Assembly: GCF_023634065.1 (NCBI RefSeq)
Contig: NZ_JALKCV010000016.1
Coordinates: 1 to 64,000 of the forward strand
Source of the DNA: Microbulbifer litoralis
Lineage (GTDB): Bacteria > Pseudomonadota > Gammaproteobacteria > Pseudomonadales > Cellvibrionaceae
DNA: 64,000 nt
Direction of reading: 5' to 3'
The notes below the pieces were generated by a model, which was not told the origin of the DNA, ran no database searches, and saw nothing but the letters and a program-made list of their open reading frames with translations. The position numbers and the translations under genes are program-made. Within the stretch, counting starts at the first letter, position 1, and every line of letters starts with the position of its first letter. Shown here piece by piece: positions 1-64,000 of the stretch.

Positions 1-146
1 CTCGCGCCGGGCCGTGCAAGCCCTTTTTCTGCCCTGGGTGAAAATTTTTCATCGACCGGAAGGGAGGGCCGCCACGCGGCCCGCATTACTGCGGCTCCAC
101 CCTGCTACTTTAGTCTCACGATCCGGAAACCCCAAGGCCGCCGACC

Positions 147-1040
147 TCAGGATTCGCCCCCTTTCCCCTTGGTCTCGCCAGCTTCCTTACCAGGCTCGCC
201 CTCCCCCTTGCCGGGACCGGTGGACCGGCTGCCGCGCTTGCGGACCAGGTTCCAGATCCACGTCGCCGGCCCGGAGAAGGTATAGATAACGGCAATCGTC
301 AGCAGGACCCGGGGTGGGTCAATGGTCACAAGGAAGAAGATCAGTATGACCGCCAGCATCATCACGAAAGGTACGCGCCCCTTGAAGTCGACCTTCTTGA
401 AGCTGGTATAGCGGAAGTTGGAAACCATCAGCAGACCGGCCGCCAGCGTGACCAGGGCCACTACGGCCGCCAGGCCGGACCCCATTTCCACATCGTGGCC
501 GGCCCAGACCATACTGGCGACAATAGCCGCGGCCGTCGGGCTGGCCAGGCCGATAAAGACGCCCTTGTCGACATCATCCACCTGGGTGTTGAACCGCGCC
601 AGGCGCAGCGCCGCACAGGCCGCATAGAGAAAGGCCGCGGCCCAGCCGAACTTGCCCAGGTGATCCAGCCCCCAGCTGAACACCACCAGCGCCGGCGCCA
701 AGCCAAAGGAAACCATATCCGACAGCGAATCGTACTGGACGCCGAAAGCACTCTGGGTATCGGTCAGGCGCGCCACCCGTCCGTCGAGGCCATCGAGGAT
801 CATGGCGACGAAGATCGCGATGGCGGCGGCTTCGAAATTGCCGTTCATGCCGGAGATGATGGCGTAGAAACCACTGAAGAGCGCGCCGGTGGTAATCAGG
901 TTCGGCAGCAGATAGACACCGCGGGCACGCACCTTCTTGCCGCTCGCAGAGACCTCCTCCTCTATGTGCTCGTCGACCGGCAGGCGGACTTCTTCGTCAT
1001 TCCGATCTTCGGGCTTTCCGGCATCCCCTTTGTCGCTCAT
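147..1040 (-). CDS. pssA: CDP-diacylglycerol-serine O-phosphatidyltransferase
   Basis: This integral membrane enzyme makes phosphatidylserine from CDP-diacylglycerol and L-serine, the first committed step to phosphatidylethanolamine. The CDP-alcohol phosphotransferase signature is complete: D83, D86, G87, A90, R91, G100, D104, D108 (DGLDGRVAR ... YDSLSD). A charged N-terminal tail of about 40 residues precedes several hydrophobic segments, and the C-terminus is Gly/Lys/Glu-rich. The 297-residue length fits the longer proteobacterial PssA subfamily. A GGAG site lies 6 nt before the ATG. It follows ilvC on the same strand, as in Pseudomonas, but a strong terminator separates them, so it probably has its own promoter. 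I saw no convincing promoter in the short gap. Confidence 0.95.
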   Translation of the reverse strand: MSDKGDAGKPEDRNDEEVRLPVDEHIEEEVSASGKKVRARGVYLLPNLITTGALFSGFYAIISGMNGNFEAAAIAIFVAMILDGLDGRVARLTDTQSAFGVQYDSLSDMVSFGLAPALVVFSWGLDHLGKFGWAAAFLYAACAALRLARFNTQVDDVDKGVFIGLASPTAAAIVASMVWAGHDVEMGSGLAAVVALVTLAAGLLMVSNFRYTSFKKVDFKGRVPFVMMLAVILIFFLVTIDPPRVLLTIAVIYTFSGPATWIWNLVRKRGSRSTGPGKGEGEPGKEAGETKGKGGES

Positions 1041-1131
1041 AGTTTCTCCGTTAATGCGTGATGCAGCCGGCGAGTGTACAGCGATTGCAGCCCCGACGCA
1101 TACAGACAGTCAGCTTAGCCCGCCCATAAAA

Positions 1132-1159
1132 AAAGCGGCGGGGCAGGCCCCGCCGCTTT
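1132..1159 (-). terminator. Rho-independent terminator after ilvC
   Basis: A perfect GC-rich inverted repeat (AAAGCGGCGGGGC and its complement) sits 30 bases past the ilvC stop. On the minus strand it is followed by a run of T (plus-strand A-run around 1128-1134). It should end the ilvBNC transcript before pssA. Confidence 0.85.
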
Positions 1160-1189
1160 CGATCCTGCCGATACCAGAAACCGGAGGCT

Positions 1190-2215
<1,026 letters not shown>

Positions 2216-2237
2216 TCACTTCCTATTTCGGTCTATA

Positions 2238-2729
2238 TCAAATACTCAGGACTTTCTCGCCGCGGGCAATACCCGACACGCCGGAGCGAACCACCTCCAT
2301 AATGGTGTGCTCGCCCAGGGCCTGCAAAAAAGCATCCAGTTTCTCGCCGGTGCCGGCTACCTGCACCGTGTACATATTGCTGGTGACATCCACGATCTGG
2401 CCGCGGAAAATATCCACGCTGCGTTTTACCTCGTCGCGCTGCGCGCCGGTGGCGCGCACCTTGACCAGTAACAGTTCGCGCTCGATATGCGCGCCCTCGG
2501 TCAGGTCCACCAGTTTCACCACATCGATCAACTTGTTCAGGTTCTTGGTGATCTGCTCGATCTTGTGGTCGTCGCCGATGGTGACCAGCGTCAGGCGCGA
2601 CAGGGTGGCATCCTCGGTGGGCGCCACCGTCAGGCTCTCGATGTTGTAGCCCCGCTGGGAGAAAAGCCCCACCACGCGGGAGAGAGCGCCCGGTTCGTTT
2701 TCCATCAATACTGAAATGATTCTGCGCAT
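2238..2729 (-). CDS. ilvN: Acetolactate synthase small (regulatory) subunit
   Basis: This is the regulatory subunit of acetohydroxyacid synthase (also called ilvH). It activates the large subunit and carries valine feedback inhibition. An N-terminal ACT domain (MRRIISVLMENEPGALSRVV, about residues 1-78) is followed by the usual C-terminal ACT-like half. The frame opens at a TTG two codons upstream (2735). I start at the ATG because this gives 163 residues, the usual family length, with AGGGAAG about 8 nt upstream. The large-subunit gene ends 12 nt before this start, so the two are transcribed and probably translated together. Confidence 0.95.
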   Translation of the reverse strand: MRRIISVLMENEPGALSRVVGLFSQRGYNIESLTVAPTEDATLSRLTLVTIGDDHKIEQITKNLNKLIDVVKLVDLTEGAHIERELLLVKVRATGAQRDEVKRSVDIFRGQIVDVTSNMYTVQVAGTGEKLDAFLQALGEHTIMEVVRSGVSGIARGEKVLSI

Positions 2730-2741
2730 CGTCAAACTTCC

Positions 2742-4478
2742 CTAGGTCCGCTCCGTCTTGCTCAACCACATATCCCGCATGGAGCCGTTCGGCATCACCT
2801 GCATCGGATACACATGCTCGGACGGATCCACGTACACATCGATAAAGACGGTGCGGTCCTTGATGGCAAAGGCCTCCTGCAGTTTGTCGTGCAGCTCCTC
2901 GCGGCGCTCGATCCTCACACCCGCGTGACCGTAGGCCTCGGCCAGCTTGACGAAATCCGGCAGCGATTCCTCGTAGAGGCTGTGGGACAGGCGACCCTCG
3001 TACTGCATCTCCTGCCACTGTTTCACCATGCCCAGTGCCTGGTTGTTCAGGCACAGGATCTTCACCGGCAGGTGGTACTGGGTGGCCGTGGACAGCTCCT
3101 GGATACACATCTGGATGCTGCCCTCACCGGTGACACAGACGACCTCGCTGTCCGGGTGCGCGATTTTGACCCCCAGGGCGGCCGGCAGGCCGAAGCCCAT
3201 GGTCCCCAGGCCGCCGGAGTTGATCCAGCGGCGCGGCTTGTCGAACAGGTAGTACTGGGCCGCGAACATCTGGTGCTGGCCCACGTCGGAAGTCAGGAAG
3301 GCGTCGCCCTCGGTGATGTCGTAGACCGCCCTGATCACCTCCTGCGGCATGATCATGTCGCCGTCGGTGCGATAGCGCGGCGCTACATAGAGGCCGTGAC
3401 GCTCACGCCAGTCGTCGATCTGGCGCCACCAGTCGGTGATCGCCGACTGGTCCGGCTGCTCGTCGGAGGACTTCAGCATTTCAACCATTTCGCCCAGTAC
3501 CGACTGTACGGTGCCGACGATGGGCACATCGGCGACGATGGTCTTGGAGATGGACGCCGGATCCACATCCACATGGATAATCTTGGCCCCGGGGCAGAAC
3601 TTGTTGGGCGTGTTGGTCACCCGGTCATCGAAGCGCGCCCCCACGGCCAGGATTACATCCGCGTGGTGCATGGCGGTGTTGGCCTCGAAGGTACCGTGCA
3701 TACCCAGCATGCCGAGAAAGCGCCTGTCGCTGCCCGGATAGGCGCCCAGCCCCATCAGCGTGTTGGTGACCGGATAGTTGAGCCGCTGGGCCAGCTCCGC
3801 CAGCAGCGGCGCCCCCTCGCCCTGTACCACACCGCCGCCGGCGTAGATCACCGGGCGTTTCGCCGACAGCAACAGCGCCACCGCCTTGCGGATCTGGCCG
3901 CTGTGTCCCTTGCCCGCGGGCGTGTAGGAACGCATGCGCAGCTTTTCCGGATACTCGTAGGGGAAGCGATCCGCCGGGTTGGTGACGTCCTTGGGGATAT
4001 CGATCACCACCGGGCCGGGGCGGCCGGTATTGGCGATGTAGAAAGCCTTCTTGACCGTTTCCGGAATATCCTCGGCACGCTTGACCAGGAAACTGTGCTT
4101 CACGATCGGCCGCGAGCAGCCCACCATATCGGTTTCCTGGAAGGCGTCTTCGCCGATCTTGTCGCGGGGCACCTGGCCGGAGATCACCACCATCGGGATC
4201 GAATCCATATAGGCGGTAGCGATACCGGTTATCGCATTGGTGGCGCCCGGGCCGGAGGTCACCAGCACCACACCGGCCCTGCCGGTGGAGCGCGCATAGC
4301 CGTCCGCCGCATGGGTAGCCCCCTGCTCGTGGCGAACCAGTACATGCTTGATACCCTTCTGCCGAAAGATGGCGTCGTAGATATGCAACGCCTGCCCGCC
4401 GGGGTATCCGAAGATCAGATCCACCCCTTCATCCTGCAGCGCGCGAACCAACATATCGCCGCCGGAGAGTAATTCCAC
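2742..4478 (-). CDS. ilvB: Acetolactate synthase large (catalytic) subunit
   Basis: This ThDP- and FAD-dependent enzyme condenses pyruvate with pyruvate or 2-oxobutyrate, the first common step of branched-chain amino acid synthesis. Domain order is ThDP-Pyr (GYPGG at 24-28, catalytic Glu51 in RHEQGA), central FAD-binding domain, then the ThDP-PP domain. The cofactor motif reads GEG...NN rather than the textbook GDG...NN, a substitution seen in related acetolactate synthases. Length is 578 residues and the N-terminus [10 protein letters not shown] resembles the IlvI type. The start codon is GTG with an AGGGGG Shine-Dalgarno about 7 nt upstream. It is the first gene of the ilv operon. Confidence 0.96.
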
Positions 4479-4947
4479 TGAAGCCCCCTCAAATTTACTG
4501 TCTGGGTAGGATATTCATCACGTAAAAAGGCAAAAACCGCCACATGACGAAAAGGTCAAACGGCGATTGTAAAGGAAAATGGTGATAAATATCAGCCTGT
4601 AACGCATTTTACTGCCGATTTTTAGGATAACTTCATCGACAGCGCCAATGCGCCGATCCGGAGCGGCCCCATGGGGGATACGCGGCGGATCTGCAGGCCT
4701 CCATGGTGGGGAGAGCCGACCCGGCGGCAAGGGATGGGCGTTTGGCCCACCGGAGGGGAGAACGGGAGCCGCGGGGTGTGCGGCCGTCTCTACTCGCCGG
4801 GTGAACAATTGATTCTGCAAACTGTGCCGGAGCTGTCAACCCGGAGCCCCGGGCAATTGGCGAAAGTGTTAAGGCGGTGGTGGGAAAGCGGGCCCAGACC
4901 GGTACAATGCCGGGAGACAACAACCAAGAGCACAGAGGAAGTTCCAG
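4479..4947. other. Gene-free stretch between ilvB and the DUF4124 gene
   Basis: This 469-base region holds the divergent control regions of ilvB (minus) and the DUF4124 gene (plus). The half next to ilvB is AT-richer and contains the candidate promoter. A TACAAT near 4913-4918 may be the -10 for the plus-strand gene, but no good -35 precedes it. Short open frames here show no Shine-Dalgarno site or family feature. Confidence 0.5.
4566..4595 (-). promoter_or_regulatory. Candidate sigma-70 promoter for ilvB
   Basis: On the minus strand, CTGATA (-35) is followed after 18 bases by TACAAT (-10), about 90 bases upstream of the ilvB GTG. The implied leader is short. I saw no leader peptide rich in Ile, Leu or Val and no attenuator hairpin in it. 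Confidence 0.5.
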
Positions 4948-5436
4948 ATGCGCATCGCCCTCGCGATTTTCATTTCCACGCTTGCGCTCACCGCCCAGGC
5001 CGACGGTATCTACAAGTGGACGGATGAAAACGGCGTGGTGCATTTCGGCTCCCAGCCGCCGCAGGAAAAGAAAAATGACGACGTGGAAGTCGTCAGGAAG
5101 CCCAAATCCGAACGCTACAAGCAGTGGCAGGCGGAACAGCAGGCGCTGATGGCCGAGGAGAAAGCGGCGCAGGAGGCGGAACAGCCAAAGAGTGCACGCA
5201 GGGAAGAGGAAAAACAGGACGGGGACACCCAGCCCGAGGAAAACCGCCAGCCGTCGCGGGCGGAAATGGCCGTGCGCGCCCAGCGCTGCCGCATGGCGCG
5301 CGACAACCTGCAGGAACTGACCACCCATTCCCGCGTGCGCGAAATCGGCTCCGACGGCAAGATGCGGGTGCTGCCGGAAGAGGAGCGCCAGCAGCGCATT
5401 ACCCAGATGCAGCGGACCATCCGCGACAACTGCTGA
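4948..5436 (+). CDS. DUF4124 domain-containing periplasmic protein
   Basis: A predicted exported protein of 162 residues and unknown function. A signal peptide covers about residues 1-19 (hydrophobic core, then AQA-DG). The mature N-terminus carries the DUF4124 signature IYKWTDENGVVHFGSQPP. The rest is highly charged, with Glu/Lys/Gln-rich helical sequence at about 55-105 that is probably coiled, and a Cys near each end of the last third. GAGGAAG lies about 9 nt before the ATG. It stands alone between divergent ilvB and convergent DUF885 genes. DUF4124 proteins are common in Gammaproteobacteria and largely uncharacterised. Confidence 0.85.
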   Translation: MRIALAIFISTLALTAQADGIYKWTDENGVVHFGSQPPQEKKNDDVEVVRKPKSERYKQWQAEQQALMAEEKAAQEAEQPKSARREEEKQDGDTQPEENRQPSRAEMAVRAQRCRMARDNLQELTTHSRVREIGSDGKMRVLPEEERQQRITQMQRTIRDNC

Positions 5437-5502
5437 TCCGCTACCGCGCTTCTCTCTTTCGATAACCCGGAACCGCCGCGGGCGATTCCGGGCCCACGGT
5501 TT

Positions 5503-7284
5503 TCAGCCCTCCACTTCCGCATAGGGATCGCGACCGCCGCCCTCGATCCAGGTATCCAGCTCCGCGGCCAACACCGGTAGCGGCACCGAGCGCAGCTTCA
5601 GGATGGTGTCGTGGAAGTAGCGCTGGTCGAAATCCTCCCCCAGCGCCTCTTCCGCCTCGGCCCGCTTCCTGCGGATCAGCATCTCGCCGAGCTTGTAGGA
5701 CAGCGCCTGGCCGGGCCAGGAGATATAGCGGTCCACCTCGGTGGTGATCTCGTGTTCCGACAGCGCCGTGTGCCGGCGCATGTAGTCCAGCGCCCGCTCG
5801 CGGCTCCAGCCGTACAGGTGAATACCGGTATCCACCACCAGCCGGCAGGCGCGCCACATTTCGTAGGTCAGGCGACCAAAGTCCTCGTAGGGCGTTTCGT
5901 ACACCCCCATTTTGCTGCCCAGCCACTCGGTGTAGAGCCCCCAGCCCTCGCCGTAACCGGAGAAATAGTTGTCGGCGCGGAACGGCGGGATATCGCCCGC
6001 CGATTCCTCTGCGATGGCGGCTTGCAGTGCGTGCCCGGGGGAGCATTCGTGCAGCGTCAGAGCAGTCAGGGTGTAGAGCGGCCGCGACGACAGGTCGTAG
6101 GTATTCATCAGGCAGCTGTCCAATCCGCCGCGCCCCGAGGTATAGAAAGGCGCGATGGCGTCGGGGACCGGCAGTATCGTGAAGCGCCGCCGCGGCAGCC
6201 GGCCCAGCGTATCGGTCAGGGCGCCATCCACCCGCTTGGCCACATAGGCGGAAAACGACAGCAATTCCCGCGGCGTCTCGGCGTAAAACTGCGGATCGGT
6301 GCGCAGGAACCTGAGGAAGGCCTGCATATCGCCGTCAAACCCTGTCCTGTCCTTGACCGCTTCCATCTCCTCGCCGATTCGCGCCACCTCTTCCAGCCCG
6401 CGCCGGTGGATCTCCTCCGGGCTCAGCTCCAGCGTGGTGTAGGCCTTTACCTGGGCCCGGTAGAAGGCGTCGCCGCGGGGCAGGTCCTGCGCCGATATCG
6501 TGGTGCGGGTACGGGGCAGGTATTCATTGCGGAAGAAGTCCGACAACTGCCGGTAGGCCGGCACCACCGCGGTGCGGATGGCCTCCCCGGCCTGTTCGCG
6601 GAGCGCCTGCTGCCGGGCTTCCGGCAGGGTTTCGGGCATGGCGGCAATCGGCGCCCAGAAGGGGTTCTCCGCACCCTCCTGCAGATACGGTGCGAAGGAT
6701 TTCTCCCGCCCGGCCAGGGTCACCCGCGGCACGCTGTAGCCGCGCTCGAGGCCGGCGCGCATATTCTCGATCTGCTGGTCAAAGTAACGCGGCAGGTCCC
6801 GCATGCGGGCGATATAGCGGCGGTATTCCCGCTCGCCGTCCAGCCCGTGCCGCGGCGCCAGGTAGGTCCAGAACAGCGAGTCGGAATTGAACGGCGCCTG
6901 GTAAGTGCGGAAACGCGCATCGCCGGCCCGGTTCTCGACGATCTGGCGGAATACCGCCGCGTTGATCTGTTCCTCGTGGCTCAGCGCCTCGCCGGGGATG
7001 GCCTCCAGCTTCGCCAGTGCCCTATCCCAGTACGCCAGCCGCTGTCGGTAGGAATCGGCATCCACCTGCGGCCAGTGATCACCCCGGCGCCACTGGCCGT
7101 CGGCATCCTGCACCATACCATTCTGCTGTTTGCGCCAGGCGTACTCGGCGCTGTACAGCGCCTGCAGTTGCCGGTCGGCTTTCGGTGACTCGGCCGCGGC
7201 GGCGAGGCAGGTGAAGGCGGTAAAAAGAGTGGCCAGGGCCGGCGCCAACAGGCGCTTTGCGGCGGGTGCGGACAGACTGGGCAT
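5503..7284 (-). CDS. DUF885 family protein, predicted exported metallopeptidase-like
   Basis: A DUF885 protein; the family is thought to be peptidase-like and its substrate is unknown. The frame runs 34 codons further upstream, but I start at the ATG giving MPSLSAPAAKRLLAPALATL, which begins a clear signal peptide ending near AAAAES. GGGAG lies 8 nt upstream. The mature protein is mostly helical. The family hallmark HECSPGHALQ, an HExxPGH-like putative metal site, lies in the C-terminal third, followed by GEGWGLYTEWLG. At 593 residues it is a normal full-length member. Its 3' end converges on the DUF4124 gene, and upstream on the same strand is the RND pump. Confidence 0.88.
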   Translation of the reverse strand: MPSLSAPAAKRLLAPALATLFTAFTCLAAAAESPKADRQLQALYSAEYAWRKQQNGMVQDADGQWRRGDHWPQVDADSYRQRLAYWDRALAKLEAIPGEALSHEEQINAAVFRQIVENRAGDARFRTYQAPFNSDSLFWTYLAPRHGLDGEREYRRYIARMRDLPRYFDQQIENMRAGLERGYSVPRVTLAGREKSFAPYLQEGAENPFWAPIAAMPETLPEARQQALREQAGEAIRTAVVPAYRQLSDFFRNEYLPRTRTTISAQDLPRGDAFYRAQVKAYTTLELSPEEIHRRGLEEVARIGEEMEAVKDRTGFDGDMQAFLRFLRTDPQFYAETPRELLSFSAYVAKRVDGALTDTLGRLPRRRFTILPVPDAIAPFYTSGRGGLDSCLMNTYDLSSRPLYTLTALTLHECSPGHALQAAIAEESAGDIPPFRADNYFSGYGEGWGLYTEWLGSKMGVYETPYEDFGRLTYEMWRACRLVVDTGIHLYGWSRERALDYMRRHTALSEHEITTEVDRYISWPGQALSYKLGEMLIRRKRAEAEEALGEDFDQRYFHDTILKLRSVPLPVLAAELDTWIEGGGRDPYAEVEG

Positions 7285-7397
7285 GCGATGACTCCCGGGA
7301 CAGGCATGGGGAAAGGCACACATCGCCGCGGGGACGGGCGCACCGGTGTTATCAACCGATGTTAAATTGAGCGTCAGGGATGTCAATCGGGCGCCCG

Positions 7398-10300
7398 TTA
7401 CCCACTTTTGTCCGACGCCGTATCGCCGTCGCGGTGACCACTTTCGCGGTGATAGTCCCGCCCCAGGTACAGATACATGGCCGGCACCACAAACAGCGTA
7501 AACAGGGTGCCGATGGTCATGCCGGTGGCCACCACCAGGCCCATGGCGAAGCGCGCGCCGCCGCCCGGGCCGGCGGCGATCAGCAGCGGCACCATCGCCA
7601 GCACCAGCGAGGCGGTGGTCATCAGCACCGGCCGCAGGCGGATGGCCGCGGCCTCCTCGATCGCGGTGCGCCTGTCCCTGCCTTCCTCCTGCAGCTTGTT
7701 GGCGAACTCGACGATCAGGATGCCGTGCTTGGAGATGACCCCGATCAGCGTGACCAGCCCCACCTGGGTGTAGATATTCAGCGTGGTCAGGCCCAGGCTG
7801 ACGAAAATCATCGCCCCGCAGACACTCATCGGCACCGTCACCAGCATGATCAGCGGATCGCGCCAGGATTCGAACTGCGCGGCCAGCACCAGGTAGATGA
7901 CGATCAGTGCAAAGAAGAAGGTCAGCACCAGTTGCGAGCCCTCGCTCTTGTACTGGCGCGACTGGCCGGCGTAGTCGACGGAGTAGCCCGGCGGCAGTAT
8001 CTCGGCGGCGGCGCCCTCGAGAATGCCCAGCGCCTCTCCCAGGGTGATACCCGGGCGCGGCACGCCGGAGATGGTGACGGCATTCAGCTGCTGGAAGCGT
8101 TTCAGTTGCTGCGGTTCCACGGTTTCGCGCAGGGTTACCAGCGTCGACAGCGGAATCAGCTGGCCGTTGCGCGCGCGGATATAGTAGTTTTTCAGCTGTT
8201 CGCCGGTCAGCCGCTCGCGGCGCACCACCTGCGGGATCACCTTGTAGCTGCGATTTTCGAGCGAGAAGCGGTTGACGTAGGCTCCGGACATCATGCCGCC
8301 CAGCTCGCGGCCGATATCCGCCATGGTGATTCCGGCCGACGCGGCCTTGTCGCGATTGATGGCGACTTCCAGCTTGGGCTTGTCGATCTTGATATCCGAA
8401 TCCACGAAGATGAATTTGCGGCTGGCGTAGGCGCGCTCCATGACTTCATTGGCCAGATCGGCGAGGTTTTCCATCGGTTCGGTGGCGCCGATCACGAATT
8501 CCACCGGCAGGCGCCCACCGGCAGTGGGCAGGCTCGGCGGCACCACCACCGCCACCTTGAGCCCGGCGATCTGCTCCACCTCCCCGCTGATGATTTCCTG
8601 CATCTCGGCGGTGTTCTGGTCCCGCTTGTTCCACGAATCCAGCACGAAGCCGGCGATGGCGCTGTTGCTGCTGTCGCCGGAGCCGCCGACACCGTTGAGC
8701 AGGAACAGGTTTTCCACCGCGTCGCTGTGCCGCTCGGCAATACCGTTCATTTCGCGGGTGTACTGTTCCACATAGTCGATGGTGGCGTAGGAGTCGGCGG
8801 TGGAAATGGTCAGCACGAAACCGCGGTCCTCTTTCGGCTCCAGTTCGCTGGGGGAGGTGACAAACAGGAAGTAGCAGCTGGTGAGCACGATCAGGCCGAA
8901 CACCAGGATCACCAGCCGGTAGTCCAGCGCCCGCGCCAGCCTGTTTCGATAGCCCTGCTGCAGGCGGTCGAACTGGCGCTCCAGCCACTGCTCCATGCGG
9001 TTGCCGCCGCCCTTGTCCGGTTTCAGGATCCGCGATGCCATCATCGGCGACAGTGTCAGCGCGACGATACCGGACAGCAGTACGGCACCGGCGAGGGAAA
9101 ACGCAAACTCCAGGAACAGTGTGCCGGTGAGGCCGCCGAGAAAACCGATCGGCAGGTAGACCGCGATCAGCGTGGTCGTCATCGCCACCACCGGCCAGGC
9201 CAGCTCGCGGGCACCGACAATGGCCGCATCGAATGGCGTCATGCCCTCCTCGATATGCCGGTGCACATTTTCCAGCACGATGATCGCGTCATCGACGACG
9301 ATGCCGATGGCCAGCACCATCGCCAGCAGTGTCAGCAGGTTGATGGTGAAGCCCATCAACAGCATCAGGAACAGCGCGCCCACCAGCGACAGCGGCACCG
9401 CCACCGCCGGGATCACCACGCTGCGCAGCGATCCCAGGAACAGGTAGATGACGACGATCACGATCACCACCGCCTCCAAGATCGTCTTGATCACCTCGTC
9501 GATGGAATCCTGAATATACTCGGTGCTGTCGTAGGGGATGTCGCCGATCATACCCTGGGGCAATTGCGGAAAGATCTCGTTTTCCAGTTTTTCGCGCACC
9601 ATGCGAATCACCTCGAGGGCGTTCGCATCCGGCGCCACTTCCACTGCGATAAAAGTGGCGGAGCGGCCGTTGAAGGTGACCGAGGTATCGTAGGATTCCG
9701 AGCCCAATTCCACTTCGGCAACTTCGCCGAGGCGCACCAGTCGATCGCCGTCGGCGCGCACCACCAGCTGGCGGAAGGCCTCGGCGGTGGCGATATCGGT
9801 ATCCGCCGACACCTCCACCCGCACCATGGTGCCCTTGGTGCTGCCCACCGCCGACAGCATATTGTTGGCCCGCAGTGCCTCGCTCACATCCGACGGCGTC
9901 ACCCCCATGGCCGCCATCGCCTCCGGCTGCAGCCAGATACGCATGGCAAAAGTGCGGTTGCCGAGCAGGCGCGCGCGCTGCACACCGGCGATGGTGGACA
10001 GCTTCGGCTGTACCACGCGGGTCAGGTAATCGGTGATCTGGTTATTGTCGAGCTGCTTCGACGAGAAGGACAGGTACATGGCGGCGACCGTCTCGCCCAC
10101 CGCCATTTCCACGGTGGAATCCTCGGATTCCTCCGGCAGTTCACTGCGCAGCTTGTTGACCTTGGCCACCACCTGCGTGAGCACTTCGTTGGCGTCGTAG
10201 TCGAGGCGTACATACGCCTGGATGGTGGAGACGCCCTGCACACTGGTCGACACCATATAGTCGATACCGTCGGCGGTGGCGATCTCCTGTTCCAGCGGCG

Positions 10301-10493
10301 TGGTGATAAATCCCTGCACCAGGTCCGCATCGGCGCCGACATAGACAGTGCTGACCGTGATCACCGCGTTCTCCAGCTCCGGGTACTGGCGCACGTTCAG
10401 CTCCGTGCCGGCGCGCAGGCCGAGCAGCAGGATAAACAGGCTCACCACGGAAGCCAGCACCGGTTTGCGGATAAAGATTTCGGTGAAATTCAC
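7398..10493 (-). CDS. RND efflux pump inner-membrane permease (AcrB/MexB-like, HAE1)
   Basis: This is a proton-driven transporter of the hydrophobe/amphiphile efflux family, 1031 residues. TM1 follows the typical start NFTEIFIRKPVLASVV. Two large periplasmic loops and twelve predicted TM segments are present. The proton-relay Asp pair lies in TM4 (GIVVDDAIIVLEN) and the partner Lys in TM10 (GVISKHGILIVEFAN), so it looks functional. The start is GTG, with GGGAGA about 7 nt upstream and the adaptor gene ending 27 nt before. No outer-membrane factor or local regulator is encoded beside the pair, so it probably uses a TolC/OprM-type channel encoded elsewhere. The substrate cannot be told from sequence. 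Confidence 0.93.
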   Translation of the reverse strand: MNFTEIFIRKPVLASVVSLFILLLGLRAGTELNVRQYPELENAVITVSTVYVGADADLVQGFITTPLEQEIATADGIDYMVSTSVQGVSTIQAYVRLDYDANEVLTQVVAKVNKLRSELPEESEDSTVEMAVGETVAAMYLSFSSKQLDNNQITDYLTRVVQPKLSTIAGVQRARLLGNRTFAMRIWLQPEAMAAMGVTPSDVSEALRANNMLSAVGSTKGTMVRVEVSADTDIATAEAFRQLVVRADGDRLVRLGEVAEVELGSESYDTSVTFNGRSATFIAVEVAPDANALEVIRMVREKLENEIFPQLPQGMIGDIPYDSTEYIQDSIDEVIKTILEAVVIVIVVIYLFLGSLRSVVIPAVAVPLSLVGALFLMLLMGFTINLLTLLAMVLAIGIVVDDAIIVLENVHRHIEEGMTPFDAAIVGARELAWPVVAMTTTLIAVYLPIGFLGGLTGTLFLEFAFSLAGAVLLSGIVALTLSPMMASRILKPDKGGGNRMEQWLERQFDRLQQGYRNRLARALDYRLVILVFGLIVLTSCYFLFVTSPSELEPKEDRGFVLTISTADSYATIDYVEQYTREMNGIAERHSDAVENLFLLNGVGGSGDSSNSAIAGFVLDSWNKRDQNTAEMQEIISGEVEQIAGLKVAVVVPPSLPTAGGRLPVEFVIGATEPMENLADLANEVMERAYASRKFIFVDSDIKIDKPKLEVAINRDKAASAGITMADIGRELGGMMSGAYVNRFSLENRSYKVIPQVVRRERLTGEQLKNYYIRARNGQLIPLSTLVTLRETVEPQQLKRFQQLNAVTISGVPRPGITLGEALGILEGAAAEILPPGYSVDYAGQSRQYKSEGSQLVLTFFFALIVIYLVLAAQFESWRDPLIMLVTVPMSVCGAMIFVSLGLTTLNIYTQVGLVTLIGVISKHGILIVEFANKLQEEGRDRRTAIEEAAAIRLRPVLMTTASLVLAMVPLLIAAGPGGGARFAMGLVVATGMTIGTLFTLFVVPAMYLYLGRDYHRESGHRDGDTASDKSG

Positions 10494-10520
10494 CTGGATT
10501 CTCCCATGCGCACCGCTGAA

Positions 10521-11672
10521 TCAGCTGTTTTCCGGATCCGGGTCTTTCTCTGCCGGCGGCGGGTTTTCATTGTTGATTTTCACCGGGCCATCGTTGCGCA
10601 ATTTCAGCAGCCCGGTGGTGGCGATCACTTCACCCGCCTCGATCCCCTCGACGATCTCCACCAGGTCGCCGCGCTCTTCCCCGGTCTTGACCAGGCGCTT
10701 GCGGGCGACGATACCGCTGTCGCCCGAGCCGTCGTTACCGCTCTTTTCCAGAACGAACACCGAGTCGCCGTAGGGCGCAAACAGGATGGCGGTGCGCGGC
10801 ACCACCAGCACGCGCCGATCCGTCGCCAGCTTCACGGTGACATCGGCGTACATGCCGGGGCGCAGTTTGTGCTCGGGGTTGGCCATCGTCGCCTGCACGA
10901 GGAAGTTGCGGCTGGCGCTGTCCACCCGCGGATCGATGGCGGTGATGCGGCCGGGGAAGACGGCCTTCGGGAAGGCACCGGTGCTGACCTCCACCGTCTG
11001 CCCCTCACTGACCCGGGAAAAATGCCGCTCGGGCAACGAGAAATCGACAAAGATCGGCTCCAGTTGCTGTAGCGAGACCACCGCGTCGCCGGGGCTGACA
11101 TTCTGCCCCAGATCCACCTGGCGGATCCCAAGCTGGCCGGTAAACGGCGCGGTGACACGCCGCTCGGACACCGTGGCGCGCTGCACTTCCAACTGCGCCA
11201 GGACCTGGTCGAGACGGCTCAGGGCGTCATCCAGTTCCGCATCGGTAGTGACCCCCCGTTTGTGCAGCGAGGCGATGCGCTCGTGGTCGCGCCGGGCGAG
11301 CATCAATTCCGCCTTCAACACTTTCAGCTGCGCCTTCTCCGGTTCCGCGGCCAACTCCACCAGCAGTTCGCCGCTGTTCGCCCGCTGCCCGGACTTGAAG
11401 TGAATTGCACTGACCACGCCCTGCGCCTGGGTGGTGACATCCACGCCGTTGACGGCGCGCATGGAACCCACCGCCAGTAGCATCTGCTGCCAGGTCTGTT
11501 GTTCTACCCGGGTGGAAGTCACCGTGGCCGGCGGCTGCGCCATACTGTCGAGCGCCTTGTTCATCATGAATTTGCCAAACATCTTGAAGGCAAAAATACC
11601 ACCGAACAGCAGCAGGCAGCCCAGCAGCATCCACAGCATGGGTCCGTTGAAGACTTTTCTCGCTTGTACCAC
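10521..11672 (-). CDS. RND efflux periplasmic adaptor (membrane fusion protein)
   Basis: This protein links the RND permease to an outer-membrane channel. An N-terminal membrane anchor (PMLWMLLGCLLLFGGIFAFK) is followed by a biotinyl-lipoyl half-motif, an alpha-hairpin with heptad character (about 100-150), the second lipoyl half (TAPFTGQLGIRQVDLGQNV), a beta-barrel and the membrane-proximal domain. The frame extends to a GTG at 11705. I chose the GTG at 11672, preceded by GGGA, because it gives a short basic segment before the anchor; an ATG at 11639 is also possible. It lies 27 nt upstream of the permease gene in an apparent two-gene operon. Confidence 0.88.
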   Translation of the reverse strand: MVQARKVFNGPMLWMLLGCLLLFGGIFAFKMFGKFMMNKALDSMAQPPATVTSTRVEQQTWQQMLLAVGSMRAVNGVDVTTQAQGVVSAIHFKSGQRANSGELLVELAAEPEKAQLKVLKAELMLARRDHERIASLHKRGVTTDAELDDALSRLDQVLAQLEVQRATVSERRVTAPFTGQLGIRQVDLGQNVSPGDAVVSLQQLEPIFVDFSLPERHFSRVSEGQTVEVSTGAFPKAVFPGRITAIDPRVDSASRNFLVQATMANPEHKLRPGMYADVTVKLATDRRVLVVPRTAILFAPYGDSVFVLEKSGNDGSGDSGIVARKRLVKTGEERGDLVEIVEGIEAGEVIATTGLLKLRNDGPVKINNENPPPAEKDPDPENS

Positions 11673-11839
11673 TGAAAATCCCGTTGTTGCGGCACGCAGG
11701 TCCACCGATCGATCGCCCTGCGCCGGATCGCACTGATGACAGGATAGGCAAGTCTAGTCGCTCTGGTGGCTGCAACGCGGTGAAAGGAGAAGTGAGAGGA
11801 GAGGAGAGAACGAATGAAAGGAAACAGGTGCAAAGATAC

Positions 11840-11867
11840 AGCGGTCGACGACGCCGCGCCGACCGCT
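11840..11867 (-). terminator. Hairpin downstream of clpB, possible terminator
   Basis: AGCGGTCG and CGACCGCT form an 8-bp stem just past the clpB stop. The following minus-strand sequence has only a short interrupted T-run, so intrinsic termination is uncertain. Confidence 0.35.
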
Positions 11868-11881
11868 GCAGACGGACGAAG

Positions 11882-14488
11882 CTACTTGTGGAAAACCGCT
11901 TTGTCGTCCTCCACTTCCACATGTACGGTATCGCCGGGAACAAACTCTCCCGCCAGCACCTCCTGTGCCAGCGGGTTTTCCAGCCACATCTGGATGGCGC
12001 GCTTGAGCGGACGGGCGCCATAGACCGGATCGAAGCCGACATCGGCGAGCTTGTCGACCATGGCATCGGAGACCTCAAGGCCCAGGTCGCGATCCGCCAG
12101 TCGCCTGCGCAACAGTCCGAGCTGGATTTCGGCGATGGAGCGTACTTCCGCTTTGTCAAGCGGGTGGAAGACCACGACTTCGTCGATGCGGTTGATGAAC
12201 TCCGGGCGGAAATGGTCGCCCACCACATCCATGACCGCGCTCTTCATCTGCCGATAGTTGATCTCGGAATCCAGCTCGTCGCTGTCGCGCGCGCCGGCAT
12301 ATTTCTGGATCAGGTCGGAACCCAGGTTGGAGGTCATCACCACCACGGTGTTGCGGAAATCCACCGTGCGGCCCTGGCCGTCGGTCAGGCGGCCGTCCTC
12401 GAGCACCTGCAGCAGGATATTGAATACATCCGGGTGCGCTTTTTCCACTTCGTCGAGCAGCAGTACCGAATAGGGTTTGCGCCGCACCGCCTCGGTCAGG
12501 TAGCCGCCCTCCTCGTAGCCGACGTAACCGGGGGGCGCGCCGATCAAACGCGCGACCGAGTGCTTCTCCATAAACTCGGACATATCGATACGCACCATGG
12601 CGTCCTCGGTATCGAACAGGAACTGCGCCAGCGCCTTGCACAGCTCGGTCTTGCCGACACCGGTGGGGCCCAGGAACAGGAAGGAACCGTTGGGCCGGTT
12701 GGGGTCGGCGAGGCCGGCGCGGGAGCGGCGCACCGCGTTGGCGACCGCGTTGACCGCCTCGTCCTGGCCGATCACACGGTTGTGCAGCGCGTCTTCCATT
12801 CGCAGCAGTTTTTCCCGCTCACCCTCGAGCATTTTTGCCACTGGAATACCGGTCCAGCGGGAAACCACTTCCGCCACCTCCTCGTCGGTGACACGGTTGC
12901 GGAGCAGTTGCGGCTCCTCGCTGTCTTCGGCACTGTCGGCGGACCGCAACTGCTGTTCGAGCTGCGGGATCACGCCGTACTGCAATTCCGACATGCGCGT
13001 CAGGTCGCCGGCGCGGCGCGCGGCCTCCATATCCAGCTTGGCCTGCTCGAGTTTTTCCTTGATGTCGTGGCTGCCGGCGAGCTTGGCTTTTTCCGCCTTC
13101 CAGACTTCGTCGAGATCCGCGTATTCTTTTTCCAGCTGGTGGATTTCCTCCTCGAGTTTTTCCAGCCGCTTCTGCGCCGCCTCGTCGTCCTTGTCCTTTT
13201 TCAGCGCCTCGCGCTCGATCTTCAGCTGGATCAGGCGCCGGTCGAGCTTGTCCATTTCCTCGGGCTTGGAATCGATCTCCATGCGGATGCGGCTGGCGGC
13301 TTCGTCGATCAGGTCGATGGCTTTGTCCGGCAGTTGGCGGTCGGTGATATAGCGCTGGGACAGACGCGTGGCGGCGATGATGGCGCCGTCGGTAATATCC
13401 ACCCCATGGTGCACTTCATAGCGCTCTTTCAGGCCGCGCAGGATGGCGATGGTGTCCTCTTCGGTGGGTTCGTCCACCAGCACCTTCTGGAAGCGGCGCT
13501 CCAGCGCGGCGTCCTTCTCGATATACTTGCGGTACTCATCCAGCGTGGTGGCGCCGACACAGTGCAACTCGCCGCGCGCCAGCGCCGGCTTCAACATATT
13601 GCCCGCATCCATCGCGCCCTCGGCCTTGCCGGCGCCGACCATGGTATGCAGTTCGTCGATAAACAGGATGACGCGGCCTTCCTGTTTGGACAGTTCGTTG
13701 AGCACCGCTTTCAGGCGCTCCTCGAATTCGCCGCGGAATTTCGCCCCGGCCAGCAGTGCGCCCAGGTCCAGTGACAACAAGCGCTTGTCTTTCAATCCCT
13801 CCGGCACTTCGCCGTTGACGATGCGCTGCGCCAGCCCCTCGACGATCGCGGTCTTGCCCACGCCGGGTTCGCCGATCAGCACCGGGTTGTTTTTGGTGCG
13901 CCGCTGCAGAACCTGGATGGTGCGGCGGATTTCGTCGTCGCGGCCGATCACCGGATCCAGCTTGCCGGCCACGGCACGCTCGGTCAGGTCGAGGGTATAT
14001 TTGTCCAGGGCCTGGCGCGCCTCTTCCGCATTCGGGTCGTCGACCTTCTCGTCGCCGCGCACTTTTTCGATCGCCGCCTGCAGCTGTTTTTCGTCGCCGT
14101 TGGCTTTCAGGATTTTGGCGATTTCGCCGGCGGCGGAATCGAATGCGGCCAGCAACACCGTCTCGCTGGAAATAAAACTGTCGCCATTCTTCTGCGCTTT
14201 TTTGTCCGCCAGGTTGAACAGCCGCGCCAGCTCCTGGGACATGCCCACATCGCCGGTGGGCGAGCTGATGGTGGGCAGGCTGTCGAGCCGTTTCGCCAGG
14301 TCGTTGCGTAGGCCGTTCAGGTTGAACCCCGCCTGGGACAGAAACGCCGGCACGCTGCCGTTGTTCTGGTTCAACAGCGCCTGCAGCAGGTGCTCCGGAT
14401 AAATCTGGTTGTGATCCCGCCCCACGGCCAGGGACTGCGCATCGGCGATTGCCGACTGCAGCGGATTGGTCATTCGGTCTATACGCAC
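11882..14488 (-). CDS. clpB: ATP-dependent disaggregase ClpB
   Basis: An AAA+ chaperone that works with DnaK to resolubilise aggregates. The order is: N-terminal Clp repeat domain; AAA-1 with Walker A GEPGVGKT (about residue 205); a long coiled-coil middle domain (about 400-525, rich in Lys/Glu/Leu/Ala heptads); and AAA-2 with GPTGVGKT (about 605) and Walker [14 protein letters not shown]. The 868-residue length is complete. The family start MRIDR is encoded here from a GTG; an ATG lies five codons later, but conservation favours the GTG. A heat-shock-like promoter can be proposed upstream. Confidence 0.97.
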
Positions 14489-14544
14489 GCTCGGGCCCTC
14501 GGTTTAATTCGACGACATTGCTAAACAGTCTAGTCTGAATATTT

Positions 14545-14572
14545 GGGCGGGGAGAGGGTTTTCAATCTCAAG
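14545..14572 (-). promoter_or_regulatory. Candidate sigma-32-like promoter for clpB
   Basis: On the minus strand CTTGAGA is followed after 13 bases by CCCCGCCC, resembling the heat-shock pattern CTTGAAA-N(11-16)-CCCCATNT. It lies about 57 bases upstream of the GTG. The second box is a poor match, so this rests mainly on position and on the known heat-shock control of clpB in other bacteria. Confidence 0.35.
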
Positions 14573-14643
14573 TTTCGGGGTTCAGATCGGGGAGCCGGAG
14601 CCGGCTTGTGCCATCGACAGCCACCTCGAACTCCGAAACTTGA
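14567..14643. repeat. Inverted repeat upstream of clpB
   Basis: CTCAAGTTTCGG at 14567-14578 is repeated as its exact reverse complement at 14632-14643, and the similarity continues a few bases inward with one mismatch. The arms bracket about 53 bases between clpB and pgeF, and the left arm overlaps the candidate heat-shock -35. It may be a mobile palindromic repeat or a structured operator. Confidence 0.55.
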
Positions 14644-14695
14644 GTTCAATGCGCACCGACCGGTTAGCCCCTGCCCCTATCAGGGCGCACCCTAC
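14640..14695. repeat. GTAGGGTGCGC-type repeat at the pgeF 3' end
   Basis: Read on the minus strand, GTAGGGTGCGCCCTGATAGG starts at the pgeF stop codon. It belongs to the same GTAGGGTGCGC class as the palindrome after pdsS. Only one arm is well preserved here. Confidence 0.45.
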
Positions 14696-15453
14696 GCGAG
14701 CCAGACCAGGCTGGCCATACGGCCGGTGGTTTTGTCGCGGCGGTAGGAGAAGAAGCTTTCCGTTTCCGATACGGTGCAGCGGTCGCCACCGTAGATATCG
14801 TTCACGCCAAGTTGGCGCAGCTCGGCGCGGGCGAGGCCGTAGATATCGGCGAGAAAGTGCAGTGGTTTTTCGCTGTGCGGGCGAAAGCACCCGGCGATGG
14901 CCTCGGTGTGCCCGCCGCTCTGGGCGTTCTCGAAAAAGGCCTCCAGCACATCGACGCCGGTCTCGAATGCCTGTGAACCGATGGCCGGGCCCAGCCACGC
15001 CAACAGTTCGTCCGGCGGGCAGTCCAGCGCGGCCACGGTGCTGCGCAGAATCCCCTCCGCCAGCCCGCGCCAGCCGGCGTGCGCGGCGGCCACCCGGGTG
15101 CCGGCGCGGTCGCAGAAGAGCACCGGCAGGCAGTCGGCGGTGAGCACGGTGCAGACGGCGCCGGGCCCCTGCGCGAAGCTGGCGTCGGCGGTGCGCACCA
15201 GGCTGTCGCTGCGGGCCTCGACGGCGCGGTCACTGTGAATCTGCTCCAGCCACTGGGGCTCCGCCGGCAGTTGCAATTCCCGCATCAGTTGGCGGCGATT
15301 GGCGGCCACCGCCTCCGGCTCGTCGCCCACATGGTCGCCGAGATTGAAGGACGCATAGGCCCCCCGGCTGTGACCGCCGCTGCGCAGGCTGGTGGCCGCG
15401 CGGACGTTGGCGGGGGCGGGCCAGTCGGGGATCAGGTAGTGGTCGCTGGGCAT
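14692..15453 (-). CDS. pgeF: Peptidoglycan editing factor / YfiH-type purine nucleoside phosphorylase-laccase
   Basis: A multi-copper-polyphenol-oxidase-fold protein (YfiH/PgeF). E. coli YfiH edits UDP-MurNAc-L-Ser misincorporation, and homologues act on purine nucleosides. The conserved metal/active-site residues are visible: H73 (EQIHSD), C108 (TADCLPVLF) and H125 (HAGWRG), with the C-terminal segment SYRRDKTTGRMASLVW. Length is 253 residues, as usual. It lies between clpB and rluD on the same strand, the conserved rluD-pgeF-clpB order. Its TAG stop falls inside a GTAGGGTGCGCCC repeat. Confidence 0.92.
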   Translation of the reverse strand: MPSDHYLIPDWPAPANVRAATSLRSGGHSRGAYASFNLGDHVGDEPEAVAANRRQLMRELQLPAEPQWLEQIHSDRAVEARSDSLVRTADASFAQGPGAVCTVLTADCLPVLFCDRAGTRVAAAHAGWRGLAEGILRSTVAALDCPPDELLAWLGPAIGSQAFETGVDVLEAFFENAQSGGHTEAIAGCFRPHSEKPLHFLADIYGLARAELRQLGVNDIYGGDRCTVSETESFFSYRRDKTTGRMASLVWLA

Positions 15454-15600
15454 CTGTTTATTGACCTTAATCAGTTGTGGGGAAGCGTTTTGTGTTTTGG
15501 GGCAACTCCACCTGGCGCGGTTAGATGACGCAGTGGCGGCCCTGCTCCTGCTACCCGGAGCTTCTTGTGGGACACGGCTTCCAAATTCTTTTCACACTTG

Positions 15601-15764
15601 CTAGTGGCCCATGCGGAAAGTTGTGTAACTGTTCGCGTCGCCAAAGCGTCCAGCTCTGCGTTGAGAAAGCTTGAAATAGAACCACTATTCCTGCGCTTTC
15701 TCGCCTTGATCTGAACACTTTGGCTGTGCTCCTTAGTCACCAAACTTTCCGCATGGACCACTAG
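15601..15764. repeat. 164-bp palindromic element M1
   Basis: The element starts CTAGTGG and ends CCACTAG. Its arms CCATGCGGAAAGTT and AACTTTCCGCATGG pair, as do inner segments CCAAAG/CTTTGG and GAGAAAGC/GCTTTCTC, so the whole unit can fold on itself. It has the same length and inner sequence as M2 (37734-37897) and M3 (62450-62613). Its outer arms differ from theirs but remain complementary to each other. No coding capacity. Confidence 0.85.
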
Positions 15765-15796
15765 TCAGCGAAATAGAACACCTCTGTCGATGCGAA

Positions 15797-15914
15797 GGCG
15801 CTGATGCCGGTGGCTATTTGCCAGACCTTATGAGACAGGGATGTCGATTAGAGCGTACAGGGACGTATTCACAGCGTGTCTGGCAAATAGCCACCGGTAG
15901 CAGTGCCGCCACGG
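15797..15914. repeat. Palindromic element P1
   Basis: Perfect 20-bp arms CCGGTGGCTATTTGCCAGAC at 15807-15826 and its complement at 15878-15897 flank a 51-base loop containing the conserved core ACAGGGACGTATTCAC. Weaker pairing continues outward (GGCGCTGATG / AGTGCCGCC). The core recurs in P2 and P3 near 48.3-48.5 kb with different arms. Confidence 0.8.
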
Positions 15915-15965
15915 GACCATCTAACCAGCACCCAGCCCCACGGCGGGCATCCACAAAGCTCGCCC

Positions 15966-16916
15966 CTACATGTCCACTCGCAATAGTTCAAGCAATCGCA
16001 GCATATCCTCCGGCATCGGCGCCGACCAGTGCATCTCTTCGCTGCTTCGCGGGTGAATCAGCGACAGCTCCGCCGCGTGCAGCGCCTGGCGCGGGAACTG
16101 CTGCAGTGCCTCGACCAGCTCGGAACTGGCCTCGGGCGGCAATTTGGGGCGGCCGCCGTAGAGGGGATCGCCCACCAGCGGGTGACGGATATGGGCCATA
16201 TGCACGCGGATCTGGTGGGTGCGGCCGCTTTCCAGCTGGCAGCGCAGGTGGGTGTGGGCGCGGAAGCGCTCCCGTACCCGGTAGTGAGTGACCGCTTCCT
16301 TACCACCGTGTTCCAGAACGGCCATCTTCAGGCGATTCTGGCGGTGGCGCCCCATGGGCGCATCCACGGTGCCGCCGCCGGTCACCGCGCCCTGGACGAC
16401 GGCGTCGTAGAGGCGGCTGACGCTGCGCGCCTTGAGCTGGCCCACCAGGTCGACCTGCGCCGGCAGCGTCTTGGCCACCACCATCAGGCCGCTGGTGTCC
16501 TTGTCCAGGCGGTGGACGATGCCCGCCCGCGGCACCAGCTCCAGTGCCGGGCAGTGGTACAGCAGGCCGTTCAGCAGGGTGCCGTCGGGATTGCCGGCGG
16601 CCGGGTGCACCACCAGCCCCGCCGGCTTGTTGAGTACCAACAGGCTGTCGTCCTCGTAGACGATATCCAGCCCGATCGGCTGGGCGCACCATTCCCCCTG
16701 GGGTTCCAGTTCCGCGCGAAGGCTCAGCAGCTCGCCACCGAACAGCCTGTCTTTGGGTTTCGCGGAGCGCCCGTCGACGGTCAATTGGCCGCCTTTTATC
16801 CAGCCCTGCAGCCGGGCGCGGGAGTAATCGGGGATCAATTCGGCCGCGGCCTGGTCCAACCTCTGGCCGGCGAGCTGCGCCGGGACTTCGACATCGACTT
16901 CGAGCTGTTCATTCAT
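15966..16916 (-). CDS. rluD: 23S rRNA pseudouridine(1911/1915/1917) synthase
   Basis: RluD modifies helix 69 of 23S rRNA. An N-terminal S4-like RNA-binding domain (about 15-75) is followed by the catalytic domain with the family motif HRLDKDTSG and nucleophile Asp138. Arginine- and histidine-rich GRTHQIRVHMAHIRHPLVGD lies in the C-terminal half. Length is 316 residues, as expected. The gene is divergent from bamD with 135 bases between them, a widely conserved pair. Its stop codon TAG is the start of a GTAGGGGCG repeat. Confidence 0.95.
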   Translation of the reverse strand: MNEQLEVDVEVPAQLAGQRLDQAAAELIPDYSRARLQGWIKGGQLTVDGRSAKPKDRLFGGELLSLRAELEPQGEWCAQPIGLDIVYEDDSLLVLNKPAGLVVHPAAGNPDGTLLNGLLYHCPALELVPRAGIVHRLDKDTSGLMVVAKTLPAQVDLVGQLKARSVSRLYDAVVQGAVTGGGTVDAPMGRHRQNRLKMAVLEHGGKEAVTHYRVRERFRAHTHLRCQLESGRTHQIRVHMAHIRHPLVGDPLYGGRPKLPPEASSELVEALQQFPRQALHAAELSLIHPRSSEEMHWSAPMPEDMLRLLELLRVDM

Positions 16917-17051
16917 TGAGCAAATTCAAACACTTTGGGCAGCTCCGTGACTGTGGTTAAATGGCGGGCCGCCGATTTCCTATAATGGCGGCGAGTTTAC
17001 CGCACCTGCCGATACGGTGTGGCGCCGAGTAGCAAAAGGTAGAGAGTAATA

Positions 17052-18002
17052 ATGATAGAGCGAGGGGCTATGCAGGCCTGGAAAACGTCGGTTTTGGTTT
17101 TGTTGTCCGCGATCCTGGTCGCCTGCGCCAGCACCGATGAGTCGGAAGAGGGGCTGCCCACCGGCAGCCGCACCGAGCAGGCTTTCTACGAGGCCGCCCA
17201 GCGCCAGTTGAAATCCAGCCAGTGGGACTTGGCGATCAAGAACCTGCGGGCGCTGGAAGACAACTTCCCGTTCGGCAACTACGCCGAGCAGGCCCAGTTG
17301 GAGCTGATCTACGCCTATTACCGCAACTACGAGAACGACGCCGCCATCGCCTCCGCGGACCGCTTTATCCGCCTGCACCCGCAGCACCGCAACGTCGACT
17401 ACGCCTATTACATGAAAGGGCTGTCGTCCTTTACCGAGGGCACCGGCCTGTTCGAGCGCTTCCTGCCCACGGACATGACCAGCCGCGACCCGGGCTCGGC
17501 GCGTGAGTCCTTCGCCTACTTCTCCCAGTTGATGGCCCGCTACCCGGACAGCCGCTACGCGCCGGACGCGCAAAAGCGCATGATTCACCTGCGCAACCTG
17601 CTGGCGCGCTATGAGGTCCACGTGGCCAACTACTACTTCAAGCGCGGCGCCTACCTGGCCGCTGCCAACCGCGGGCGCTACGTGGTGGAGAACTTCCAGC
17701 AGACCCCGGCGGTGCCGGACGCGCTGGCGGTGATGGTGCAGGGCTACAACCTGCTGGAGATGTCGCAACTGGAAGCCAACGCGCTGCGCGTACTGCGCAC
17801 CAACTACCCGCAACACCCGGCCTTCGAGGACGACGGCTCCTTCAATTACGACTACTACAAGGGCGCCGCTGGCCGCAGCATCCTGCACCGGCTGACCCTG
17901 GGCCTGTTCGAGAAATCCGACCCGCGCGGCTTCGACAGCCGCGAGCTGTACAACGCGGAGTACCGCCGCGAGGACGCACCGCTGCCGCCGGAGCTGATGT
18001 GA
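17052..18002 (+). CDS. bamD: Outer membrane protein assembly factor BamD
   Basis: An essential lipoprotein of the BAM complex that inserts beta-barrels into the outer membrane. A lipoprotein signal ends in the lipobox LVAC with Cys25. TPR-like repeats follow, with the typical segment [24 protein letters not shown] and the run of aromatic residues expected for the YfiO/BamD family. Length is 316 residues, somewhat longer than E. coli BamD. Two starts are possible: this ATG, or the ATG at 17070 after GAGGGG, which would shorten the signal by six residues. It stands alone, divergent from rluD and convergent with nadE. Confidence 0.93.
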
Positions 18003-18068
18003 ATGCGGACAAATCTGCCGGGAGCAGGTTTGCACAGCCGAAGGCCGAAGGTTGCCCACGAAGCGGGT

Positions 18069-18088
18069 GAAGTGCAGGAATGCACTTC
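18069..18088. terminator. Hairpin between convergent bamD and nadE
   Basis: GAAGTGCA-GGAA-TGCACTTC makes a perfect 8-bp stem with a tetraloop between the two convergent stop codons. Neither side has a clear T-run, so it is at best a weak terminator. Confidence 0.35.
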
Positions 18089-18097
18089 ATTCCGCAC

Positions 18098-19726
18098 TTA
18101 CTCTCCCGCTTTCCACCCGTTGGTAATCGGATAGCGCCGGTCGCGGCCGAAGCCGCGCTCGGAGATCCGCACTCCCACCGCCGCCTGGCGGCGCTTGTAC
18201 TCATTGCGATCCACCAGCCGCACCACCCGCTCCACCGTCTCCCGGTCGTAACCGGCGGCGACGATATCCGCGGCGCTGCTGTCGCGGTCGATGTACAGGT
18301 GGAGGATATGGTCCAGTGCGTCGTAGGGCGGCAGGCTGTCGGAATCCACCTGGTCCGGTGCCAGTTCGGCGCTGGGCGGGCGGGTGATCACCGACTCGGG
18401 AATCACCTCGGACAGGGTGTTGCGATAGCGGGCCAGCTCGAACACCAGGGTCTTGGGCACGTCCTTGAGCGCGTTGTAGCCGCCCACCATATCGCCGTAG
18501 AGGGTCGCATAACCCACCGCCAACTCGCTTTTGTTGCCGGTCGTCAGCACCATGGCGCCCTTCTTGTTGGAGATCGCCATCAGCAGCACGCCGCGGGAGC
18601 GGGCCTGCAGGTTTTCCTCGGTGGTATCCCGCTCGCTGCCGGCGAACTCCTCCGCCAGCGCGCCCATAAAGGCGTCAAAGATGGACTCGATACTGATCAC
18701 CCGGTAGTGGATGCCGAGCCTCTGTGCCTGGTCGGCTGCGTCGTTCCTGCTCAGGTCCGAGGTGTAGCGGAACGGCATCATCACCGCCTCGACCCGGTCC
18801 GCCCCCAGCGCGTCCACGGCGATGGCCAGCGTCAGCGCGGAGTCGATACCGCCGGACAGGCCCAGCACCACGCCGTTGAAGCCGTTCTTGTTCACATAGT
18901 CGCGCACACCCAACACCAGTGCCTGGTAGACGGAGGCCAGGTCCGGCAGTGCCGGGGTTACCTCCCCGGCGCTCACGGTCACCCCATCATCGCGCTGCTC
19001 GACAGTCACCGGCAGCAGGTGCTCGACAAACTCCGGCGCCCGAGTGCACAGCTTGCCCTGGGCATCGACGGCGAAGGAGCCGCCATCGAACACCAGTTCA
19101 TCCTGGCCACCGAACCAGTTGACGTAGACGATGGGCATGTTTGCGGCGCGGGCCTGGTTGGCGAGCAGCTCCAGGCGCTCCTGGGCCTTGCCGCGGTGGA
19201 AGGGCGAGGCGTTGATATTCAGCATCAGGCGGGCGCCGGCGGCGGCCGCCTGGGCGGCCGGTTCCGGGTGCCAGATATCCTCGCAGATGGTGATCGCCGT
19301 GGGGATGCCCTTGATATCCACCACGCAGGGGCGATCACCGGGCACGAAATAGCGCATCTCGTCGAAGACCTGGTAGTTGGGCAACTTCTGCTTGGCGTAT
19401 TCGACCGCCAGCTCGCCGTCGGCGATCAGCCCGGCCATGTTGAACACCTTGCCGGCCACCACCCGCGGGTAGCCAATCAGCACCGCACAGGGCAGGTCCG
19501 CCGCACAGAGTTGCTGTAAGGCATCGTCGATACGCTTCTGCATGCTCGGGCGCAACAGCAGGTCCTCGGGCGGATAGCCACACAGGGTCAGCTCCGGGAA
19601 CAGCACCAGCTCGGCCCGCTGCTCCCGGTGCGCGCGTCTCGCCACCTCGATCACCTGCGCAGTATTGCCGGGGATATCCCCCACCAGAGAATTGATTTGT
19701 GCCAGCACTAGCTGCAAAGTAGACAT
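18098..19726 (-). CDS. nadE: Glutamine-dependent NAD+ synthetase
   Basis: This enzyme amidates deamido-NAD+ to NAD+ using glutamine. The N-terminal nitrilase-type glutaminase domain carries the triad Glu45 (FPELTLCGYPPEDL), Lys114 (KLPNY) and Cys148 (TICEDIW). The C-terminal ATP-pyrophosphatase domain has the P-loop LSGGIDSALT. The ammonia-channel type is the 540-residue form, matching 542 here. The frame extends ten codons upstream, but the ATG giving MSTLQLVLAQ has GAGG about 8 nt before it. It is transcribed divergently from pilS, whose frame begins just beyond. Confidence 0.95.
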   Translation of the reverse strand: MSTLQLVLAQINSLVGDIPGNTAQVIEVARRAHREQRAELVLFPELTLCGYPPEDLLLRPSMQKRIDDALQQLCAADLPCAVLIGYPRVVAGKVFNMAGLIADGELAVEYAKQKLPNYQVFDEMRYFVPGDRPCVVDIKGIPTAITICEDIWHPEPAAQAAAAGARLMLNINASPFHRGKAQERLELLANQARAANMPIVYVNWFGGQDELVFDGGSFAVDAQGKLCTRAPEFVEHLLPVTVEQRDDGVTVSAGEVTPALPDLASVYQALVLGVRDYVNKNGFNGVVLGLSGGIDSALTLAIAVDALGADRVEAVMMPFRYTSDLSRNDAADQAQRLGIHYRVISIESIFDAFMGALAEEFAGSERDTTEENLQARSRGVLLMAISNKKGAMVLTTGNKSELAVGYATLYGDMVGGYNALKDVPKTLVFELARYRNTLSEVIPESVITRPPSAELAPDQVDSDSLPPYDALDHILHLYIDRDSSAADIVAAGYDRETVERVVRLVDRNEYKRRQAAVGVRISERGFGRDRRYPITNGWKAGE

Positions 19727-19806
19727 CTTCAGACCTCGAACCAGATATCCGCCCATTGTATCGCGAGCCGAGGGACGTCAGCCAAGACAACAACGAGAAG
19801 AACGCC

Positions 19807-21399
19807 TTGAGCAGCTCCGCCTCGACCGCAGGCCCCGTCCTGCAACACCACGAACTGCTGCGCATCTACGCCTTTTACCGCGTGGCCATCGCGCTGATCC
19901 TGCTGGGCATTTTCACTTCCGATATCGGCAAGGGCGCCGTGGGCAACAGTGCTCCGGCCCTGTATCTGAACACCGTACTCGCCTATGCGGCGCTCAATTT
20001 CGGCTGGTTGCTGCACCTGCGGCGGGTCGCCTACCACACCAATACCGGCCAGGTGGGGCTGATACTCGGTTGCGACATCGTCGCCTTCCTGCTGCTGATC
20101 CAGGCCAGCGGCGGCCTGAACTCCGGCCTCGGCTACCTGCTGTTGATCAACTGTTCTGTCGGCTCCATGCTGCTCGACCGCCGCATGGGGGCCTTCTTCG
20201 CCGCCGTTGCCAGTATGGCCGTGATCGGCCAGCAGTTGTACGGCCTGATGGCCGGGCGCGCCGACACCCAGGACATCGTCTCCGCCGGCAGCCTCGGCAT
20301 ACTGCTGTTCGCCACCGTCAGCACCCTGCAGTACCTGTCAGCGCGCATCCGCAGTGCCACCCTGCGGGCGGACCAGCAGAGCCGCCAGGCCGCCCACCTG
20401 CAACGCCTGGCACAGCAGATCATCGAGCGCATGCGCACCGGCGTGCTGGTCATGGACGCCGCCAACAAACCCGAGCTGATCAACCGCGCCGCCCGTCAAC
20501 TGCTCGGCGAGCAGCTGCAGCCGGGCGGCGATCGCCAGGCGGAACTGCATCAGGTGGTGCGACAGTGGCGCCGCGACCACAACCGCGGCAGTGCCCTGCT
20601 GGGCGCCGACAACGGCAGCGAGCTGCGGCTCAGTTTCGCCAAGCTGCGCCGCGAACACGACGACAGCACCCTGGTATTCGTGGAGGACAATCGCAAGCTG
20701 ATCCAGGCCGCACAGAAACTGAAGCTCGCGTCCCTCGGCCACCTCACCGGCTCCATCGCCCACGAGGTGCGCAACCCGCTCGGCGCCATCAGCCACGCCG
20801 CACAACTGCTGTCGGAATCCGAACACCTCAGCGACGAGGACCGCCACCTGACATCGATCATCTGCCGCCACAGCCAGCGGGTGAACCAGATAGTGGAAAA
20901 TGTAATGCAGCTGTCCCGGCGGCGGCCGGCGGTGCCGCAATACAACGACCTGCACCTGTGGCTGAGGGAGTTTATCGCCGATTTTCGCGCCGGCGCGCCA
21001 GCGGATGCGGATATTCGGCTGCGGGCGCCCACCAGCCAGGTCCGCGCGCGCTTCGACCCGGAACAGCTGGCGCAAGTGGTCACCAACCTGTGCAGCAACG
21101 CCCTGCACCACTCTCATATCGCCACCGGCCACCGCGAAGTGGATATCGCCTTCTACCACAACGCCGAGCGCGACTGCGCACTGCTGGATGTGATGGACAG
21201 CGGCCGCGGTGTGTTGCCCGAGCACCGGGACAAGGTTTTCGAACCTTTTTTCACCACCGGCCAGGGCGGTAGCGGGTTGGGGCTCTATATCGCGCGGGAA
21301 CTCTGTGAAGCGAACCAGGCCAACCTCTACTACTGCCGCAGTGAGGACAACAAGAGCTGTTTCCGGATCGAGTTCGCCCACGCCAACCGGGTGTTCTAA
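19807..21399 (+). CDS. pilS: Type IV pilus two-component sensor kinase PilS
   Basis: A membrane histidine kinase that, with PilR, controls sigma-54-dependent pilin transcription. About six hydrophobic segments fill the first 190 residues. A PAS-like region follows, then the HisKA H-box (SIAHEVRNPL, His319) and an HATPase_c domain with an N-box (VTNLCSNALHH) and GSGLGLYIA. No ATG opens the frame. TTG at 19807 has GAGAAG 7 nt upstream and is preferred; the longest frame starts at TTG 19756, overlapping the nadE promoter region. It is followed by pilR after 138 bases. Confidence 0.92.
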   Translation: MSSSASTAGPVLQHHELLRIYAFYRVAIALILLGIFTSDIGKGAVGNSAPALYLNTVLAYAALNFGWLLHLRRVAYHTNTGQVGLILGCDIVAFLLLIQASGGLNSGLGYLLLINCSVGSMLLDRRMGAFFAAVASMAVIGQQLYGLMAGRADTQDIVSAGSLGILLFATVSTLQYLSARIRSATLRADQQSRQAAHLQRLAQQIIERMRTGVLVMDAANKPELINRAARQLLGEQLQPGGDRQAELHQVVRQWRRDHNRGSALLGADNGSELRLSFAKLRREHDDSTLVFVEDNRKLIQAAQKLKLASLGHLTGSIAHEVRNPLGAISHAAQLLSESEHLSDEDRHLTSIICRHSQRVNQIVENVMQLSRRRPAVPQYNDLHLWLREFIADFRAGAPADADIRLRAPTSQVRARFDPEQLAQVVTNLCSNALHHSHIATGHREVDIAFYHNAERDCALLDVMDSGRGVLPEHRDKVFEPFFTTGQGGSGLGLYIARELCEANQANLYYCRSEDNKSCFRIEFAHANRVF

Positions 21400-21537
21400 T
21401 AGCCGTATGGCAAGCTGTGCAACAGTGCGCCCACGGCCCACTGGCTGGAAAATTCCCGCTGCACGGCCCACCAAATGGCCACAGAATTCTGTAATAATGG
21501 GCCTGGGAACTCACAGACAATAAAAGCTTACGGACAC

Positions 21538-22938
21538 ATGCAACCACTGGCGCTGGTCGTCGACGACGAACCGGATATCTGCGAACTGCTGACACTGACA
21601 CTGCGGCGCATGGCGGTCGACTGCCACACCGCCAGCGATCTCGCCGGCGCCCACAAGCTGCTGCGCGAACACCGCTATGATTTCTGCCTGACCGACATGC
21701 GCCTGCCGGACGGTGACGGCCTTGAACTGGTGCAGTACATTCAGGAGCAGCGCGACGGCGATCCGCCGGTTGCGGTGATCACCGCCCACGGCAACATGGA
21801 CACCGCCATCAGCGCCTTGAAAAAGGGCGCCTTCGACTTCGTCAGTAAACCCGTCGACCTGGAACGGCTGCGCAGCCTGGTACAGCTGGCACTGCGCCTG
21901 CAGAAACCCGGCGATACCCCCGCGCAGCAGGATGCGGGGTTGCTGCTCGGCGACGCCGATAACATGCAGCGGCTGCGCCGGCAGGTCGCCAAGGTCGCGC
22001 GCAGCGATGCGCCCATCTATATCAGCGGCGAATCCGGCTCCGGCAAAGAACTCGCGGCCCGCTCCATCCACGCCCAGGGTGCCCGCGCCGACCGGCCCTT
22101 TGTGCCCATCAACTGTGGCGCCATTCCCACCGAACTGATGGAGAGCGAGTTTTTCGGCCACAGGAAGGGCAGCTTTACCGGCGCCCACAAGGACAAGCCC
22201 GGCCTGCTGCAGGGCGCCTCCGGCGGCACCCTGTTCCTGGATGAAGTGGCCGACCTGCCACTGGACATGCAGGTAAAACTGCTGCGCGCCATCCAGGAAA
22301 AATGTGTGCGTCCGATCGGCGCCAGCGAGGAAGTCCCCATCGACGCGCGGATACTCTGTGCCACACACAAGGATCTCGCGCGGGAAGTCGCCGAGGGCCG
22401 CTTCCGCAGCGACCTCTACTACCGTATCAATGTCATAGAAATCGCAGTGCCGCCACTGCGGGAGCGCGCCGGCGATATTCCGTTGCTGGCGAACATCATT
22501 ATGGAACGCATCGCCAGCAACGCCGGGGTCAATCCTCCCGCGCTTTCCGATGAGGCTCTGGGGGCACTGCAGGAATATCCGTTTCCCGGCAATGTGCGCC
22601 AGCTGGAAAATATCCTCGAGCGGGCGTTCACCCTCTGCGATCAACAGATGATCCGGGCGGAAGATCTGCTGCTGGAGCGGGACGTCGCCGCAGTCTCCCC
22701 CCCCCCCGCCCCCAAACAATCCCAGGAGACTCCGAGTCGCGAACCGGAGAGCTACCCGGGACAGTTCGACCCGGGACACTACGCGTCTCTGGACGAATTC
22801 CTGCAGAACATCGAAAAAGAGGCCATTGAAGCCGCACTGCTGGAAACCCGCTGGAACCGGACTGCGGCCGCACAGAAACTGGGTATCAGCTTCCGCTCAC
22901 TCCGTTATCGGCTGAAGAAACTGGGGCTGGAGGACTGA
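21538..22938 (+). CDS. pilR: Type IV pilus sigma-54 response regulator PilR
   Basis: An NtrC-family activator. The receiver domain has the acidic pair D9/D10 and phosphoacceptor D53 (LTDMRLPDG). The AAA+ domain has Walker A GESGSGKE (164-171) and the sigma-54 contact loop GSFTGA (211-216), a mild variant of GAFTGA. A Fis-type helix-turn-helix lies at the C-terminus (NRTAAAQKLGISFRSLRYRL). A proline/serine-rich linker with a run of C residues at DNA level separates the last two domains. The frame starts earlier, but the ATG at 21538 gives the normal receiver start. Confidence 0.94.
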   Translation: MQPLALVVDDEPDICELLTLTLRRMAVDCHTASDLAGAHKLLREHRYDFCLTDMRLPDGDGLELVQYIQEQRDGDPPVAVITAHGNMDTAISALKKGAFDFVSKPVDLERLRSLVQLALRLQKPGDTPAQQDAGLLLGDADNMQRLRRQVAKVARSDAPIYISGESGSGKELAARSIHAQGARADRPFVPINCGAIPTELMESEFFGHRKGSFTGAHKDKPGLLQGASGGTLFLDEVADLPLDMQVKLLRAIQEKCVRPIGASEEVPIDARILCATHKDLAREVAEGRFRSDLYYRINVIEIAVPPLRERAGDIPLLANIIMERIASNAGVNPPALSDEALGALQEYPFPGNVRQLENILERAFTLCDQQMIRAEDLLLERDVAAVSPPPAPKQSQETPSREPESYPGQFDPGHYASLDEFLQNIEKEAIEAALLETRWNRTAAAQKLGISFRSLRYRLKKLGLED

Positions 22939-23043
22939 CGAGCCAGCCCTCTAACTCATACGGCCGTACTGTAATGCGCTGTGATTGGATTTCACGGCAA
23001 CACCGGTATGCTGGTGCAAACTCACGGAAGAGGAGTTTGCATA

Positions 23044-23601
23044 ATGAAGCCGACAAACAGGACCTTGGGGTTCACCCTGGTTGAGCTGCTGATCACCGTC
23101 AGCCTACTGGCCGCTCTCTCGGCGGTGGCCGTCCCCTCCTTCAATGAACTGATCCAGGATATGCGCAACCGGCAGGCTGGCAGGGAATTGTTCGGCCATA
23201 TGAATTATGCGCGCTACATGGCAGTTTCGCGCCGACAGTGGGTGAATGTATGCGGGAGCAGTGACAGCCGCTCATGCGATGGTAGCTGGAGTCTGGGGAG
23301 CATCGTTTTTCCTGATGAAAACAGGAACCGCAAACGGGACAATGATGAACCAATACTGAGATCCTTCAACAATATGCCGGAAGGGAGCAGGCTGGAAATC
23401 GGCAGTTTGCACAAGCAACTCCGTTACAGGCCTGACGGACACCTCTCCAGCACCGGCAGCTTCCTCTACTGCCCTCCAGATGGAGGCGCCCCAAAAGGCT
23501 GGATCATCATATTCTATGTCAGTGGCCGCGCCTATTTCGGCAGCGACTCCGATGGTGACGGAATCCCCGAGCGCAGCGGAGGGGAAAACCTGAGCTGTTG
23601 A
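23044..23601 (+). CDS. fimT: Type IV pilus minor pseudopilin, FimT/GspH family
   Basis: A class III signal LGFTLVELLITV shows the prepilin cleavage site (G before F, conserved Glu at +5) followed by a hydrophobic helix. The rest is a small globular GspH/FimT domain with two Cys pairs. Length is 185 residues. The chosen ATG has GAGGAG 9 nt upstream; the frame extends 21 codons further. It sits directly after pilR on the plus strand, as fimT does in Pseudomonas, but the remaining minor pilin genes lie convergent on the other strand. FimT proteins in other bacteria bind DNA during natural uptake; whether this one does is unknown. Confidence 0.85.
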   Translation: MKPTNRTLGFTLVELLITVSLLAALSAVAVPSFNELIQDMRNRQAGRELFGHMNYARYMAVSRRQWVNVCGSSDSRSCDGSWSLGSIVFPDENRNRKRDNDEPILRSFNNMPEGSRLEIGSLHKQLRYRPDGHLSSTGSFLYCPPDGGAPKGWIIIFYVSGRAYFGSDSDGDGIPERSGGENLSC

Positions 23602-23640
23602 TGTCCGTCCATCCTCGGCCACAAGATAGAAACATTTGCG

Positions 23641-24075
23641 CTACCAGGTTTTCATAGTACCGCTATTATTTTTATCCCACTCGCGCCGCCCCGCGGAATC
23701 GATGGTCAGGTCACCATCTTCCTGTTGACTGCCAACAGCGTCGGCGCGCAGTTCGTAACCGTCCTCGTCTGCGCTCACAATTTCCAGGTTGTAACGCGCC
23801 GTCCCGCCATTGATAGGCACCTGGGTCGGGAATATGCCGGGAGCACCGGTATCAGAACCGCCGTTTGCAGCACCTTCGTAAGTGCCGCTCTCGGTATAGT
23901 GCCGTTCCATCGCCTGGGCAAAATTCATCAGGGCACCCTGTGCATCGGCACGATTGGAGGAACGCACCTGGCTCTGGTAGGACGGAATGGCGATGGCGGC
24001 AAGTATGGCGATAATCACCACAACGATCATCAATTCAATCAGCGTAAAACCCTGCTGTTTTTTCTGATAGTGCAC
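23641..24075 (-). CDS. pilE: Type IV minor pilin PilE
   Basis: A 144-residue pilin with leader QQG, cleavage before FTLIELMIVV, the conserved Glu5 and a strongly hydrophobic N-terminal helix ending AIPSYQSQVRSSNRADA. The small C-terminal domain is the PilE/minor pilin type. The start codon is GTG with GAGGAG 9 nt upstream. It is the last gene of the minor pilin operon, separated from pilY1 by a hairpin followed by T residues. It could be confused with a major pilin, but position after pilY1 fits PilE. Confidence 0.88.
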   Translation of the reverse strand: MHYQKKQQGFTLIELMIVVVIIAILAAIAIPSYQSQVRSSNRADAQGALMNFAQAMERHYTESGTYEGAANGGSDTGAPGIFPTQVPINGGTARYNLEIVSADEDGYELRADAVGSQQEDGDLTIDSAGRREWDKNNSGTMKTW

Positions 24076-24090
24076 TATTGGATTCTCCTC

Positions 24091-24113
24091 AAAAAGAGGG
24101 GTTTGAGCCCCTC
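24091..24113 (-). terminator. Intrinsic terminator-like hairpin between pilY1 and pilE
   Basis: On the minus strand GAGGGG-CTCAAA-CCCCTC is followed by TTTTT. The hairpin lies in the 55-base gap upstream of the pilE Shine-Dalgarno, so it may reduce or separate pilE expression from the upstream genes. Confidence 0.6.
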
Positions 24114-24130
24114 ACAACACAACCAAGGCC

Positions 24131-27100
24131 TCAATACGGATTCAGCTCTTCCCAGGACAAGCGGCCCTCCTGCTTGCCTCCATCAATATCGCGACAGGTC
24201 GGCACACCATTGACAATATAAACGTACTGTCCCGGAGAGCAACCTATGCCCGGATTAGCTGGGTCACTGGGATCATCTGGATCATTAGGGTCATCTGGAT
24301 CATCCGGATCAGTATCGCTGCCTCCCCCGCCACCCGGGGGGTTATAGATAAAGCTACCACTATCCAGAAGACCATTGTTATTTGCCCCATTGGAACCATC
24401 GGAACCGTCATCGGCATCATTCAGATCCTCGGCGCGCTCGCCGACATAACCCCGATCGGCATCGTCGATCTTGCCATCGTTATTGGCATCGAATACGGCA
24501 AAATCGGTAGGGGCCAGGCCGGTCAGGAAATCGACGCTCATCAGCCAACCACTGCCTCCGGAAGAGCAGATGGCAGTCACCGGAATAGCAGTATTGAAAA
24601 ATACGACGGTATTCAACAGGTGGGGATCCACCACTACCCGCTCGCCACCGCGGAAGGTATCCGGGTCGTTCGCGGCGACACCTCCTCGATCCAGGGGGAT
24701 CTCCCAACCGTATTTGTCCCCCCAGGGGATCGGATCCCCCTCCGTCTGCATCTTCCGTCCGTATTGATCCGGCTCAGCGAGATTCCGGGTTACCAGGTCA
24801 CTGGAGGTCAGTGTTGCCGTACTGCCATCATCCCAGACACCATAAAAAGCGGTGCCATCAGCATCCTGCAGATCGTTGGTGTTCAGGTACTGGCCGCTAC
24901 CGAAAAGCACCATCAGATTCGGATAACCACCACGAGGTTGGTCAAGGTTTCTACCTAGACGCGGCGCGGTGGTAATCGGCTCGCCATTGGTATCGAACAG
25001 CTTACGCCCGCTACCGGTATCCCTGCCCTTACAACTGCCATTGGTTTGCATGTCACAGAGATCGAAAGACCACATGTGCCCCTGCACGTCGCCCGCGTAG
25101 GCCCAATCCGCCAAACCATCGCCATCGACGTCCGCCAGGGAGGGGGTGGAAAGACCGTTTTTGTCTGTTTCAGTCCCTTCGCCCGTTCCCATTTTCTTGA
25201 TTTCACCGGTATCAAAGTAGCGAATATAGAGTACAGCTTCGCCGTTGGCACTGTTATAGCCATTACCGTAAATCGCTGCCCAGCGGCCATTGTTCAACTG
25301 GGCAATACGGGGTCGGCTGAACGAGTAGCCCATATCGTCATCATCCCGGGCACTGTGCTCCCCTAGTACCGTTTCGCCGGCATCATTAAAATCATCGTCA
25401 TCGGTAATATCAAGGAAAAAATACCCTTTGCCGCCCCCGCCCAGGCCGCCCGCCAACACTGTATGCCAGGCATCGTCAAAGTGGACATCCGCTACTGTCG
25501 GCGTCAGGTCCACATAGTAGCGGTGCTGGTAATCCTGACTGGCCAGGTAGTGAAGCCCTTCTGCGTTCTCATCGGTGACAATAACTTCCGGAATATACGC
25601 GAAGACTTCCCGTCCGGTCTCCGCATGAAAGCCATGCAGCATACCGTCGTTGGCCCCGACATAGACGACGGGCTCGCGATCGGTGTTCTCGACAAAATCG
25701 TCGTAACCGGCGAAGGCCTCCGTGTCCGGGTAATTCAGGGAGGGATCGCCGACATAGACAGGCGTCGAATGGACGATATCTCCCAGCGGGTTACTACGAC
25801 GACGAAAGTCGCTATTGGAGTCGCCCTCGCGACTGCGATTCCCGCGGACGTAGTCCAACCGCGCACCGGCAAGATTATCATCCCTGGCTTCCGAGGTATT
25901 GCGGCGCAGATCCTCTTCCTGTCTCGTAACCGGAGTCTGGTTCAACAAGCGGGTTGCGGTGAAATGTGTACCCGCACCATTCTTGGCAGTGAGAATCACG
26001 CGACTGTTGTAACCCGGCAGCTGATCGCTCGCCTTCCATACGGAGTCGCCGATACTACCATCACTGTTCAGTTCCCGTGCTTCCAGTTCACCCGACCACT
26101 TATCGCTATTGAAGCTGGCCTGGTAAACCAGAGCACCATCCTTCAGAGATGTCGCATTAAATGAAGCCGCAGAGGAGGACCCCACCTTGGAGAAAATATC
26201 AGTAAGGATGGAACGGAATGCAGTCTGCAGGCTGTCACTATCAGATGCATACAAGAATTTTCCGCCCGCTTGTTCTGCAGAACTCTTCATCAGCGGGTTA
26301 TCGGCCAGCGAGCCCTCAGCAAAGCCGACCATATAGGTAGATAAATTATTTTTTACCGCCACCCCGTTATTGGTAAGGTCAGGGCGCAAATCCATGTCAT
26401 AAAGGGCGGTGGTAACATCATCCAGATAATCAGATGATCTACTATTTTCATACTGCTGATTAGGTTTCCGGTCATAGCTATTACAGTTGTCCCCGGCACT
26501 GCTACAGTCCCCGTCATAGTCTGCCATATAACCGCTTACATCCCTATCGTAAGTGGGCAGGCCGTCGGTAAGAGTCATCAGGAAACTCTTCTGACAATAC
26601 TGCTGTACAACGTCTGGATTATTATCCTCTCCTCGGGAAAATTCCGGGTGGCGCCTAAAGATCTCATTAACACGACGATGCTGGGAATCCACACCGAAAG
26701 AATTGTCCGGGTGCAATTCCAACTCGCTAGTTTCAGGATATCCGTAAGTAAAATAGCGTCCTATGTCAGCAGTAGCTTCAGCGAGAGGAGTCCAGTCCTC
26801 GGCAGGAATCTGGCCAATTTTATATTTCACCGTCTCTTTCTGATTGTCTCCCAACGTTTCAAGGTTGTGTAGAATTTCTGCTCCAGATTCATAGTCAAAG
26901 CGGGCCAGCCCAACCCGCATACTTTCATCGGGTAGGCTATCGATCAGGTCCCGGGCAGCATCCTTCACTACACTCAGGCGGGTCGGTGAATTGCAGTGCC
27001 AACCATCGCACGGGAGACGTTCGTCCATGGAGCCGGACGAATCCAACAGAATCATCAGGTTCGGCTTGGCCCCTCCCTGGGTTGCCAAGGGTACATTGGA

Positions 27101-27208
27101 AATCGGCCCCGGCGCTGTCTCCGCACTAACCAGGGTAGAGAAGGTATAGCCGAAAGCGCCAAGAACAAACGCCAGACAGCGCAGGCGGGATTTCTTATAT
27201 TCGATCAT
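24131..27208 (-). CDS. pilY1: Type IV pilus tip-associated adhesin/biogenesis protein PilY1
   Basis: A large exported protein of the pilus tip complex, 1025 residues. A signal peptide (1-29) is followed by a von Willebrand A-like domain with MIDAS motif DSSGS (D56, S58, S60). The C-terminal half is a PilY1 beta-propeller containing calcium-loop sequences such as DVDGDGLAD and DANNDGKIDDADRG. A low-complexity Asp/Pro repeat (PDDPDDPNDPDDPSDP) precedes the last 50 residues and its Cys-containing tail. The gene is less GC-rich than its neighbours, suggesting faster evolution or transfer. It follows pilX by 11 bases. Confidence 0.93.
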   Translation of the reverse strand: MIEYKKSRLRCLAFVLGAFGYTFSTLVSAETAPGPISNVPLATQGGAKPNLMILLDSSGSMDERLPCDGWHCNSPTRLSVVKDAARDLIDSLPDESMRVGLARFDYESGAEILHNLETLGDNQKETVKYKIGQIPAEDWTPLAEATADIGRYFTYGYPETSELELHPDNSFGVDSQHRRVNEIFRRHPEFSRGEDNNPDVVQQYCQKSFLMTLTDGLPTYDRDVSGYMADYDGDCSSAGDNCNSYDRKPNQQYENSRSSDYLDDVTTALYDMDLRPDLTNNGVAVKNNLSTYMVGFAEGSLADNPLMKSSAEQAGGKFLYASDSDSLQTAFRSILTDIFSKVGSSSAASFNATSLKDGALVYQASFNSDKWSGELEARELNSDGSIGDSVWKASDQLPGYNSRVILTAKNGAGTHFTATRLLNQTPVTRQEEDLRRNTSEARDDNLAGARLDYVRGNRSREGDSNSDFRRRSNPLGDIVHSTPVYVGDPSLNYPDTEAFAGYDDFVENTDREPVVYVGANDGMLHGFHAETGREVFAYIPEVIVTDENAEGLHYLASQDYQHRYYVDLTPTVADVHFDDAWHTVLAGGLGGGGKGYFFLDITDDDDFNDAGETVLGEHSARDDDDMGYSFSRPRIAQLNNGRWAAIYGNGYNSANGEAVLYIRYFDTGEIKKMGTGEGTETDKNGLSTPSLADVDGDGLADWAYAGDVQGHMWSFDLCDMQTNGSCKGRDTGSGRKLFDTNGEPITTAPRLGRNLDQPRGGYPNLMVLFGSGQYLNTNDLQDADGTAFYGVWDDGSTATLTSSDLVTRNLAEPDQYGRKMQTEGDPIPWGDKYGWEIPLDRGGVAANDPDTFRGGERVVVDPHLLNTVVFFNTAIPVTAICSSGGSGWLMSVDFLTGLAPTDFAVFDANNDGKIDDADRGYVGERAEDLNDADDGSDGSNGANNNGLLDSGSFIYNPPGGGGGSDTDPDDPDDPNDPDDPSDPANPGIGCSPGQYVYIVNGVPTCRDIDGGKQEGRLSWEELNPY

Positions 27209-27219
27209 TGTTCGCGTCC

Positions 27220-27762
27220 TTACTGGAATCTTCTGCCGTGGTGTGTCACCACAACCCGCGAGGTATTCGCCATACCCTCACCGCGTACCGCAATACGAAA
27301 AACCTCAACTGGCGGAACCGGGGGCGTCCCGCCGTAACCGGCTCCAACACCGACATTATCCGGCTGCTGCAACTGCCCGACATGCTCAATGAAATAACTG
27401 GCAGTGTAAGATTTACCAGCAATATCGATCTGAACATCAGTAATATTGTTCTCCCAGGTGGCTTCCGCAAGAAGGTCCGCCGGGGCGTCGCCGGCGGTAT
27501 ACAAGCCCCCGTTACTGCCGGTAGCGTTAAAACTGGCAAAGGGGTCCGCCATACTGAGGCCATCGACAACCGATTCGGCATCCCGTAGCGCCGCTTCCGT
27601 CACTTGCAGGGCCAGTTGTGCATCACGGGAAGCAAACGTCATTTTCTCCTGGAGAATCACATTCCTTGCACCGGAGATACCCACTATCGTCAATAACAGC
27701 AGGATAATCATACATACCACCAGCACCGCACCGCGTTGACGCTCAAGCGAATATAGATTCAT
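27220..27762 (-). CDS. pilX: Type IV minor pilin PilX
   Basis: A minor pilin of the tip priming complex, 180 residues. The N-terminus RQRGAVLVVCMIILLLLTIV has the pilin-type hydrophobic helix but lacks Glu5, as is normal for PilX. The ATG overlaps the pilW stop in the arrangement TGATG, indicating translational coupling. A TTG one codon earlier is ignored. Located between pilW and pilY1, as in Pseudomonas. Confidence 0.88.
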   Translation of the reverse strand: MNLYSLERQRGAVLVVCMIILLLLTIVGISGARNVILQEKMTFASRDAQLALQVTEAALRDAESVVDGLSMADPFASFNATGSNGGLYTAGDAPADLLAEATWENNITDVQIDIAGKSYTASYFIEHVGQLQQPDNVGVGAGYGGTPPVPPVEVFRIAVRGEGMANTSRVVVTHHGRRFQ

Positions 27763-28715
27763 CAACGGGTCCCCCTGTTGCGCACTTTGGTCATGGAGAC
27801 ATACTGTTTACGCAGTCGGCCATCGTCCGTGGCATCATGCTCGCTATCTTCACCCAGCCGGGTATAGGAAAACCGGTCGGCCCCATTTCGTTCAGTGGAA
27901 GCCGCAACCAGTTGAACCCGGATAGCTGCAACCGCGCTGCTTTCATTGTCGTTGGCCGGCGGTCCGTCCCAGATATCCACGATACCGTCAACGCCTCCGG
28001 AATCCCGGCCGTACTGCACTTGCAGATCCTCGATACCCGGTACCAGCTCCATGGCATCATCGCCATCTTCCTGCATATACAGGCCCAATTCGTTATCAGC
28101 ATCGCGGCTAATGAAATACCGCCGTACGTAGGGCCGATAGAGACGAGCCTCAGGTCCATAATCGGCCTGAAGGCTGTCCGACAACCGGACTTGCGTGGCA
28201 CTGGCTGCAGCGACCGTTGAGATATCCCCATAGTCACAGTTGGCCACCATGGCAACATCATCAACTTCCAGAGGGCAGCTGCCCGCAATCTGCACTGTAC
28301 TTGCATCGACATTGGCGACAATACGGCCGGTACCGCCACAGGCATCCACCGCGCCACGCACAGTCAGGATATCCGTGCCCGGCTCTACCGACTTGTTATC
28401 AATCTGTGGTTGGCTTCCATCGACCTGATCCACGCCGCTGACAAAATTGCTGTCAAATATCGCTGCAGCGCTGTTGGAGAGGCGTTGGGGCTCCAACACA
28501 CAGCCCGTAAATGCCACATTGCGCAGCTCTTTCATCAGCATATCGGTCGCAATACGGCCGCTTTCCTGTATCTGGGAGAATCCCTGCTGTAGCCGGTGAG
28601 TACGCTGGTTGCCATCGAATACCTGTAGCACCCCTAGCAGCAGCAGCGATGCCAGCACAATCGCCACCATCAGTTCAATCAACGACAGGCCGCGCTGTAA
28701 TCCAATCCTGTTCAT
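27762..28715 (-). CDS. pilW: Type IV minor pilin PilW
   Basis: A 317-residue minor pilin. The class III leader MNRIGLQRG precedes LSLIELMVAIVLASLLLLGV with Glu5. The long C-terminal part has two Cys pairs and is rich in Asp/Val, consistent with the PilW family. It starts 3 bases after the pilV stop and overlaps pilX by one base, so pilV-pilW-pilX form a tight operon. Confidence 0.9.
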   Translation of the reverse strand: MNRIGLQRGLSLIELMVAIVLASLLLLGVLQVFDGNQRTHRLQQGFSQIQESGRIATDMLMKELRNVAFTGCVLEPQRLSNSAAAIFDSNFVSGVDQVDGSQPQIDNKSVEPGTDILTVRGAVDACGGTGRIVANVDASTVQIAGSCPLEVDDVAMVANCDYGDISTVAAASATQVRLSDSLQADYGPEARLYRPYVRRYFISRDADNELGLYMQEDGDDAMELVPGIEDLQVQYGRDSGGVDGIVDIWDGPPANDNESSAVAAIRVQLVAASTERNGADRFSYTRLGEDSEHDATDDGRLRKQYVSMTKVRNRGTR

Positions 28716-28718
28716 GCT

Positions 28719-29189
28719 TCAGAGCTCCACATTCATCACCAGCGACGCCTCCTGCGAGCCGTTTCCGCTGCCCGCCAGGTTTTCGCCAGTATGCTTTTCT
28801 GTCCAGGTAATGGTGACGGTAGCCGTGTCCCCGCTCATCTCCACTTTGCCCTCGCCGCCGGGCAGGCTGCCGTCCAGCAACAGGCTCCACTGGTAGAGAT
28901 CCATCTGCGCCAGTTGCGCGGCAGTGCAGCTCTGTTCACAACTGACTTCAGTGCGTGGTTCATCCACAGTGCCGTTGTAGTTTCCGCTGCGGGCAGTTTC
29001 CGGGTTGGCACGCATGCGTTCGGCGATATCGTAAGCCGCCACACTGGCCAGGTAGCTGCGGTTGGCATTGTTGCCGTTTTTCAGGCTCATCATCTGTGTC
29101 GCGCCGAGCCCCAGCAGGCCCACGGACATGACCAGCACCGTAATCATGATTTCGATCAGGGCCGCGCCGCGCTGTGATTGCAAGTACAT
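28719..29189 (-). CDS. pilV: Type IV minor pilin PilV
   Basis: A 156-residue minor pilin. Leader SQRG is followed by AALIEIMITVLVMSVGLLGL with Glu5, then the PilV segment AAYDIAERMRANPETA. AGGAG lies just before the ATG. The gene starts 11 bases after fimU and is followed closely by pilW. Confidence 0.9.
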   Translation of the reverse strand: MYLQSQRGAALIEIMITVLVMSVGLLGLGATQMMSLKNGNNANRSYLASVAAYDIAERMRANPETARSGNYNGTVDEPRTEVSCEQSCTAAQLAQMDLYQWSLLLDGSLPGGEGKVEMSGDTATVTITWTEKHTGENLAGSGNGSQEASLVMNVEL

Positions 29190-29200
29190 GGCTCCTCTCC

Positions 29201-29674
29201 TCAGTCGCAGTCGAGGCTGCTGTTGCGCAGCACACCGCTGACCAGCAGATTGATGCTGCGACCCCGTTCGCCATTGCGCCCGTCGTTGCAGACCTGGATG
29301 GTGACTTCTTCGTCAATAAAGCCGTTGGGGCGGAAGTCGAAAGGCAGCTCGCCTTCGGTCATGTTCACGGAAGGACCACTACACGCCTCCGCTACCTGAA
29401 GTACGGTATCGTCACTGTCTTCAACCTGAATACCGCTACCGATTCCCCCATCCTCTTCCAGCTCTGTGATGGTAATTGGACTCTGGAGGCGCACCGCCTC
29501 ACTGCGGGCGTACTCCAATACGCCCGCCAACTGGTCGGCACAGGAAACCCGTTGATTCCCTTCAATCAGATCCCGAAAGGAGGGTACCGCGATGGCTGAA
29601 ATAATCGCCAGAATGGCGATGACGATCATCAGTTCCACCAGGGTAAAACCGGCGGAGTGACGGGGGGATATCAT
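29201..29674 (-). CDS. fimU: Type IV minor pilin FimU (GspH/FimT-like)
   Basis: A 157-residue minor pilin. Leader MISPRHSAG precedes FTLVELMIVIAILAIISAIA with Glu5, then a GspH-like domain with Cys residues near both ends. The frame extends 18 codons upstream, but the chosen ATG has AGGAGA about 9 nt before it and gives a normal leader. First gene of the minor pilin operon fimU-pilV-pilW-pilX-pilY1-pilE, directly following ispH on the same strand. A second FimT-type gene lies at 23.0 kb; position before pilV makes this one FimU. Confidence 0.86.
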   Translation of the reverse strand: MISPRHSAGFTLVELMIVIAILAIISAIAVPSFRDLIEGNQRVSCADQLAGVLEYARSEAVRLQSPITITELEEDGGIGSGIQVEDSDDTVLQVAEACSGPSVNMTEGELPFDFRPNGFIDEEVTIQVCNDGRNGERGRSINLLVSGVLRNSSLDCD

Positions 29675-29828
29675 CACTTTTATTCTCCTGCTTTGACTGG
29701 CACATATATACCAGTCTGGGGAGATCATTAAAGTGACGAAGATGGCGGTTTGGCCGCTAGCCGACTAGCGGTCTATGGAGCGTGACAGACGGGCGGGTAT
29801 TCGGGTACCGGCGCGGAGTGCCGGCCCG

Positions 29829-30764
29829 TCAACGAAGCTCCCTGGGCAGGGAAAAACGGATATTTTCCTCCCGCCCCAGCATTTCCTGAGGCAGCTCGGC
29901 ACCCAGTTGCTGGAGCCTATCGATGACTTCCCGCACCAGCACCTCCGGCGCCGAGGCGCCGGCGGTGATACCGATTGAGCGGCTGCCCTCCAGCCAGGCC
30001 GGGTCGATATCGCCGGCGCCGTCAATCAGCTTTGCGGAGGCGCCGCAGCGCTCGGCCAACTCGCGCAGGCGGTTGGAATTGGAGCTGTTGGGGCTGCCGA
30101 CCACCAATACCAGGTCGCACTCCAGCGCCAGTTGCCGCACTGCGTCCTGGCGGTTCTGGGTTGCGTAGCAGATATCGTCTTTGCGCGGACCGACAATATT
30201 CGGGAAGCGGGCACGAAGGGCGTCGATCACCCGGGCCGTGTCGTCCATGGACAAAGTGGTCTGGGTCACAAACGTCAGGTTGTTCTCGTCCTTGACCTGC
30301 AGCTCGGTCACGTCCTGTTCGTCTTCGACCAGGTAAATGGCTCCGCCGGCACTGGTGTCGTACTGCCCCATGGTGCCCTCCACCTCCGGATGCCCCTGGT
30401 GACCAATCAGGATGCACTCGCTGCCATCGGTGCTGAATTTGCTGACTTCCATATGCACCTTGGTAACCAGCGGGCAGGTGGCGTCAAAAACTCTCAGGCC
30501 GCGGTCCTCCGCCTCCTGCTGAACCGCCTTGGAGACACCGTGGGCACTGAAGATGACGATCACGTCGTCGGGCACTTCGTGCAGCTCGTCCACAAACACG
30601 GCGCCGCGCTCGCGCAGCCTGTCCACGACGAACTTGTTGTGGACCACCTCGTGGCGCACGTAGATGGGCGCACCGAAGACATCCAGTGCGCGGTTGACGA
30701 TATCGATCGCGCGGTCGACACCAGCGCAGAAACCGCGGGGATTGGCGAGGCGGATAGCAGTCAT
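29829..30764 (-). CDS. ispH: 4-hydroxy-3-methylbut-2-enyl diphosphate reductase
   Basis: The last enzyme of the MEP isoprenoid pathway, an iron-sulfur protein making IPP and DMAPP. Cluster ligands are Cys13 (PRGFCAGV), Cys97 (DATCPLVTK) and Cys199 ([10 protein letters not shown]). His42, His125 and Glu127 (GHPEVEG) form the substrate site. Length is 311 residues. The ATG overlaps the fkpB stop (TAATG), so the two are translationally coupled in the ileS-lspA-fkpB-ispH operon. Confidence 0.97.
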
Positions 30765-31204
30765 TAGTTCACCGATGCCACTTCAATGATCTTCACTCGG
30801 AAATTCAGTGTCTGGCCGGCGAGCGGGTGGTTGAAGTCCACGGTAACCTCGTCGTCACCGATCTCGCGGATCACCCCCGGCAGCTCGCCGCCACCGTTGT
30901 CGAAAGAGACTACCAGACCCGGCTCCAGCTCGATATCCGGGGAGAAGTGGTCCCGGCGCACTGTCTGGATATTCTGCGGGTTGCGCTGGCCGAAGCCGGC
31001 TTCCGGCGAAATTTCTATCTCGGCCTCGTCGCCGGCCTGGAGCCCGAACAATGCCCTTTCGAAACCGGGCAGCAGGCTGCCATCGCCGACGCTGAACGTC
31101 GCCGGATCGCCCTCGAACGTGGATTCCACCTCGCTGCCGTCGTCCAGTTGCAGGCTGAAATGCAGGGTCACGCGGCTGTGTTCACCGATTACATTGTTGC
31201 TCAT
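30764..31204 (-). CDS. fkpB: FKBP-type peptidyl-prolyl cis-trans isomerase
   Basis: An SlpA/SlyD-type FKBP isomerase of 146 residues. FKBP start ([19 protein letters not shown]) and the flap core [26 protein letters not shown] are clear, with an inserted IF-like chaperone segment ([18 protein letters not shown]). It lacks the His-rich metal-binding tail of SlyD, which favours FkpB. It begins immediately after the lspA stop, in the same lspA-fkpB-ispH order as E. coli. Confidence 0.92.
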
Positions 31205-31762
31205 CTAGACTTCTGCGCTCTTCTTCGCATCATCGGCGTTTTTCCCGGCACCGTTTTTATCCGAGAAAAACAGCAGTTCTATCACCAGCATCGCGGCACC
31301 GACGCTGATCGCCATATCCGCCACATTGAACACCGGAAAACTCCAGCTGCCGTAGTAAACGGAAATAAAATCCCGCACATAACCGAGTGTCATACGGTCC
31401 CAGAGGTTGCCCAGCGCACCGCTCAGGATAAGGGCCAGGGCCAGCGGTTCCCAGCGCCTGGCCGCGGGCAGGCGCCACAGCCAGACGCTGACCATAACAC
31501 TGAAACCCAGCGCCACGGCACCGAAAAACCAGCGCTGCCAGCCGCCGGCATCGGCCAGGAAGCTGAAGGCCGCGCCGTAATTTTCCGCGTAGGTAAATTG
31601 CAGCAGCCCGGGGATGATCTGCAGCGGCGGGCCATAGCGGAACTGTTCTACCGCCCAGACCTTGGTAACGATATCCAAGCCGATCATTACCAGCGCCAAC
31701 AGGAACCAGCGCCAGGGATGGGCAAACAGTTTCAGCACGTTGCCGGCCCCGTTCCTAGGCAT
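31205..31762 (-). CDS. lspA: Lipoprotein signal peptidase II
   Basis: An inner-membrane aspartyl protease that cleaves prolipoprotein signals. Four TM segments are predicted. The catalytic pair is Asp131 (YVRDFISV) and Asp149 ([11 protein letters not shown]); the conserved GALGNLWDR precedes. I use the ATG at 31762, which has GAGGAGA upstream and overlaps the ileS stop by 8 bases; the frame extends five codons further. Length is 185 residues with a hydrophilic Lys/Asp-rich tail. Confidence 0.94.
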
Positions 31763-34574
31763 AGTGTCTCTCCTCACCCTGGCCGGAAATATTCTCTACG
31801 CAGCGGGAACAGATTTCCGGGTGCTCGGGATCGGCGCCGACGTCTTCGCGGTAGTGCCAGCAGCGCGCGCATTTGGGGTGGTCGACCTTGCGCACGTCCA
31901 CTTTCAGGCCTTCCAGCTCGGTGGCGTGGGCGCCGGCGGCATCGCTGAGGCGCTGTACCGAAGTGGAGGAGCAGATCAGCACGAAACGCAGTTCGTCCTG
32001 CAGTTCGGACAGTTTCTCGCGCAGGTCGTCGTCCGCGTAGAGTGTCACCGCCGCCTGCAGGGAACCGCCGATATTGCCGGCGCCGCGCTGCGCCTCCAGC
32101 ACCTTGTTGACCGCGGCTTTCACTTCCGCAATGGCCGCCCAGTAGTCGGCGCCCTTGTCGGCACCGGCGGGCAGTTTCGGCAGCGGGTACCATTCGGCGA
32201 GGAAGACACTCTCGTGGTGGCTCTCGAGGGAAGAGTGCCTGGGAATAAACTGCCACAGTTCCTCGGCGGTAAAGCTCAGGATCGGTGCAATCCAGCGCGC
32301 AAACGCCTGCACGATGTGGTAGAGCGCGGTCTGCGCCGAGCGGCGCGCGACACTGTCCTCCCTGGTGGTGTACTGGCGGTCCTTGATGATATCCAAGTAG
32401 AAACCGCCCATTTCCACCACACAGAAGTTGTGCAGCTTCTGGTAGATCTGGTGGAACTGGTAGTTGTCGTAGGCGGCGACGATTTCGTCCTGCAGGCGCG
32501 CGGCTTTATCGAGCGCCCAGCGATCCAACGCCAGCATCTCATCTTCCGGCAGCAGGTCTTTACCCGGATCGAAACCGGCCAGGTTGGACAGGAAGAAGCG
32601 CGCAGTGTTGCGCAGGCGGCGGTAGGAATCGGCGGTGCGCTTGAGGATTTCGTCGGAAACCGCCATCTCACCGCTGAAGTCGGTGGCCGCCACCCACAGG
32701 CGCAACACGTCGGCACCCAGCTTGTTGATCACATCCTGCGGCGCCACGGTATTGCCGATGGACTTGGACATCTTGCGGCCCTGGGCGTCGACGGTGAAGC
32801 CGTGGGTCAGTACCTGCCTGTAGGGCGCGCGGTCGTTGATGGCAATGGAGGTCTTCAGCGAGGACTGGAACCAGCCGCGGTGCTGGTCGGAGCCCTCCAG
32901 GTACAGGTCCGCCGGCGAGCGCAGGCCGTCGCGGCGCTCCAGCACCGCGTAGTGGGTGACGCCGGAATCGAACCATACGTCTAAAGTGTCGGTCACTTTC
33001 TGGTAATGATCGGCGTCATCGCCCAGCAGTTCGCACGGGTCCAGGTCGAACCAGACATCCATGCCGCCGGCATCGATTTTCTCGGCCACCTTTTCCATCA
33101 GCTCGGGCGTGTCCGGATGAATTTCGTGAGTCTCCTTGTGCACGAACAGCGCGATGGGTACGCCCCAGGTGCGCTGGCGGGAGATACACCAGTCCGGACT
33201 GGCATCCAGCATGGCATCGATGCGCGCCTTGCCCCAGCTGGGAATCCAGCGCACGTCATCGGCGGCCTTCTGCGCGTGGTCCAGCAGGTCGTTCTGCTGC
33301 ATGCTGATAAACCACTGCGGCGTCGCGCGATAGATCAGCGGCGTCTTGGTGCGCCAGCAGTGCGGATAACTGTGCACCAGCTTGTCCTTGTGCAGCAGTA
33401 CGCCCTTCTCTGCCAGCAGTTCGACGATCTTGTCGTCGACTTTGTAGACATGCTCGCCGGCAAAGATCGGCACGCTATCGCGGAAAACGCCGTTGTCGTC
33501 GACATAGTTGAGCGTGTCGATGCCGTAGTGTTTTCCAACCAGGAAGTCGTCCGGGCCGTGGTCCGGCGCCGTGTGCACACAACCGGTACCGGCGTCGGTG
33601 GTGACATGGTCGCCGAGCACGATCGGCAGTTCCTTGTCGTAGAAGGGATGGTGGATCTTCAGATGTTCCAGCGCCGCGCCGCGGATGCGGCCGACCACTT
33701 CACCTTCCAGGCCGGCACGCTCGAGTACCGCGTCTTTCAGCGCCTCGGCCAGCAGGATGCGGCTGTCGCCCGTCTGCACGACCACGTATTCCAGCTCGGC
33801 ATTGATCGATACCGCCTGCGAGGACGGCAGCGTCCAGGGCGTGGTGGTCCAGATCACCACCGACAGCGGGCCGTCACCGGCATGGCCGCCGGCGGCATCG
33901 GCAATGGCCAGCGCCGTCTCCTCGGTGACCGGGTAGAGAACGTCGATGGAGAAAGAGGTCTTGTCCTGGTACTCCACTTCCGCCTCGGCCAGCGCCGAGC
34001 CGCCCACCACGCTCCAGTAGACCGGCTTGAAACCGCGCGCCAGGTGGCCGTTTTTCACGATGCGGCCGAGGGCGCGCACAATATCGCCCTCGAACTGGAA
34101 GTCCATGGTGCGGTAGGGGTTGTCCCACTCGCCGAATACCCCCAGGCGAATGAAGTCTTTCTTCTGCCCCTCCACCTGTTTGGCGGCATAGTCGCGACAC
34201 TTCTGGCGGAAGGTCTTGTGGTCCACCTTGACGCCGGCCTTGCCGATTTTCTTTTCCACCCGGTGCTCGATGGGCAGACCGTGACAGTCCCAACCGGGCA
34301 CGTAGGGTGCGTCGAAGCCGCTCAGGGTCTTCGACTTGACGATGATGTCCTTGAGGATCTTGTTGACCGAGTGGCCGATATGGATATCGCCGTTGGCGTA
34401 GGGCGGGCCATCGTGCAGGATAAACTGCTCGCGCCCGGCGCGGGCCGCGCGAATTTTCTCGTACAGCTTGCCCTGCTGCCATTGCTGCAGTGTCTTTGGT
34501 TCCCGCTGCGGCAGGTTGCCGCGCATGGGGAAATCGGTGTGGGGCAGATTCAGCGTCGCTTTGTAATCGGTCAT
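31755..34574 (-). CDS. ileS: Isoleucyl-tRNA synthetase
   Basis: A class Ia synthetase charging tRNA-Ile, with an editing domain (CP1). HIGH motif HIGH at 65-68, KMSKS motif in [10 protein letters not shown], and a C-terminal zinc site of two CxxC pairs (KCARCW ... ICSRCV) typical of bacterial type 1 IleRS. Length is 939 residues, complete. It lies between ribF and lspA, overlapping lspA by a few bases. Confidence 0.97.
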
Positions 34575-34602
34575 TGGGTGTCTGCTTGGATCCAGTGTTT
34601 CT

Positions 34603-34628
34603 GATGGGCACGCTGCGCTTTGCCCATC
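34603..34628. repeat. REP-like palindrome between ribF and ileS
   Basis: GATGGGCA and TGCCCATC pair around CGCTGCGCTT. Nearly the same unit occurs at 35799-35822 after murJ. Read on the minus strand both are GTAGGATGGGCAAAGCGCAG, a dispersed intergenic palindrome type seen in many gammaproteobacteria. Confidence 0.75.
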
Positions 34629-34647
34629 CTACAGGTTGTGCGGCTGG

Positions 34648-35634
34648 TTACCGCTTCCGCGCGAACCAGACTTTGGCGTCCTCGATATCCTGGGCGATGC
34701 GCGCTTTCAGGATCTCCAGGGAATCGAATTTCTCTTCATCGCGCAGCTTGTGGCAGAACTCCACCGCCAGCTCGCGGCCGTAGAGATCGCCGCTGAAATC
34801 GAACAGGTTGACCTCCAGCAGCGGCTGCGCGCCCTCGCCCTCCACGGTGGGGCGGAAGCCCACATTGGCGACGCCGTCGATCACCTGGCGGCCGGGCGCC
34901 AGTTCGCTGCCATCGGTGGCCCGGGTGCGCACCGTGTACACGCCCACCAGCGGCGAGCGATAGCGATGCAGGCGCACATTGGCCGTCGGCGCACCCAGTT
35001 GGCGGCCCAGCGCGCGCCCCGGAGCCACGCGGCCGGTGATGCGGTAGGGCTTGCCCAGCAGCGCCGCCGCCAGCTCGAAGTCGCCCGCTTCCAGCGCGGC
35101 GCGAATGCGCGTGCTGCTGACCCGCTCGCCGTCAATTTCCACCGTCGCGGTGTCCTCGACAGTAAAGCCGGCCCCGGCGCCAATCTTCTGCAACAGACGG
35201 TAATCGCCGCTGCGGTCGCAGCCGAAGCGAAAATCGTCGCCCACCACCAGGTGGCGGATCGCCAGGCCGTCGACCAGCACCTCCCGGACAAACGCCTCGG
35301 CGCCGAGGCTGCGAAGCCTGTCGTTGAACTGCAGGCACAGCACCCGGTCCACACCGGCCTCGAACAGCGACAGCACCTTCTCCTTGAAGCGCATCAACCG
35401 CGCCGGCGCCTTTTCGCCGGAAAAGAACTCGTGGGGCTGGGGCTCGAAGACGATGACCACCGAGGGGACACCCTGTTCGGCGGCCCGCTGTCTCAACTGC
35501 GCAATGATCGCCCGGTGGCCGAGGTGGACACCGTCGAACGAGCCGATGGTGGCCACGCAGTCGCGGTGGCGGGGACGCAGGTTGTGCAACCCGCGGATCA
35601 GTTCGCGCTCAGGGGCCAAGGCGGTCCTTCCCAT
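34648..35634 (-). CDS. ribF: Bifunctional riboflavin kinase / FAD synthetase
   Basis: Makes FMN and then FAD from riboflavin. The N-terminal nucleotidyltransferase domain has GSFDGVHLGHRAI, and the C-terminal flavokinase domain has the segment GRALGRQLGAPTANVRLHR. Length is about 328 residues. The start is uncertain: GTG at 35640, ATG at 35634 and an internal TTG after GGAAGG near 35619 are all possible, and the family start usually lies just before ELIRGLHNLRP. Located between murJ and ileS as in Pseudomonas. Confidence 0.93.
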   Translation of the reverse strand: MGRTALAPERELIRGLHNLRPRHRDCVATIGSFDGVHLGHRAIIAQLRQRAAEQGVPSVVIVFEPQPHEFFSGEKAPARLMRFKEKVLSLFEAGVDRVLCLQFNDRLRSLGAEAFVREVLVDGLAIRHLVVGDDFRFGCDRSGDYRLLQKIGAGAGFTVEDTATVEIDGERVSSTRIRAALEAGDFELAAALLGKPYRITGRVAPGRALGRQLGAPTANVRLHRYRSPLVGVYTVRTRATDGSELAPGRQVIDGVANVGFRPTVEGEGAQPLLEVNLFDFSGDLYGRELAVEFCHKLRDEEKFDSLEILKARIAQDIEDAKVWFARKR

Positions 35635-35798
35635 CCTCACAAAATCGAGCGGCGCAGTATAGCGGAATAGTGGTTGGCGGTCAGCGGGAGATACTTGGGA
35701 TTCGGGGCTCGGAGCCCGGAAAAGAATACCTGCGCAGGGAGCCTTCGCTGACTCGGCTTACTGGCAGCCGGTGGGCTCGGGGCTCACAGGATCGCGAA

Positions 35799-35822
35799 AT
35801 GGGCGCGCTGCGCTTTGCCCAT
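35799..35822. repeat. REP-like palindrome at the murJ 3' end
   Basis: ATGGGC...GCCCAT around GCGCTGCGCTTT, a second copy of the unit at 34603-34628. On the minus strand its leading GTAG contains the murJ stop codon. Upstream at about 35696-35735 are degenerate GGGATTC/GGGGCTC units. Confidence 0.7.
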
Positions 35823-35823
35823 C

Positions 35824-37434
35824 CTACGAAGTCGCGCGGAAATGACGGGGCCGGAGGCCCGAGGCCAGCAGCACCAGCCCATAGACGGCGCCGCCACCGG
35901 CCACCATCGCCCCCATGCGCCAGGCCCGCTGCCACCAGGACCAGTCGCTCCACTCCGGCCACAGGTACAGGCCGCCGAACAGCAGTGCCACCATGGCCGC
36001 ATTGGCCGCCAGCAGCCGCAGCAGATAGGCGCCCCAGCCGGCCTCCGGGCGGTAGACATCATCGCGGCGCAGGCCGCGGTACAGCAGCCAGGCGTTGATC
36101 GCGGCCTGGCAGGCGGTGGCCAGCGCCAGGCCCATATGGCCCAGGCGGAAGTAGTGGTGCAACGGAATCACGAACGCCAGGCTCAGTACCATCTTGGCCG
36201 CGATCGCGATCAGGCCGAAGCGCACCGGCGTGTAGGTGTCCTGGCGGGCGAAATAGCCCGGCGCCAGTACCTTGATCAACATGAAAGCCAGCAGCCCCAG
36301 CGAATAGGCCCGCAGCGACCAGGCCGCCATTTCCATATCCCGCGGCTCCATGGCGCCGTACTGGAACAGCGTCGTCAGCAGCGGCTCCGCCAATACCAGC
36401 AGCGCCACCGCCGCTGGCAGCGAAATCAGCGTCACGCTGCGCAGCGCCCAGTCCAGCGTGTGGCGGAAACAGCGCGGATCGCCGCCGGCATGCTGGCGCG
36501 ACAGGTTGGGCAGGATCACTGTCCCAACCGCCACGCCGAACACCCCCAGCGGCAGCTCGGTCAGCCGGTCGGAGAAATAGAGCCAGGAGACACTGCCGGT
36601 GGGCAGAAAGGATGCCAGCACCGTGTCCAGCACCAGGCTGATCTGGGTGACGGAGACACCGAAAATGGCCGGCGCCATCAGTCGCAGAATCTTGCGCACG
36701 CCCGGGTAGCTCCAGTCCCAGCGCGGCCGCGGCAGCAACCCCTGGCGCGCCAGGAAGGGGATCTGGAACAGCAGTTGCACCACGCCGGCTGCGAGCACCC
36801 CCCAGGCCAGCCCCATGATCGGTGGCTCGAACCAGTCGGTCGCGATGACCGCCGCGGCAATCAGCATCAGGTTCAACAGCACCGGCGTCAGCGCCGGCAC
36901 CGCGAAGCGGTCGAAACTGTTCAGGACCGCGCCGGCAAAACCGGTCAGCGAGATCAGCATCAGGTAGGGGAAGGTGATGCGCAGCATTTCCGTGGCCAGG
37001 TCGAACTTCTCCCGCTCGCTGCCGTCCCACCACCAGCCGAATGCGAAAATTCCCGCCACCAGCGGCGCGCACAGCACACCGACCAGGGTCACCAGCAACA
37101 GGGTCCCGCCCAGGGCGCCGACGACACGGTCATTGAGTTCCCGCGCAGCGGCGATACCACCATTCTGCCGATATTCCGCCAACACCGGCACAAACGCCTG
37201 GGCGAAGGCGCCCTCGGCAAACAGGCGGCGGAAAAAGTTGGGAATCTTGAAAGCCACAAAAAAGGCGTCGGCGGCGTCGCCGGCACCGGCAAAACGGGCT
37301 AAAACCATATCCCGGGCCAGGCCCATGACTCTCGAGAGCATGGTCGCGCCGCCGACCACGGAACTGCCCCGCAGCAGGCCGGCGGCGCCGGATTTTTCAA
37401 GGGGGGATTCCTGGCTGGGGGACGGTGACGACAA
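35824..37434 (-). CDS. murJ: Lipid II flippase MurJ
   Basis: An inner-membrane MOP-family transporter flipping lipid II for peptidoglycan synthesis. Fourteen hydrophobic segments are apparent. The N-terminal signature GLLRGSSVVGGATMLSRVMG and SRVMGLARDMVLA matches the family. No ATG opens the frame. TTG at 37434 has GGGAG 8 nt upstream and gives 536 residues; the longest frame (TTG 37512) adds 26 unlikely residues. Followed by ribF after about 190 repeat-bearing bases. Its TAG stop is part of a GTAGGATGGGC palindrome. Confidence 0.93.
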   Translation of the reverse strand: MSSPSPSQESPLEKSGAAGLLRGSSVVGGATMLSRVMGLARDMVLARFAGAGDAADAFFVAFKIPNFFRRLFAEGAFAQAFVPVLAEYRQNGGIAAARELNDRVVGALGGTLLLVTLVGVLCAPLVAGIFAFGWWWDGSEREKFDLATEMLRITFPYLMLISLTGFAGAVLNSFDRFAVPALTPVLLNLMLIAAAVIATDWFEPPIMGLAWGVLAAGVVQLLFQIPFLARQGLLPRPRWDWSYPGVRKILRLMAPAIFGVSVTQISLVLDTVLASFLPTGSVSWLYFSDRLTELPLGVFGVAVGTVILPNLSRQHAGGDPRCFRHTLDWALRSVTLISLPAAVALLVLAEPLLTTLFQYGAMEPRDMEMAAWSLRAYSLGLLAFMLIKVLAPGYFARQDTYTPVRFGLIAIAAKMVLSLAFVIPLHHYFRLGHMGLALATACQAAINAWLLYRGLRRDDVYRPEAGWGAYLLRLLAANAAMVALLFGGLYLWPEWSDWSWWQRAWRMGAMVAGGGAVYGLVLLASGLRPRHFRATS

Positions 37435-37599
37435 GACGGCGGCTCCCGGGTGTGATTTCGCGGATCGATGGCCGGCAAGTCTACCGCAAATCGTGGCGCC
37501 GCACGGCGGCAATCGGCCTACCGGTGAAAGTGCCGGAAACTATACTCAAGGTGAGCTTGAGGCGCGCCGCAATGGACTGACGGCGTAAGGAGATGACGG

Positions 37600-37737
37600 A
37601 TGACCATCAACGCACTGATTATCGCTCTGGCGCTGGCAATACTGCTCTATGTCGCAGTAGCGCTCGGCCCCCGCCCCAAACGGGTGCGGGTGCGCATCGA
37701 CGCCCCCCGCGACGGCCGCTACCGCCGCCGTCGCTAG
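37600..37737 (+). CDS. Putative 45-residue single-span membrane protein
   Basis: A short open frame with an excellent AAGGAG site 8 nt before its ATG. The product starts MTINALIIALALAILLYVAV, a single hydrophobic segment at about residues 4-23. A strongly basic tail (PRPKRVRVRI, ending YRRRR) would sit in the cytoplasm. It is divergent from murJ and lies upstream of the pds genes. Its TAG stop lies inside the first seven bases (CTAGTGG) of element M2. I do not recognise a family. The RBS and membrane-plus-basic design argue that it is real. Confidence 0.55.
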   Translation: MTINALIIALALAILLYVAVALGPRPKRVRVRIDAPRDGRYRRRR

Positions 37738-37897
37738 TGGGCCGCTTGTAAAGTTCGGTAACAAAGGAGCACAGCCAAATCGTTCAGGTCAAGGCGAGAA
37801 AGCGCTGGAATAGTAGCGTTATTTCAAGCTTTCTCAACGCAGAGCTGGACGATTTGGCGAAGCGAACTGTTACCTGACTTTGCGAGCGGCCCACTAA
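37734..37897. repeat. 164-bp palindromic element M2
   Basis: Same length as M1 and M3. Arms GGGCCGCTTGTAAAGT and ACTTTGCGAGCGGCCC pair with two mismatches, and inner CCAAATCG/CGATTTGG pair exactly. Compared by eye with M3 in the opposite orientation, it differs at about a dozen positions. It lies between the 45-residue gene and pdsO. Confidence 0.85.
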
Positions 37898-38059
37898 ACT
37901 GCAGCGCAACTGCCATTTTTCGCCATAATTGCGCTGCAATTTGCCCCCGGGGCGCCACGCCAGTGCCCCCTTGCGGTTGTTCAATGACTCTCGACCGGGC
38001 CGGAAACGCCACAACGGCACAGGCCCCAACCGAGAGACAAAACCGCAAGGAGAAGGACT
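37738..38059. other. Gene-free stretch upstream of pdsO
   Basis: Contains most of element M2, then a 10-bp inverted repeat (37901-37939) and about 120 bases of ordinary leader before the pdsO Shine-Dalgarno. No coding evidence. Confidence 0.6.
37901..37939 (+). promoter_or_regulatory. Operator-like inverted repeat upstream of pdsO
   Basis: TGCAGCGCAA and TTGCGCTGCA are perfect 10-bp arms separated by 19 bases. A CATAAT that could serve as -10 overlaps the right edge of the spacer. This is about 120 bases before pdsO, a plausible binding site for PdsR or another regulator. A simple hairpin is the alternative, but no T-run follows. Confidence 0.4.
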
Positions 38060-38755
38060 GTGAAAAAAGTACTGATGGCTGTGACCCTGGGTTCCCTGGT
38101 TGCCTCCGGCGTCCAGGCCAACGAACAAAACGAGTTTCGCGGATCGAAACTGACACCGGCCAAGCAGGCCACCGTATTCACCGGCGCCGCCGTCGCGGGC
38201 GCCGCAGTGGGCGGGCCGGTCGGATTCATCGCCGGAGCCCTCGGCGGAGCCTGGCTGGGCGAGCAGATTGAACAAGCAGAAGAGGCAGATATGCTGGCAT
38301 CACAACTGACCGACAGCCGCACGGAACTCAACGACCTGGCCCGGCAACTGGACGCGGCGCGCCTGTCGGCCAACGACGCCAACGAGCTGGCCCTCAACTC
38401 GCTGCAATTCCAGCTGCTGTTCACCACCGGCGACGATCAGTTGCAGGACGGTCAGCTGCACCAGGTGGCCACCCTGGCCGATTTTCTCAAGCGTCACCCG
38501 CAACTGCAGGTTGAACTGGAAGGCCGCGCCGATCCCCGCGGCAGCGACGGCTACAACAATGTGCTGTCCGACCAGCGCGCCCTGAGTGTGCAGCGCGCCC
38601 TGGAGAACTGCGGCATCGATCCCGCGCGTATCAGCCGCCGCGCCCTGGGGGCAAGCAAATCCCAAGCCCCGCGCGGTGATGTGGATGCCTACGCCATGGA
38701 GCGCCGGGTGGATATCCACTTCAACCTGCCCGAGTCCATGGCCGGCACTTTCTGA
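38060..38755 (+). CDS. pdsO: Sortase-system OmpA family protein PdsO
   Basis: A predicted envelope protein of 231 residues. Signal peptide (MKKVLMAVTLGSLVASGVQA), then a Gly/Ala-rich hydrophobic stretch (about 40-68, TGAAVAGAAVGGPVGFIAGA), a short coiled region, and an OmpA-like peptidoglycan-binding domain at about 115-225 (LEGRADPRGSDGYNNVLSDQ). This architecture, followed directly by the PdsR and PdsS genes, matches the OmpA component of the proteobacterial dedicated sortase system. Start codon GTG with AAGGAG upstream. No sortase gene is adjacent, so the label rests on domain order and neighbours. Confidence 0.8.
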   Translation: MKKVLMAVTLGSLVASGVQANEQNEFRGSKLTPAKQATVFTGAAVAGAAVGGPVGFIAGALGGAWLGEQIEQAEEADMLASQLTDSRTELNDLARQLDAARLSANDANELALNSLQFQLLFTTGDDQLQDGQLHQVATLADFLKRHPQLQVELEGRADPRGSDGYNNVLSDQRALSVQRALENCGIDPARISRRALGASKSQAPRGDVDAYAMERRVDIHFNLPESMAGTF

Positions 38756-38758
38756 ATC

Positions 38759-38794
38759 GGGACCCGGGACTCGGGACTCGGGACTCGGGACTCG
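38759..38794. repeat. GGGACTC heptamer tandem array, pdsO-pdsR gap
   Basis: About four exact GGGACTC units preceded by a GGGACCC variant, beginning four bases after the pdsO stop. Related arrays occur at 39659, 39790, 41936 and 46262. Confidence 0.8.
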
Positions 38795-38961
38795 CAGGAT
38801 CGGACTGCAAATCCGACCACCCAGACACCCTCCCGTGCAAAACCCTGTTGTACTTGCTGTATTTCGCGGGCACCGCAAATGCCCGCTTTTTTGGTTTATC
38901 CGCCCATTTGAGGCATGATTCAGCGCCAGCACACTCGTATAAAAATCACCCGGATCGCGCC

Positions 38962-39651
38962 ATGCCAGCCACCATCGCCATCGTCGAGGATGAAATCGCC
39001 ATCGCCGAAAACTACCGCGACGCCCTGCGCCGCAGCGGCTACACGGTCAACCTCTACAGCTCGCGCCCCACGGCCCTGGAGGCCTTCCAGCAGCGACTAC
39101 CGGACCTGGCAGTCATCGATGTGGGCCTCGGTGCCGAGGTGGAGGGCGGCTTCGAACTGTGCCGCGAGCTGCGCGCCATGGCGCCGAGCCTGCCAATCCT
39201 GTTCCTGACCGCGCGCGACTCGGAGCTGGATATCATTTCCGGCCTGCGCCTGGGCGCGGACGACTACCTGACCAAGGATATCTCCCTGCCGCACATGCAG
39301 GCGCGCATCAATGCCCTGCTGCGCCGGGTCAGCGTGCTGAAAGACCAGAGCGGGGACTCGGAAACCCTGACCCAGGGTGACCTGGACCTGGATATCTCCC
39401 GCCTGCACTGCCACTGGCGCGGTGAACATGTCGACCTGACGGTGACCGAATTCTGGATAGTGCACGCGCTGGCCAAGCGCCCCGGCCACGTAAAATCCCG
39501 CAGCCAACTGATGGAAGCGGCGCGCGTGGTGCTGGACGACAACACCATCACCTCCCACGTAAAGCGTATCCGGCGCAAGTTCCAGGCACTGGACGGCGAT
39601 TTCAATGCAATCGGCACGGCCTACGGGATGGGGTACCGGTGGCAGGTTTAG
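38962..39651 (+). CDS. pdsR: Dedicated sortase system response regulator PdsR
   Basis: An OmpR-type regulator of 229 residues. The receiver domain has acidic residues in IVEDE, phosphoacceptor Asp53 (AVIDVGLG), Thr in FLTARDSE and Lys in YLTKDISLP. A winged-helix DNA-binding domain follows (HVKSRSQLMEAARVVLDDNTI ending in GMGYRW). The frame extends upstream, but the ATG at 38962 gives the normal receiver start. Lying between PdsO and a large CBM9-like sensor kinase, it fits the response regulator of the dedicated sortase system. Confidence 0.82.
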   Translation: MPATIAIVEDEIAIAENYRDALRRSGYTVNLYSSRPTALEAFQQRLPDLAVIDVGLGAEVEGGFELCRELRAMAPSLPILFLTARDSELDIISGLRLGADDYLTKDISLPHMQARINALLRRVSVLKDQSGDSETLTQGDLDLDISRLHCHWRGEHVDLTVTEFWIVHALAKRPGHVKSRSQLMEAARVVLDDNTITSHVKRIRRKFQALDGDFNAIGTAYGMGYRWQV

Positions 39652-39658
39652 TGGAAAC

Positions 39659-39688
39659 GGGACCCGGAACTCGGGACTCGGGACTCGA
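39659..39688. repeat. GGGACTC heptamer array after pdsR
   Basis: Three to four GGGACTC-like units beginning eight bases after the pdsR stop. With the reverse-oriented array at 39790-39821 they form an inverted pair flanking about 100 bases. Confidence 0.75.
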
Positions 39689-39789
39689 TGTAGGCGGAGT
39701 CTCTGCCCATCGAAAAATGCCCTGCTTCTTCCATGATGGCGTCCTACCCCGGAGTCACCCGCTTTATGTGACTTGTCAACAGCGTGGTT

Positions 39790-39821
39790 CCGAGTCCCGT
39801 GCCCCGAGTCCCGAGTCCCGG
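39790..39821. repeat. GAGTCCC heptamer array before pdsS
   Basis: Reverse-orientation copy (GAGTCCC units) ending nine bases before the pdsS ATG, where the Shine-Dalgarno would be expected. It could pair with the array at 39659-39688. Confidence 0.75.
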
Positions 39822-39829
39822 CAGTTCCC

Positions 39830-41884
39830 ATGAAACTGCGCCGCCAACTGCTTTTCGTCAGCCTCGTCGCCCTGGCCCTGCCCTGGGCCGGCTGCCAGTA
39901 CCTGCGGCAGGTGGACAACGCCCTGGCACAGGGACAGATGCAGGCCCTGGAAGCCACAGCCAGTGCCGTGGCGGCGCGGCTGGCCAGTGCGCCGGAGTTG
40001 ATCGCCCCGGACCCCGAGCGCCTGGGCCGTCCCACAGGCGCCCAGCTGTATCTCAACCCACTGCCGCGGGCGCCGCAGCTGAACGGCTACGGCGACGAGT
40101 GGCGCAGCTGGAAGCTGCAACCCAGGTCGCTCGCCGACGACAGCGGCGAGACGCTGGGCCGGATTACCCTGGGCCGGCGCGGCGAGCAACTCTACCTGCT
40201 GCTGACCGTGGCGGATCGCACTCCCGCCTACCAGGATCCGCGCACCGGCCTGCTGGCCAGTGGCGACACCGTCGAACTCTATACCGGCCACCGCCGCTAT
40301 ACCCTGCCGGTGGCCAGCCAGGGCAACGCCCGCGCCCACTGGTACGACGCCCGCCGCGGCAAATACCAGCGCGAATTGCGCCTGCGCGGTCGCTGGACCA
40401 CCGCCCCGGACGGCTACCAGCTGGAGCTGGCGCTGCCCTACTCCCTGACCGGCGGCGAACTGGCCGTGAACATCCTCGACCGGCAGTTCAGCGACGGCGG
40501 CGACCCGGTCCGCAGCGCCGGCACCCTGCCCCTGGACGGCCGCCCCGGCAGGCTGGTGCAACCGCTGCCGGCGCTACAGGCGGAACTGGAGCACTTCGCG
40601 CGCCCGCACCTGCGCCTGGCGGTGGTCGACAAGGAGGGCTTTCCGATTGCCAGCAGCGGCCGGATAGACGCGGAGCCGATCGAAAACCCCGCTGACGACC
40701 CCTGGCTGCGCAACTGGATCTACCGCCGCCTGCTGGAGCGCCGGGCGCTGCCGCCGATGCCCGAGCGGGGGCTGCCGGAGGTGATGACCGCGCCCGCGGC
40801 AATTCCGGAGTACCGCGCCACCGTGGAACAGTGGTTCCGCACGCCGCTGGCGGGCCGCGTCGGCGCCGTCAGTGTGCCGGTCATTACCCGCGCGGACGAC
40901 ATCATCGAGCGGCCGCTGCTTGGGCGTGTGATCGCCCTGCAGTCCGGCGAGGCCCTGCAGTCCCTGACCGAATCCGCCGCCCACCGGCTGTGGCTGGTGA
41001 GCTGCGCCGCCGCCGGCATCGCCCTGCTGCTGTTGCTCGGCTACGCCAGTTGGCTGTCCTGGCGCATCCGCCGCCTGCACCGGGCGGCGCGCAACGCGGT
41101 GGACGCCAGCGGCAAACTGCGCGGCAATTTCCCGCACTCGCGCAGCGGCGACGAACTCGGCGCCCTGAATCGCGCCTTCGCCAGCCTGCTGGCGGAACTG
41201 GACCAGTACCACCACTACCTGCGCACCCTGGCCGGCAAACTGTCCCACGAGCTGCGCACGCCGCTGGCGGTGGTGCGCTCGTCGCTGGACAACCTGGCGG
41301 CCGGCGACCTGGACGAACACAACCGCCGCTACGCCGAGCGGGCCATGGAGGGCAGCGCACGGCTATCGGGCATCCTCAACAGCCTGTCCGCCGCCAGCCA
41401 CCTGGAGGCCAGCATCCAGAATGCGGAGAGGGAAGACTTCGACCTGGCGGACCTGCTGGAAGTGCTGGTGCAGAGCTACAGTGACGCGCAGCCGGATCAC
41501 CGCTTCGCACTGGACAAGCCCCGGGGCGAACTGCCGCTCCACGGCGCGCCGGAGTTGCTGGCACAGCTGCTGGACAAGCTGGTGGATAACGCCTGCAGCT
41601 TCGCGCCGGCGGGCAGCGAGATACGGCTGGCGGTGGTTGGCGGGGAAAACCGCTACCGGATCTCGGTCGAGAACGACGGGCCACGGTTGCCGGAGGGCTA
41701 CGCCCACAAGCTGTTCGACTCACTGGTTTCGGTACGGGACGACGGCGGCAGGGCCGGGCACCTGGGGCTCGGACTGCATATCGCGCGATTGATTGCCGAT
41801 TTCCACCGCGGCCGGCTGCATGCGGCCAACCGGGACGATGGTTCGGGAGTAATATTCACCCTGGAGCTCCCGAGAAAGATGTAG
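39830..41884 (+). CDS. pdsS: Dedicated sortase system sensor histidine kinase PdsS
   Basis: A membrane histidine kinase of 684 residues. TM1 near residues 6-25 (LLFVSLVALALPWAGCQYLR); an extracytoplasmic region beginning near residue 80 (PQLNGYGDEWRSW) resembles the CBM9/DOMON sensor of this kinase family; TM2 at about 387-411; HAMP-like linker; HisKA with His473 (GKLSHELRTPL); HATPase with LLDKLVDNACSFA and HLGLGLHIARLI. The N-terminal LPWAGCQYLR and the CBM9-like domain fit the sortase-system kinase. No Shine-Dalgarno is visible, because a heptamer array fills that position. The stop TAG is inside a GTAGGGTGCGCC palindrome. Confidence 0.83.
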   Translation: MKLRRQLLFVSLVALALPWAGCQYLRQVDNALAQGQMQALEATASAVAARLASAPELIAPDPERLGRPTGAQLYLNPLPRAPQLNGYGDEWRSWKLQPRSLADDSGETLGRITLGRRGEQLYLLLTVADRTPAYQDPRTGLLASGDTVELYTGHRRYTLPVASQGNARAHWYDARRGKYQRELRLRGRWTTAPDGYQLELALPYSLTGGELAVNILDRQFSDGGDPVRSAGTLPLDGRPGRLVQPLPALQAELEHFARPHLRLAVVDKEGFPIASSGRIDAEPIENPADDPWLRNWIYRRLLERRALPPMPERGLPEVMTAPAAIPEYRATVEQWFRTPLAGRVGAVSVPVITRADDIIERPLLGRVIALQSGEALQSLTESAAHRLWLVSCAAAGIALLLLLGYASWLSWRIRRLHRAARNAVDASGKLRGNFPHSRSGDELGALNRAFASLLAELDQYHHYLRTLAGKLSHELRTPLAVVRSSLDNLAAGDLDEHNRRYAERAMEGSARLSGILNSLSAASHLEASIQNAEREDFDLADLLEVLVQSYSDAQPDHRFALDKPRGELPLHGAPELLAQLLDKLVDNACSFAPAGSEIRLAVVGGENRYRISVENDGPRLPEGYAHKLFDSLVSVRDDGGRAGHLGLGLHIARLIADFHRGRLHAANRDDGSGVIFTLELPRKM

Positions 41885-41934
41885 GGTGCGCCGTGCACAC
41901 CTTTCCCCGGCCCGGTGCGCACGGCGCGCCCTAC
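41881..41934. repeat. GTAGGGTGCGCC palindrome after pdsS
   Basis: GTAGGGTGCGCCGTGCACAC pairs with the segment ending GCGCGCCCTAC over 21 bases with two mismatches. It starts on the pdsS stop codon and may act as its 3' end structure. Confidence 0.75.
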
Positions 41935-41935
41935 C

Positions 41936-41967
41936 CGAGCCCCGAGTCCCGAGTCCCGAGTCCCGCC
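41936..41967. repeat. GAGTCCC heptamer array before rpsT promoter
   Basis: Three exact GAGTCCC units plus a GAGCCCC variant, directly following the palindrome after pdsS and ending just upstream of the rpsT -35. Confidence 0.8.
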
Positions 41968-41971
41968 ATGG

Positions 41972-41999
41972 TTGACAAACGATCAACCGTAGCGATAAT
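41972..41999 (+). promoter_or_regulatory. Strong sigma-70 promoter for rpsT
   Basis: A perfect TTGACA is followed after 16 bases by GATAAT. It lies about 67 bases upstream of the rpsT GTG, and transcription would start near 42006 after a GC-rich discriminator. Confidence 0.8.
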
Positions 42000-42065
42000 G
42001 TCGCGTCCCGATCGGGCCCCGGCCCGTTAGTTACAGATTTACTGAGATTCCAACAGGAGCAACCG

Positions 42066-42332
42066 GTGGCCAACACACCTCAAGCGAAGAAGCGCGCGCG
42101 CCAGAACGACAAGCGCCGCATCCACAACGCCAGCCTGCGCTCCATGGTGCGTACCTACATCAAGAAGGTAGTTGCGGCCATCGATGCAGGTGATGCGGAA
42201 AAAGCCAAGACAGCCTACACGGCAGCCGTTCCGGTCATCGACCGCATGGCGGACAAGGGCATTATTCACAAGAATAAGGCCGCCCGTCACAAGAGCCGCC
42301 TGAACGCGCAGATCAAGGCGCTGGCTGCCTGA
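42066..42332 (+). CDS. rpsT: 30S ribosomal protein S20
   Basis: A small basic 16S rRNA-binding protein, 88 residues, with the family start [20 protein letters not shown] and conserved end [17 protein letters not shown]. The start is GTG with AGGAG upstream; non-AUG initiation of rpsT is also known in E. coli, where it contributes to autoregulation. It has its own strong promoter and terminator, diverged from the murJ block in place but syntenic with Pseudomonas. Confidence 0.97.
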
Positions 42333-42360
42333 GCGTTACCATGCCAGCAGACGTATACGG

Positions 42361-42386
42361 AAAGCCCCGCAATTGCGGGGCTTTTT
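42361..42386 (+). terminator. Terminator after rpsT
   Basis: AAAGCCCCGC-AATT-GCGGGGCTTTTT: a perfect GC stem with T-run for rpsT. The leading A residues may also let it serve the convergent DUF899 gene. Confidence 0.85.
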
Positions 42387-42408
42387 CGTTCCCGGCCCGG
42401 AGTGCTGC

Positions 42409-43005
42409 TCAGTCGCGCAGGTTGACACCCCCGTCATCCAGCTTCTGCGGGCGCTGCCAGTAGCTGAACTGTGGTGTCCAGTCCCCCTCGCCGAGTCCGG
42501 CCAACCCCAACAGACTCCACATCGAACAGTAGATATCCCCGGGCCCGAACACGCAGCTGTTCTTGCGGAAGATGGTATCGCCCTCGCGCTCGTAGACCAC
42601 GGCACCGGGCATATTGCCCTCGCCGGGCAGCACCGACTGCTCGCGGATATAGTCGCCACCGCCGTGAGAGGCCAGGCGGAAGCGCCAGTTGCGGCTGTTG
42701 GCAAACTGGCGCTGCACATCCGGCGCATCTTTCGAGACCAGCACCACCGACATGGCCGCCTCCAGATGCGGCAGCAGGCCGTTGAAACCGTCCGCCCACA
42801 GGGTGCAGTAGCGACAGCCCTGCCCCATATTGTGAATCAGCAGCAAGCGCTGGTGGTCGGCGAACAGGTCCAGCAGCGGGACCTCGCCATCCAGGGTGTT
42901 GAAGGTGTAGTTTTGCACCGAATCGCCGCGGTGTTTCCGGCGCAATGCATTCAGCTTTTTGATCAGTTCGTTAATCTGCTGTTCTGTCTGCTGTATCTCG
43001 TCCAT
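42409..43005 (-). CDS. DUF899 family thioredoxin-like protein
   Basis: A 198-residue cytoplasmic protein of the DUF899 (AhpC/thioredoxin-fold) family. After a charged helix (about 1-26) the core has a CxxC motif in GQGCRYCTLWADGF, followed by the family segment VVLVSKDAPDVQRQFANSRNWRF. A redox role is likely from fold and CxxC, but the substrate is unknown. No signal peptide. Convergent with rpsT, and about 100 bases downstream of a single-span membrane protein gene on the same strand. Confidence 0.78.
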   Translation of the reverse strand: MDEIQQTEQQINELIKKLNALRRKHRGDSVQNYTFNTLDGEVPLLDLFADHQRLLLIHNMGQGCRYCTLWADGFNGLLPHLEAAMSVVLVSKDAPDVQRQFANSRNWRFRLASHGGGDYIREQSVLPGEGNMPGAVVYEREGDTIFRKNSCVFGPGDIYCSMWSLLGLAGLGEGDWTPQFSYWQRPQKLDDGGVNLRD

Positions 43006-43110
43006 GGCAGGCCCGCCCGATGATGAATTCCCGGGGCAAAAGACTAAACCAGGGCCGCCCGCGGACAGGGTTTTCCGGCGCCAATATTTGCCGGCAGATC
43101 AAGCCGGGGA

Positions 43111-43731
43111 CTATTTGACGGCCACCTCTGCCCCGGCCTTTTCCTCTTGCCGGGAATAACGCTCGAGAAACTGTTCGTACTGGGGCAACAGCTCTTTCGA
43201 CCATCGCAGCTGCTGCCACATGATCGCCTCGGAAATATCCACTGCAGTGGCCGCCTTGCCCGGCGACACAAAGGCCTCCGAATAGACAAAACCCTGAATC
43301 TGGCCATTCAGTTGGTCGAAGCGCCGATTTGCCTTGTACAACGCAAAGGCTTCCTGCAACAGGTTCGGATCGACCGAATTCGCCAGGGCACTGCGGGACA
43401 GGTACTCCCAGGACGAGGCGCTCAGCTCGACCACCCAGTAGCCATGGAACTGCCCCATCAGATCCTTCAGGCTCCTGTCTGCGGGCAGCTCCTCGCGCAG
43501 TTTACGCAGCTTCGATATGCGCCGCCCGACCACCTCCCGGGTATTGCGCAGTTCCTGCGCGTTCTGCGCCACCTCCTGAACCAGTCGCGACGTAGCCCCC
43601 CGCGCGGCCCGCTCCGCGGCGATATCCTCGCGGATATTGTTCAGCACCAGGGCGGCCAGCACACCGATCAACACCACCAGGGTATCCACCAGCAGCCTGC
43701 GCCACTCACCCGTGAGAAAATCCAGACTCAT
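43111..43731 (-). CDS. Membrane-anchored coiled protein of unknown function
   Basis: A 206-residue protein with one TM segment at about 12-30 (LLVDTLVVLIGVLAALVLNN), then a long charged helical region (IREDIAAERAARGATSRLVQEVAQNAQ) and a soluble domain. The layout recalls DUF6090-type proteins, but I cannot assign it firmly. I start at the ATG with GGAGG just upstream; the frame extends 17 codons further. Same strand as proB upstream and the DUF899 gene downstream. Confidence 0.75.
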   Translation of the reverse strand: MSLDFLTGEWRRLLVDTLVVLIGVLAALVLNNIREDIAAERAARGATSRLVQEVAQNAQELRNTREVVGRRISKLRKLREELPADRSLKDLMGQFHGYWVVELSASSWEYLSRSALANSVDPNLLQEAFALYKANRRFDQLNGQIQGFVYSEAFVSPGKAATAVDISEAIMWQQLRWSKELLPQYEQFLERYSRQEEKAGAEVAVK

Positions 43732-43801
43732 ACCGCCTCCGTATTGCAAAGCTCTTGCGGAGCATGCCCCGGCCGCGCCCACCTATCGGGGACACTGTTC
43801 A

Positions 43802-44935
43802 CTACAACAGAATCAGGTTATCGCGGTGGATCAGCTCGTCGTCGTCCCGGTAGCCGAGCAGTTCGACAAAGCGCTCCGATGACTGCCCCAGCACCCGGGC
43901 GGTTTCGCTGCTGTCGTAGTTGGCCAACCCGCGGGCGACCTCCTCGCCGGCCGCATTGCAGCAGGATACCAGCTCGCCGCGGTGGAAGCGGCCGTCCACT
44001 TCGGTTACACCGACCGCCAGCAGGCTCTTGCCCAGGTCCCGCAGTGCCCGCTCGGCACCGGCATCCAGGGTCAGGCGTCCGCGCACCTGCAACTGGCCCG
44101 CCAGCCAGCGCTTGCGCGCCGCCAGCGGATCCGCCTCCGGCAGCAACAGCGTACCCAGCGGCTCGCCGGCACAGATCCGCGTGATGACATCCTCGCGGGC
44201 GCCGCCGGCGATGGCGGTACAGGCGCCGGAGCGGGCCGCCAACTGTGCAGCGCGCACCTTGGTGCTCATGCCGCCGCGGCCGAGGCCACTGCGGGAGCCG
44301 CCGGCCATGGCCAGCAGGGACGGGTTGATGGCCGAGGCCTCGCCCACCAGTTCGGCATCGGGGTTGTCGCGGGGATCCTGGGTGAAGAGACCGTCGGCAT
44401 CGGTCAGGATCAGCAGTGCATCCGCCTCCACCAGGTTGGCTACCAGCGCCGCCAGGGTGTCGTTGTCGCCAAAGCGGATCTCGTCGGTGACCACGGTGTC
44501 GTTCTCGTTGACGATCGGCAGGGCGCCGAGGGACAGCAGCGTGCGCAGGGTGCTGCGCGCATTCAGGTAGCGGGTGCGGTTGGAGAGATCGTCGTGGTCC
44601 AGCAGTATCTGCGCGGTACGGCAGTCGAACTGGCTGAACGCGTGTTCGTAGACCTGCACCAGGTGGCTCTGGCCGACGGCGGCGGCCGCCTGCAGCTGGT
44701 GCAGGGATTCGGGGCGGCGGCGCCAGCCGAGGCGATCCATGCCGGCGGCGACAGCACCGGAGGAGACCAGGATCACCTCGATGCCGCGCGCGCGCAGGGC
44801 GGCAATCTGTTCCACCCAGTTGAAAATGGCGGCGCGGTTGACCCCGCGGCCGTTGTCGGTCAGCAGGGCACTGCCGATTTTGATAACCCAGCGTTTGGCG
44901 CTGGCGAGCTGCTGGCGAGACGATGCGGAGTCCAA
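43802..44935 (-). CDS. proB: Glutamate 5-kinase
   Basis: First enzyme of proline synthesis, phosphorylating glutamate; normally feedback-inhibited by proline. The amino-acid kinase domain begins [20 protein letters not shown], with [10 protein letters not shown] and NENDTV. A C-terminal PUA domain is present (about 275-365). Length is 377 residues. The start is TTG, as no ATG or GTG lies near the conserved N-terminus, and GAGGGGG precedes it. It follows obgE on the same strand, a conserved rplU-rpmA-obgE-proB order. Confidence 0.95.
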
Positions 44936-44949
44936 TTTCCCCCTCCCCG

Positions 44950-44974
44950 ACCTCTCTCACAGGGGAAGAGAGGT
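44950..44974. repeat. Inverted repeat between obgE and proB
   Basis: ACCTCTCT and AGAGAGGT form an 8-bp stem around nine bases. It may be a short REP-type unit or processing hairpin. No T-run follows. Confidence 0.5.
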
Positions 44975-45016
44975 GTTGATCCCCTCCCCGCGAGCGGCAG
45001 AGGGGAATGCGATGAA

Positions 45017-46252
<1,236 letters not shown>

Positions 46253-46260
46253 CTACAGCG

Positions 46261-46283
46261 GGGCCCGAGTCCCGAGCCCCCGA
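46261..46283. repeat. Short GAGTCCC-type repeat between obgE and rpmA
   Basis: A short, degenerate copy (GAGTCCCGAGCCCC) of the heptamer arrays found around pdsR-pdsS, placed next to the rpmA terminator. Confidence 0.55.
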
Positions 46284-46297
46284 ATTTCCAGCATATA

Positions 46298-46327
46298 CAA
46301 AAAGCCCCGCACTGGGCGGGGCTTTTG
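46298..46327 (-). terminator. Terminator after rpmA
   Basis: AAAAGCCCCGC-ACTG-GGCGGGGCTTTT, with T-run on the minus strand after the stem. It ends the rplU-rpmA transcript ahead of obgE. The stem is symmetric enough to work in both directions. Confidence 0.85.
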
Positions 46328-46349
46328 TGAGGCCTGGGCTCAGAACCGC

Positions 46350-46607
46350 TTAAGCTGTTTCGATGGAAACATACTTGCGGTTGTTGGGGCCCTTCACCTC
46401 GAACTTCACAACGCCGTCCGCGGTGGCGAACAGGGTGTGGTCCTTGCCCATGCCAACGTTGACACCGGCGTGGAACCTGGTGCCGCGCTGACGCACGATG
46501 ATGTTGCCTGCCACTGCAGACTGGCCGCCAAAGCGCTTCACGCCCAGGCGTTTACTCTCGGAATCGCGCCCGTTGCGCGTACTACCGCCAGCTTTCTTGT
46601 GTGCCAT
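46350..46607 (-). CDS. rpmA: 50S ribosomal protein L27
   Basis: An 85-residue basic ribosomal protein at the peptidyl transferase centre. Family sequence [20 protein letters not shown] with [19 protein letters not shown] is complete. It lies 19 bases after rplU on the same strand. Confidence 0.97.
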
Positions 46608-46626
46608 GAGTCGTTACTCCTCTTGC

Positions 46627-46938
46627 TTATGCCTTGATGCCAGTGATTTTAACTTCGGTGTACCACTGACGGTGGCCCTGACGGGACATGGAGTGCTTGC
46701 GGCGGCGGAACTTGATGATTCTCACCTTCTCGCCACGCGCGTGGTTGACCACCTCGGCAGTCACTTTAGCGCCGTCTACCACCGGGGCACCGATGTTGAT
46801 CTTGTCGCCGTCGACGACCATCAGCACCTTGTCAAAATCGATGGATTCGCCAGTGGCGACTTCCAGCTTCTCCAGGCGAAGCACTTCGCCCTCTTCCACG
46901 CGGTGCTGCTTGCCACCGCTCTCAATTACAGCGTACAT
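46627..46938 (-). CDS. rplU: 50S ribosomal protein L21
   Basis: A 103-residue ribosomal protein binding 23S rRNA. The start [14 protein letters not shown] is the family N-terminus; the frame extends nine codons further without support. The C-terminus has [22 protein letters not shown]. First gene of the rplU-rpmA operon, divergent from ispB. Confidence 0.96.
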
Positions 46939-47095
46939 ATCTCTATGCTCCGAGATGGACGACACGAAGCAGCGGGAGGACGCCGGGGTACCGGTGAGTC
47001 ACTGCTCCGCATTTCGGGAGCTTGCGCCGTGTAGTTGATAAATCGATCCGCCGACGGGTTTCCCGACACTGGGAGCCGGTCAAAGCGGGGCGCAG

Positions 47096-47124
47096 ATTCT
47101 AATCAATTCGCCGGCTTGATACAA
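47096..47124 (-). promoter_or_regulatory. Sigma-70 promoter for rplU-rpmA
   Basis: On the minus strand TTGTAT is followed after 17 bases by TAGAAT, giving a leader of about 150 bases before rplU. A divergent TACAAT for ispB overlaps its -35, so the two promoters may interfere. Confidence 0.65.
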
Positions 47125-47190
47125 TAGCGCGCCCTCGCCGGCCGGACACCGCCGGACCGGCCCCCAGCAAGTAGTATAAGGAACCCTCGA

Positions 47191-48153
47191 ATGCTGCCTT
47201 TCCACCGGGTTGCGGCCGACGACTTTGCCGCAGTCAACCAGCGGATCATTGATCAATTGCACTCGGATGTTCCACTGGTGGAGAACATCGGCCACTACCT
47301 GGTCGAGGCCGGTGGCAAACGCCTGCGGCCGCTATTGGTGCTGCTGTGCACCCGCGCGGCGGGCTACGGCGGCCGCGACCATATCGACCTGGCAACCATC
47401 ATCGAGTTCATCCACACCGCCACCCTGCTGCACGACGATGTGGTGGACACCTCCGATATGCGCCGCGGGCGCATCACTGCCAACGCCAAGTGGGGCAACG
47501 CACCGGCGGTGCTGGTGGGCGATTTCCTCTATTCCCGCGCCTTCCAGATGATGGTGGCCCTGCGCGATATGGACATCATGTCGATCCTGTCCGAGACCAC
47601 CAACACCATTGCCGAGGGCGAGGTGCAGCAGTTGGTCAATGCCGGAGACCCGGAGGTCAGCGAGGACAATTACTTCAAGGTGATCCACAAGAAGACCGGC
47701 GCCCTGTTCGAGGCCGCCTGCGAGACAGCGGCGGTACTGGCGGGCTGCACCGGCGAACAGCGCGATGCACTGAAGCTCTATGGCCGCAGCCTCGGCCTGG
47801 CCTTCCAACTGGTGGACGACGCACTGGACTACCGCGGCAATTCCGAGGAACTGGGCAAGAATGTGGGTGACGACCTGGCCGAGGGCAAACCCACCCTGCC
47901 GCTGATCTACACCATGGCCAATGGCACCGAGGCCCAGGCCGCACTGGTGCGCGAGGCCATCGAGCAACGCAGCGCGGACAAACTGGGCGAAATCGTCGCG
48001 GCCATCGAGGCATGCGGCGCGCTGGAATACACCATGGAGCGGGCGCGGGTGGCGGTGGACGACGCCTGGAATCAGCTGGCCGTGCTGCCGGACAGTGAAC
48101 AGAAGACGGCGCTGCAGCAGTTGGCGAGTTTTGCGGTGGAACGGACGGTCTGA
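47191..48153 (+). CDS. ispB: Octaprenyl/polyprenyl diphosphate synthase
   Basis: A trans-prenyltransferase that makes the long side chain of ubiquinone. Both Asp-rich motifs are present: first HDDVVD (D82, D83, D86), second LVDDALDY. The conserved GGKRLRP lies at 41-47. Length is 320 residues. Chain length cannot be read exactly from sequence. Divergent from rplU, a conserved neighbourhood. It is followed by a repeat-dense gap. Confidence 0.94.
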   Translation: MLPFHRVAADDFAAVNQRIIDQLHSDVPLVENIGHYLVEAGGKRLRPLLVLLCTRAAGYGGRDHIDLATIIEFIHTATLLHDDVVDTSDMRRGRITANAKWGNAPAVLVGDFLYSRAFQMMVALRDMDIMSILSETTNTIAEGEVQQLVNAGDPEVSEDNYFKVIHKKTGALFEAACETAAVLAGCTGEQRDALKLYGRSLGLAFQLVDDALDYRGNSEELGKNVGDDLAEGKPTLPLIYTMANGTEAQAALVREAIEQRSADKLGEIVAAIEACGALEYTMERARVAVDDAWNQLAVLPDSEQKTALQQLASFAVERTV

Positions 48154-48180
48154 GGCCGGGCTCCACCGGCTGAAGACGTA

Positions 48181-48210
48181 GGGGCGGACCTTGTGTTCGC
48201 CCTTTTTGGT
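48181..48210. repeat. GTAGGGGCG repeat, left boundary unit
   Basis: GGGGCGGACCTTGTGTTCGC followed by CCTTTTTGG. Near-exact inverted copy at 48582-48614. Related pieces occur at 15944-15968, 53094-53122 and 55954-55975. Confidence 0.75.
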
Positions 48211-48250
48211 CTGGACCCCGGTGTGGTGCTCGTTAGCCAGTTCGGTGGCG

Positions 48251-48360
48251 GCGCTGCTACCGATAGCGGTTTGCCAGACACGCGGTGAATACGTCCCTGT
48301 ACGCTCTAATCGACATCCCTGTCTCATAAGGTCTGCCAAACCGCTATCGGTATCAGCGCC
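48251..48360. repeat. Palindromic element P2
   Basis: Arms of 22 bases at 48258-48279 (TACCGATAGCGGTTTGCCAG...) and 48331-48352 are complementary with one mismatch. The loop carries the core in reverse orientation (GTGAATACGTCCCTGT). Opposite orientation to P1. Confidence 0.8.
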
Positions 48361-48429
48361 TTCGCATCGACATTGGAGTTCTATTTGACTGCCTGGATCG
48401 TTCAAAAAGAATACCGAGGCCGATGCGAA

Positions 48430-48541
48430 GGCCTTGCTACCGGGAGCACCTTGTGGGACTGTCTGCGAGAGGGACCTCGCGGACAAGCCTACAGGGATGT
48501 ATTCACGGCGTGTCCCACAAGGTGCTCCCGGTAGCAGGGCC
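48430..48541. repeat. Palindromic element P3
   Basis: Arms of 30 bases at 48430-48459 (GGCCTTGCTACCGGGAGCAC...) and 48512-48541 pair with a single mismatch. The loop has an inner hairpin GTCTGCGAG/CTCGCGGAC and then the core ACAGGGATGTATTCAC. Arms differ entirely from P1 and P2 beyond the GCTACCG edge. Confidence 0.85.
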
Positions 48542-48581
48542 GCCACTGTCCCCTCTAATGACAAAAGGCCAAGGGACCACA

Positions 48582-48614
48582 ACCAACAAAAAGGGCGAAC
48601 ACAAGGTTCGCCCC
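48582..48614. repeat. GTAGGGGCG repeat, right boundary unit
   Basis: Inverted copy of 48181-48210 (AAAAAGGGCGAACACAAGG, then TTCGCCCC), ending 27 bases before the fabB stop. Confidence 0.75.
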
Positions 48615-48641
48615 GGGGTATCGATTGTGGCAGCCGATGGC

Positions 48642-49865
48642 TCAGACCTTGTCGAACACCAGGCAGGCATTGGTGCCGCCGAAGCCGAAGCTGTTGGACA
48701 TGGCGCGCTGGACCTTGGCGTCGCGCAATTCGGTCACCAGGTCCATGCCCTCGGCCTCCGGATCGCGGTGCTCCACATTCGCGGAAGCGGCGATAAAGTC
48801 GTTCTGCATCATCAGCAGGGCGTAGATGGCCTCCTGCACGCCGGCGGCGCCCAGGGAGTGGCCGGTCAGAGACTTGGTGGAGGCGAAGGCCGGCACCTTG
48901 TCGCCGAAAACCTCGCGCATGGCCTTGAGTTCGGCCACATCGCCCACCGGCGTGGAAGTACCGTGGGTGTTGATATAGTCGATCTTGCCCTGCAGCCCCT
49001 TGCCGTCCAGGCCCGCCAGCGCCTGCTCCATGCAGCGCTGTGCCCCTTCGCCGCTGGGCGCGACCATATCGTAGCCGTCGGAGGTGGCGCCGTAGCCGGT
49101 CAGTTCGGCGTAGATCCTGGCGCCGCGGGCCTTCGCGTGCTCCATCTCCTCCAGCACCAGGCAGCCGCCGCCGCCGGCGATCACGAAACCGTCGCGATCC
49201 GCGTCATAGGGGCGCGAGGCCTTATCCGGGGTGTCGTTGTACTTGGTGGACAGAGCGCCCATGGCGTCGAACAGGTGGGTCAGGCTCCAGGCCAGCTCCT
49301 CGCCGCCGCCGGCAAACACGATGTCCTGCTTGCCCATCAGGATCTGCTCCGCGCCGTTGCCGATACAGTGGGCGCTGGTGGCGCAGGCGGAGGAGATGCT
49401 GTAGTTGATGCCCTTGATCCTGAAGGGGGTCGCCAGGCAGGCGGACACGGTGCTGCCCATGACCTGGGGCACGCGGAAAGCGCCCACACGGCGCACGCCT
49501 TTCTCCTTCAGGACCTCTGCGGCGTCGATGATCTCGCGGGTGGAGGTGCCGCCGGAGCCCATGACGATGCCCGTGCGCGGGTTGGAGACATCACTCTCCT
49601 CCAGGCCGGACATCTCGATGGCTTCTTTCATCGCGATATAGGCGTAGGCGGCGGAGTCGCCCATGAAGCGCAGTTGCTTGCGGTCGATATGGTCCTTGAA
49701 GTCGATATCCACTTCGCCGGCGACCTGGCTGCGCAGCCCCAGTTCCTTGTACTCCTCCTGGAAACGGATGCCGCTGCGGCCCTCTTTGAGGGAGGCAGTG
49801 ACACTGTTGACATCGTTCCCGATACAGGAGGTGATGCCCATTCCGGTGACAGCGACCCGTCGCAT
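48642..49865 (-). CDS. fabB: Beta-ketoacyl-ACP synthase I
   Basis: The condensing enzyme needed for unsaturated fatty acid synthesis together with FabA. Catalytic Cys161 lies in SISSACATS, with the two His in [11 protein letters not shown] and [11 protein letters not shown]. Length is 407 residues from the ATG at 49865; the frame extends four codons upstream. It follows fabA by about 66 bases, the fabA-fabB operon of Pseudomonas. Confidence 0.96.
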
Positions 49866-49931
49866 AGTGATCTCCAACTAAAAGCTTTTCGACAGTGTAC
49901 TTTGTTATTGTTCTGCGGTTGTTCCGGAGCG

Positions 49932-50456
49932 TCAGAAATTGTCGGTGCGGGCGAACAGCCCTACACGCAAATCCTTGGCAGTGTAAATCTCGCGCCCGTC
50001 CACGGAAACCGCGCCGTCGCCGATCCCCATTACCAGCTTGCGCTCCACCAGTCGGCTCATCTGGATATGGTAGGTGACTTTCTTGTTGGTCGGCAGTATC
50101 TGCCCGGTAAATTTCACCTCGCCGCAGCCCAGGGCGCGGCCGCGACCGGGGTTACCCTTCCAGGCCAGGAAATAGCCGAGCAGCTGCCACATGGCGTCGA
50201 GACCCAGGCAACCGGGCATGACCGGATCGCCGGGGAAATGGCAGTCGAAGAACCACAGGTCCGGGTGAATATCCAGTTCGGCAATCAGCTCTCCCTTGCC
50301 GTAGGCGCCGCCGTCCTTGGATACATGGGTGATGCGGTCGAGCATCAGCATATTGGGTGCGGGCAGCTGCGCATTGCCGGGGCCGAACATCTCGCCGCGC
50401 GAGCAGGCCAGCAGTTCTTCTTTGGTGTAGCTGCTTTTTTGAACGAAGTTACTCAT
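49932..50456 (-). CDS. fabA: Beta-hydroxydecanoyl-ACP dehydratase/isomerase
   Basis: Introduces the cis double bond at the C10 stage for anaerobic unsaturated fatty acid synthesis. The hot-dog fold has active-site His73 ([12 protein letters not shown]) and Asp87 ([10 protein letters not shown]). Length is 174 residues from the ATG giving [16 protein letters not shown]; the upstream 32 codons of open frame lack support. First gene of the fabAB operon. Confidence 0.96.
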
Positions 50457-50872
50457 CTTAATCCCGTTTTTGGGTGTTCGCGCCACAGGGTCTGGGCGTT
50501 TTTGCAAGAGCGGGCATTCTAAAGACTGAGGATAGCTTGTCCAGTCGGTCACTGTCCTTTTTGTGACCAGTACTTGGGGCTATAGTCCCAGATTCACCCG
50601 CAGGTGCCCGCGATGTCTCAAAACGGGTTGGCATACAGGTTGCTGTATTCTACCTGGTGGGGAGGCGGGGCTTGTCGTCCGGTGCCATCCGCCTTCTGTC
50701 ATCGCGTGTGAGTGATCGCTGTAAGCGATTTGTGATAACTTCCCGCGCAGTGTGCTGTCCCTTACTAACGGTGACGATACGCTGGCCCGGGAACTGCACC
50801 GGGGGCCGCGATGCGGTACCGATGTGGCGCGGGGGAGCGCTGCCTTTTAAAGAAGAGGATTTGAGGACAAGA
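50457..50872. other. Gene-free stretch between divergent fabA and galU
   Basis: These 416 bases hold the fabA promoter at one end and a long galU leader at the other. I see no clear galU promoter. The open frame upstream of galU (50657 on) is compositionally poor and unlike the family N-terminus. Nothing else recognised. Confidence 0.5.
50516..50543 (-). promoter_or_regulatory. Candidate sigma-70 promoter for fabA-fabB
   Basis: On the minus strand TGGACA is followed after 16 bases by TAGAAT, about 60 bases before the fabA ATG. No convincing FadR, FabR or DesT operator could be recognised next to it. Confidence 0.55.
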
Positions 50873-51721
50873 ATGCTTAGAAAATGTCTTTTCCCGGTGG
50901 CCGGCTATGGCACCCGGTTTCTGCCCGCCACCAAGGCCATGCCCAAGGAAATGCTGCCGCTGGTGAACAAGCCGCTGGTGCAGTACGGCGTCGAGGAGGC
51001 GATCGAGGCCGGCCTGAACGAGATCGGCTTCGTGACCGGTCGCGGCAAGCGCGCCATCGAAGATCACTTCGACACCAACTTCGAACTGGAACACCAGATT
51101 TCAGGCACCGGTAAAGAAAGGTACCTGGACAGTGTGCGCAAGGTTATCGACGAGGCGAGCTTCTCCTACACCCGCCAGGGGGAAATGCGCGGTCTCGGTG
51201 ATGCGATCCTGCAGGGGCAGCGCCTGGTGGGCGATGAACCCTTTGGCGTGGTGCTGGCAGACGATCTCTGCCTGAACGACGGCCTGGGCGTACTGGGGCA
51301 GATGGTGCAGCTGTACAAGCAGTTCCGCTGCAGTATTGTCGCCGTGGAGGAGGTGCCGCGGGAGCATATCCACAAGTTTGGCGTGATTGCCGGCAATGAG
51401 ATCAAACCCGGGCTGCACCAGGTCACCGATATGGTGGAGAAACCGGCCGCCGAGGATGCCCCCAGCAACCTGGCGATCATCGGCCGCTATATCCTGACGC
51501 CGGACATCTTCGACCTGATCCGCGAGACCCCGCCGGGCAAAAACGGCGAGGTGCAGATTACCGATGCGCTGCTGGCCCAGGCCCAGCGGGGCTGTGTGCT
51601 GGCCTACAACTTCAAGGGCCGCCGCTTCGACTGCGGTTCCGTCGACGGCTTTATCGAAGCCACCAACTTTGTCTACGAGAATGTTTACCTGCCCGAACAG
51701 GCTGAACTGGAGAAGAAATAA
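50873..51721 (+). CDS. galU: UTP-glucose-1-phosphate uridylyltransferase
   Basis: Makes UDP-glucose for exopolysaccharide, LPS and galactose metabolism. Nucleotidyltransferase motif [20 protein letters not shown] at residues 7-26, with VEKP and GRRFDCGS downstream. Length is 282 residues from the ATG after GAGGACAAGA; the frame extends 72 unlikely codons upstream. The next gene, manB, starts 3 bases after the stop, so the two form an operon. Confidence 0.95.
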
Positions 51722-51723
51722 AA

Positions 51724-53073
51724 GTGACCGAGCTGACCTGTTTCAAGGCCTACGACCTGCGCGGCCGCGTACCCGATGAGCTGAACACCGATATCGCCTA
51801 CCGCGTGGGCCGCGCCTTTGCCCAGTTCCTGGGGGCCGGGCGCGTGGTGGTCGGTCACGATATCCGCCTGACCAGTGGCGAGCTGACCGACGCCCTGGCC
51901 AACGGCCTGCGCGACGCCGGGGCCGACGTTTTCCATATCGGTGAATGCGGCACGGAAGAAGTTTATTTTGCCACTTTCCACGGGAAATTTGATGGTGGTA
52001 TCTGCGTCACCGCGAGCCACAACCCGATGGATTACAACGGCATGAAGTTCGTGCGTTCGGGGGCCCGCCCGATCAGTGGCGATACCGGCCTGAAGGATAT
52101 CAAGCGCCTGGCGGAGGAAAACGATTTTGCCCCGGTGGAAAAGCGCGGGGAGCTGAACAGCTACGCGCATCGCGAGGACTTCGTCCAACACCTGCTGGGT
52201 TATGTAGACGCCGCAAAACTGAAACCCCTGAAGCTGGTGGTCAACGCCGGCAACGGCGGTGCCGGCGCGGTGGTGGATGCACTGGCTCCACACCTGCCGT
52301 TTGAATTTGTGCGTGTCCATCACGAGCCGGACGGCAACTTCCCCAACGGTATTCCCAACCCGATCCTAACGGAAAACCGCGAGTCCACGTCGACAGCCGT
52401 CCAGGAGAGTGACGCCGACTTTGGTATCGCCTGGGATGGCGATTTCGACCGCTGCTTTTTCTTCGATGAAAACGGCGAGTTTATCGAGGGCTACTATGTG
52501 GTGGGGCTGCTGGCGGAGGCTTTCCTGCTCAAGCACCCCGGCAGCAAGGTCGTGCACGACCCGCGCCTGGTGTGGAATACCCAGGATATCGTCCGCGCCA
52601 GCGGCGGTGAACCGATCGAGAGCAAGACCGGCCACGCGTTTATCAAGGAGCGCATGCGGAAGGAGAATGCCATCTACGGTGGCGAGATGAGCGCGCACCA
52701 CTATTTTCGCGATTTCGCCTACTGTGACAGCGGCATGATTCCCTGGCTGCTGGTGGCGGAGCTGGTGAGCCGCAGTGGCAAACCCCTTTCGCAATTGGTC
52801 AGTGAGCGCATGGCGGCTTTCCCCTGTTCCGGCGAGATCAACTCCAAGGTGGACGACCCGGCGGCACTGCTGAAAGCGGCCGAGGAACAGTATGGCGCGG
52901 ACGCAGGGAGCGTCGAGCATGTGGACGGCCTCAGCGTTGCTTTCGCGGACTGGCGCTTTAACCTGCGCATGTCCAACACCGAGCCGGTGGTGCGCTTGAA
53001 CGTCGAGTCCCGTGGGGACGAGGCGTTGATGAAGGAGAAGACCGAAGAACTGTTGAAGCTGATTCGCGGTTAA
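51724..53073 (+). CDS. manB: Phosphomannomutase (ManB/CpsG type)
   Basis: An alpha-D-phosphohexomutase interconverting mannose-6-P and mannose-1-P, for GDP-mannose. Phosphoserine loop TASHNP with Ser98, Mg-binding DGDFDR, sugar loop [10 protein letters not shown] and the C-terminal phosphate site [15 protein letters not shown]. The N-terminus [13 protein letters not shown] is close to E. coli CpsG. The start is GTG. Tightly coupled to galU; manC, the next pathway step, lies 3 kb downstream on the other strand. AlgC-like phosphoglucomutase activity is possible. Confidence 0.92.
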
Positions 53074-53093
53074 TCGGAGTCTCCCGATCCGCT

Positions 53094-53122
53094 GCAGGGG
53101 CGAACCCGAGGTCCGCCCCTGC
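53094..53122. repeat. GGGGCG hairpin between convergent manB and the RmlD-like gene
   Basis: GCAGGGGCG and CGCCCCTGC pair around AACCCGAGGTC. It belongs to the dispersed GGGGCGAACC class and lies between convergent stops, where it could stop transcription from either side. Confidence 0.6.
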
Positions 53123-53144
53123 CGATCCAAATGGCAACCGGCTG

Positions 53145-53999
53145 TTATGCCAGATCACCACCCTTCTCAACCGCTTCCAGCCAAAGCTCTACCTGCCGGG
53201 TAAGCCCCTGCCGCCAGCTGCGCTGCTGGATACCGAATACATCGCGCAACTTGTCGCAGGCGAGCACGGCGCTGCCGGTATCTTCGGTTTCACCGTCAGG
53301 CAGTGCCGATAACTCCGGGGAAAACTCCTCGCCGTAGAAGGACTGGGCCCGTTCGACCACCTCGCGGGCAAATTCCAGCGCAGTGCAACTGTCTGCAGAA
53401 CCATAGTGAAAAATGCCGGCACCGGAGGCGCCGCTGGCCAGTTGCTGCGCCACTGCGACCGCCACCCGCGCCAGGTCCACCACTGGCACCGGACTGCCGC
53501 TGCTGCGATCGTCCAGGGCGATCGGCTGGCCGGCCACCAGGCCGCGCAGGATCCTGCCCAGCAGCGCATCTTCGCTGCGATCGACCATCCAGCCGAAACG
53601 CAACAGGGTGAGATTGTCGCAATCCAACAGCGCCTGTTCGCAGGCCAGCCACTGCAGGCCGGCCTCGCTGGTCGGCGCCGGCTCATCGTCCTCGTCGTAG
53701 CGCTTGCGACCGCCGCCGTCGAACACCTGGTACGACGACAGGTGTACCAGGTGGCTGCAATCCCTCTGCACCAGCTCGCGGCATACCTTCAGCGCCATCG
53801 CCATGCCGTCACTGCCGGCACAGGCGGTGGCGTTGATGGCGATGGCGCCGGGGCGCAACGCGTCGAGCTGCGCCGGCGACAGTAACTGCACGCGGAAACC
53901 AACGCGCTGCAGGCGTTTCTGCAGCGCATTGTCGATACGGTTGCCGGCGCCGATCACGGCGACGGAATCGGGGAAATACCCGGTGTGAAGCTCAGGCAC
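53145..53999 (-). CDS. RmlD/NAD(P)-binding sugar-nucleotide family protein, catalytic pair missing
   Basis: An extended short-chain dehydrogenase-like protein of 284 residues. The N-terminal Rossmann turn reads VAVIGAGNRIDNALQ, then HLSSYQVFDGGGRKRYDEDDEPAP as in RmlD-type dTDP-4-dehydrorhamnose reductases. Where the catalytic YxxxK should precede GEQA, the sequence is AGLQWLACEQA, so both Tyr and Lys are absent. It may be a binding or regulatory protein. The start is GTG without a clear Shine-Dalgarno, so the N-terminus is uncertain. It lies 18 bases downstream of ssb. Confidence 0.75.
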   Translation of the reverse strand: MPELHTGYFPDSVAVIGAGNRIDNALQKRLQRVGFRVQLLSPAQLDALRPGAIAINATACAGSDGMAMALKVCRELVQRDCSHLVHLSSYQVFDGGGRKRYDEDDEPAPTSEAGLQWLACEQALLDCDNLTLLRFGWMVDRSEDALLGRILRGLVAGQPIALDDRSSGSPVPVVDLARVAVAVAQQLASGASGAGIFHYGSADSCTALEFAREVVERAQSFYGEEFSPELSALPDGETEDTGSAVLACDKLRDVFGIQQRSWRQGLTRQVELWLEAVEKGGDLA

Positions 54000-54017
54000 G
54001 GATACACTCGGCCCGGC

Positions 54018-54593
54018 TTAGAAGGGAATGTCGTCGTCGAAGCTGTTATCGAAGCCACCGGCCGGGGCCTGGCTCGGCTGGCCGCCGCCCTGGTTGGTCG
54101 GCTGGTTGGTGGACGGCGCCATCGGCGAAGGCGCGGTGCGGCCCTGGGCGTAGGGATCCTGGGCGGGCTGACCACCCTGCTGGAAGCCGCCGCCCTGTGG
54201 CTGCTGCTGGTAACCGCCACCCTGGCCGCCGCCAAAGCCGCCCTGGTCACCGCCGCGGCTGTCGAGCATCTGCATCTCGTTGGCGACGATCTCGGTGGTG
54301 TAGCGATCCTGGCCGTTCTGGTCCTGCCACTTGCGGGTCTGCAGGCGGCCCTCGATATAGACTTTGCTGCCCTTGCGCAGGTACTCGCCGGCGATCTCCG
54401 CCAGGCGGTTGAAGAACACCACCCGGTGCCACTCGGTACGCTCCTGCTGCTGGCCGGTCTGCTTGTCGCGCCAGGTGTCGGACGTAGCCAGGTTGACGTT
54501 GGCCACCGCCACACCACCGGGCGTAAAGCGGGACTCGGGGTCTGCGCCCAGGTTGCCGATCAGAATGACTTTGTTGATACCCCTACTGGCCAT
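54018..54593 (-). CDS. ssb: Single-stranded DNA-binding protein
   Basis: Homotetrameric ssDNA-binding protein for replication, recombination and repair. An OB fold (about 1-110, [20 protein letters not shown]) is followed by a flexible Gly/Gln/Pro-rich linker and the conserved acidic tip DDDIPF that binds partner proteins. Length is 191 residues. GAGAGGAGAGG precedes the ATG. Upstream is a promoter containing a perfect palindrome that resembles a LexA box. Confidence 0.97.
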
Positions 54594-54670
54594 GGGCCTC
54601 TCCTCTCGTTCAGGTTCGGAAAATATTTCCGGAAATTTGAATTCGTTCCCAAAGTCACGGCTTCGGGTTC

Positions 54671-54699
54671 ATTGTGGATATATATCCAGCAGCATACAA
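54671..54699 (-). promoter_or_regulatory. ssb promoter with LexA-like palindrome in the spacer
   Basis: On the minus strand TTGTAT is followed after 17 bases by CACAAT. The spacer and -10 edge contain the perfect 14-bp palindrome TGGATATATATCCA. Against the E. coli SOS consensus CTGT-N8-ACAG it reads CTGG-ATATATAT-CCAC, so the AT core and CTG are kept but the last positions differ. Confidence 0.5.
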
Positions 54700-54722
54700 C
54701 AGACGCCACCGGTTAGTAAGCG

Positions 54723-55895
54723 CTACCCTGCGGCACCCGGCTTGCGTTCGCTCGTGAGCAGCCACAGCAGCAGCCACAGGCAGGCCACCGCCCCTCCCAG
54801 AGCCGCCACTGCCGGCGCGCCGCCGAGACCGAACAGGTAGCCGCCGAGGCTGCCACCGAAAAAGGCCCCCAGGAACTGCAGCGTGGCGTAGAGCCCGGTC
54901 GCCGCGCCCCGGGACTGCGCCGGCGCCGTGCGCGTCAGTTGGGCCGGCAGCAGTGCCTCCAGCAGGTTGAAGATGATAAAGAATACCGCCAACAGTGCCA
55001 CCAATGCGGTACCGCTCCCCCAGGGCAGCAACAGTGCCGCGCTGCCGATACCGAGACCGAGCATCCCCAGCAGCAGCGCCTGCGGCACGCGGCCGCTGCG
55101 CTCCACGGCGCGCATCAGCGGCAGCATCAGCAGGAAGGTCCCCGCCATCAGCGGGCCGTACAGTTTCCAGTGGTCGGCACTGGGCAGGTCGAGCCGGTCG
55201 ACGATCTCCAGCGGCAGCGGTACGAACAGCGCCGTCAGCAGCAGGTGGGAAAAGAACACCCCGCCCACCAGGCGCCAGGTGGTGCCGCTCTGCAGCAGCC
55301 GGCGAAAGTCGCCCCGCTGCACACCGGTGCGCGGCGACACCTTCGGCGTCGGCACCAGCCGCCAGACCAGCAGCGCTCCCAGCAGCGCCAGCGCCGCGGT
55401 GACCCAGAAGATCGCCGCCAGCCCGCCGGCCCCGGCCAGCGCCGGCCCCAGGATTACCGCCAGCATAAAGGCGACACCGATGGCGGCACCGATCGCGGCC
55501 ATGGCCAGGCCGCGCTTCTCGTCCCGGGTCAGGTCCGCCATCAGCGCCATGGTCGCCGCGGCGATGGCGCCGCAGCCCTGCAACACACGCCCGGCGATCA
55601 GGCCGTAGACCGAGTCGGTCAGCGCCGCGACCACACTGCCCAACGCGAATATCGCCAGCCCCATGAAGATCACCGGTTTGCGCCCAATGCGGTCCGACAG
55701 GGTTCCCAGCGGTATCTGCAGCAGCGCCTGGCTCAGCCCGTAGGCGCCCAGCGCCAGGCCCAGCAGTGCCGGGGTGCTGCCGCGGTAGTCGGCACCGTAG
55801 ACCGACAGCACCGGCAGCACCATAAACAGGCCGAGCATACGGAAGACGTAAAGGGAAGCCAGACCCAGCAGGGCGCGACGTTCGGTGGAGTTCAT
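54723..55895 (-). CDS. Major facilitator superfamily transporter
   Basis: A 390-residue MFS carrier with twelve predicted TM segments and the loop 2-3 signature GTLSDRIGRKPVI (G-x-L-x-D-R-x-G-R-K). It resembles the drug/H+ antiporter type, YajR-like but without the C-terminal cytoplasmic domain. Substrate unknown. It sits between ssb and uvrA, as an MFS gene does in Pseudomonas, although manC is inserted here. Confidence 0.9.
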   Translation of the reverse strand: MNSTERRALLGLASLYVFRMLGLFMVLPVLSVYGADYRGSTPALLGLALGAYGLSQALLQIPLGTLSDRIGRKPVIFMGLAIFALGSVVAALTDSVYGLIAGRVLQGCGAIAAATMALMADLTRDEKRGLAMAAIGAAIGVAFMLAVILGPALAGAGGLAAIFWVTAALALLGALLVWRLVPTPKVSPRTGVQRGDFRRLLQSGTTWRLVGGVFFSHLLLTALFVPLPLEIVDRLDLPSADHWKLYGPLMAGTFLLMLPLMRAVERSGRVPQALLLGMLGLGIGSAALLLPWGSGTALVALLAVFFIIFNLLEALLPAQLTRTAPAQSRGAATGLYATLQFLGAFFGGSLGGYLFGLGGAPAVAALGGAVACLWLLLWLLTSERKPGAAG

Positions 55896-55953
55896 GGGGT
55901 TTCCGGGACAGCCAAAACTGGGCGCGCATTGTAACAGCCGCAGCGCCGCCGAC

Positions 55954-55975
55954 TGTAGGGGCGAACCGCAAGGTC
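55954..55975. repeat. GTAGGGGCGAACC repeat between the MFS gene and manC
   Basis: GTAGGGGCGAACC then GCAAGGTCCGCC, a member of the same class as the units at 48181 and 53094. Confidence 0.6.
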
Positions 55976-56002
55976 CGCCGCGGGCGTTTCAGGTAATTGC
56001 GG

Positions 56003-57409
56003 CTACGATCGTCCGTAGCTGTCATCGAAGCGGACGATATCGTCCTCGCCCAGGTAGCTGCCGGACTGCACCTCGATCAGCTCCAGCGGAATGGTGCCGG
56101 GGTTTTCCAGGCGGTGGGTCACACCGAGCGGGATATAGGTGGACTGGTTCTCGGTCAGCAACTGCTCCTCGCCGCCGCGGGTCACCTTGGCCGTGCCGCG
56201 AACGACGATCCAGTGCTCGGCCCGGTGGTGGTGCATCTGCAGCGACAGCTTGCGTCCCGGCTTGACCACGATGCGCTTGACCTGGAAACGCGGCCCGCCG
56301 TCGATGGAATCGTAGTAACCCCAGGGACGGTAGACCTTGCGGTGATTCTGCGCCTCGCTGCGTTCGTCCCGCTTCAACTGCGCCACCAGTTTCCTGACCT
56401 CCTGTACCCGCGTCTTGTCGGCCACCAGCACGGCGTCGTCGGTGTCCACAACCACCAGGTCCCGCACACCCAGCAGCCCCACCAGGCGGCTGTCGGCGCG
56501 CACCAGACAGTCCTCGCTGGCCTCGGTCAGCACATCGCCCAGCAGCAGGTTGCCGTCGTCGTCCTTGTCCGCCAGGTCCCACAGCGCGGACCAGGAACCC
56601 ACATCACTCCAGCCCGCCTCCATCGGCACCACGGCCGCGGACTCGGTCCTCTCCATCACCGCGTAGTCCACCGAGTCCTCCGGGCAGGCGGCGAAGGCGC
56701 CGCCATCGATACGGGTGAAGTCCAGGTCCCGCGCGGCACCGGCCAGGGCCTTGCGACAGGCCTCGAGAATCTCCGGCCGGTACTGGCCCAGTTCCTCGAT
56801 ATAGCGCGAGGCGCGAAACAGGAACATGCCGCTGTTCCAGGCGTAGTCGCCGCTGGCCAGGTACTGCTCGGCGGTGGTTTGCTCCGGTTTCTCGACGAAT
56901 TCGGCTACTTTCCAGGCGCCCCCGCCGATTTCCTCGCCGCGGCGGATATAGCCGTAGCCGGTCTCGGGGCTGGTCGGTACTATGCCGAAGGTCACCAGGT
57001 GTCCCCGCTCCGCCAGTTCGGCGGCCGGCGCCACCGCTGCTCGGAAGGCGCCGGCGTCGGCGACCGCGTGGTCCGCCGGCAGCACCAGCAGCAGCGGGTC
57101 ATCGCCGCCCTCGAGCGCCGCCAGCGCGGCCAGCGCAATCGCCGGTGCGGTGTTGCGGGCGCAGGGTTCCAGCAGTATCGACTGGGCGGTGCGGTCGATT
57201 TCCTGCAGCTGTTCCGCCGCGGCGAAGCGGTGCTCTTCGTTGCAGACCAGGATCGGGGCCTGAAGCCCGGGCAGGCCATCGAGGCGCAGTGCCGTGGCCT
57301 GCAGCATCGTCTCGCTGCCGGTCAGGGACAGGAACTGTTTCGGGTAGGCTTCGCGGGAGAGTGGCCACAGGCGCGAACCGGTGCCACCACAGAGGATCAC
57401 AGGAATCAT
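56003..57409 (-). CDS. manC: Mannose-1-phosphate guanylyltransferase / mannose-6-phosphate isomerase
   Basis: A bifunctional type II PMI-GMP enzyme making GDP-mannose. The N-terminal nucleotidyltransferase has [19 protein letters not shown] near residue 8, plus VEKP and WSDVGSW. The C-terminal cupin PMI domain (about 345-465) has [13 protein letters not shown]. Length is 468 residues from the ATG; the frame extends six codons to a TTG, and neither start has a strong Shine-Dalgarno. With manB and galU nearby it supplies precursors for surface polysaccharide, but no glycosyltransferase cluster is in view. Confidence 0.94.
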
Positions 57410-57530
57410 GGCGGAAAATTCTATCAATTACGCTAAGTAAACGGATTCTGGCACAACCAGGCGCGCTATCCTACAGAACCGGCGTGCCCGCGCCCAGCGC
57501 GGTAACGCAACCACTCGCCGATTCAGGGGT

Positions 57531-57558
57531 TTGGATGGCGCCGAGCACTTTCTATTAT
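57531..57558 (+). promoter_or_regulatory. Candidate promoter for uvrA
   Basis: TTGGAT is followed after 16 bases by TATTAT, about 38 bases before the uvrA GTG. I found no LexA-type palindrome here. Confidence 0.5.
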
Positions 57559-57595
57559 ACTTGCCCGTTTTCCCGGCCAAACTGATAGGTAGCGC

Positions 57596-60421
<2,826 letters not shown>

Positions 60422-60922
60422 CGGGGCCAGTGCGCGGAATTTATAGAGGCCTCAGCCCCGGAGGAGGGCTCGCACTTTAGTAGCCGAGGTGGCTCAGGTT
60501 GGCGGAAAGGGTTCCCCCCTGGCCCCCTGATGGAAGGCCATACACCAGCAGCCGCCTTCGTTGCGCCACAGGGATGTCCGGCGCGAACAGGTTTTCCCCG
60601 CCTCTCCCGTCTTCAATAGATCTCCGGTCGAGCGCCATTCACGGCTTTCTTCCCCTGAATTTGCGACACAGTTTTACCGGGAAGCAGCTTGACTGGTACG
60701 TCTATGGTGACCAATTGGTTCTTGCGTCCAAACTTCTGGACCACTATGAATTTCTTCACTAGTCTCAGGGCGTTTTACCGAAAAAGCGATTTGGACGTTC
60801 GTCCAGGCTTTGTCGGTCGGGAAAGGGAGTGAGTCGGTATCGTTGTCCCCTGCGGTACGACCTGTCGTTGGCTTGGCGACACAGTCCAGAGAAAAACTCC
60901 GTTCCATTCAAGGGGATCAATA
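60422..60922. other. Gene-free stretch upstream of the esterase-like gene
   Basis: 501 bases between uvrA and the hydrolase gene. An 87-codon frame (60499-60762) has no Shine-Dalgarno or family feature. A 12-bp palindrome GGACGTTCGTCC lies at 60793-60804, and GCGACACAG occurs twice (near 60664 and 60878). Composition is lower in GC than both neighbours. It may carry the hydrolase promoter, but none is clear. Confidence 0.5.
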
Positions 60923-62377
60923 ATGATAAAAACCCTCCGCCATACATCGCTGGCCCTTGTCGCCAGCTCGGCACTATTCAGCACTCACCTCTACGCAGAA
61001 CCGGGCGACTACGGCTTCTGGGACACCCTGGGCAACCTGATGTCACCGGAGCAACCGGACAACAAAGTGACCCCGGCGCAGGCCAGCGGCATGTATCCGC
61101 TGACGCTCGACGACCCGGCCTTCGATGACGGCTTCGACCCGGCCGACTACGACAACTGGCAGAAAGTGGATGTACCGATCAGCAGCGGTGCCATGTGCGG
61201 TAACGGCTCGCCCTACAAGTTTTTTGTCAGCCGGGTACCGGACTCCAGCAATACCATCGTGTATTTCGAGGGCGGTGGCGCCTGCTGGGATTACGAGAGC
61301 TGCTCCGGCCAGACGGGCATCCGCGGCGCCCGCAACCCCAACGGGATTCCGGACAATTACGTGCAGAATATCAACCTGCTGGACTTCCAGAATTCCGCCA
61401 ACCTGGCGACTGCGGCCGTCTCACCGCTGATCTATACCCACCACCCCTACAACCAGTTCAAGACCGGCGAGTGGAACCTGGTTTACGTGCCCTACTGTAC
61501 CGGCGATATCTATGTGGGCGACAAAACCGAAATCTATGCGGACCCGACCGGCGAAAACCCGGACCTGGTGTGGCACCACAACGGCCTGCGCAATGTGCAG
61601 TCGGTCGTATCCTGGCTGAAGAACAACCTGCAGAAGCCGGAGCAGATGGTCACCGCCGGATGCAGCGCGGGCAGTATCGGTGCGCTGCTGAACTACTCCA
61701 AGCTGCGCCAGGATATGGCGGTGAACTACGGCTACCTGATCGACGATTCCGGCCCCCTCTACCAGGCGCCGCTCGACAGCAATGACCCGGATGCCTATCC
61801 GTCACTGCCACTGCATCACGAGGTGCTGGACTCCTGGACCACCTTCTCTCCCGGAGGCGATCCCACAGAGGAGAACCCGATCAATATGCTGGCGAGTATC
61901 ACGCCGGGATTTGACGATAACGAGCTGGCCTCCCTCTATTCGGCGCTGTCCAGCAAGTTTCCCGGGGACCGACTGGGCATGACCCACTTCCTCGCCGACG
62001 GCAACTTCTCTTCCTATTCCTACGAGCGTTTTCACGAGGATATCTACAGTGATCCGGATGCCGAATCGCGCCTGGATAAGCTGCGCCAAAAGTGGCAGCA
62101 GGACACAAACGAGAACCTGGTCCCACTGCTGGAACAGACCGCAAACTGGGGCTACTACTTCCCCATGTACCGGGATTTCAACGAGAGCCACTGCACCACC
62201 ATTCTCGACCTGGAATACGGTGAGATTGCCGAGCAGGGCCTGGTACTGCGGGACTTCCTCAACAACATCGTCAACCACCAGGGGGGCAGCATGATGCGCG
62301 CCCGGGAAACCGACCAGGTGTCGGATTTCGAGAACAACCACAACTGGTTCTACGATCTGGTCGGCGGACTGCTCTGA
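60923..62377 (+). CDS. Exported pectin acetylesterase/Notum-family hydrolase
   Basis: An alpha/beta hydrolase of the pectinacetylesterase family (CE13/Notum), 484 residues. A signal peptide (about 1-25, ending HLYA) is followed by the family segment IVYFEGGGACWDYESC, the nucleophile Ser248 in AGCSAGSIGALL, and a candidate catalytic His423 in FNESHC. Several Cys residues suggest disulfides. Its substrate could be an acetylated polysaccharide or another ester; no pectate lyase or other polysaccharide gene is nearby. GGGG precedes the ATG. A strong hairpin lies downstream. Confidence 0.85.
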   Translation: MIKTLRHTSLALVASSALFSTHLYAEPGDYGFWDTLGNLMSPEQPDNKVTPAQASGMYPLTLDDPAFDDGFDPADYDNWQKVDVPISSGAMCGNGSPYKFFVSRVPDSSNTIVYFEGGGACWDYESCSGQTGIRGARNPNGIPDNYVQNINLLDFQNSANLATAAVSPLIYTHHPYNQFKTGEWNLVYVPYCTGDIYVGDKTEIYADPTGENPDLVWHHNGLRNVQSVVSWLKNNLQKPEQMVTAGCSAGSIGALLNYSKLRQDMAVNYGYLIDDSGPLYQAPLDSNDPDAYPSLPLHHEVLDSWTTFSPGGDPTEENPINMLASITPGFDDNELASLYSALSSKFPGDRLGMTHFLADGNFSSYSYERFHEDIYSDPDAESRLDKLRQKWQQDTNENLVPLLEQTANWGYYFPMYRDFNESHCTTILDLEYGEIAEQGLVLRDFLNNIVNHQGGSMMRARETDQVSDFENNHNWFYDLVGGLL

Positions 62378-62406
62378 GACAATAAAGACATAGGAATCAC
62401 TAAGGA

Positions 62407-62442
62407 CAATCGCAGGGGACAGGTGTGCTGCCCCTGCGATTG
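62407..62442 (+). terminator. Hairpin after the esterase-like gene
   Basis: CAATCGCAGGGG and CCCCTGCGATTG form a perfect 12-bp stem with a 12-base loop, 30 bases after the stop. There is no T-run, so it may stabilise the 3' end rather than terminate. Confidence 0.5.
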
Positions 62443-62449
62443 CAGGCCC

Positions 62450-62613
62450 GTAGTGTGCCGCTCGCAAAGTCAGGTAACAGTTCACTTCGCCAAATCGCCC
62501 AGCTCTGCGTTGAGAAAGCTTGAAATAACGCTGCTATTCCTGCGTTTTCTCGCCTTGATCTGAACGAATTGGCTGTGCTCCTTTGTTACCGAACTTTGCG
62601 AGCGGCCCACTAG
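62450..62613. repeat. 164-bp palindromic element M3
   Basis: Ends GTAGTGTGCCGCTCGCAAAG and CTTTGCGAGCGGCCCACTAG pair. Opposite orientation to M2 and nearly identical to it. It ends four bases before the stop of the next minus-strand gene, between convergent genes. Confidence 0.85.
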
Positions 62614-62617
62614 AGCT

Positions 62618-63256
62618 TCAGCGTCGATCACCGTTTTTTGAGTAGGCTTCCTCCCGCGCCGCCTGCAACTGCTGCCGCAGGAATTCCTGGCGAGTCACGC
62701 CATCAGGGAAGCTGTCCATACCTTTCACCCGCTCGATGATGCGTTGTTCCGCCCGCTTGTAGTCGGCAAAGCCCGGTACATCCTCGTAGGGATCGTACTC
62801 CCGCGCGCTGGACTCCGCATTCCGGCGGTACTCCTCCATCAACGCCTGCGCGGCGGTATCGAACTCAGCCTCACTCTCGCTATTGCGCTCCAACCAGGCG
62901 AGTTTCAGGGCCAGGCCCTCGTAGGCCATAACCCGACCCTCGCGCTCGATGGTATCGATCAGCTGCCATATCTCCTCATCGGTGTAGCCCCCACCATCGC
63001 CGTTGAAATACGTATCCAGGGCCGCCTTGTCGTCCTCCCGCTGCAGGTATTCCTGCACGCGCGGGTCGGATAGCAGCGCGGACAGTTCCGTCCCTTCCGG
63101 CACCGCGGGAACGGGGGCGGAAGTCCCGGAAGGGTGATGATTGCGAACGGTGGGATCCATACTGTCGGGAGAGAGTAAATGAAAGTAGCGCCAAGAGGCG
63201 ATACCAGCTCCCAGGGCCAGGGTGATTACAACAGACAGCCGGGCTTTATTATTCAT
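62618..63256 (-). CDS. Membrane-anchored protein of unknown function
   Basis: A 212-residue protein with one N-terminal hydrophobic segment (about residues 6-22, LSVVITLALGAGIASW), an uncleaved anchor or signal. A Pro/Ser-rich linker and a mostly helical, acidic domain follow (VQEYLQREDDKAALDTYF; later YEDVPGFADYKRAEQRIIER). No family recognised. I start at the ATG after GGAAGCGG; the frame runs 49 codons further over the gap upstream. Same strand and about 100 bases downstream of the YeaC-like gene. Confidence 0.65.
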   Translation of the reverse strand: MNNKARLSVVITLALGAGIASWRYFHLLSPDSMDPTVRNHHPSGTSAPVPAVPEGTELSALLSDPRVQEYLQREDDKAALDTYFNGDGGGYTDEEIWQLIDTIEREGRVMAYEGLALKLAWLERNSESEAEFDTAAQALMEEYRRNAESSAREYDPYEDVPGFADYKRAEQRIIERVKGMDSFPDGVTRQEFLRQQLQAAREEAYSKNGDRR

Positions 63257-63359
63257 TGTTGCCGCTTCCGTTATCCGGGGTAACGGAAACAGTGTAACCG
63301 GCATGGAAGCGGAGACAAACCGGTGCGGCCCGCAGCCGGAAACTGCCGGCGAATACGGC

Positions 63360-63608
63360 TCAGACCCAGCTGAGCTCCTGCTCGTCCTCCGGCTTATCGC
63401 CACAAGGCGTGCTCTTCGGCGGCACGTGCCCCACCTGCGCCTCCTCCGGCAGGTTCACGCGCTCCCAGTTGGCGACGGCCTCGGCACACAGGCGGCGCTG
63501 GTCTGCGGTAATCGCCACGCCGTTCGGCCACTTGCCCAGTTCGATAGCGCGCTTGAGGCTGCCGATGACCTGCGGGTTGAGGTTGCGGAGCAGTTCTGCG
63601 AATGACAT
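63360..63608 (-). CDS. yeaC: DUF1315 (YeaC) family protein
   Basis: An 82-residue cytoplasmic protein. The core LNPQVIGSLKRAIELGKWPNGVAITADQRRLCAEAV matches the E. coli YeaC pattern (YxxLxxAVELGKWPDGxxLTxEQ). Function unknown. It lies just beyond the rplQ terminator on the same strand. Confidence 0.8.
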   Translation of the reverse strand: MSFAELLRNLNPQVIGSLKRAIELGKWPNGVAITADQRRLCAEAVANWERVNLPEEAQVGHVPPKSTPCGDKPEDEQELSWV

Positions 63609-63634
63609 GCCGTGAGTACCTCTGACTGTGGGGC

Positions 63635-63662
63635 AAAAAAAAGGCCGGTCACTAACCGGCCT
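63635..63662 (-). terminator. Terminator after rplQ
   Basis: On the minus strand AGGCCGGT-TAGTG-ACCGGCCT is followed by eight T. It ends the rpoA-rplQ ribosomal protein operon. Confidence 0.9.
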
Positions 63663-63685
63663 CCTTCAATGCTAAACGCCGGTGC

Positions 63686-64000
63686 TTACGCCTCGGCGGC
63701 TTCGGCATCTTCGTCCGCCAGCGGGCGATCCACCAGCTCGACATAGGCCATGGGCGCCTTGTCGCCGGCGCGGAAACCGCACTTCAGGATGCGGATGTAT
63801 CCGCCCGGACGGGCTTCGTAGCGGGGGCCCAGTTCGTCGAACAGCTTGCGCACGGCATCCTTGTCGCGGATACGGGCGAAAGCCAGACGGCGGTTGGCGA
63901 CACTGTCTTTCTTGGCCAGGGTGATCAGCGGCTCGGCGACGCGACGCAGCTCCTTGGCTTTCGGCAGTGTGGTTTTGATCAGTTCGTGCTCTACCAGAGA
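63686..64000 (-). CDS. rplQ: 50S ribosomal protein L17 (C-terminal part)
   Basis: The frame enters at the window edge in phase, and 104 residues plus the TAA stop are visible. [38 protein letters not shown] and [20 protein letters not shown] are diagnostic of L17. The N-terminus, including the MRHRKSGRQL segment of the family, lies outside the window. rpoA should precede it. Confidence 0.96.

Follow-up and report, generated by a model that had tools for sequence, protein, structure and literature searches.

A sortase-system regulatory locus of Microbulbifer litoralis that probably acts in trans on a distant sortase-target pair

What does the regulatory part of a dedicated sortase system control when neither a sortase nor its target is encoded beside it? 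This question is raised by pdsO, pdsR, and pdsS, which lie together in the 64-kb stretch of DNA from the marine bacterium Microbulbifer litoralis analyzed here (the window). A preliminary description had offered two answers, namely that the trio controls a distant sortase or that it outlasted a lost sortase and acquired a new output, and this interpretation is supported in part. The first answer, a distant sortase under its control, explains this genome best: the pair exists elsewhere in it and is preceded by the same operator-like repeat as pdsO. Retention after sortase loss does not fit here, where the pair is present, but it describes many relatives well, Microbulbifer guangxiensis L3 among them.

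Identity of the pds genes

All three open reading frames are open and complete at the coordinates given in Table 1. Each protein had the expected pds model as its best NCBIfam match, confirming the assignment of the locus as pdsO-pdsR-pdsS, and the domains found in PdsO and PdsR agree with their earlier description as an OmpA-like protein with a Gly-rich N terminus and an OmpR-type regulator. PdsR, alone among the three, exceeded its model cut-off (TIGR03787, 370.2 bits; cut-off 335.7; next match CreB, 178.1). PdsS remained below the cut-off of TIGR03785 (511.3 bits; cut-off 612.2; next match CreC, 140.2), although the match spanned the full length of the protein and was by far the best. PdsO likewise fell short of TIGR03789 (101.4 bits; cut-off 152.2; next match YiaD, 76.8). 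In the search proposed earlier with these three models, two of the three proteins thus stayed under their cut-offs, but generic families scored lower in every case, and the window held no sortase-target pair. Because none of the 51 searched genomes of the same taxonomic family reached the TIGR03789 cut-off, including G055 with its linked sortase, the shortfall of PdsO seems to be clade-wide. The TIGR03789 score was rejected as a PdsO marker by itself, as every one of the 51 genomes gave a match at E ≤ 1e-15, in many cases owing solely to the OmpA domain.

Table 1. Positions of genes and predicted signals at the pds locus
Feature	Position	Strand	Remarks
Predicted PdsR box, GCCATTTTTCGCCATAATT	37912-37930	+	Upstream of pdsO; 19/19 to GCCAYWWTTYRYCAYWWTT
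pdsO	38060-38755	+	GTG start; Gly-rich N-terminal stretch and OmpA domain (PF00691); top match TIGR03789, under cut-off
Possible intrinsic terminator, pdsO-pdsR gap	38866-38886	+	Stem with T run; pattern scan alone
pdsR	38962-39651	+	OmpR/PhoB-type response regulator; receiver and winged-helix domains; TIGR03787 over cut-off
pdsS	39830-41884	+	Membrane histidine kinase; CBM9-like periplasmic sensor; HAMP, HisKA, HATPase_c; top match TIGR03785, under cut-off

The phosphorylation and ATP-site residues (Asp53 of PdsR, His473 and Asn587 of PdsS) were invariant across all 82 aligned homologues, and the presumed recognition segment of PdsR was highly conserved in the same set. The possible terminator suggests that pdsO may form a separate transcription unit; the pattern scan of the region returned five such sites against 2.9 expected. 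Rfam elements and tRNAs gave no matches in the 64-kb window.

The preliminary description had assigned a CBM9-like sensor to PdsS. This holds for the family: 9 of 55 PdsS sensor regions matched CBM9_1 at E ≤ 0.1, and a profile built from the 55 sequences matched CBM9-type xylanase modules among solved structures (7nwn, E 3.4e-6; 1i82, E 0.0057). Searched alone, however, the sensor from the window had no Pfam match, and other members matched GAF or Cache models. PdsS would thus sense the periplasm through a CBM9-like domain of the carbohydrate-binding type.

Location of the sortase and its target

The absence of a sortase and a target is true of the window but not of the genome. Contig C2 encodes a sortase (TIGR03784, 195.9 bits; cut-off 158.25) adjoining a target (TIGR03788, 740.8 bits; cut-off 551.65), the latter being the one match of the genome to TIGR03788 at E ≤ 0.001. 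The target protein contains VIT and VWA domains and terminates in a YPGTA motif, a hydrophobic stretch, and a basic tail. The genome therefore has matches to all five models (TIGR03784, TIGR03788, TIGR03787, TIGR03785, and TIGR03789), with the regulators on the contig of the window and the pair on another. A sortase overlooked in the window was rejected, given that the sortase and target model matches of the genome are restricted to C2. The idea that another PdsS-like kinase adjoins the sortase was rejected too: the 16 other kinase matches reached at most 65.5 bits, and the one nearest the sortase on C2 lies about 21 kb off and scored 25 bits.

This split between regulators and sortase is a trait of the genus Microbulbifer. 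Sortase and PdsR were both present in 46 of 48 genomes, and in the 19 genomes (G030 and G040 included) with both on one contig they were spaced by 168 kb to 2.2 Mb. A sortase or target was found near the pds locus in none of the 13 named Microbulbifer loci.

A tandem repeat common to pdsO and the target

The predicted PdsR box is a tandem direct repeat, GCCAYAATTC-GCCAYAATT, with a 10-bp period. The copy upstream of pdsO is the sole site within the window matching GCCAYWWTTYRYCAYWWTT at 17/19 or better, where 0.07 sites per 64 kb were expected at 17/19 (first-order Markov sequence, 15 simulations). Three perfect boxes occur in the whole genome, before pdsO, before the target, and before a gene for a GDPD-family phosphodiesterase, along with two more sites with a single mismatch.

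In Microbulbifer the box preceded pdsO in 13 of 13 named loci and the target in 30 of 30 loci at 17/19 or better (27 at 18 or better); these and all other box counts come from related genomes and are not independent. It was found before neither rpsT nor pdsR (0 of 13 named loci each), and autoregulation of PdsR through a box of its own was accordingly rejected for Microbulbifer. Matches upstream of murJ (11/13) fall inside the interval common to murJ and pdsO and were taken as the pdsO box viewed from the divergent side.

Where sortase and regulators are linked, the interval between target and pdsR contained the box in 46 of 51 cases by a loose pattern at 17/19 or better (29/33 other named loci, 17/18 loci of the taxonomic family) and in 37 of 51 by the strict pattern, GCCAYWWTTYGCCAYWWTT (27/33 and 10/18); the loose pattern relaxes two positions, a change made once linked loci had already been viewed. 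The reversed pattern was found in none of these intervals in either set. A random-window control run with these locus counts may overlap true boxes and thereby overstate the background. A loose-pattern box was absent from the linked loci L052, L056, L067, L088, and L177, and also from G058 and G119. In split genomes of other genera, the remote target was preceded by the box in 15 of 17 cases. Among pdsO genes, 7 of 9 inside the taxonomic family carried it and 8 of 19 outside. Since the box is common to pdsO, to Microbulbifer targets, and to linked target-pdsR intervals, its distribution supports predicted control of a remote sortase in trans.

A genome-wide scan of 40 genomes found perfect boxes in 20 of 32 PdsR-positive and 0 of 8 PdsR-negative genomes (Fisher p 0.003, with counts non-independent among related genomes); the remaining 12 of 32 PdsR-positive genomes had none. 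Up to one mismatch, 106 sites were obtained versus 50 for a reversed control. A further four perfect sites, three in G092 and the other in G069, were assigned to no gene. The sortase cassette of G134 had no box (best score 13), and its adjoining regulator differs, scoring 176 bits on the PdsR profile versus 354-391 in family loci.

PdsR in genomes without a sortase

PdsR occurred without a sortase over cut-off in M. guangxiensis L3 (G013) and in 24 further members of the taxonomic family, 25 genomes in all; G087 is not among them, as it carries an adjacent sortase hidden under the E 1e-30 limit. Sortase presence and absence among PdsR genomes requires at least 12 gain or loss changes on the one tree used. 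In M. guangxiensis L3, a target stub persists together with its box. Target-like stubs in L279 and L272 did not match the target profile; tblastn shows the one in L279 (56 residues, 55% identical, E 4e-16), and the one in L272 (a sortase-like match of 34 residues, E 0.003) is only suggestive. Outside Microbulbifer, sortase and target adjoined the regulators in 18 of 60 fetched family loci.

Boxes in the sortase-less relatives precede pdsO and genes for alpha-2-macroglobulin, D-Ala-D-Ala ligase, and an unnamed protein of about 490 residues; PdsRS is therefore not sortase-dedicated. We lean, with some reserve, towards regarding PdsRS as an envelope-sensing system with pdsO as its lasting family partner. 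The class GN sortase and its VIT-VWA target would then be one detachable output among several, the others being bacterial alpha-2-macroglobulin, D-Ala-D-Ala ligase, GDPD, and the ~490-residue family. Outputs would join or leave the regulon as one conserved operator was gained or lost.

Discussion

The locus probably represents the regulatory genes of a class GN sortase system, all intact but parted from the sortase-target pair, acting on that pair in trans through the predicted box, and surviving repeated sortase loss elsewhere. PdsS would sense a periplasmic signal through its CBM9-like domain and, judging from the conserved residues, phosphorylate PdsR. PdsR, as conservation of the tandem repeat suggests, would bind the box and turn on the neighbouring pdsO; acting in trans, it would do likewise for the remote target-sortase operon and for the GDPD-family gene directly upstream of that operon. 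The pair would retain the box wherever it moved, and the regulator, accompanied by pdsO and by outputs particular to each lineage, would outlive the repeated loss of the sortase.

It is very improbable that the trio is a remnant of sortase loss that now drives other genes alone. The lack of a sortase or target near all 13 named Microbulbifer loci would agree with this, and it is true of G013 and the 24 other family genomes, but M. litoralis itself has both proteins over cut-off and a perfect box of their own. Unlikely, too, is ownership of the repeat by another, broadly conserved regulator of pdsO and the sortase operon, with PdsR acting otherwise. The box-less pdsR, and thus the lack of any sign of autoregulation in Microbulbifer, speaks for such a regulator; against it stand the confinement of perfect boxes to PdsR-positive genomes, the conserved recognition segment of PdsR, and G134, the one cassette with a different regulator, in which the box is absent. 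Moreover, direct repeats in tandem with a 10-bp period fit binding by an OmpR-type dimer.

It is scarcely credible that the locus combines a generic CreBC-like two-component system with an OmpA lipoprotein that is equally generic, neither having a particular connection to sortases. PdsS and PdsO do score below their model cut-offs, and the regulator pair persists without a sortase in many genomes. Yet TIGR03787 was exceeded at twice the CreB score, PdsS scored 511 with TIGR03785 versus 140 with CreC, and the linkage in 18 of 60 loci and the box common to pdsO and the target are at odds with a generic system; score margins and linkage largely refute it.

Class GN sortases were characterized in a 2023 paper as poorly described and of unknown role in Gram-negatives (PMC10581121). 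With an operator predicted and its regulon defined, both how they are controlled and what they are for become open to direct test. The predicted regulon would connect the sortase with a periplasmic sensor of the sugar type, with pdsO, and, in relatives, with alpha-2-macroglobulin. For annotation, a two-component regulator that bears the label 'dedicated sortase system' cannot be taken to signal the presence of a sortase.

The available part of Haft and Varghese (2011, PMC3237569) describes a sortase of Gram-negative bacteria (TIGR03784) whose neighbouring gene encodes a target with homology to vault and inter-alpha-trypsin-inhibitor proteins; the same sortase model, target type, and adjacency recur here, and regulation, operator, separation of the regulator pair, and sortase-less genomes are not treated in that part. 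The M. litoralis system resembles the class GN or 'proteobacterial dedicated sortase system' in matching its five models, in the sortase adjoining its target, and in a VIT-VWA target with a YPGTA end, but differs in that Microbulbifer regulators stand apart from sortase and target and in that PdsO and PdsS fall below cut-off. With the CreBC and OmpR-PhoB two-component systems, for which tandem direct-repeat operators are typical, PdsRS has an equal domain architecture, and CreB and CreC are the next-best matches. Unlike these systems, PdsS has a CBM9-like sensor, and PdsR and PdsS belong to separate families with far higher scores.

Regulatory trio and its sensor

The genome that holds the window (G000) comprises 4.99 Mb on 40 contigs, and bases 1-64000 of contig C16 form the window. 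The genome belongs with Microbulbifer, and M. donghaiensis provides the nearest named PdsR match (91% identity). The gene order is murJ (minus strand), a 45-codon ORF, pdsO, pdsR, pdsS, and rpsT; the ORF and the trio are complete and all on the plus strand (see table). The best NCBIfam matches were TIGR03789 for PdsO, TIGR03787 for PdsR, and TIGR03785 for PdsS, as the preliminary description had expected, but only PdsR exceeded the cut-off. Pfam domains were OmpA in PdsO, a receiver plus winged helix in PdsR, and HAMP-HisKA-HATPase in PdsS. The checked catalytic residues were invariant across 82 aligned homologues, except for one receiver threonine (80/82). The trio was upheld as real, intact, and of the kind now named class GN sortase by NCBI (TIGR03784).

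Features of the trio locus
Feature	Position	Strand	Remarks
45-codon ORF	37600-37737	+	between murJ and pdsO; hydrophobic stretch, basic tail
Perfect box	37912-37930		upstream of pdsO; sole window site scoring at least 17
pdsO	38060-38755	+	
Stem + T run	38866-38886		3' of pdsO; pattern match only
pdsR	38962-39651	+	
pdsS	39830-41884	+	
GGGACTC/GAGTCCC repeats	38766-38793, 39673-39686, 39806-39819, 41944-41964		short

The periplasmic part of the window kinase had no Pfam match by itself. Among 55 family members of the sensor, nine matched CBM9_1 at E ≤ 0.1, and the 55-member profile matched two solved CBM9-type xylanase modules (E 3.4e-6 and 0.0057). These matches support a relation of the PdsS sensor to the CBM9 family, and the earlier wording "CBM9-like" was borne out at that level.

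The stem with a T run behind pdsO suggests that this gene may be transcribed separately from pdsRS. The 45-codon ORF was found by tblastn in 13/13 named Microbulbifer loci, partially in some, and had no match in NCBIfam. Seven exact 14-base matches to GGGACTC/GAGTCCC (overlaps counted) occur in the window, all in the gaps of the trio gene group and before rpsT; around the pdsR-pdsS gap their orientation is inverted.

Sortase and target lie elsewhere in the genome

The trio had been described as lacking a sortase or target gene. Near the trio this stood: all 13 named Microbulbifer loci read murJ-pdsO-pdsR-pdsS-rpsT, with neither gene in the fetched flanks (up to 10 kb). It did not stand genome-wide, as the proposed search with TIGR03784 and TIGR03788 revealed, next to each other on contig C2, a single sortase scoring 195.9 bits and a single target scoring 740.8 bits; each exceeded its cut-off. 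The genome contains a single full-length pdsS match. Among 48 genomes of the genus, the sortase was present in 46, a target over the cut-off in 46, and PdsR in 47. G033 (80% complete) lacked all three; G013 (100% complete) possessed PdsR and otherwise only a sub-cut-off VIT-VWA match. For the 19 genus genomes with sortase and PdsR on one contig, the distance (shorter way round) was 168-240 kb in 14 and 1.4-2.2 Mb in five. A purC match preceded the pair in 15/29 Microbulbifer loci; the place of the pair varies within Microbulbifer too. Genus-wide, the intact regulatory trio of class GN type is separated from its enzyme. Beside the sortase, locus L003 encodes on the minus strand a protein of 1978 aa containing a choice-of-anchor U domain (11741-17677) and another that has an OmpA domain and weakly matches the OmpA barrel (10617-11786).

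The family sample comprised 120 genomes, 24 from the genus. At E ≤ 1e-80, 86 of these had PdsR; at E ≤ 1e-30, 62 had the sortase. Both were present in 61 genomes, and G134 alone had the sortase only. The two were about 3 kb apart in 17 of the 37 non-genus genomes with both and not so in 20; on closer look, G087 was one further linked genome. PdsR loci were fetched for 60 of 62 non-genus genomes, G063 and G111 (short contigs) being omitted. In the 18 linked family loci the target-sortase pair diverges from pdsRS. In seven of them (genera g9 and g22) rpsT still follows pdsS, like in Microbulbifer; the named loci L028, L035, and L040, contigs of three of these seven or their kin, show the same order. 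This order is most simply read as a trace of an originally complete set next to rpsT, from which the target-sortase pair later moved off.

A predicted PdsR operator

Aligned target upstream regions (30 Microbulbifer regions out of 46 with a target over the cut-off) had one block in common that was strongly conserved, the 10-bp direct repeat GCCACAATTC GCCAYAATT, hereafter the box (scored out of 19). With the strict pattern it scored at least 17 in 30/30 and at least 18 in 27/30. In a loosened pattern, two positions were opened after linked loci had been seen. Either pattern detected the box upstream of pdsO in 13/13 named Microbulbifer loci; upstream of pdsR and of rpsT it occurred in 0/13 each. 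The reversed pattern, used as a control, gave 0 in every set. The target-pdsR interval of linked loci contained the loosened pattern in 29/33 named loci that were not part of the fetched family set and in 17/18 that were, and the strict pattern in 27/33 and 10/18, respectively. Excluded from these counts were L087 (interval >1.5 kb; 19/19 site), L072 (target fragment <300 bits), and L025, L028, L035, and L040 (repeats of family genomes). Among split genomes outside Microbulbifer, a box (at least 17, loose pattern) accompanied the remote target in 15/17, counted without G063 and G084 (not fetched) and G111 (fetched piece without target); the misses were G058 (best 14) and G119 (target read in separate frames).

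G000 has three perfect boxes: one at pdsO, one at the target, and one at a gene of the GDPD family that lies immediately upstream of this target; two further sites had one mismatch. Forty genomes of our choice (32 PdsR-positive, 8 PdsR-negative) were scanned. Perfect boxes totaled 32, in 20 of the 32 PdsR-positive genomes and in none of the 8 negative ones. With at most one mismatch, 106 box sites versus 50 for the reversed pattern were found in the former, and 10 versus 13 in the latter. Additional perfect boxes were observed on contigs C5, C17, and C18 of G092 and at C1:5348741 of G069; that on C5 had no clear gene behind it.

In G134 (locus L290), a different two-component regulator shares the fetched stretch with the sortase-target genes. 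It reached 176 bits on the PdsR profile versus 354-391 for 60 family loci, and the cassette had no box (best 13), possibly representing a natural regulator swap. The presumed recognition segment of PdsR is conserved at 95% or more in 13/17 positions. Taken together, the distribution of the box, its absence from G134, and this conserved segment point to PdsR as the likely ligand.

Control in trans or retention after sortase loss

Two roles had been proposed for the trio. Regarding control of a distant sortase, the remote sortase on C2 was confirmed, with a perfect box, and the trio most likely still acts on it in trans. Retention after sortase loss does not fit G000, which has its sortase on C2, but does fit many relatives. 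Re-searching the PdsR-positive genomes initially without a sortase (E 0.01) left 25 without one over the cut-off, 24 non-genus genomes and G013. Sub-cut-off traces were a weak match of 75.6 bits in G092 and, in G080, a fragment containing stops (19.7 bits). None of the 25 had a target over the cut-off; five (G013, G052, G053, G059, and G067) had lower VIT-VWA matches. On a FastTree phylogeny of concatenated PdsR and PdsS (81 tips; L024 removed as the same genome as G013), with low support at many deep nodes, sortase presence/absence required at least 12 changes, with 15 sortase-less clades. In G013 (M. guangxiensis L3; L279), an 18/19 box is followed by a 133-codon target stub, 56 N-terminal residues of which resemble the G000 target, and no sortase match was found genome-wide. 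In G119 (L297, L189), the target was matched in separate frames ~100 kb from pdsR. Beside pdsR of G119, an 18/19 box and a short ORF resembling a target start by eye only were noticed; this ORF had no tblastn match.

Boxes in relatives also precede other genes. Of 16 scanned sortase-less genomes, 10 have a box with at most one mismatch at a distance of 98-258 bp upstream of the PdsO match (G013, G053, G070, G071, G073, G092, G100, G102, G113, and G127). Full-length PdsO (profile start ≤48) was present in at least 22/25 sortase-less PdsR-positive genomes and, among the matches listed, in 0/21 genomes without PdsR. Perfect boxes stand before a ~490-aa protein in G053, G059, G069, G127, G129, and the split genome G078 (loci L262, L263, L265, L266, L267, and L269). 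This protein has an apparent N-terminal membrane helix; there was no Pfam match in 6/6, no NCBIfam match (two tried), and no PDB-sequence match (one tried). A bacterial alpha-2-macroglobulin is likewise preceded by a box, perfect in G073 and with one mismatch in G100, as is a D-Ala-D-Ala ligase (Pfam) divergent from pdsR in G092, with its like in G072.

Among the literature matches listed, no paper dealt with the PdsR regulator or its operator. The genome distribution and the box together support the conclusion that PdsRS, the "dedicated" regulator, is not dedicated to the sortase, which for a specialist is the unexpected part.
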